DNA of 35,225 nucleotides from Campylobacterales bacterium (GTDB taxonomy: Bacteria > Campylobacterota > Campylobacteria > Campylobacterales > Nitratiruptoraceae). Made by a program: the position numbers and the translations under genes. The notes under the pieces were generated by a model, which had not been told where the DNA came from, did no database searches, and saw only the letters and a program-made list of their open reading frames with translations. This document shows, in pieces, positions 1-35,225 of this stretch; the first letter of the stretch is position 1, and each line of letters opens with the position of its first letter. Where the stretch lies: contig JALWZJ010000173.1 in the NCBI GenBank assembly GCA_027002625.1, forward strand, positions 1-35,225. The letters are read 5' to 3'.

Positions 1-463
1 CCGCTTTGGCCTGTTTTTTGAGCCGCTCGATCTTCTTTTCGAGCTGTTGTAGATCGGCAAAAATCAGCTCCGTCTCGATGATCTCGATATCTCGGATAGG
101 ATCGATACTCCCTTCTACGTGGGTGACGTTGCCGTCATCAAAGCATCTGACCATATGCAGTATCATATCGGTCTCACGGATATTGCTCAAAAACTGGTTG
201 CCCAGCCCCTCGCCCTTGCTGGCTCCTCGGACCAGCCCAGCGATATCTACGAAATCTATGGTGGAGTGTTGGATACGCTGGGGGTTGACGATTTTGGCAA
301 GCTCTTCGAGTCTGGGATCGGGGACGGGTACCACCGCCTTGTTGGGCTCGATGGTACAGAAGGGGTAGTTTTGTGCCTCTGCGTTTTGCGCTTTTGTGAG
401 CGCGTTGAAAGTGGTCGATTTTCCCACGTTGGGAAGTCCTACGATTCCTACACTAAGACCCAT
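1..463 (-). CDS. ychF: Redox-regulated ATPase / GTPase YchF, N-terminal part (runs off the window)
   Basis: Minus-strand translation starts [41 protein letters not shown], the YchF G1 region; ATG is the CAT at 461-463. Confidence 0.93.
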
Positions 464-498
464 TCGGTTCCTTTTTTAGGCGCAATTATAGCACATCC

Positions 499-1965
499 TT
501 AAGGGTGCTTTTTGTTGTAGACGAACTCTTTTTGTAGCCACTTGATTACCATTCGCACACCGGCCCCACTGGCGCCATATGGGTTGTATCCCCACTCTTT
601 TTCCACGTAGGCCGGTCCTGCGATGTCGAGGTGTACCCATTTGTCTTTGTTCTTTTCTTCGATGAATTCACTCAAAAATAGAGCTGCCGTGATGGCTCCG
701 CCATATCTGGAGGAGCTGATGTTGCAAATGTCCGCTATTTTGGATTCGAGCAGTTTTGGCAAGTAGCGGTTGAAGGGCAGCTCTGCTGCCAATTCTCCGC
801 TGGCCTTGGCGGCGGCGAGTATAGAGGAGCGCAGTTCATCGCTATGTCCCATTACGCCACTTGTATACTCTCCAAGTGCTACTACGCAAGCGCCTGTAAG
901 GGTGGCGATATCGATAATGAAGTCTGGTTCTACTTTTTCTTGAGCGTAGCATAGACAATCAGCCAGCACCAGTCGCCCCTCGGCATCGGTGTTGCGTACC
1001 TCTATCGTCTTGCCGTTTTTGGCTCGAAGCACATCGTCTGGTTTGTAGGCGTTGCCGTCTATCATATTTTCAGCCAGTCCCAAAATCGCGTGGATCTCTA
1101 CGGGAAGCTCCAGTTTCTTGGCCGCTTTGACGATACCAAGAGCCGCACTGGCTCCACTCTTGTCCGCTTTCATCGTCACCATATACTCACTTGGTTTGAG
1201 ACTAAGACCCCCACTGTCGTAGGTAAGACCTTTGCCTACGATCGCTATTTTGGCTTTTGCATTTTTTGGAGTGTAGCGCAGATGCACCAGGCGTGGGGGG
1301 TGGACACTGGCTCGACCCACGGCTAAAAATGCCTCCATCTTCTCTTTTTTTAGATCTTTTTCATCCAATATATCGATCTGTAGATCCTCCTCTTTGGCTA
1401 CCTCTTTGGCCAGCTTTGCAAAGCTTTCTGGATAGATCTCGTTTGGAGGAGTGTTGACGATGTCACGCACGAAGTTGGTGGTTTTTGCTACGATCTTGGC
1501 CTCATCTATGCTCTTTTTGGCGTTTTCGAGGGTGAAAGGCTTGTCGGCGTACTCCTCGTTGGCCAAAACGATCTCTTCGAGTCCCTCCTTTTTCTTTTTG
1601 GATTTGTATCTATCGAAGGAGTAGGCTCCAAGGATCGCACCCTCCACAAAGGCTTTGATATTGGTGATGGGGCAGTTTTGGATATAGACCCCGGCTTTTG
1701 CCGTTTTGAACTTTTTGCCTCTGAGAGCCTTGACCGCTTTTGCCGCGGCGATACGGATCTCGTCGTGGTCAAGTTTGGCTCCCACATAGAGTCGACCTTC
1801 GTGGGGCAAGAAGGCCACCTCTTCCACATCGCCCGTAAAACCCAGCTTTTCCAGCTCCTCCTTGTCCTTGACCCATTTGTGGTCCAGATTTTTGTCGATG
1901 ACGAAGACGATCTCGATATCGGCATCGATCTGGTGCAGTTTTTTATCTTTTATTTCGATTTTCAT
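499..1965 (-). CDS. pepA: Leucyl aminopeptidase (M17)
   Basis: ORF 499..2073 with likely start MKIEIKDKK at 1965; contains the M17 signature NTDAEGRLVLAD and metal-binding region GKGLTYDSGGLSLKP. Confidence 0.93.
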   Translation of the reverse strand: MKIEIKDKKLHQIDADIEIVFVIDKNLDHKWVKDKEELEKLGFTGDVEEVAFLPHEGRLYVGAKLDHDEIRIAAAKAVKALRGKKFKTAKAGVYIQNCPITNIKAFVEGAILGAYSFDRYKSKKKKEGLEEIVLANEEYADKPFTLENAKKSIDEAKIVAKTTNFVRDIVNTPPNEIYPESFAKLAKEVAKEEDLQIDILDEKDLKKEKMEAFLAVGRASVHPPRLVHLRYTPKNAKAKIAIVGKGLTYDSGGLSLKPSEYMVTMKADKSGASAALGIVKAAKKLELPVEIHAILGLAENMIDGNAYKPDDVLRAKNGKTIEVRNTDAEGRLVLADCLCYAQEKVEPDFIIDIATLTGACVVALGEYTSGVMGHSDELRSSILAAAKASGELAAELPFNRYLPKLLESKIADICNISSSRYGGAITAALFLSEFIEEKNKDKWVHLDIAGPAYVEKEWGYNPYGASGAGVRMVIKWLQKEFVYNKKHP

Positions 1966-2654
1966 TTTCTCTCCTTGAGTTTCTTTTCGGTCACTTTGTG
2001 AAAATAGTACGAGATACCACCGGCGATCAAAAGAGCCAGCGGCAGGGCGTAGTACCAGTGCGCTTTGGCCCATTTGATAAGAGCGAGGATCTCTTCACCG
2101 AAGATATAAGCTGGGATGATGGTCGCAGCGGCCCATATCATGGCGCTGATGAAGTTGATAAGGGCGAATTTTTTGGCGCTGTAGCGGGTGAGTCCTATGG
2201 CCATAGGGATGACGGTCCGCATGCCGTACAAGTAGCGCTGGATGAAGATGACGGGCCAGCCATACTTTTTTAAAAGCAGATGAGCCAGAGCGAACTTTCG
2301 TCGCTGTTTTTTCATCAAAGAGTGGATATAGTGCTTGTTGAAACGACCTATATAAAAATAGATCTGGTCGCCTACAAACCCTCCAAGACCCGCTACGAGG
2401 ATGGAGAGCCACAGGTTCATATCTCCTGTATGGCTAAGTACCCCTGCCATCACCAGCCCAGTCTCTCCCTCCATGATACTCCACACAAAAAGGATGATGT
2501 AGCCATACTCTTTGAGTAGGTACAAAAACTTCTCTTCGAGATTGTGGCCTGGTGCTTGATAGAGCTGGTAGCCAAGGAATGCCACGAACAAAAAGACCGC
2601 TCCCAAAGCCGCTTGAATGAGCCAATCTCTGTTTTTATGCAAAAATGCTTTCAT
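1962..2654 (-). CDS. DedA family (VTT/SNARE-associated) membrane protein
   Basis: ORF 1962..2828, likely start MKAFLHKNRDW; GGFVGDQIYFYIGR and QRYLYGMRTVIPMAIGLTR motifs of DedA proteins. Confidence 0.88.
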   Translation of the reverse strand: MKAFLHKNRDWLIQAALGAVFLFVAFLGYQLYQAPGHNLEEKFLYLLKEYGYIILFVWSIMEGETGLVMAGVLSHTGDMNLWLSILVAGLGGFVGDQIYFYIGRFNKHYIHSLMKKQRRKFALAHLLLKKYGWPVIFIQRYLYGMRTVIPMAIGLTRYSAKKFALINFISAMIWAAATIIPAYIFGEEILALIKWAKAHWYYALPLALLIAGGISYYFHKVTEKKLKERK

Positions 2655-2662
2655 CGTTTTCC

Positions 2663-3859
2663 TTAGTCGAAATGGAGCAAGGATTTGGCCTGGATCATAT
2701 CCTTGTCTCCTCGGCCCGAGAGATTGACGACGATGAGCGAGTTTTCGATATCTTTCATCTTCTTCAGATATGCCACGGCATGGCTGCTCTCGAAAGCCGG
2801 GATGATCCCCTCTTTTTGGCTCAGCCACACGAAGGCGTCCAAAGCCTCCTCGTCGGTGATGGCATCGTAGCGTACCACACCGAGATCTTTGAGATAGGAG
2901 TGCTCGGGTCCGATACCGGGATAGTCCAGACCCGCGCTGATGGAGTGGGCCTCACGGATCTGCCCCTCTTGGTCTTGGAGCACGTAGCTCATCTGGCCGT
3001 GGAGTACTCCCGGGCTTCCTTTGGCCAGGCTCGCTCCATGCTTGTCGGTATCCAAGCCCAAGCCTCCAGCCTCGATCCCGATACACTGGGTCTCTTCGTC
3101 CAAAAAGGCGTTGAAGATCCCTATGGCGTTGCTACCACCTCCGATACAGGCGATCACGTAGTCTGGTAGACGATTTTCGGCGGCGAGGATCTGGGCTTTG
3201 GCCTCGTAGCCGATGATCCCTTGAAAGTCTCGTACCATCATAGGGTAGGGGTGGGGGCCCGCGACGGTACCGATGACGTAGAAGGTGTCACGGGCGTTGG
3301 TGACCCAGTATCTGATCGCCTCGTTCATGGCGTCTTTGAGGGTACGAGAGCCATTTTTGACAGCATGGACCCTGGCACCCAGAAGTTTCATACGAAAGAC
3401 GTTGAGCTCTTGGCGTTTCACATCCTTCTCGCCCATGAAGATATCGCACTCCAGCCCAAAAAGGGCCGCCATCGTCGCCGTTGCTACGCCATGCTGCCCG
3501 GCACCCGTTTCGGCGATCACCTTTTTCTTGCCAAGGCGTTTGGCCAAAAGGCCTTGGAGAATGGTGTTGTTGATCTTGTGGGCTCCGGTATGGTTGAGAT
3601 CCTCTCTTTTGAGGTAGATGGTGGCCCCCAGCTCTTTGGAGAGATTCTGGGCGTAGTACAGAGGACTTGGCCGGCCTACGTAGTTTTCCAGATAATATCT
3701 GGCCTCTTTCCAAAATTCTTCATCAAAGCGGATCTTTTGGTAGGCCTCTTCCAGCTCCAGAAGGATCGGCATGAGCGTCTCTGGTACGTAGCGACCGCCA
3801 TGGATGCCGAAGTGGCCCAACTCGTTGGGATCGTAGTTGCTCTTTTGTGGTATATACAT
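2663..3859 (-). CDS. trpB: Tryptophan synthase beta subunit
   Basis: [15 protein letters not shown] (PLP lysine), [22 protein letters not shown] motifs. Confidence 0.97.
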
Positions 3860-4407
3860 CAGGCTATCTCCAATACGCTGTATACTGGGCAGAGTTTTTC
3901 CACTTTCTCTTTACCCTTTAAAAAGGTCAAATCGATAACGAAACAGGCTTCCACCAGCTCTTGATCCACCTTTTGGATCAGTTTCGCCGCAGCCTCGGCG
4001 GTGCCTCCTGTGGCGATGAGATCGTCGATGAGAAGGACCCGCTTGCCCTTACCTCTAAAGGCGTCGATGTGGATCTCTATCTCGTCCACCCCATACTCCA
4101 GGGCGTACTTTTCACTGACGGTGGTGTAGGGGAGTTTGCCCTTTTTACGAATTGGCACGAAGCCGATACCAAGCCTTGTGGCCAGAGCCGCTCCAAAGAT
4201 GAATCCACGGCTCTCTATGCCAGCTACGAAGTCGAGCTCCATGGCTTCGTAACGGCTTTGGAGATGCTCCATCAAAAGAGTGAAAGCCTCGGCGTCGTTG
4301 AGCAAGGTGGTGATATCTTTGAAGATGATCCCAGGTTTTGGAAAATCGGGTACGTCACGGATCGTCGAGAGCAAAAATCTCTTTTGTTCCGGGCTTAGTT
4401 CTTTCAT
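3859..4407 (-). CDS. apt: Adenine phosphoribosyltransferase
   Basis: Likely start [37 protein letters not shown] motif [14 protein letters not shown]. Confidence 0.95.
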
Positions 4408-4496
4408 TTTTTGCCTCCAAACAGCAATACTTTCAGGCCGATCATCGCTGCCATCAAAAGAGCGAAAAATAGGTAGCCTACCATCTCGATACCCAT
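4404..4496 (-). CDS. Small 30-aa single-TM protein (not in supplied ORF list)
   Basis: Minus-strand reading [30 protein letters not shown]; start shares one base with the rpiB stop (TGATG), stop overlaps the apt ATG. Confidence 0.65.
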
Positions 4497-4933
4497 CACT
4501 CCTCCAATGCCATGATTTTTTGGACTCTTTTTTCGTGCCGTCCACCTTCGAAGTTCGTGGTACACCACGCCTCCACGATCGATTCGATCACACCAGGACC
4601 CACCACGCGTTCACCAAAGCAAAGCACGTTGGCGTCGTTGTGGGCTCGGGCCATCTGGGCGGTGTAGTAGTCGTGTACTTCGGCAGCTCGGATCCCTTTT
4701 ATCTTATTAGCAGCGATACTCATCCCGATACCCGTACCGCAGATGAGCACCCCTTGGCTGCCAGGATCGGCCGCCACGGCGCGAGCCACCTTGGCGGCAT
4801 AGTCTGGATAGTCCACCCGCTCGGCGCTGTATGTGCCCATATCCTCTACTTCGTAGCCTCTTTTTTCGAAAAGCTCCTTGACGAAACCTTTGACGGCAAA
4901 TCCTGCATGGTCGCTTCCGATGTAGATTTTCAT
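4496..4933 (-). CDS. rpiB: Ribose 5-phosphate isomerase B
   Basis: [20 protein letters not shown]...[10 protein letters not shown]...[24 protein letters not shown]. Confidence 0.95.
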
Positions 4934-4934
4934 A

Positions 4935-5630
4935 TCAGATCCTTTCGAGTTGATTGATAAGTGTGATGAAGTCCACTCCACTGAGCCATGAGAGCAGTAT
5001 CAAGATGAAGTAGACCGGTATAAAGAAAAAGGAGCTCAGCGGTGTGGCCAGTATAACGATAAGTATGATCATTCCATAGGGAAAAAGATATTCGTAGAGT
5101 CTCACGACAGGCCTCAGTCCCAGCCATCTGGCCAGATACATCACCGCGTTGGCTCCATCGAGGGGCGGGATAGGCCAAAGGTTGAAGACTCCGAGCACTA
5201 CGTTGATCAAAACACTTTGGGCCAAAAAGAGAAAAATGAACGTCCCCGCCAAGGAGTGGGGCTCGCCTATCCATCCTATGAGGAGTGCACTAAAGATAGC
5301 GAGGATGAAGTTGTAGGTCACGCCTGCAAGGCTAACAGCGATCGCTCCAAGCTCTCCGGCGTTTCTCAAAACGATCTGCATATTCACAGGCACCGGCTTA
5401 GCCCAACCAAAGATGAAACCGGCATTGGAGATATACAAAAGAGCGGGGACCAAGATGGTACCTATAGGGTCGATATGAACGATGGGATTGATGCTAAGAC
5501 GTCCAGCCAGTTTGGCGGTAGGATCGCCAAGCTTGTAGGCTACGAGGCCGTGCATGATCTCGTGGCCGATGATGGCTACAGTTAGAGCCAGCACCATAGC
5601 GATGATATTGAGGATCTCAAGAGTGCTCAC
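4935..5630 (-). CDS. Site-2 protease family (M50) zinc metalloprotease
   Basis: HEIMHGLVAYKLGDPTAK (HExxH) and NLWPIPPLDGANAV motifs. Confidence 0.92.
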   Translation of the reverse strand: MSTLEILNIIAMVLALTVAIIGHEIMHGLVAYKLGDPTAKLAGRLSINPIVHIDPIGTILVPALLYISNAGFIFGWAKPVPVNMQIVLRNAGELGAIAVSLAGVTYNFILAIFSALLIGWIGEPHSLAGTFIFLFLAQSVLINVVLGVFNLWPIPPLDGANAVMYLARWLGLRPVVRLYEYLFPYGMIILIVILATPLSSFFFIPVYFILILLSWLSGVDFITLINQLERI

Positions 5631-6387
5631 GTTTTCGCATCTCCTCTTCTATTTGCTCTACCGTCTTGCCTACTCTCTCCCATCTTGGAACATACTCTTT
5701 GTCCCAGCTCCAGTAGATGAACCAGGGCTTGCCTACGATGAGTTTGTAGGGTACGGGTCCCCAAAAGCGGCTATCGTTGGAGTGGTCTCTGTTGTCTCCC
5801 ATCATAAAAAATTGATCTTGTGGAACCTCTATCGGTGGAAAGTCGAAGATCTCCTTAGGGTAGCGTCCATTGTCCACGATCTTTGGATCGTGGTGGATGC
5901 CTGGATGTTCGAGCATATAAGGATCTCGTACCCATAAAAAGCCGGCGATCTTGACGATCCGATCGGCGGGGTAACGAGATCGGATATACTCATCCCCTTC
6001 GTGGGGATGGAGGTAGAGATGTTTGTCGTGTACGAAGAGCATATCCCCGCCCACGGCCACACAGCGTTTGACGTAGTGGATCTTGGGATTGACTGGATAG
6101 CGAAAGATGACGATATCGCCTCTTTTGGGTCTGGGACCTTCTATCAAATGACCGTCTCCATCGAAATCCGGCAGTACCGGGATCTCCAACCATGGGATAT
6201 GGGGAGTGGGGACACCGTAGGCGAACTTCTTGACAAAAAGGTGATCACCGATAAGTAGAGTGTTTTTCATGCTGCCACTTGGGATCACGAAGGCTTGAGC
6301 TACGAAAAAGATAACCAGGAGAACGATGACGATCGTACCGGTCCAGGTATTGGACCAGTGATAAAACTTTACGAGTTTCTCTTTCAA
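5617..6387 (-). CDS. lepB: Signal peptidase I
   Basis: IPSGSMKNTLLIGDHLFVKKF catalytic Ser box; FFMMGDNRDHSNDSRFWGPV box. Confidence 0.96.
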   Translation of the reverse strand: MKEKLVKFYHWSNTWTGTIVIVLLVIFFVAQAFVIPSGSMKNTLLIGDHLFVKKFAYGVPTPHIPWLEIPVLPDFDGDGHLIEGPRPKRGDIVIFRYPVNPKIHYVKRCVAVGGDMLFVHDKHLYLHPHEGDEYIRSRYPADRIVKIAGFLWVRDPYMLEHPGIHHDPKIVDNGRYPKEIFDFPPIEVPQDQFFMMGDNRDHSNDSRFWGPVPYKLIVGKPWFIYWSWDKEYVPRWERVGKTVEQIEEEMRKREHS

Positions 6388-7235
6388 CTACCTATCCTTT
6401 GTCGGGCGGCTTTGATGGTGTTGGCCAAAAGCATCGCTATGGTCATGGGACCAACGCCTCCTGGGACTGGAGTGATGTAGGAGGCCTTTTGACTGATAGC
6501 TTCAAAATCGGCATCGCCTACCAGTTTGCCGTCAGGAAGGCGGTTGATGCCGATATCGATGAGGATCACCCCATCTTTGACCATATCGGCCGTGATGAGA
6601 TGGGGTTTGCCCACGCCTACCACCACCATGTCCGCTTTTTTTGTGTGAGATTGTAGGTCTTTTGTGTAAATATGGCAAATGTCCACAGTGGCGTTGGCGT
6701 TGAGCAAGAGTGCCGCCATCGGTTTGCCTACGATATTGCTCGCACCCACCACGCACACATCCATCCCTTTGGGATCGATATCGTACTCTTCGAGTAGCTT
6801 CATCACGCCAAGAGGCGTACAAGGAGCGAAGGTGTCGAGCCCTTGCATGAGCCGACCGAAATTGTAGGGATGAAAGCCATCTACATCCTTGGCCGGATCG
6901 ATGAGCTCCAAGATATTGGTGGTGTCGATATGGGGCGGTAGGGGGAGTTGGACCAAAATGCCGTCGATATTGGGGTTTTGGTTCATCATCTTGATCGTCT
7001 CTTCGATCTCGGCTTGGGAGATGGAGTGGGGCATATGGTGGACGATGGAGTAAAAGCCCACCTCTTTACAGGCTTTTTCTTTCATCTTCACATACGTCAG
7101 GCTCGCTGGATCGTCGCCTACCAGCACTACCGCCAAGCCTGGAACGATATCATGTTTTTCCTTGAGCTCTTTTGTCTCCTCTTTGATCTGGGATTTTATC
7201 TTTTCGGAGAGTTTTTTGCCGTCGAGAATCTGCAT
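6384..7235 (-). CDS. folD: Bifunctional methylenetetrahydrofolate dehydrogenase/cyclohydrolase
   Basis: ILVQLPLPPHID, PAKDVDGFHP, YITPVPGGVGPMTIAMLL signatures. Confidence 0.97.
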   Translation of the reverse strand: MQILDGKKLSEKIKSQIKEETKELKEKHDIVPGLAVVLVGDDPASLTYVKMKEKACKEVGFYSIVHHMPHSISQAEIEETIKMMNQNPNIDGILVQLPLPPHIDTTNILELIDPAKDVDGFHPYNFGRLMQGLDTFAPCTPLGVMKLLEEYDIDPKGMDVCVVGASNIVGKPMAALLLNANATVDICHIYTKDLQSHTKKADMVVVGVGKPHLITADMVKDGVILIDIGINRLPDGKLVGDADFEAISQKASYITPVPGGVGPMTIAMLLANTIKAARQRIGS

Positions 7236-7271
7236 AGACGCCTCTTTTTGGGGGATTTAAAAAAATTTTCG

Positions 7272-7280
7272 ATATGATAA
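7272..7280 (+). promoter_or_regulatory. Possible -10 element for the cytochrome c / signalling cluster
   Basis: TATGAT at 7273-7278 in the folD divergent gap, about 37 nt before a GTG start preceded by AAGGGA. Confidence 0.35.
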
Positions 7281-7314
7281 CAAAACTATATTGTGATTTG
7301 GTTTAAGGGATGGC

Positions 7315-7647
7315 GTGCGTTTGGTCGGTTTAATGTTTGTGATCGTTTTGGCCTATGGGGAGGACTCCTTCATCACCAAAGAGGAGTATGCGAAGATGCT
7401 CTACCACAACCCCAGAGGCATTGGGTGCCAAAAGTGCCATGGAGAGGATGGCAAGGGAAAGATCCTGGGGCGATATAGGGAGCAAAACCGGACTATCCTC
7501 ATCAAAGCTCCCGATATCACCAAACTCCCTTTCAAAAAATTCTACGATGCACTTGCAAGTTCCAAGCATCGACTCATGCCTCACTACTTCTTGACCAAAA
7601 AGGAGATCAAGACCTTGTACTACTATCTAAAAGTAAAAAAACGATGA
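7315..7647 (+). CDS. Small monoheme c-type cytochrome
   Basis: GTG start; hydrophobic N-terminus and single CQKCHG heme motif. Confidence 0.8.
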   Translation: MRLVGLMFVIVLAYGEDSFITKEEYAKMLYHNPRGIGCQKCHGEDGKGKILGRYREQNRTILIKAPDITKLPFKKFYDALASSKHRLMPHYFLTKKEIKTLYYYLKVKKR

Positions 7648-8567
7648 TTTTCGATACCCAAACACTCCAAAAGATCCAACAAGCGATCGACAGCTGCGAC
7701 GAGGAGTTTTTTCTTCAAAGACTCGCTCCAAAGTCAAGAGAGCCAAAAAGAGTGCGGATCCACTCGGCTCTTATGGTCTCGGCACACAAGGCCAAACATC
7801 TCAACAAGCTGGACGAGCTGGAGTGTGACGCGGCCATTCTCAATCTCGAAGATGGTGTTGCGCCCAAGTTCAAAAGAGTGGCACTACTGGCAGCTGCTCT
7901 TTTTATCCAGCATGCTCCCCCCACCGCTCCTATGCTCGTGGTACGGATCAATCCTTTGGAAGAGGGTGGCGAAGAGGAGATAGCGTTTTTGAATGCCTAC
8001 ATGCCAGATGCCATCAGAGTCCCGAAAGTGCGAAGTGTGGAGGATGTGGCGAAGGCTCTTGGGCTTATCGAAGAGCCTATCGAAGTGCACCTATCGATCG
8101 AGACCAAGGAGGCGTGGAGAGGATTTGGTGGATTTGGGATAGACGAGCGGGTGAGTACGCTCTATCTTGGTATCTTGGATCTTTTGGCGGATCTGGATAT
8201 ACCCCAAAGCATCTTGCGCCTCCAAAATCCCACTATCGATCATATTTTGGCCAAATTTTTGGTGGAGTCCAAAGCCTCGGGACTCTATCCGGTCTCTTTC
8301 GTCTATCAAAACTATCAGGATCTGGAGGAGTTCGAGGAGTGGTGTAGGTACGAAAAGACGATGGGTTACGAGGCCAAAGCCTGTATCACACCAGATCAAG
8401 TGGGAGTGGTCAATCGGATCTTTTCGTGGGATCGGCAAAAAGCGCTTTATATCAAAGAGCGTTTCGAGCGGATGAGAGAGCAGGGGGTGACGGGATTTGT
8501 GGACAAGAAGTATGGATTTATCGACGAGCCGATCTATAAAGACGCTTTGAATAATTTGAAGAGGTGA
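7644..8567 (+). CDS. HpcH/HpaI aldolase / citrate lyase beta (CitE)-like family protein
   Basis: RIHSALMVSAHKAKHL...CDAAILNLEDGVAP...MLVVRINPL...IRVPKV...LGILDLLADL resembles CitE-like TIM-barrel motifs; 4-nt overlap with upstream gene. Confidence 0.8.
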   Translation: MIFDTQTLQKIQQAIDSCDEEFFLQRLAPKSREPKRVRIHSALMVSAHKAKHLNKLDELECDAAILNLEDGVAPKFKRVALLAAALFIQHAPPTAPMLVVRINPLEEGGEEEIAFLNAYMPDAIRVPKVRSVEDVAKALGLIEEPIEVHLSIETKEAWRGFGGFGIDERVSTLYLGILDLLADLDIPQSILRLQNPTIDHILAKFLVESKASGLYPVSFVYQNYQDLEEFEEWCRYEKTMGYEAKACITPDQVGVVNRIFSWDRQKALYIKERFERMREQGVTGFVDKKYGFIDEPIYKDALNNLKR

Positions 8568-8568
8568 G

Positions 8569-9201
8569 ATGTTCTATTTTTTTGAAGTGATGGATGAGAA
8601 TATGATGGAGCGGATCTACCGCTTCCGCTACGATATCGTATGTGAAGAGCTTGGATTTTTCGACAAGGAGCGCTATCCGGATCAGAAAGAGCGTGACGAG
8701 TACGATCGCTACTCCACCCATTTCGTGGCTTTGGATGAGGAGTGTCAGATCGTGGCCACCACCAGGCTCATCCACCACTCTCCCATAGGATATCCCACAG
8801 AAGAGCATCTGCAGATCTATCCAGAGGTCAAAGCGCTGCTCGATACCTTCAAAAAAGAGAAGCTCAGCGAGATCTCTCGTGTCTTCATCGCTAAAAAACA
8901 TCGCAATATGTACGATAGTAAACTTATCATTTCCAACTTCATTGTTGAGAAAATCTATCCTTTGGGAAAAGATTTAGGTATCGAATATTGCTACTCGGCT
9001 ATGGAGAAGCGCTTCATCCGCTTCACCAGGATGCTGGGTGTGCGGTACGATATCATAGGCCCTCTCCAGGAGGGCTACGGGTCGCCTCGCTATCCCTGCT
9101 TGCTCAGTATCGCCAGGCTGGAGCGGGACAATCCGATGCTGTTAGAAAACTATAAAAAGAGAGTCCAATGGTTCAAAGGATCGCAATTGTCGCTACAGTG
9201 A
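8569..9201 (+). CDS. LuxI/FeeM-superfamily N-acyltransferase (PEP-CTERM/exosortase-associated acyltransferase-like)
   Basis: FEVMDEN..ERIYRFRYDIVCEELGF...ERDEYDRYSTHFVALD...IVATTRLI...SEISRVFIAKKHRN preserves the R / E..D.YD / TRL / E.SR pattern of LuxI-like synthases. Confidence 0.7.
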   Translation: MFYFFEVMDENMMERIYRFRYDIVCEELGFFDKERYPDQKERDEYDRYSTHFVALDEECQIVATTRLIHHSPIGYPTEEHLQIYPEVKALLDTFKKEKLSEISRVFIAKKHRNMYDSKLIISNFIVEKIYPLGKDLGIEYCYSAMEKRFIRFTRMLGVRYDIIGPLQEGYGSPRYPCLLSIARLERDNPMLLENYKKRVQWFKGSQLSLQ

Positions 9202-11210
9202 GTTTGACACTTTTCGCCAATCCCTTAAGCGAGAGTCTCAAAAAAGATCTCCAGACCTTTTCCCATATCGCCGATATCTCCAAAGAGAACGAGTTTTTCC
9301 AGCCCCATATCGTCTCCATCTACAGAGGATACGAGCTCGAAAAGCTGGGCGTCCAGACTCTTCAAGATGCTTTATGGCTGGTTCCCGGAGTGGATATATA
9401 TTCCAATAATTTAGGTGCAATCTATCCAGTTTTTAGAGGCTCCAATCCCATCACCTTTGGCCAAACCAAACTTTTCATAGACGGTGTTTTGGTCAACAAT
9501 CTTTTTGGAGATCACTACACCCAATATATGCAGATGCCCATAGAGCTCATCAAGCGTATCGAGGTGGTGCGAGGGCCAGGGAGCAAAAGCGAAGGGGTCA
9601 ATGCCTATGCAGGATCGATCTATATAACCACCTATGCCGAGAATTTTGGCGAATTCGAGTGCAACAAGGTTTTTGTCAAAAGAGGATCCCAGCTTTTTCG
9701 TGGCGGGGGATTTTATACCAACCACCATCTGGGCGAATTGAAACTCTATACCGAGTTTTACTATCAACAAGACGACAAGAGTGTCTACTCCGGTCCCGAT
9801 ATGCTCTATACCGGCTATCTTGGTGAGGTCAACAAGCCTTTGGCCAAGGCTGGGGAGGCTCCTTTGTGGCTCAAAAACTACTCCTTCGCCATGACCATGA
9901 GCCTGGGAGGCTTCAAGCTTCAAGTTAGAGATAACCGCTACAAACATGGTATGGGATTTGGTGTGAGCTATCTGTTGCCGCCAAAAAATGATTACTATCT
10001 CATGCCAAATCGATATATGGAGATGAGCTATCAAAAAGATTTGGCCAAAGTGTGGCACTTGGAGTTGAAAAGTGGGGTACGCCACGACTCTTTGAGCATG
10101 GATACCCACTACGCCCCAGCGGGTCTTGTAGTGCCGAGTCCTTTCGATCCCGATCGGATCGTGGTCTACAAAGAGGGGATGTACGGCTTTTTCCAGGCAA
10201 AACAGAGCACCATCTACGCCAAAGCTTATCTTGGCTACAAAGGATGGTCGAGACACGAAGTGGTTTTTGGTGCGAGAGGTTCCAAAGAGCGCACCTATGG
10301 CGTCACCACCATCACCACCGACAAGACGGGTCAAAGTGGTCAATTGGTGGACTACTCCGAGAGTTTTCCTTTTTTGGATCCAAAGGCCAAGCGAGTCTCT
10401 TCTATCTTTTTTTTGAGCGATACTTTCGAGTATAGCCGCGATCTCACTTTCTATTACGGGATCAATCTGGAGAGAAATACCCAAAGCGACTATATTTTCA
10501 ATCCTCGATTTTCCATGGTCTACCAGATAGACACGGCGAACATTTTCAAAGCCTCCTATGCCAAATCCCAGCGCAACCCTTCGTGGCAGGAGCTTTTCAC
10601 TATCAACAACATCACGAAAGTGGGCAATCCGCATCTGCGTCCTGAGCGGGTGCATGCCCTGGAGGCCAGCTTCATCCACCGATTCGGAGCCGACGATTTC
10701 GTACAGGCCTCCATATTTTTCTTGCGCAACAAAAATCTCATAGACAATATCAATCTCGAACACAAATATCTCAACCGAAAGGATCAAAATCTCTACGGTT
10801 TCGAGCTGGAACTCTCGAAGATGGTGGATGCCTACACCAAGCTCTATGCCAACTACTCCTTCGTAGATGGACGCAACAGTTGTGGCACCCCTTTGGCCAA
10901 TATTGCCAAACATATGGCCAAGGGGTATCTGCTTCGCCAGCTCACCCCCAATCTAAGTGTTAGCCTATTGGCTCGATATGTGGGCGACAAACACCGTTTT
11001 AGTTTCGATACGAGAAAGCCACTGAGAGGATATACCACTTGCGATCTTGGGCTCTCCTACGCTTTCGACAATGGTCTGCATCTAAGATTCAGTGCCAAAA
11101 ACATCTTCGATGCTACGATCAAATACCCTTCGCCCCCTTACACCTATATAGAGGACTACTCGGCAATGAAGGGGCGGGCTTTCATCTTCTCTATGGTTTG
11201 GGGGTTGTGA
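9168..11210 (+). CDS. TonB-dependent outer-membrane receptor
   Basis: Signal peptide MVQRIAIVATVSLTLFANP; plug domain LGVQTLQDALWLVPGVDIY..FRGSNP..KLFIDGVLVN..IKRIEVVRGPGS; C-terminal RFSAKNIFDATIKYPSPPY...GRAFIFSMVWGL. Confidence 0.93.
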   Translation: MVQRIAIVATVSLTLFANPLSESLKKDLQTFSHIADISKENEFFQPHIVSIYRGYELEKLGVQTLQDALWLVPGVDIYSNNLGAIYPVFRGSNPITFGQTKLFIDGVLVNNLFGDHYTQYMQMPIELIKRIEVVRGPGSKSEGVNAYAGSIYITTYAENFGEFECNKVFVKRGSQLFRGGGFYTNHHLGELKLYTEFYYQQDDKSVYSGPDMLYTGYLGEVNKPLAKAGEAPLWLKNYSFAMTMSLGGFKLQVRDNRYKHGMGFGVSYLLPPKNDYYLMPNRYMEMSYQKDLAKVWHLELKSGVRHDSLSMDTHYAPAGLVVPSPFDPDRIVVYKEGMYGFFQAKQSTIYAKAYLGYKGWSRHEVVFGARGSKERTYGVTTITTDKTGQSGQLVDYSESFPFLDPKAKRVSSIFFLSDTFEYSRDLTFYYGINLERNTQSDYIFNPRFSMVYQIDTANIFKASYAKSQRNPSWQELFTINNITKVGNPHLRPERVHALEASFIHRFGADDFVQASIFFLRNKNLIDNINLEHKYLNRKDQNLYGFELELSKMVDAYTKLYANYSFVDGRNSCGTPLANIAKHMAKGYLLRQLTPNLSVSLLARYVGDKHRFSFDTRKPLRGYTTCDLGLSYAFDNGLHLRFSAKNIFDATIKYPSPPYTYIEDYSAMKGRAFIFSMVWGL

Positions 11211-11752
11211 TGAGACAGATTGTGCTGTTGGTGCTGCTTTTTTGCTTCGCCCAAGCCTACGAATACAACAAGCTTCTTTTGCGCACGCAATCTTCCCTCT
11301 ATCCCAAACTGATCGTAATGGATCGAAAACTCTCTTCCCACATCAACGATAGGCGTATCGATCTGTATATCTTGGTCACCTCCATCGATTGGCTCTATGG
11401 CAGATATATCAAAGAGCAGCTGGACAAACTTTTCCCCAAAGGGGTAGGAGGGTATATTCTGCGTACTAAGGTGGTAAATTTTTCCACCTTTTTAGCCGAT
11501 AAAGAGAAAAGTGCCGACGCCATCTACCTACTCAAAGCGAAGGAGGAGATCTTGGAAAAGGTGGCCAAAAAGATAGAGGGGAAAAATATCTACTCCTTTA
11601 CCTATGAAAAAGAGGATCTGCTCTTTGGGTTTTTGTTCAATGTCTCCATCGAAAAAGAGGTGGTGATCTATATCAACAAAAGGGTGCTGTTGCGCAACGA
11701 TTTCGAATTTATGCCCGAGCTTTACCAGATGGCTCGGTTCATAGAGCCTTAA
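11210..11752 (+). CDS. Small exported protein, candidate YfiR-like (DUF4154)
   Basis: ATG of MRQIVLLVLLFCFAQAYEYN signal peptide overlaps the receptor stop (TGATG); C-terminal FNVSIEKEVVIYINKRVLLRNDFEFMPELYQMARFI resembles the C-terminal layout of YfiR proteins; family call is by pattern only. Confidence 0.5.
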   Translation: MRQIVLLVLLFCFAQAYEYNKLLLRTQSSLYPKLIVMDRKLSSHINDRRIDLYILVTSIDWLYGRYIKEQLDKLFPKGVGGYILRTKVVNFSTFLADKEKSADAIYLLKAKEEILEKVAKKIEGKNIYSFTYEKEDLLFGFLFNVSIEKEVVIYINKRVLLRNDFEFMPELYQMARFIEP

Positions 11753-11753
11753 A

Positions 11754-13700
11754 ATGCTAAATCTAAAAAAATCTCTGAGTTCTCGCATACTTTTTTACTT
11801 TTTTATCGTGGGCATCACTCTCATCGTAGGGGTCTTCTACACTTTCGAGGAGGCTGGGAAAGAGGCCTTTAAGCAGATGGAAAAAGAGAAGGCCGAAGTG
11901 ATCGTCAACACCATCGTCCCCACTATCGCCATGAATCTCTATTTGGGAATGACTTCTAACGTGGACAAGATCATCAAAGAGGTGACCGACAACAACGAAA
12001 ACATCCTGGGTATCACCGTAGTGAACAAAGGCAAAGTGGTCAGCAGCTACCTCAAAAAAGATATCGGCAAGAGCGATTACTTCATCATGACTCGCACCAT
12101 CAAGCGTCCCAACTCCGATGAGAGTATCGGGAAGATGCACGTGATCTACTCCTACGCCCATTTCAAGCGATTGGTGAGCAAATATAGCAAACTTTTGTGG
12201 ATATTTTTGTTCGGTATCGCCGTACTTTTGATCCTTTTTAGTATCTATTTGGAGCAGCTTCTTTCGCCTTTGAAGCAGATAGTGTTGCAGCTGAGCAACT
12301 ACACTCCCAAGAAAAATCTCTCTTTCGAGTTTTCCGATAGAGAGGACGAGATAGGGAGGATCTCCAGGACATTGGAGAAGATGCAGCAAAAGATCAGAAG
12401 CTACGCTTTGAAACAGGAGAATATGAACAAAATATTGGAGGAGAAGGTCCAACAAAAGACCCAAGAGCTCAAAAATCGACTCTATGTAGACTCCTTGACA
12501 GGACTACCCAACAGATTTCGCCTCCAAGAGGATCTGGAAAATCTAAATGACGCCACCCTCATCATTATCAATATCGACGATTTCAAAGAGCTCAACGATC
12601 TTTTCGGCCATAAAACGGGAGACAAGATCCTGGCCAGTTTCGCCCAAAACATCAAAAATCTCATTACCACCAACTATCCCAAATTTTATCGCTTTTCGGG
12701 TGACGAGTTTGCGATGCTCTTCAATAGACGAATGACGAAAAGCGATATCGAGCAGTTTTTGAGTCTTTTGGCCAACAAGATAGAGAATATGACCTTCTTT
12801 CATGGCGACAAGGAGCTTTCGCTCCATGTGACGATGGGAGCCTATATCGGCAAAGAGGGAGCCTTGGAGAAGGCCGATATCGCCCTCAAAAAGGCCAAAC
12901 AGCATAAAAAGAGCTACGAAATCTACGAAGAGAGCGACAAATCGGTGGAGATCCAGTACCAAAAGAATATCGAGTGGATCAAAAGGCTTAAAAAATCGAT
13001 AGATCTGGAGCGAGTGATCCCCTATTTCCAAGCGATCGTCAACGCTCAGACCAAAAAGCCAAAAGGCTACGAGTGCTTGATGCGAATCAGAGGAGACGAA
13101 GGAGAGATCCACTCACCGTACGAGTTTTTGGAGATCGCCAAAAAGTCCAGATACTATCCTAAACTCACCCAGATCATGATCGCCAAAAGCTGCCAATATT
13201 TTCAGCACAGCAACTGCGGCTTCTCCATCAACTTCTCGATCCTCGACATCATGAACAAAGATATAGTCCAGACACTCAAAGAGAGTATCGAGAAGTATCA
13301 GGTAGCCGATCGGCTGATCTTGGAGATCGTGGAGTCCGAGGGGATCGAGAACTACTCTTTGGTGTACGATTTCGTGACGGATATGAAAAATATCGGCTGC
13401 CAGATCGCTATCGACGATTTCGGTACGGGCTACTCCAACTTCGAGCATATCTTGCAGTTACCTATCGACTATATCAAAATAGACGGCTCTTTGGTCAAAA
13501 ACGTCTCCACCGACGAAAACTCCGAGCTGATCATCTCCACCATCGTCAATTTGGCCAAAAAGAAAAAGATAGCCACCGTAGCGGAGTTCGTCAGCTCCGC
13601 CGAGATCTATGAGAAGGTGAAGGCTCTGGGAGTGGATTATGTCCAGGGCTACTACTTCGCCAAGCCGGAAGAGCATGTAGAGATCGAGTGCGATCAGTAG
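11754..13700 (+). CDS. Membrane-anchored HAMP-GGDEF-EAL c-di-GMP protein
   Basis: Two N-terminal TM segments flanking ~110 aa periplasmic region; HAMP-like linker; SGDEF; DSLTGLPNR; EAL motifs YECLMR, FSINFS, LEIVESE, AIDDFGTGYSN, IDYIKIDGSLV, VQGYYFAKP. Confidence 0.93.
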   Translation: MLNLKKSLSSRILFYFFIVGITLIVGVFYTFEEAGKEAFKQMEKEKAEVIVNTIVPTIAMNLYLGMTSNVDKIIKEVTDNNENILGITVVNKGKVVSSYLKKDIGKSDYFIMTRTIKRPNSDESIGKMHVIYSYAHFKRLVSKYSKLLWIFLFGIAVLLILFSIYLEQLLSPLKQIVLQLSNYTPKKNLSFEFSDREDEIGRISRTLEKMQQKIRSYALKQENMNKILEEKVQQKTQELKNRLYVDSLTGLPNRFRLQEDLENLNDATLIIINIDDFKELNDLFGHKTGDKILASFAQNIKNLITTNYPKFYRFSGDEFAMLFNRRMTKSDIEQFLSLLANKIENMTFFHGDKELSLHVTMGAYIGKEGALEKADIALKKAKQHKKSYEIYEESDKSVEIQYQKNIEWIKRLKKSIDLERVIPYFQAIVNAQTKKPKGYECLMRIRGDEGEIHSPYEFLEIAKKSRYYPKLTQIMIAKSCQYFQHSNCGFSINFSILDIMNKDIVQTLKESIEKYQVADRLILEIVESEGIENYSLVYDFVTDMKNIGCQIAIDDFGTGYSNFEHILQLPIDYIKIDGSLVKNVSTDENSELIISTIVNLAKKKKIATVAEFVSSAEIYEKVKALGVDYVQGYYFAKPEEHVEIECDQ

Positions 13701-14443
13701 ATGATCGAATATTTCACAAAAATTTTGATCTTTGTCGTGGTTTTGGGGCGAGGGTAGTCTTTGAAGGCGGTTTTGATAGTCTCGATGCTGTTTTTGTCCA
13801 GTGCTTCGTACCCACTGGAGGTAAGAAGCCGCAGATCACTTATATCTCCATTGGAGTGGAGCAAAAACTCCACGGCGTTGATGCCCTCTTGACGAGTTTT
13901 GACGGCGATGTAGGGGTAGCCTCGCAAGTAGAGATATTTTTGAGTGATCGTAGCGATTTTAGTTAGATTGTCTTGTAAAAACCTTTTTTGCTCCTTTGTA
14001 AAAGTGGAAAAATCGTCCCTGTAGAGTTTTCGTAGCTCGGGTGGCAATTTGGATAGGCCCGCTTTGGCCTTTTGGGGAGTGGGGGCCTTGGCGAAAAGGG
14101 CTTCTAAAGATGGCATGGTCTGGTTGTGCTCTTTTTGGATGGTTTTTCTATATCGTTTGTGGGATTTGACGAGTTTTTTTCTTTGGTGCTTATGAAGGAG
14201 CTTTGGTTTTTGTTTGAGCCTCTTTTTGATAGGTTTTGGATGGGGTTTTTTGATAGAGGGTTTGGATCGATATGTAAGGGTAGGGGATGGCTTGGGAGCC
14301 GGTTTTAAAATCTTGAGTCCTTGGATATTGAACCTGGCTTTGTGAGATGGCGGTGTGGTATGACGCGTATCGAACCAGATAGCCCAAAGAAGCAGTAGAT
14401 ACAGAGCCAATGTGATGAAAAAAGAGATCAAAAGCCTATTCAT
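13694..14443 (-). CDS. TonB-like energy-transducing protein
   Basis: N-terminal TM MNRLLISFFITLALYLLLLWAIW; Pro/Lys-rich linker PKPIKKRLKQKPK; C-terminal GINAVEFLLHSNGDISDLRLLTSSGYEALDKNSIETIKTAFKDYPRPK typical of the TonB C-terminal domain. Confidence 0.8.
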   Translation of the reverse strand: MNRLLISFFITLALYLLLLWAIWFDTRHTTPPSHKARFNIQGLKILKPAPKPSPTLTYRSKPSIKKPHPKPIKKRLKQKPKLLHKHQRKKLVKSHKRYRKTIQKEHNQTMPSLEALFAKAPTPQKAKAGLSKLPPELRKLYRDDFSTFTKEQKRFLQDNLTKIATITQKYLYLRGYPYIAVKTRQEGINAVEFLLHSNGDISDLRLLTSSGYEALDKNSIETIKTAFKDYPRPKTTTKIKIFVKYSIIY

Positions 14444-14471
14444 AACCAAATTATAGCTCTTTTTAGGTAGC

Positions 14472-14484
14472 TTTGGATAAAATC
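14472..14484 (+). promoter_or_regulatory. Predicted extended -10 promoter of hemL
   Basis: TTTGGATAAAATC 21 nt upstream of the ATG; near-identical to the element upstream of leuD. Confidence 0.5.
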
Positions 14485-14504
14485 AAAACAAAAAAGGACC
14501 AAAA

Positions 14505-15788
14505 ATGTTGGAAAAAAGCAAAGCGGCATACGAAGAGGCCTTGCGCTATATCCCAGGAGGTGTGGACTCTCCCGTGCGGGCTTTTAAAAGCGTAGGCGGG
14601 GTGCCCCCATTTATCGAGCGTGGGGAGGGAGCCTTTTTGTACGATATCGACGGCAATCGCTATATCGATTATGTGCAGAGCTGGGGGCCTCTTATCTTTG
14701 GCCACGCGGATCCTAAGACGCTGGAGGCTGTATGTGAGCAGGCCAACAAGGGGCTCAGCTTCGGAGCACCCACGCTTTTGGAGACCGAGCTGGCCAAGGA
14801 GATCGTGGAACTTTTCGACTCCATCGACAAGATCCGTTTCGTCAATAGTGGTACAGAAGCGGTGATGAGCGCCATCAGACTGGCTCGGGGATTTACGGGT
14901 AGAGACGATATCGTCAAGTTCGAGGGGTGCTACCACGGCCATAGCGACAGCTTGCTGGTCAGTGCCGGCAGTGGTGCCGCTACCTTTGGCCATCCAAGCA
15001 GTCCGGGAGTGCCCGAGGACTTTACCAAGCATACCCTCTTGGCTCGCTACAACGATATAGAGAGTGTCAAGCGCTGCTTCGAAGCGAGCAGCGATATCGC
15101 TTGTGTCATCATCGAGCCGATCGCTGGCAATATGGGATTGGTGCCCGCAGATGAGGAGTTTTTGCAGCAGCTTCGAGCCCTTTGCGACGAGCATGGGGCG
15201 CTTCTCATTTTTGACGAGGTGATGAGCGGCTTTCGAGCCAGTCTCAAGGGAGCCCAAGGGCTCACCTCCGTGCGTCCCGATCTGGTGACCTTGGGCAAAG
15301 TGATAGGTGGTGGGATGCCAGTAGGTGCCTTTGGAGGAAGAGCCGACATCATGGCTCATCTAAGTCCCGAGGGCCCGGTCTATCAAGCGGGGACTCTCAG
15401 TGGTAATCCCGTGGCGATGGCGGCGGGGCTGAGCGTGGTGCGGCGGCTCAAGAAGGACCCCTCCATCTACAAAATTTTAGAGCTAAGAGCCAAAGGGCTC
15501 GTGGGTGGATTTCAAAAAATAGCCGATGCCAGGGGTGTACCACTGCAGACAGAGGTAAGAGGCAGTATGTTCGGCTTTTTCTTCAACGACCGACCGGTCA
15601 AAAATTTCGACGACGCCCAAAGAAGCGATCTGGAGCTTTTCGCCAAATTTCATCAAGAGATGATCAAACGAGGGGTCTATTTCGCTTGCAGTCAGTTCGA
15701 GACCGGCTTCATCTGTACGCCGCTGGATGAGAAGCTCATCGACGAAACCCTCGAACATATCGACGAGGGACTAAAGAAGATCGTATGA
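14505..15788 (+). CDS. hemL: Glutamate-1-semialdehyde 2,1-aminomutase
   Basis: [72 protein letters not shown]. Confidence 0.97.
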
Positions 15789-16051
15789 AGCAGCCAAAAT
15801 ATAGAAAAATCATCGAAGGGGCCGAGGCGTTGTCTCTGGGTATCTCCATCGTCGTAGCGATCCTCATAGGAGTAGGGCTTGGGTATTGGCTTAGAAATCT
15901 TTTTGGTCAAAATTGGCTTTTGTGGGTCGGTGTCTTCATCGGCGTGGCGGCTGCGATCCTCAATGTCTACAAAGCCTATCAGAAGCAAAAAAGAGAGTTC
16001 GATGAGCTGGCCAAAGATCCACGATACAAAAACTACTACGAAGAGAAATGA
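15785..16051 (+). CDS. AtpZ/AtpI family membrane protein
   Basis: 88 aa, two TM segments: [44 protein letters not shown], AtpZ-like; ATGA overlap with hemL. Confidence 0.75.
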
Positions 16052-16545
16052 GAGGCTTTTGGATTATCGTAATCGTGTTGGATCTGGTAGTGATAGGGGG
16101 CTCCTTTTTTGTCCACTCGCCATACTTTTTGCTCAATACCCAACTGGCCTTCATCTCCTCTTTACTCATTGTCATGGGCTCTTTTTATGGCTACAAGAAA
16201 GTGGTGCAAAAAAGAAGCGCCACCCCCGGACCCGATACGATAGATCAGATTGAAGATCGCTTTGGGCTCTATGAGGAGGAGTCGCCACAAGAGGCCAAAG
16301 AGCTTTTTGAAAGAGAAAAGGAGAGAGTGAAAAAGGGCGGAGCCCTCAAGCACTTTTTGCCTACTTCAGGCGCTTTTTTCTCACCCTATCGGCTCGTTGG
16401 CTATGGAGTATTGGCGCTGATGGTGTTGTGGCTGATTGGTCGAGGGATTTTCGAGCCCTTGAGTTTTCTACTCGGGCTTGCCATCGTCCCAGCAGGGACG
16501 ATGCTCTATGCACTTTTTGTAGCCAAAGATCAGTCTTCGATGTAG
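16048..16545 (+). CDS. Uncharacterised multi-TM membrane protein
   Basis: ATGA overlap with previous gene; about four predicted TM stretches and a charged central loop. Confidence 0.7.
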
Positions 16546-18353
16546 TTTTTGATCTTTCGGCCCACTTTGGGGTGTTTGAGCTTTTTGATGGCGCTGCTCT
16601 CGATCTGACGCACCCGCTCTCTGGTGACGTTGAGCTCCTTGCCGATCTCTTCGAGAGTACGGTCGCTCTCGTCTGGCATCAGACCAAATCGCATCCGCAC
16701 CACCGCCTTTTCTCGCTCGTTGAGATTTTCCAAGATCTCGTCGATCTTTTGCTTCATATCTTCGTGCATGATCACTTCCAATGGATTTGGGGTATTCTTG
16801 TCTTCGATGAAGTCCCCAAACTTTCCATCCTCTTCACTGCCGATAGGGGCTTCGAGACTTACGGGCTCCTTGGTGATCTTGATCACGTTCTTGACCTTCT
16901 CTACCGGTAGCCCCACCTCTTTGGCGATAGTCTCCACATCAGGCTCCTTACCGGTCTCTTGGAGATGCTTTCGTACGATCTTGTTGATGCGGTTGATGGT
17001 CTCGATCATATGGATAGGGATCCTGATCGTTCTGGCCTGATCGGCGATGGCTCTACTGATGGCCTGGCGGATCCACCATGTGGCATAGGTGGAGAATTTG
17101 TAGCCCTTTTTGTACTCGAACTTGTCCACCGCTTTCATAAGGCCGATATTGCCCTCTTGGATCAGATCCAAAAAGGGTAGTCCTCTATTAGTGTAGCGTT
17201 TGGCGATGGAGACTACGAGGCGCAGGTTCGATTTGGCCATACGGGTCTTGGCCTCTTCGCTGATCTTTTTGCCCCGCTTGATCTGCTCGAGGATCTCGGC
17301 CAGTTTGTCTGGCTCGAGGTTGAAGCCCTTTTTGCTTGCCTCTTTGGCTTGGAAGAGCTTTTTGATATCCATATAGGTGCTTACCATCGTAGCTTCCGGC
17401 ACTCTTGAGGCGATCTCCTCTTTAGAGAGATTGGTGATCTCTTCGAGGAGTTTTCGATGGTTCTCTCGCAGCTGTTCGTTAAAAAGTGGCAAGCGGTACT
17501 CGAGCTTCTTGAGCTCCTTTTCAAATCCCTCGTCGCTTTTGAGCGCCGTCTCCATCGATTTGACCAGCTCGTTGATCAGCTTACTGGTAGGTCCAAGATC
17601 GAGGAGCTTCTCTTTGAGCTGTTTTTTACGAAAAGCCACGACCAGTTCGTGGTGGAACTTCTCTTCTGGAGTGGCATCTTCGGGCAGCTCCTTGTCTCTG
17701 GCTTTGAGCCACTCTTTCTTGGCCTTTTCCAAAGCTTTGAAAAGCTCGACGATCTTCTTTTCTCGCTTGGTGTATTTGGCCTTTTTCTTGGCCTCTTTGT
17801 CGAGATTCTCGTCCTCCTCGTCGCTCTCCTCCTCGAAACTCTTGAAAAGCTCTTTGACCCGTCGTTCACGGTTAATTAGAGGCTCTTTGTAGTCGAGGAT
17901 AAAGTCGATGAGGTAGGGTACGGAGCAGATGGCGTCGAGGATGATGTTCTCGCCCATCTCGATCTTTTTGGAGAGCTCGATCTCCTCTTCTTTTGTCAGC
18001 AGTGGGATCTGCCCCATCTCTCGTAGATACATCCGCACGGGGCTATCGCTCCTGCTCCACTCCAAAAGCTCCTTGTCTTTTGTGAGGTCGAACTCCTCGG
18101 CCAGCTCCTCTTCGGAGAGCCTTTTGCGCTCTTCTTCTTTTTTGGCCTTCTCTTCGATGTTGAGTTTTTTGGCGGCTTCCCCGCTGGTGATGATGTCTAC
18201 ATTGTATTTTTTTTGAAAGCCCAGGATCTTTTTGGCCTGGGCGAGGGTGGGTTGACGCTCGAACAGATCAGCCAACTGCTCGTAGGTCACATATGAGTTT
18301 TTGTGTTCGGCGAAAAATTCTTCCAGTTTTTTATTGATATCTTTTGCAGCCAA
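16530..18353 (-). CDS. rpoD: RNA polymerase primary sigma factor (sigma-70)
   Basis: [72 protein letters not shown] region 2 and [29 protein letters not shown] region 4. Confidence 0.98.
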
Positions 18354-18391
18354 ATGCAGCTCCTTGAAAGGAAGTTGAGGAAATTTGCCCG

Positions 18392-18419
18392 ATTATACCA
18401 AAAAAACTTTCTATGTCAA
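18392..18419 (-). promoter_or_regulatory. rpoD promoter with consensus -35 and -10
   Basis: Minus strand reads TTGACA-16 nt-TATAAT, about 40 nt before the rpoD ATG. Confidence 0.7.
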
Positions 18420-18441
18420 GCGCATTGCCTTTTGAGGGCTA

Positions 18442-18454
18442 TTTTGATAAAATC
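18442..18454 (+). promoter_or_regulatory. Predicted extended -10 promoter of leuD cluster
   Basis: TTTTGATAAAATC 24 nt upstream of the leuD ATG. Confidence 0.5.
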
Positions 18455-18477
18455 AGCAAAAATCTTTAGGAGACTGG

Positions 18478-18978
18478 ATGAACGTCATCACCGGAAAAGT
18501 ATGGAAATTTGGCGACAATATCGATACGGATCTCATCATCGCCGCACGATACCTCAATACCTCCGATCCCCACGAGCTGGCCAAGCACGTGATGGAGGAC
18601 GCCGATCCGGAGTTTGTCAAGAAGCTCCAGCCAGGAGACATCATCGTAGCTGGAGAAAATTTTGGCTGCGGTAGTAGCCGTGAGCACGCTCCCATAGCTC
18701 TCAAAGCCGCAGGAGTGGCGGCGATCGTGGCCAAAAGCTTCGCCAGGATCTTTTACCGTAATGCTTTTAATATGGGACTGCCTATCTTCGAGCTACCAGA
18801 GGCGGACAAGATCAACGAAGGAGATCTGATCACCATCGATATGGAAAGAGGCGTGGTCAAAGATATCGACAAAAAAGTGGAATACAAATTCACCCCCATT
18901 CCACCTTTCATGCAAGAGCTGTTGGCCTGTGGGGGGCTGATGAATTACGCCAAAGCGCAGATTTTAGAGGAGAAGTGA
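18478..18978 (+). CDS. leuD: 3-isopropylmalate dehydratase small subunit
   Basis: [63 protein letters not shown]. Confidence 0.96.
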
Positions 18979-20048
18979 TGAGAAAATATAGTGTAGCCTT
19001 GATTAAAGGTGACGGCATCGGACCCGAGATCATCGACGAGGCGGTCAAAGTCCTCGATGCGGTGAGTGTGAAGGAGGGGTTCGAGATCACCTACAAAGAG
19101 GCGCTCTTGGGTGGGGCCGCCATCGACGTGACGGGCGAGCCGATACCCGAAGAGACCATCGAGATCGCAAAATCGTGCGACGCCGTGCTCTTTGGTGCCA
19201 TCGGAGGTCCTCAGTGGGACGATCTGCCACGGCAAAAACGCCCAGAAACTGGCCTTTTGAAACTCCGTAAAGCTTTGGAGGTGTTTGCGAACCTTCGGCC
19301 AGTGACGGTCTATGACGAGCTCATCAACGCCTCCACCCTCAAACCCGAAGTGATCAAAGGGACGGATCTGATGGTGGTGCGGGAGCTCATCGGTGGTATC
19401 TATTTTGGCCAACCAAGAGGCTACGAGGGGGATGAAGCCTACAATACGATGCGTTACACAAAAGATGAGGTGCGTCGAATCGCCCGTAAGGCTTTTGAGA
19501 TCGCTATGAAGAGGAACAAGAAGGTTACTTCGGTAGATAAATCCAATGTCTTGGAAGTAAGCCAGCTGTGGCGAGATACGGTGAGCGAAGTGGCCAAAGA
19601 GTATCCAGAGGTGAGTTTGGAGCATATGTACGTGGACAATGCGGCGATGCAGCTCATTCGCGATCCCAAGCAGTTCGATGTGATCGTGACGGGCAATCTC
19701 TTTGGAGATATTCTCAGCGACGAGGCGAGCATGCTCAGTGGCTCTATTGGCCTTTTGCCAAGTGCCAGTCTTGGAGAAAAGCACGGGCTCTACGAGCCGA
19801 TCCACGGTAGTGCTCCAGATATCGCAGGCCAAGGGATCGCCAATCCTATCGCCGCAATCGCCAGTGCCGCGATGATGCTGCGCTACCAGTTTGGAGAGAT
19901 AAAAGCGGCCGAGAGGATCGAACAAGCGATCAAACGAGTCCTCAAAGAGGGATACCGCACCAAAGATATCGCCTCGTTTGACGCCAAAGAGGTGGTGACT
20001 ACCAGCGAGATGGGCTCGCTCATAGCCCAATATGCAAGCGAATTTTAA
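18975..20048 (+). CDS. leuB: 3-isopropylmalate dehydrogenase
   Basis: [73 protein letters not shown]. Confidence 0.98.
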
Positions 20049-21219
20049 ACACGAGGGCAGATATCCCTTTTTGCTGGAGCTTTTACGCTCCGATTTGCAA
20101 AGGGAGCTGGACTCTCTTCGTCGCTTCTTCGCTCCATATACCACCCGTGTCTATATGGTGGGAGGAAGTGTACGAGATCTGCTGCGTTCCCAGATCCTTG
20201 GGGTGGATGTGGAGGTGGTGGATCTCGATTTGGAGGTTTATGGGATAGAGCCCGCACTTTTTGAGCGCTTGATGGAGCGTCTTGGAGCCAAAGGGGTGGG
20301 CAAGAGCTTTTTTGTCTACAAATACCGCTTGCATATCGATATCTCTTTGCCAAGGATAGAAAAAAAGATCGGCAGAGGACATCGAGCCTTCGCGGTGGAG
20401 CTCGCCAAGGAGGAGAGGGAGGCGAGCAGACGACGAGACTTTTGTATGAACGCTTTGATGCTAAGTATCTTCGATGCTACCTTGCTCGATTTTTGGGGCG
20501 GTATCGAAGATATCAGACAAAGACGTATCCGTATCATCGACGAGGAGAAGTTCAAAGAGGATAGCCTCAGAGTTCTAAGAGGTATGCAGTTTAGCGCGAG
20601 GCTTGGATTTCGCATAGAGCCCCATAGTTGCATGGTGATGCGAAGTATCGATCTGTCCGATTTGAGCAAAGATCGGATCTTTTGGGAGTTCGAGAAGATG
20701 TTTTTGGCTCCTTTTTTGCATTATGGTCTTTATGCCATGAGTGCGTTGGCGGTGGATCAAAAGATTTTTGGATTTTCATTGGGAAGAGAGCTCTTTTTCA
20801 AAGCCGCTTTGGAGATGGCCAGAGGTCAAAGAGGTTTTGAAGAAGAGCTCTATAAATTTTATTTTTTGTACATTCTCAAAAATTCGCTCCACAAGCCCGT
20901 AGAGCCGATGTTGGACGCTTTGGGCGCTCCCAACGAATATCGCAAGGCGCTTCGGGGTCAAAAGAGTATCCCCAAGCGTATTACTTGGCGTTTTTTAGCA
21001 GGACTTGCCACCAACTATCCGATCAGGCTATGGCTTGGCAACTACAAGCCAAGGATCAAAGAGGCGGCCAAGGAGATTGGAGTATGGGAGCAAAAATATA
21101 TGCCCGTCTCGCCCAAGGAGCTTTTGGTCCAGGGGTTTGAGGGGGCCAAGCTGGGTGCGGAGCTGAGGCGGCGTACCTTACAAATCATACGACAAAGGTT
21201 CGAGCGTGAAGACATATAG
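20032..21219 (+). CDS. CCA tRNA nucleotidyltransferase / poly(A) polymerase family
   Basis: [62 protein letters not shown]. Confidence 0.9.
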
Positions 21220-22042
21220 AGTACTCATCGACTGCAAAGATCAAAAGGGGCTTGTGTATGAAATATCCAAGCTCTTTTTCGAAAACGATCTCAATATCGA
21301 AAAGAACGACGAGTTTGTGGACCAGGAGAATGGCAAATTCTTCATGAGAAGCGTAGTGCGTGGCCATATCGAGCAAGAGGAGCTGGCCAAAAAGCTCGAA
21401 GATGCTCTGCCCAAGGGGGCCAATATCCGAGTCATCACCCCAAGAAAGAAAAAGATCGTGGTGATGGCCACCAAAGAGAGCCATGTGCTTGGAGATATCC
21501 TCATCCGCCACTACGATGGGGAGCTACCTGTGGATATCGTAGCCGTGATCTCCAACTACGACTTTTTGCGGCCTTTGGTGGAGAAGTTTGGGATCGACTA
21601 TTTCCATGTACCCCATTCGGATCTGACTCGCAGCGAGCACGAGGCGAAGATCTTGCAGCTTTTGGAGATGTTCGAGCATATCGACTATATCGTCTTGGCC
21701 AAATATATGCGTATTCTCACACCGGATTTCGTCAGCCGCTACGAAAATCGTATCATCAATATCCACCACTCCTTCTTGCCGGCCTTCATCGGAGCCAATC
21801 CTTATAAGCAGGCCTACGATAGGGGAGTCAAGATCATCGGTGCTACGGCTCACTTCGTCAACAACAATCTGGACGAAGGCCCTATCATCGCCCAAGATGT
21901 GCTACCAGTGGATCATACCTTCAGCTGGCAGGAGATGCGAAAGGCGGGGCGTGATGTGGAAAAGGTAGTGCTCGCACGTGCTTTGAAGCTGGCCGTAGAG
22001 GATCGGATCTTTGTCTACGCCAACAAGACGGTGATCTTTTGA
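21206..22042 (+). CDS. purU: Formyltetrahydrofolate deformylase
   Basis: GTG start; N-terminal ACT-like domain plus formyltransferase domain NIHHSFLPAFIGANPYKQAYDRGVKIIGATAHFVNNNLDEGPII. Confidence 0.95.
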   Translation: MKTYRVLIDCKDQKGLVYEISKLFFENDLNIEKNDEFVDQENGKFFMRSVVRGHIEQEELAKKLEDALPKGANIRVITPRKKKIVVMATKESHVLGDILIRHYDGELPVDIVAVISNYDFLRPLVEKFGIDYFHVPHSDLTRSEHEAKILQLLEMFEHIDYIVLAKYMRILTPDFVSRYENRIINIHHSFLPAFIGANPYKQAYDRGVKIIGATAHFVNNNLDEGPIIAQDVLPVDHTFSWQEMRKAGRDVEKVVLARALKLAVEDRIFVYANKTVIF

Positions 22043-22509
22043 TGTTCAATGTGGTGCTGGTTCATCCACAGATCCCGCCAAATACGGGAAATATCGGCAG
22101 ACTCTGCGTCAATACGGGCGCTACGCTGCATCTGATCGAACCTCTTGGATTTTCTATCGACGACAAGGCTCTCAGGCGCGCAGGGCTCGATTATTGGCTA
22201 AAACTTGATCTCGTGGTCTGGGAGAGTCTGGAAAAGTTCATCGAGTCGGTGGATATGAAGCGCTGCTTTTTGGCCACCACCAAATCCCAAAAGCCCTATT
22301 TCGAAGCGAAGTTCCAGCCTGGAGACTACCTGCTCTTTGGCAGCGAGACCAGTGGATTGCCTACTGAACTTTTGCAAAAATACAAAGAGCAAACTATTAC
22401 GATCCCCATGACCAAGGAGGGGCGCAGCCTCAATCTGGCCGTGAGTGCCGGGATCGTCCTCTACGAAGCGATACGGCAAAACTACCAAGCATTTTTGGAG
22501 CGCGTATGA
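22042..22509 (+). CDS. trmL: tRNA (cytidine(34)-2'-O)-methyltransferase (SPOUT)
   Basis: MFNVVLVHPQIPPNTGNIGRLC, LLFGSETSGLP, IPMTKEGRSLNLAVSAGIVLYEA. Confidence 0.95.
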   Translation: MFNVVLVHPQIPPNTGNIGRLCVNTGATLHLIEPLGFSIDDKALRRAGLDYWLKLDLVVWESLEKFIESVDMKRCFLATTKSQKPYFEAKFQPGDYLLFGSETSGLPTELLQKYKEQTITIPMTKEGRSLNLAVSAGIVLYEAIRQNYQAFLERV

Positions 22510-22616
22510 AAGAGCTACTCGATACCCTCGTGACCATTTTGTTCGTGCTGTTCATGATCTGGATCGTGGTGGGATACCACCGACAAAAAGGTCACCATAA
22601 GCGGGATGAAAAGTAA
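22506..22616 (+). CDS. Small 36-aa single-TM protein (not in supplied ORF list)
   Basis: MKELLDTLVTILFVLFMIWIVVGYHRQKGHHKRDEK*; ATGA overlap with trmL stop. Confidence 0.6.
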   Translation: MKELLDTLVTILFVLFMIWIVVGYHRQKGHHKRDEK

Positions 22617-22649
22617 AATAGACTACAATACAATCAAAAAAGGTGGACG

Positions 22650-24680
22650 ATGACCCAACCACTACTGATAGAGATAGGAGTAGAAGAGCTTCCTGCCATC
22701 CCCTTTTTGAAAGAGCTTCCAAACATCGAACCAAAGTGGCAAAAGGTGCTGGAGGAGTATGGGCTTGAGAGTGAGTTTGAGTTTTACTACACTCCAAGAC
22801 GGCTGGTGCTGTGGCACCACGATTTTCCTACCAAGCAGCCTACCACCTACGAGGAGTTTTTCGGGGCTCCTTTGCATATCGCTTTCAAAGATGGCGAGCC
22901 TACTCCCGCAGCCCTCGGCTTTGCCAAAAAGTGTGGGGTGAGTGTGGAGGAGCTCTCCACGATACAAAGGGGAAAATCCAAGATCCTCTACTACAAAAAA
23001 GAGATCGAGGGCAAAGAGTCCAAAGAGGTGCTGCCCGAAATGGTCCACAAGTGGCTCAAATCACTCGATTTTGGCAAATCGATGCGGTGGGGAAGCCTCA
23101 AAGAGGAGTTCATCCGACCCATTCGCTGGGGCATCATCGCATTGGATCACCACTTCATCGAGGCCAAGTTTTATGGCATTACCACCTCAAACTATACTTA
23201 TCTGCATAGAAGCGTCTCAACGGGTCCTGTCTGTATCGAGGGACCAAAAGAGTATTTCGATAGACTCAAGAGTGGTGGCGTGATCCTCTATCCGGAGGCC
23301 AGGTACGAAAAGATCGATACGGAGTTTGGCCAAATACAGACCAGCGGCGTGGCGATAGAAAGAGACGAGGAGCTATTGGCGGAAGTTGTGGCGATCACCG
23401 AATTTCCTACAGCCCTCAAAGGAGAGTTCGAAGAGCGCTTTTTAGAGCTGCCCCCTGAGGTGATCATCACCAGTATGAAAGAGCATCAGCGCTATTTTCC
23501 CGTATTTAAAGATGGTAGATTGCAAAATGCCTTCGTAGTAGTCTCCAACGCTTTTACGGATGATTTTGGAGTGATCGTCAAAGGAAACGAGCGAGTACTC
23601 AGAGCCAGGCTCAGTGACGCGCTCTTCTTTTGGGAAAACGACCTCAAAAAGGGGCTCGATTTCGAGGGGCTCAAGGATGTGGTCTTTATGGACTCTTTGG
23701 GTTCACTTTTTGATAAAGAGGTGCGAGAGCTCAAGATCGCCCACTATCTTTTAGAGAAGTACCAAAAGCTCTTTAGCGAACCAGGCGTGGCCAAGGCTTT
23801 GATGGAGCGAGCCGTGATGCTCAGCTACGCCGATCTGCTGAGCGAGATGGTCTACGAGTTTACGGAGCTGCAAGGGATCATGGGCTACTACTATGCCCTC
23901 AAACAAGGAGAGGATGAGCAAGTAGCCCTGGCTATCAAGGAGCAGTACTTGCCCAAAGGGGAGGAGAGTGAGCTGCCAAGCACGCTTTTTAGTGCGATTG
24001 TGGCCCTTTCTAAAAAGCTCGATACCTTGATGGCGCTTTTTAGCATCGGCAAGATCCCCACAGGCTCAAAAGATCCCTTTGGTCTGCGACGAGCGGCCAA
24101 TGGGGTGATACGAATCGTTTTAGAATTTAGGCTCGATTTCGATCTTGGCCAAATCTTTGAAGATCTAAAGGATGAGTACAAGCTATTTGATACCAAAAAG
24201 CTCGAAGAGTTTTTTATCGAACGGCTCTATCAATTCTATGATCTCAATCCCTCCATCGTCAAAGCGGTGGTAGAAAGTGGCGAGCGAAATCTGGTGGAGT
24301 TGGACAAAAAGATCAAAGCTTTGGCTCAGATCGTCCAAAGTAGCGATTTCAAAGAGGTCTTCACCACATTCAAGCGTGTGGCCAATATCGTCAAGGATGT
24401 GGATATCTCCAAGCCAACTCCTGTGGATGAAGCGCTTTTTGAGAGCGAGTATGAAAAGAGGCTGTGGGAGCGCTTTAGGGAGGTGAGCCAAAAAGAGTAT
24501 ACAAGCTACGAAGAGCGGCTCGACGCTCTTTTTGGCCTCAAACACGATATCGATCTCTTTTTCGACAATGTCTTGGTCAATGCCGAGGATGAGAAGCTGC
24601 GAGCCAACAGAAAAAACCTCATCGCTTCTATCTACAAAGCGTTCAAAAAGATCGCCGATATCAAAGAGATCACATTGTAG
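22650..24680 (+). CDS. glyS: Glycine--tRNA ligase beta subunit
   Basis: LLIEIGVEELPAIPF, SMRWGSLKEEFIRPIRWGI, RVLRARLSDALFFWENDLKKGL, KDPFGLRRAANGVIRI. Confidence 0.97.
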   Translation: MTQPLLIEIGVEELPAIPFLKELPNIEPKWQKVLEEYGLESEFEFYYTPRRLVLWHHDFPTKQPTTYEEFFGAPLHIAFKDGEPTPAALGFAKKCGVSVEELSTIQRGKSKILYYKKEIEGKESKEVLPEMVHKWLKSLDFGKSMRWGSLKEEFIRPIRWGIIALDHHFIEAKFYGITTSNYTYLHRSVSTGPVCIEGPKEYFDRLKSGGVILYPEARYEKIDTEFGQIQTSGVAIERDEELLAEVVAITEFPTALKGEFEERFLELPPEVIITSMKEHQRYFPVFKDGRLQNAFVVVSNAFTDDFGVIVKGNERVLRARLSDALFFWENDLKKGLDFEGLKDVVFMDSLGSLFDKEVRELKIAHYLLEKYQKLFSEPGVAKALMERAVMLSYADLLSEMVYEFTELQGIMGYYYALKQGEDEQVALAIKEQYLPKGEESELPSTLFSAIVALSKKLDTLMALFSIGKIPTGSKDPFGLRRAANGVIRIVLEFRLDFDLGQIFEDLKDEYKLFDTKKLEEFFIERLYQFYDLNPSIVKAVVESGERNLVELDKKIKALAQIVQSSDFKEVFTTFKRVANIVKDVDISKPTPVDEALFESEYEKRLWERFREVSQKEYTSYEERLDALFGLKHDIDLFFDNVLVNAEDEKLRANRKNLIASIYKAFKKIADIKEITL

Positions 24681-25697
24681 ATGTATGATTTCATCGTCGT
24701 CGGGGCCGGCAGTGCCGGAGGCCATACCGCTTACTTTTTGGCCAAAAATGGTGCCAAAGTGGCGGTGGTGGAGCAGTATGCGATAGGCGCTGGAGGCAGC
24801 GGTGCCGCTGGCGCTTTCATCTCTCCTCGTATCGGCAAAGGTGGCCCCATACAGCGATGGACCAATGAAGCCTTCCGGTATTGCGTCGATTTTTACAAAG
24901 ACTCTCCCTACTTTTATCCTACCGGCTTGCTGCGATTGCCAAAAGATGGCGAGGAATTTTCAAAAGTGGTGATGGATGTGGAGTATGAGCGAAAGAGTGG
25001 AGGATTTTTCTTCCCCCAAGCTGGTGTGCTCAAGGCCAAACCCCATCTGGAAAGCCTGCTGCAAAATATCGATGTGATCTATGCCAAAGCCATGCCTACG
25101 TTCAAAGATGGAGTGGTGGAGGTGGCGGGAGTGAAAGCTCCTCATCTGATCTTGGCCACTGGGGCGTGGGATGAGCTCTTGGATGTGGAATATCTGCGTA
25201 TCGGCAAGACGAGCGGGGTGCGCTTTGATCTAAGAAGCAGCCTCTCTTTGCCCTATTCGATCCACCAAAAGATCTCCATCTCGGCTAATCTGGATGGGAT
25301 TGTGAGCATCGGGGCCACTCACCAGCGTCTGGATACCCCCTCCCGGCCCCAGCCGCCCTCTATGCTCTTTGAAGAGGCCAAGAAAATGGTGGGAGCGTTT
25401 GAATATGAGATCGAGCAGATGTATTGTGGAGTGCGCAGTAGTGTCAACGATCATCTACCTATTATTGGAGAGCTTGCAAGGGAGCTGCCAAAAGTCAAAA
25501 ATTTCAAAAACTTCGATTTTGGCCAAATCCCGAAACGAAACGTCTCTATCGTCGGTGGTCTTGGGGGGAGGGGATTTGTCTTTGGTCCCTTTGTGGGCGA
25601 TATGCTGGCAAGACATCTGACCAAAAATGAGCCGATACCAAAGGAGCTGGACGTGGATCGGTATGTAGTGCGATATCTCAAAAAAGGAAGAGTATGA
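24681..25697 (+). CDS. FAD-dependent oxidoreductase (DAO fold), MnmC C-terminal-domain-like
   Basis: MYDFIVVGAGSAGGHTAYFLAKNGAKVAVVEQ dinucleotide fold; GGSGAAGAFISPRIGKGGPIQRWTNEAF resembles the MnmC oxidase domain; GLGGRGFVFGPFVGDML C-terminal DAO motif. Confidence 0.8.
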   Translation: MYDFIVVGAGSAGGHTAYFLAKNGAKVAVVEQYAIGAGGSGAAGAFISPRIGKGGPIQRWTNEAFRYCVDFYKDSPYFYPTGLLRLPKDGEEFSKVVMDVEYERKSGGFFFPQAGVLKAKPHLESLLQNIDVIYAKAMPTFKDGVVEVAGVKAPHLILATGAWDELLDVEYLRIGKTSGVRFDLRSSLSLPYSIHQKISISANLDGIVSIGATHQRLDTPSRPQPPSMLFEEAKKMVGAFEYEIEQMYCGVRSSVNDHLPIIGELARELPKVKNFKNFDFGQIPKRNVSIVGGLGGRGFVFGPFVGDMLARHLTKNEPIPKELDVDRYVVRYLKKGRV

Positions 25698-26623
25698 GAG
25701 GATTGGTGCTTTTGAATATGGGTGGTCCAAACAACTTAGATGAGGTGGAGCTTTTTTTGAAAAATATGTTCAACGATCCCAATATCTTGCCGATCAAAAA
25801 CGAGCTAATCAGACGCTTCGTAGCCTACGCCATCACTACGGGGCGAAAAAAGGAGGCCAGGAGCAACTACGAGCGATTGGGTGGGCAAAGTCCTCTAAAT
25901 TTTTATACCGACAAACTCATCCAAAAGCTTCAAAAACGCCTGCCAGACACCTTCGTCACCAAAGCGATGCGCTACACGCCGCCCTTTGCCAAAGATGCGA
26001 TCAAGGAGCTGATGGCTCGAAACATCAAAGAGGTCTATCTGCTGCCTTTGTATCCCCACTACTCCACCACCACGACCAAATCGAGTCTTGAAGATTTCTA
26101 CAACACGGCCAAAGGGGTGGGATATCACGCCAGGTTCCACGACATAGCCAACTTCTACCAAGAGCCACTCTTCAATCAAGCGATTACCCAGCGTATCGAA
26201 GAGGCGATGGAGGGAAAGGATACAGAGGAGTTCGATCTGATCTTCAGTGCCCATTCGTTGCCTCAAAGCATCGTAAAAAGAGGCGATCCTTATCCCTTTG
26301 AAGTCCAAGAGCATATAGAAATTCTCAAAAAGATGATCGGCCAGCGCTTCAAAGATATCCATCTGGCCTACCAGTCCAAACTGGGACCTGTAAAGTGGCT
26401 GGAGCCAAGTTTGGAGGAGAAACTCAAGAGCCTACAGAACAAAAAGGTATTGGTCTATCCCATCTCTTTTGTGCTGGATAACTCCGAGACGGAGTTTGAA
26501 CTGCATATCGAGTATAAAGAGATCGCCAAAAAGCTGGGGTATGAGGAGTATATCGTGGCCAAATGCCTAAATGATAACGATACTTTCGTGGAAGCTTTGG
26601 CTAAAATCTACCAAAGGATGTGA
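25694..26623 (+). CDS. hemH: Ferrochelatase
   Basis: VLLNMGGPNNLDEVELFLKNMFND, YPHYSTTTTKSS, LIFSAHSLPQSIVKRGDPY. Confidence 0.97.
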   Translation: MRGLVLLNMGGPNNLDEVELFLKNMFNDPNILPIKNELIRRFVAYAITTGRKKEARSNYERLGGQSPLNFYTDKLIQKLQKRLPDTFVTKAMRYTPPFAKDAIKELMARNIKEVYLLPLYPHYSTTTTKSSLEDFYNTAKGVGYHARFHDIANFYQEPLFNQAITQRIEEAMEGKDTEEFDLIFSAHSLPQSIVKRGDPYPFEVQEHIEILKKMIGQRFKDIHLAYQSKLGPVKWLEPSLEEKLKSLQNKKVLVYPISFVLDNSETEFELHIEYKEIAKKLGYEEYIVAKCLNDNDTFVEALAKIYQRM

Positions 26624-26624
26624 G

Positions 26625-27527
26625 ATGACAGGCTACATCTACGATCCTATCTTTACGCTGCATGGCAGTGACGAGCATATCGAAAACCGCTTTCGAGTGG
26701 AGCGAATCCACGAAGTGGCCCAGCACTTTCCACTGGTGCGATACCCTATCAAAAAAGCCAGCAAAGAGGAGCTATCTTGGATCCACGATCCAAACTATGT
26801 GGAGTGGGTAGAGAAGGCCTACGAGGAGGGGTATCGCTTTATCCTCAACGAAGATACGCTGCTCACTCCACGAAGCTTCGAGGTGGCAAGCTACGCCGCA
26901 GGCTCTACCATGCCCATCATTGACGCTTTTGCAAATGGCCAGATCACAAATGCTTTTTTGAATATCCGCCCGCCGGGCCATCACGCCGAGCGCAAGATGG
27001 GACAAGGCTTTTGTATCTTCAACAACATAGCCCTCATGGCCAGATATGCCCAACACAGAGGCTTTGCAAAGGTTTTGATCGTCGATTTTGACGTGCATCA
27101 CGGCAACGGTACCCAAGATATCTTTTATACTGATGATACGGTCTGTTACTTTAGCACCCACGAAAAGAACAATTACCCTTACTTTACCGGTAGCGTAGAA
27201 GAGATCGGCGAGGGGAGGGGCAAAGGCTACAATATCAACCGTCCTTACGGAGACTACTGCACGGATGAGGAGCTGCTAAGGCTCTACGAGGATCTGCCAG
27301 GGTGGTTCGATTTTGATATCGTGCTTGTCAGTGCCGGATACGATCTGATGAAGGATGAGGCGATCTCTACGGCTCAGATCACTTTCGATGGGCTTCGGGC
27401 TTTGATAAGGCGCCTTTTGGATTTTGCTGGAGACAAGCCTATCGCTTTTGTATTGGAGGGTGGATACAATCTCGATAGTTTGGCCCAAAGCGCGGAGGTG
27501 ACGCTCCAGGAGCTTACCGGTGTATAA
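26625..27527 (+). CDS. Histone deacetylase / acetylpolyamine amidohydrolase family protein
   Basis: IRPPGHHAERKMGQGFCIFNNIALMA, ILIVDFDVHHGNGTQDIFY-like VLIVDFDVHHGNGTQ, FVLEGGYNLDSLA. Confidence 0.95.
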   Translation: MTGYIYDPIFTLHGSDEHIENRFRVERIHEVAQHFPLVRYPIKKASKEELSWIHDPNYVEWVEKAYEEGYRFILNEDTLLTPRSFEVASYAAGSTMPIIDAFANGQITNAFLNIRPPGHHAERKMGQGFCIFNNIALMARYAQHRGFAKVLIVDFDVHHGNGTQDIFYTDDTVCYFSTHEKNNYPYFTGSVEEIGEGRGKGYNINRPYGDYCTDEELLRLYEDLPGWFDFDIVLVSAGYDLMKDEAISTAQITFDGLRALIRRLLDFAGDKPIAFVLEGGYNLDSLAQSAEVTLQELTGV

Positions 27528-29271
27528 CTGGCACAAGATCTACCGGATGGTAATCGAGCATAGAGGACCATTTTTTCTTGTACAGCTCTTGGCGCTTCTT
27601 GCCACTATCGCCAGTATCCCTACGCCACTTCTGATGCCACTACTTGTCGATGAGGTGCTTTTGCACAAACCTGGCAGGCTCGTCGAGATGATCCAGACCC
27701 TCTTTGGAGAGGGGAGTCCCCTCTTTTATACGATGGTAGTGCTGATCGTGACGCTGCTGCTTCGAGCAAGTTACGTCTTTTTCCAGATATTGCAGACCAA
27801 GACCTTTCAAAAGATCTCCAAAGAGATCACCTATCGTATCCGAAAAGATGTGTTGACGCATCTTCAAAAGGTCTCTATGGAGGAGTACGAGAGCCTTGGT
27901 AGTGGTAAAGTGGCTTCGAGACTCGTCACCGATATCGATACGATCGATAGCTTTTTGAGCGCCAGCATCAGCAAGCTGCTGGTCTCGGTGCTGAGTCTGG
28001 TAGGGGTGTGCATGGTGCTCTTGCTCATTCACTGGCAGTTGGCGCTTTTTATCATTTTTCTCAATCCTTTGGTGGTGCTCTTTTCGGCCAAAATGGCCAG
28101 AGGTGTAGCGAGGCTCAAAAGGGAGCAAAATCGCCTTACGGAAGTTTTTCAAAACGCTTTGGTGGAGACTTTGGATGTTTTCGAGCAGATTAGAGCCGCC
28201 AACAAGGAGCGCTACTTTTTGGCCAAACTGCTTTCCAGCGCCAAGGAGCTCAAAGAGCGCTCCATAGACTACGCCTACAAAAGTGACGCGGCGGCGAGGC
28301 TCAGTTTTTTTATCTTCGTGGCGGGTTTCGAGATCTTTCGAGCGGCGGGGATCCTCACTGTAGCCTATAGCGATCTGAGTATTGGGTTGATGATGGCGAT
28401 CTTTGGCTATTTATGGTTCATGATGACGCCGATCCAAGAGATCATCAATATCCAATATGCTAAAAGAAGCGCCGATGTGGCTTTGCAGCGTATCAACGAG
28501 CTGCTTCGTCTGCATTTAGAGCCCCAATTCCCACACGAAGCCAATCCATTTGCAAGCGATGAGCCCATCGGGATCGAAATCGATCGCCTCACCTTCGCCT
28601 ATCCTAACAAAGAGCCAGTACTAAGAGACCTGAGCCTCGTTATCCCCGCTGGCAAGATCAGTGCTATCGTCGGTGCCAGCGGAAGTGGTAAGACGACGCT
28701 CGCTCGTCTTTTGGTGGGTTTTTACGTCCCCCAAAAAGGGGATATTCTCTACAACCGTATCTCCTATCGACGAATAGGGCTCGACGTGATCCGAGAGCAT
28801 GTGGCTTTGGTGCTACAAACCCCTGTGCTTTTTAATGATACGATTCTTTTCAATGTGACCTTGGGGCGAGAGTATCCCAAAGAGCGAGTGGAGGAGGCCT
28901 TGAAGATGGCCCAAATATACGATCTTGTGCGGCGCCTCCCAGAGGGTCTGCTCACGGTCGTGGGACGAGGTGGTGTACGCCTAAGCGGTGGGGAGCGTCA
29001 GCGTATCGCCATCGCTCGCATGATACTCCAAGATCCAAAGGTGGTGATACTGGACGAGTCTACATCGGCTCTGGATATGGAGACTGAGCAGCTGCTCTTT
29101 TGTGCTTTGGAAGATTTTTTGAGTCGTCGTACCACCATCCTCATCGCGCATAGGCCCAGTACCATAGAAAAGGCCGATATGCTCTTTTTCCTTAAAGAGG
29201 GCAAGCTTTGGCGACAGATGAGTTTTGAGGAGTATCAAGCAAAATCAAGGCAAAATTTGTGTATACTATAA
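27520..29271 (+). CDS. ABC transporter, fused permease and ATP-binding domains
   Basis: TM domain plus Walker A GASGSGKTT, signature LSGGERQRIAIAR, Walker B VVILDESTSALD. Confidence 0.95.
   Translation: MYNWHKIYRMVIEHRGPFFLVQLLALLATIASIPTPLLMPLLVDEVLLHKPGRLVEMIQTLFGEGSPLFYTMVVLIVTLLLRASYVFFQILQTKTFQKISKEITYRIRKDVLTHLQKVSMEEYESLGSGKVASRLVTDIDTIDSFLSASISKLLVSVLSLVGVCMVLLLIHWQLALFIIFLNPLVVLFSAKMARGVARLKREQNRLTEVFQNALVETLDVFEQIRAANKERYFLAKLLSSAKELKERSIDYAYKSDAAARLSFFIFVAGFEIFRAAGILTVAYSDLSIGLMMAIFGYLWFMMTPIQEIINIQYAKRSADVALQRINELLRLHLEPQFPHEANPFASDEPIGIEIDRLTFAYPNKEPVLRDLSLVIPAGKISAIVGASGSGKTTLARLLVGFYVPQKGDILYNRISYRRIGLDVIREHVALVLQTPVLFNDTILFNVTLGREYPKERVEEALKMAQIYDLVRRLPEGLLTVVGRGGVRLSGGERQRIAIARMILQDPKVVILDESTSALDMETEQLLFCALEDFLSRRTTILIAHRPSTIEKADMLFFLKEGKLWRQMSFEEYQAKSRQNLCIL
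29262..29267 (+). promoter_or_regulatory. Possible -10 for the downstream acidic protein gene
   Basis: TTTGTGTATACT context overlapping the ABC transporter 3' end. Confidence 0.35.
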
Positions 29272-29286
29272 AAAACTCTACAAAGG

Positions 29287-29703
29287 ATGGCCATGGAACT
29301 ACCAAAAAACATGAAAGAGCTCAAAGAGTACCTTAGCGAGAACTTTTCTAAACTCAGTGCCGAAGCGCAGCTGGAGCTGATCAAAACCCTTCACAAGCTC
29401 CTCAAGAGTGAAGAGATAGTCAAAAAGGAGCTGGAGCTCGAACAAAAGCTACTCGATGAAGAGAAAGCGACGAAGATCTGCGCTATCGATGACGAAGAAG
29501 CCGCAATCCAAGAAGAGATCCTCGAAGAGATCAGACGGCACAACCATGTGGATGTGCATATGTTCAAAGATGCCAGCGATGATCCAAGAGATGAAGATGC
29601 CAAGTATGTGGACAAAACCCTCGACAAGCCTGTCAAAGATCCCAACGATCCTTTAGCCGAGTATATCGATGAATTAGAGGAGCAAGAGAAGCCAGAGACG
29701 TGA
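29287..29703 (+). CDS. Uncharacterised highly acidic, helical protein
   Basis: 138 aa ORF preceded by AAAGGATGG; ATG at 29287 or 29293; no recognised domain. Confidence 0.7.
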   Translation: MAMELPKNMKELKEYLSENFSKLSAEAQLELIKTLHKLLKSEEIVKKELELEQKLLDEEKATKICAIDDEEAAIQEEILEEIRRHNHVDVHMFKDASDDPRDEDAKYVDKTLDKPVKDPNDPLAEYIDELEEQEKPET

Positions 29704-29783
29704 GTCTTTGGCTGGTATGTATTTTGGAACCTTGGAACTTGATGAGCAAAGTAGTGAAATATTGAAAAAAATGGATAGATAAG

Positions 29784-29858
29784 TGGTGACCCCAGGGGGA
29801 CTCGAACCCCCGTCACCGCCGTGAAAGGGCGGTGTCCTAACCGCTAGACGATGGGGCC
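29784..29858 (-). tRNA. tRNA-Glu (anticodon TTC)
   Basis: Minus strand GGCCCCATCGTCTAGCGGTTAGGACACCGCCCTTTCACGGCGGTGACGGGGGTTCGAGTCCCCCTGGGGTCACCA folds as cloverleaf with encoded CCA. Confidence 0.97.
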
Positions 29859-29922
29859 GTCTCGGTAGCTTGTGTGAGTGAAATAATAGTCAAAAATTGC
29901 TTAAAATTTCTTTAGGGATTGT

Positions 29923-31374
29923 ATGAGAAAAATCTGGCTTATATTCTTTTTGAGTTTGGCTCTTTTTGGAGAGGATACGAATCTAACCGAAACGAACACC
30001 TCATCACCAAAACACCATTGGGTCACCCAAGATGGCGAACCTTCGTGGCAGCTCCATCTTCTACTCAAAAAAATCGAGGATGACGAGACGATCCTATGTA
30101 AAGATCGTCTTCAAACACAAATAGTAAAACTAAAAAGTGCGATAAGAAAAAAAGAGCCATTGGCGATCGAGCGTCTGGCCAATACCATAGAAAGTGGCTA
30201 TCTACAGATCCGCAATCGAGGTTGTTACGATCCAGCTCTTTTTTTAGAGGAGAATTTTCTTCCACCGCACAAACCTACGATCGAAGGCGAGCTCGACTCG
30301 CCAATTTTGCAAAGACTCTATGTAGCACTACAAAAATATGAAAATCTTCGCCAAGAGACCAAGCGATGGGAGCCTATAGAGCTGGAGGATAGGCTCTATC
30401 TCTCACCAGGCGCTATTGACGAGGTGATACCGAAGATCCGGCGTAGGTTGTATATAGAGGGTTTTTATCCAAAAGATGATTGCAACTCCACGCTCTATGA
30501 CAAGGATATGGTGAGGGCCGTAAAAGATTTTCAGTACCATCACGGACTCAAAGATGACGGGGTGATAGGCCCTATGACCCTTTCGGCTATGAACGAGTCC
30601 TTGGAACGAAAGATCGAACGGATCAAGATAAATATCGAAAGAGCCAGATGGTTTTTGCAGCCGGAGGAGTATTTTGTATTTGTGAATATTCCAGGATTTT
30701 TTATGCAGGTGTACGAAGATGGAAAGCCTATTTTTAGATCCAAAGTGATCGTAGGCAGAAAGAAGCGTCCCACTCCACAGATGCGCAATCTCATCTCCTA
30801 CTGCGTACTCAACCCCTACTGGCGAGCTCCCAAAACGATTCTCAAAGAAGATATCATCCCAAGCTTGAAGAAAGGGGATTTCGAGCATCTCAAAGAGGAG
30901 GGGATCATCGCATCCACTGACTACTACGGAAAAGAGGTGGTCGATTTCGAGGATGTGGATTGGAAATATTTCGATGAGGAGAGTATGCCTTTTACCTTTT
31001 TGCAAACACCAGGTCCCCATAACTTTTTGGGATATGTGAAGTTCATGTTTCCAAACAGATTCGATGTCTATCTGCACGACACCAACGCCAGAAATCTTTT
31101 TAAGTATAGCTATCGGGCCTTGAGCTCTGGATGTGTGCGGGTAAAAAAGCCGATAGAACTTTTGCATCTGTTTTTGAACCGCACCAAAGAGGTGGATTAT
31201 CGAGATATTTTGGACATGCTGTGGACCAAACAGACTCAAAAGCTTCCTATCCGTCCAAACATTCCCGTCTATTTGCTCTATCTGAGCGTATGGATGGATG
31301 ATAATGAGGAGGTCTTTTTCTATCCTGACATCTATGGGATCGATAAGAAGATGCTCGCATTTTTGCATCGATGA
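29923..31374 (+). CDS. L,D-transpeptidase with peptidoglycan-binding domain (LdtD/YcbB-like)
   Basis: PG-binding VKDFQYHHGLKDDGVIGPMTLSAMN; YkuD motif YLHDTNARNLFKYSYRALSSGCVRVKKP. Confidence 0.93.
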   Translation: MRKIWLIFFLSLALFGEDTNLTETNTSSPKHHWVTQDGEPSWQLHLLLKKIEDDETILCKDRLQTQIVKLKSAIRKKEPLAIERLANTIESGYLQIRNRGCYDPALFLEENFLPPHKPTIEGELDSPILQRLYVALQKYENLRQETKRWEPIELEDRLYLSPGAIDEVIPKIRRRLYIEGFYPKDDCNSTLYDKDMVRAVKDFQYHHGLKDDGVIGPMTLSAMNESLERKIERIKINIERARWFLQPEEYFVFVNIPGFFMQVYEDGKPIFRSKVIVGRKKRPTPQMRNLISYCVLNPYWRAPKTILKEDIIPSLKKGDFEHLKEEGIIASTDYYGKEVVDFEDVDWKYFDEESMPFTFLQTPGPHNFLGYVKFMFPNRFDVYLHDTNARNLFKYSYRALSSGCVRVKKPIELLHLFLNRTKEVDYRDILDMLWTKQTQKLPIRPNIPVYLLYLSVWMDDNEEVFFYPDIYGIDKKMLAFLHR

Positions 31375-31377
31375 AAT

Positions 31378-31388
31378 TATGATACAAT
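31378..31388 (+). promoter_or_regulatory. Possible extended -10 for the DUF882 gene
   Basis: TATGATACAAT 25 nt upstream of the ATG. Confidence 0.4.
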
Positions 31389-31413
31389 GTGATCATCTAT
31401 CCAAGGAGGTGGA

Positions 31414-31953
31414 ATGATAGAAAGAAGAGACTTTTTGCGATTTGGGTTGATGATGGGTGCCGGTGTACTCATGCCCAATTCTTTGTCGGCCAATACCGAA
31501 GAGAGGACTCTTCATCTTTATCACATTCACACTCACGAACGTATCCGCTCCACCTTCTGGGCGGATGGAGAGTATATTTACGAAGAGTTGGAAAATCTGG
31601 AATACTTTTTGAGAGATTATAGAAACGACGAGATCCACAAGATCGATTTGGGTCTGATAGAGTATTTGTACGATATCCAAACACTTTTGGATCCCAAGGA
31701 GATCCATATCATCTCCGCCTTTCGATCCAGATATACCAACAACTACCTCAGACGTCATAGCAAAGGGGTGGCCAAAAACAGCTACCACACCAAAGGGAAA
31801 GCTGTCGATATCAGAATACCCGAAACCTCCCTCTCCACACTCAAATATGCCGCTTTGTCCCTCAAAAGAGGGGGAGTGGGCTACTATCCCCGGTCCAATT
31901 TTATCCATATCGATACGGGAATTCCACGATACTGGAGATTTCCAAGAAGATGA
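31414..31953 (+). CDS. DUF882 / MepK (YcbK)-like peptidoglycan endopeptidase, Tat signal
   Basis: RRDFLRFG twin-arginine motif; SAFRSRYTNNYL, YHTKGKAVDIRIP, FIHIDTG M15-like metal ligands. Confidence 0.9.
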   Translation: MIERRDFLRFGLMMGAGVLMPNSLSANTEERTLHLYHIHTHERIRSTFWADGEYIYEELENLEYFLRDYRNDEIHKIDLGLIEYLYDIQTLLDPKEIHIISAFRSRYTNNYLRRHSKGVAKNSYHTKGKAVDIRIPETSLSTLKYAALSLKRGGVGYYPRSNFIHIDTGIPRYWRFPRR

Positions 31954-32399
31954 TGGATATCGTTTTATATATCCATCTCTTGGCGGCGACTGTGTGGATC
32001 GGAGGGAGCGTCTTTTTGTTCGCTTTGGGAGTATTTTTAAGAGACAAAGAGGCCCAAAAAAGGGTCTATTTCCATGTAGGACCGATATATGGCTATGTGG
32101 AGAGTGTGTGGTTGACGATTCTGATCTTCTCGGGACTTTGGATGTTTTTTCATCTGGGGCTCGATACCATCTTCAAAGAGGGTAGTCCCCAGACGATCCT
32201 CCATATCCTGACAATCAAACTCTGGCTGGTGGCCATCATCACCGTCGCTACCGTCATCCATATGTATATCGCTTTCAAGACCAATGGAGTGGAGCGCACC
32301 CCTTTGCAAAAACTGCTCTCAAGAGGGAGCAGTATGGCCATATTTTTGCTCAATCTCTTGATTTTGTGGTATGCGATGCAGCTAAGGAATTTCCTTTAG
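31950..32399 (+). CDS. Integral membrane protein, CopD-like
   Basis: [19 protein letters not shown] plus ~4 TM segments; ATGA overlap with upstream gene. Confidence 0.55.
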
Positions 32400-33754
32400 C
32401 GTACACCGACTTGATAATATTCGAAGCCCATCTCTTCGAGCCGCTCTTTGTTGTACTGGTTGCGGCCATCGAAGATGATGGGTGAGGCGAGGCGCTTTTT
32501 CATCTCGTAAAAGTCTGGACTTCGAAACTCCTTCCACTCAGTCACCAAGATCATTGCGTCGCTGCCATTGAGAGTGTCGTATTTGTTGTCGAAATATTCG
32601 ATATTTTTTATATCTTTGAGCCAGTAGTTTTTTGCCTCCTCCATCGCTTTGGGGTCGTAGGCTTTGATCTTGGCTCCTCGCTTAGTGAGCTCGTCGACGA
32701 TGGTAAGAGAGGGGGCCTCTCGCATATCGTCGGTCTCAGGCTTGAAACTAAGCCCCCATAGAGCGAAGCTCTTGCCATTTACATCGCCGCCGAATCTGGA
32801 GAGGATTTTGTTCAAAAAGTATTGGCGCTGCTCCTTGTTTACCTCTTCGACGGCTTTGATGATTTTTGGCTCCACGCCTGCGTCTTTGGCGATTTTCTCC
32901 AGTGCTTTCACATCCTTTGGAAAGCAGCTCCCTCCATAGCCCACACCGGGATAGATGAAGCTATAGCCTATGCGTTTATCACTGCCTATCCCCACTCGTA
33001 CCTTGTTGATATCGGCTCCTACTGCCTCGGCGATCTTCGCCATTTCGTTCATGAAGCTGATCTTGGTAGCAAGCATAGCGTTGGCGGCATATTTGGTCAG
33101 CTCCGCGCTTTTGATATCCATCCCGATAAATCTCTCGTGACTTCTGGTAAAGGGAGCGTAGAGCTCTTTGAGCTTTTCCATGCTTTTTGGATCGTCCGCT
33201 CCGATGACTACACGATCGGGCTTCAAAAAGTCGTTGACCGCATCCCCTTCTTTGAGAAACTCTGGGTTGCTCACCACATCAAAATTCATCAGCTCCTCAT
33301 ACTTTTCTTGGGAGATTTGGCCACTCTCTACTCTTTTTTTGAGCTCCTCTTGGATCGTCTGGCGTACCTTGTCGGCGGTACCCACGGGAACGGTGGACTT
33401 GTCTACGACGATGAGAGGATGGGTCATATACTTTCCGATCTCTTTGGCCACGGCCAGCACATACTGCAAATCCGCACTTCCATCCTCTCCTTGAGGAGTC
33501 CCTACTGCGATGAAGACGATCTCGCTTTTTTCGAGCGCCTCTTTGATATCGGTGGTGAAGTGGAGTGTACCTATCTTGAAGTTTTCCTTGACGATCTCCT
33601 CAAGTCCCGGTTCGTAGATGGGGATGATGCCTTGTTTTAGTTTTTCTATCTTTTCTTCGTCGATATCGACACAGATGACATTGTTGCCCATCTGGGCCAT
33701 ACATGCTCCTGTGACGAGACCTACATATCCTGTACCTACGATTGCTAAATTCAC
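32396..33754 (-). CDS. ugd: UDP-glucose 6-dehydrogenase
   Basis: [48 protein letters not shown] catalytic Cys; [17 protein letters not shown]. Confidence 0.97.
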
Positions 33755-33778
33755 GAAAAGTTCCTTGTTTTTTACGTG

Positions 33779-33784
33779 ATTATA
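33779..33784 (-). promoter_or_regulatory. Possible -10 (TATAAT) of ugd
   Basis: Minus-strand TTTATATAATCACG, 25 nt upstream of the ugd ATG. Confidence 0.45.
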
Positions 33785-33892
33785 TAAAAAGGGAGATTAA
33801 AGTTCTATTGAAAGAGTGTGAATTTATGTAAATATGTAAAGTCAGCTTGTAGAATCTGGAGATACGACAACCGGTTTTGTCTTCAGAATGCT

Positions 33893-33969
33893 TGGTGGGC
33901 CCGGCAGGACTCGAACCTGCGACCAACCGGTTATGAGCCGGTTGCTCTAACCAACTGAGCTACGGGCCC
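33893..33969 (-). tRNA. tRNA with CAT anticodon (tRNA-Met, or tRNA-Ile2 if lysidine-modified)
   Basis: Minus strand GGGCCCGTAGCTCAGTTGGTTAGAGCAACCGGCTCATAACCGGTTGGTCGCAGGTTCGAGTCCTGCCGGGCCCACCA; full cloverleaf with encoded CCA. Confidence 0.95.
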
Positions 33970-35072
33970 TAAATATGGCTCGAATTATACAAAAATCTAT
34001 ACCTAAAAGCAAGAAGATGCTCCAATAGTCCAAAGAGTATCATGAAGTTGACGAAGCTGCTGCCACCATGACTAAAAAGGGGCAGCGGCACACCCACTAC
34101 AGGTGCCAGACCTATGGTCATAGCGATATTTACGCTCATATAGGTAAATATGAGCAGAGCGATCCCCACGGCTACCACTTGGGTGAAATAGTCTCCTTTG
34201 AGTTTGAAGTAGATACCAAAAAGGTGAAGTATCAAAAGAGCGTAGAGTCCCACCAGCAAAAGGGCTCCCATGAAGCCAAACCGCTCGATATAGTAGGCGA
34301 AGATAAAATCGCTGGTAGCAATAGGCAAAAATTTGAGTCTGGTCTGGGTAGCATCCTCTTTGGGTTTGCCCCACATCCCTCCAGAGCCTATAGCGATGAT
34401 GGACTGCTGGACATGGTAGCTTGGCTTTTCACTCAAGAAATCCTCGATCCGTTTCTTTTGGTAATCGTGCAACAGATACTTGTAGGAAAACGGAGCCAAA
34501 AAGGCTATAAGCAGCGCAAGTGTCGCCCAGATCTTCCAGTTGACTCCTACGACGAAGAGTACCCCATATCCAATGATGAGCAACACGAGAGCGGTACCAA
34601 GATCGGGCTCTTTGGCTATGAGGAAGAAAGGAAGCAGAATATAAAAGGAGATTTTGGCAAAATCTTTCCATCCATACCCCTCTTTGGGAGGTGGATTGTT
34701 TTGGATCAAGAAAGCCAGCATCAAGATAAAGGCCGGCTTGAAGATCTCGGAAGGTTGGATGGTCAGATGTGTAAAAGGGATCTCCAGCCACCGCCTGGCT
34801 CCAAGGCGACTCACCCCTACGATATCTACGCTAAGAAGCAGCAAGATCATAAACCAATAGATAGATGGGATGAGCCATTTGTACTCTCGCACCGGAAGCA
34901 AAAAAGTGGCGAAAAAGGCTCCCAAGCCTATGAAATAATAAAGCAGCTGCTTTTTGGCCAAAATGGGATTGACATCGGATATGAGATAGTAAGAAAGCAG
35001 CAAGAATGGTATGATGAGTCCTATTAGGACGAAATCGAAATGGGTGAGGATACGTCTATCTATCAGATACAT
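33969..35072 (-). CDS. rodA: Rod-shape-determining protein RodA (FtsW/RodA/SpoVE)
   Basis: Multi-TM; RRWLEIPFTHLTIQPSEIFKPAFI, AIGSGGMWGKPK, DFIFAYYIERFGFMG, VVGVPLPLFSHGGSSF. Confidence 0.95.
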   Translation of the reverse strand: MYLIDRRILTHFDFVLIGLIIPFLLLSYYLISDVNPILAKKQLLYYFIGLGAFFATFLLPVREYKWLIPSIYWFMILLLLSVDIVGVSRLGARRWLEIPFTHLTIQPSEIFKPAFILMLAFLIQNNPPPKEGYGWKDFAKISFYILLPFFLIAKEPDLGTALVLLIIGYGVLFVVGVNWKIWATLALLIAFLAPFSYKYLLHDYQKKRIEDFLSEKPSYHVQQSIIAIGSGGMWGKPKEDATQTRLKFLPIATSDFIFAYYIERFGFMGALLLVGLYALLILHLFGIYFKLKGDYFTQVVAVGIALLIFTYMSVNIAMTIGLAPVVGVPLPLFSHGGSSFVNFMILFGLLEHLLAFRYRFLYNSSHI

Positions 35073-35097
35073 CTTTTTCGTATAATTATATCAAAGG

Positions 35098-35225
35098 ATG
35101 GTAGCCGTGCAAAAGAGATTCGTAGCACAAAAGAGTGAGCGACTGGACAAATTTTTGGCCAAAGAGCTACAAGAGAGTAGAAATCAGATCGAACAGCTCA
35201 TAAAAAAAGGCTTCGTGAAAGTAGA
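35098..35225 (+). CDS. RluA-family pseudouridine synthase, N-terminal S4 domain (runs off the window)
   Basis: MVAVQKRFVAQKSERLDKFLAKELQESRNQIEQLIKKGFVKV... S4-like start of RluA proteins. Confidence 0.75.
   Translation, partial: MVAVQKRFVAQKSERLDKFLAKELQESRNQIEQLIKKGFVKV

Follow-up and report, generated by a model that had tools for sequence, protein, structure and literature searches.

The DNA analysed here, called the window, is a stretch of 35,225 nucleotides from a Campylobacterales bacterium of the Nitratiruptoraceae (contig JALWZJ010000173.1, forward strand). Four contiguous genes on its plus strand form a cassette. The first, at 8569-9201, encodes a 210-residue N-acyltransferase of the LuxI/FeeM fold, hereafter ACT. 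It is followed by a TonB-dependent receptor (TBDR) of 680 residues (9168-11210), a YfiR-fold periplasmic protein of 180 residues with a signal sequence (11210-11752) and an inner-membrane HAMP-GGDEF-EAL protein of 648 residues (11754-13700). The start of the TBDR gene overlaps the end of the ACT gene by 34 bases. The ATG of the YfiR-fold gene overlaps the TBDR stop codon (TGATG), and a single base separates it from the last gene. A mechanical call gives a longer open reading frame from 11039 over the YfiR-fold gene; its start was taken at 11210. A TonB gene (13694-14449, minus strand) converges with the cassette; where the other Nitratiruptoraceae-type loci extend far enough, they have a homologue in this position. 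A promoter and terminator scan gave matches no more frequent than in shuffled sequence.

One base upstream of ACT lies a gene for an HpcH/HpaI lyase (7644-8567, plus strand; CitE/RipC-like by Pfam and NCBIfam). We considered it as a core gene and rejected it: the lyase adjoins ACT only within the window's own family, and because its position is conserved there only, it is probably not core to the cassette. Ahead of it, a gene at 7315-7647 (plus strand) encodes a 110-residue protein with a weak match to cytochrome c; a gene of similar length is found here in the same family only. An M17 aminopeptidase gene is found near ACT both in the window (within 499-4545) and in a Sulfurimonas-type locus (L050, within 6278-9456), and the similar-sized neighbours around the two genes hint at an old shared location. 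Elsewhere in the window, a gene for a histone-deacetylase-family protein (26571-27527) overlaps the end of a ferrochelatase gene.

ACT is a real LuxI/FeeM-fold N-acyltransferase, with predicted activity. Its reading frame is intact and is kept open in 16 of the 22 genomes of the window's family, so it is no chance ORF. An alignment of 28 homologues shows that R20, E41, D43, D46, P76, E101, S103 and R104 are invariant. Position 66 is an arginine in 54 of 60 homologues, and the remaining six seem to have it one residue earlier. The window's protein keeps the motifs R20, E41-D43-YD46, R66 and E101-x-S-R104. We take the charged core of LuxI enzymes to be R24, D45, D48, R68, E97 and R100 in EsaI numbering; it is present in ACT as R20, D43, D46, R66, E101 and R104. 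The aromatic residues that pack on SAM in AHL synthases (F28 and W34 of EsaI) are not kept. At these places the window's ACT has V24 and F30, and only 8 of 60 homologues have a tryptophan at position 30. The product therefore need not be an AHL, and the residues at this site make an acceptor other than SAM likely. Relatives of this synthase reportedly produce N-acyl amino acids, for which Craig et al. 2011 is cited.

Among the best PDB matches of the ACT structure model (pLDDT 95.1) are the AHL synthases BjaI, TofI, LasI and RpaI, and then FeeM. FeeM (PDB 2g0b) matches with an E-value of 1e-7 and TM scores of 0.65 over the query and 0.74 over the target. Searching the PDB with a sequence profile of the ACT family retrieved TofI (6e-6) and LasI (2e-5). 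TIGR03694, the exosortase-associated type, is the top NCBIfam match (90.8 bits, E 9e-26) and lies below its cut-off of 111.95; six ACT homologues score 30-86 bits against it. Autoind_synth (PF00765) gives 22.3 bits, just below the curated cut-off of 24. A sequence-only reading had proposed a LuxI/FeeM-like acyltransferase from an arginine and the E..D.YD, TRL and E.SR patterns, and had placed it closest to the exosortase-associated type. Alignment and fold agree with the first proposal. The ranking of profiles agrees with the second; neither Autoind_synth nor TIGR03694 exceeds its cut-off. The same reading was right to place the gene directly upstream of a TBDR.

The TBDR consists of a plug (PF07715) and a barrel (PF00593), and its N-terminus and plug are conserved. 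CirA and BtuB are the closest solved structures. A Pfam search up to an E-value of 10 returned plug and barrel matches only and no STN signalling domain. The YfiR identity of the 180-residue protein depends mainly on the predicted fold. Its match to DUF4154 (YfiR/HmsC; PF13689) is weak and below the cut-off, and weak matches to this domain are obtained for 7 of 25 YfiR-fold members. The model (pLDDT 94) finds Pseudomonas aeruginosa YfiR structures (4yn9, 4xjy and others) as its best PDB matches, with a best E-value of about 5e-6 and TM scores over the query of 0.55-0.66.

The last protein of the cassette, identified by Pfam, NCBIfam and alignment, has two hydrophobic stretches around a short periplasmic segment of about 110 residues, followed by a HAMP-like linker; HAMP is detected in 17 of 23 members. 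The YfiN model PRK09966 matches its residues 17-369, far below cut-off. All 23 members share the EAL catalytic positions (E, N, ExxE, DD, K, E, Q) without variation. The GGDEF motif is variable: SGDEF in the window, and AGDEF, GGDEF or more degenerate forms (GSDEF, SSDEF, SADEY) in other members. Thus, phosphodiesterase activity would be the safer guess for the output of the protein.

The linkage of ACT and TBDR is widely conserved. We searched 397 Campylobacterota genomes and inspected about 19 kb of surroundings for each match. This identified 33 ACT matches in 32 genomes, belonging to eight genera and three families. At 28 of these loci, ACT lies directly upstream of, and on the same strand as, a TBDR of one family, mostly with an overlap or within about 10 bases; 27 of these ACTs are intact and one is decayed. 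Five loci depart from this arrangement (L038, whose downstream side lies beyond the contig, L039, L041, L054 and L061). Only 3 TBDR plug domains are found in the window's own genome, so that the probability of adjacency by chance would be roughly 0.2% for any one locus. Judged by the titles of related named records, the cassette is found in genomes of Nitratiruptor, Hydrogenimonas, Sulfurimonas and Arcobacter type. A nine-sequence ACT profile, whose patterns favour close relatives, gave 29 named loci, nearly all from Campylobacterota; the Arcobacter-type records L092 and L094, from named loci, carry the same cassette. A single ACT protein used as query against genome contigs gave no match. In genus g37, ACT identity drops to only about 25% and the GGDEF-EAL gene has been inverted and lies divergently upstream, yet the order ACT-TBDR-YfiR is kept. 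The linkage of these three genes survives gene rearrangement. We are close to certain that the four cassette genes form one functional unit. A second, divergent ACT homologue of 252 residues is encoded at L061 (6792-7550, contig G292:C39), with neither TBDR nor YfiR as neighbour.

ACT and the receptor module also co-occur across genomes. Counting as strong YfiR members those with at least 150 bits, a threshold set after the scores had been seen, the YfiR profile finds them in 33 of the 397 genomes, 30 of which have ACT. Both ACT and the module are present in 30 genomes, ACT alone in 2, the module alone in 3 and neither in 362 (Fisher p 2e-39, without correction for kinship or the species tree). 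The two genomes with ACT but no module are G074 and G295; those with the module but no intact ACT are G379, G129 and G279. In G129, an ACT remnant of 46 residues precedes an intact receptor. In G368 and G292, synthase and receptor cassette are at separate places.

A decayed ACT stands in front of intact TBDR-YfiR-GGDEF/EAL genes at two loci, L128 (about 7164-7304) and L062 (G254, 8722-9068). Such decay would leave receptor solos. The weaker members of the YfiR profile are TBDR-YfiR-GGDEF/EAL cassettes lacking ACT. In other Campylobacterota, TBDR-YfiR cassettes without ACT (L136-L147) mostly come with GGDEF or GGDEF-EAL-like proteins; they apparently represent a broader sensory theme of which we found no description. 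Since such cassettes exist, receptor modules of this class can respond to other cues. In a tree of the TBDRs, all 50 ACT-linked receptors fall in one part together with five close solos, and 8 of the 11 remaining YfiR-linked solos are found outside it. The solos L136-L138 join the g37 group, with long branches and modest support. Distances between ACTs correlate with those between TBDRs (r 0.88, without correction for the species tree), which shows joint inheritance and not specificity.

A LuxR partner for ACT was considered and rejected. The LuxR autoinducer-binding domain (Autoind_bind, PF03472) is absent from all 31 ACT genomes searched and was detected in the E. coli control. ACT shares with LuxI/LuxR systems (BjaI, TofI, LasI) the synthase fold, the acidic and arginine residues and a synthase gene that adjoins a receptor gene. 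It differs from them in the tryptophan of the SAM site, which is a phenylalanine, and in its Autoind_synth score. We propose a receptor in the outer membrane, and c-di-GMP turnover as the output.

On balance, and by a slight margin, we think that a self-contained circuit from an acyl signal to c-di-GMP best explains the cassette. First, ACT would acylate a small amine with a fatty acyl chain, the amine being most likely an amino acid or a related compound, and the amphiphilic N-acyl product would leave the cell. Second, the cell's own product or that of its neighbours would bind the outer-membrane TBDR encoded with ACT, which would work with the TonB beside it. Third, the TBDR would alter the amount of free YfiR-like protein in the periplasm and so stand in for YfiB, the lipoprotein of Pseudomonas. 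Fourth, YfiR would act on the GGDEF-EAL protein through the latter's periplasmic domain and thereby set c-di-GMP turnover, with effects on surface attachment or motility; the sign and direction of this response are conjectural. That the ACT product is both the TBDR ligand and a signal seems to us a little better than an even bet. We give about even chances to the full picture of communication independent of LuxR, in which a diffusible acyl signal comes from a LuxI-fold synthase, a dedicated TBDR receives it at the outer membrane and a YfiR relay converts it directly into c-di-GMP turnover. We infer the chain from synthase to TBDR, YfiR and c-di-GMP from gene linkage and from the known parts. 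Counted against it are the TBDR without an STN domain, the loss of the SAM aromatics and the mismatches of ACT and module in five genomes.

Known systems resemble parts of this circuit. In Pseudomonas, YfiR acts in the periplasm to keep the cyclase YfiN inactive and is itself sequestered by YfiB, a lipoprotein of the outer membrane (PMC3375315, PMC4655355). The cassette shares with P. aeruginosa YfiBNR the YfiR fold and an inner-membrane partner with a periplasmic domain, HAMP and GGDEF. In contrast, it has no gene for a YfiB OmpA/Pal lipoprotein; a TBDR occupies that position, and a LuxI-fold synthase is added. Divergent YfiNR modules without YfiB, often with a GGDEF-EAL output, have been described (PMC3375315). 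TonB-dependent transducers of the FecA/FpvA type also have a signalling chain that starts with a TBDR sensing at the outer membrane. The cassette differs from them in that its receptor has no STN domain, no anti-sigma/sigma pair is encoded in it and the relay is the YfiR-fold protein.

The same genes could serve capture. The ACT product would then be an acylated chelator or surfactant that collects a metal, haem or a nutrient outside the cell; the TBDR would sense or import the loaded molecule and YfiR and GGDEF-EAL would report its availability, so that the cue would be a nutrient and not cell density. Siderophores and vitamin B12 are classic TBDR cargo, CirA and BtuB are the nearest solved receptors, and siderophore-receptor profiles of NCBIfam match the TBDR weakly. 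However, genes for siderophore biosynthesis, an ABC importer or a binding protein are all missing from the cassette, in which the constant linked partner is a relay for signalling. Moreover, one N-acyl amino acid on its own chelates poorly. We regard capture as unlikely.

Equally unlikely, in our estimate, is an output role, in which the cassette would use ACT to produce an amino lipid, surface-active or destined for the membrane, for example in attachment, while the TBDR would sense a ligand unrelated to it. ACT is co-encoded with a putative regulator, and N-acyl tyrosines change the species composition of biofilms in Planctomycetes (PMC7293339). Some N-acyl amino acid synthases bear PilZ domains, which places those enzymes downstream of c-di-GMP (PMC4897644). 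Against this, a Pfam search found no PilZ domain fused to the window's ACT, and ACT lies directly upstream of the TBDR, not beside the GGDEF-EAL gene; where the latter has moved, ACT stays with TBDR and YfiR.

Much less probable is that ACT is an exosortase-associated N-acyl amino acid synthase of the TIGR03694 type, acting with protein sorting. TIGR03694 ranks first among the NCBIfam profiles, and FeeM shares the LuxI-like GNAT fold with ACT, but the score is below cut-off and ACT is linked to TBDR, YfiR and GGDEF-EAL genes, not to exosortase and PEP-CTERM. In an exosortase search over 45 genomes, PF09721 matched above its cut-off in 4 of the 31 ACT genomes, each from the window's genus, and below it in 2 more; the other 25 have no match. 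Among the first eight members of the genus examined, exosortase and ACT coincide (four with both, four with neither). However, five further ACT genomes of this genus (G399 and G401-G404, drafts of 82-98% completeness) have no exosortase match. The sequence-only reading had rightly found neither an exosortase nor a LuxR gene in the window, and had named, as a result that would count against it, an exosortase/PEP-CTERM system elsewhere in the genome that accounts for ACT. Half of this applies: another contig of the same genome carries a small exosortase locus (L064, G000:C28, 1483-3155) with genes, in order, for a 160-residue XrtX/XrtH-like exosortase, an XrtH-associated-like membrane protein and a 184-residue protein with an IPTL-CTERM-like tail. 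This locus is unlinked to ACT and of another subtype. Because PEP-CTERM is absent from the window's own genome and no exosortase match was obtained in 25 of the 31 ACT genomes, exosortase does not explain the ACT gene, and this alternative is mostly refuted. The suggestion of the same reading that the product has a different use gains support from the conserved TBDR-YfiR-GGDEF-EAL cassette, a signalling unit that it had missed.

Least credible of all is that ACT is an ordinary metabolic or detoxifying GNAT acetyltransferase: the broad Acetyltransf_5 is the sole Pfam match above cut-off (48.1 bits, cut-off 22.4) and small GNATs are among the fold matches, but the E-x-D-x-YD and E-x-SR motifs, which are specific to LuxI, vary little or not at all, and AHL synthases including TofI and LasI are the best solved matches by profile and among the best by fold.

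If the acyl-signal circuit is correct, it would provide an acyl-signal system for chemosynthetic Campylobacterota, which form biofilms at vents and in sulfidic habitats. To our knowledge, LuxI-type signalling has not been described in Campylobacterota. An input would be found for c-di-GMP control of the YfiR type without YfiB, and a TonB-dependent receptor would serve as quorum-sensing receptor. ACT adjoining TBDR-YfiR offers a bioinformatic handle, and the four-gene unit is testable in a laboratory host. In the open-licence literature in PubMed Central, we found no description of YfiR and a TBDR as one system, of the two with an acyltransferase, or of DUF4154 with a TBDR; autoinducer synthase, exosortase and acyltransferase together yielded one LuxI survey only.

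A gene of the leucine-carboxyl-methyltransferase family lies directly upstream of ACT at three loci (L094, 6178-7066; L041, 8957-9844; L039, 10396-11283). Methyl esterification would make sense if the product had a free carboxylate, as an N-acyl amino acid does, and not if it were a lactone. PhcB/3-OH-PAME signals are of the methyl-ester type, and the three loci are compatible with a methylated carboxylate in the ACT product; synthase family and receiver are different, however. As a general partner of ACT the methyltransferase was rejected: it is found in 2 of 37 genomes and is missing from the window's genome. Its absence from the other ACT genomes searched makes it a local modification at most.

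A plasmid search with ACT returned only two distant relatives, both rhizobial. On plasmid p1 of Sinorhizobium sp. B11, a distant relative of ACT (L148, 5192-6603; 27% identity), annotated only as a GNAT, scores above the Autoind_synth cut-off and lies behind a LuxR gene with an autoinducer-binding domain. Judging from these domain matches, the two genes are probably an unannotated LuxI/LuxR pair.
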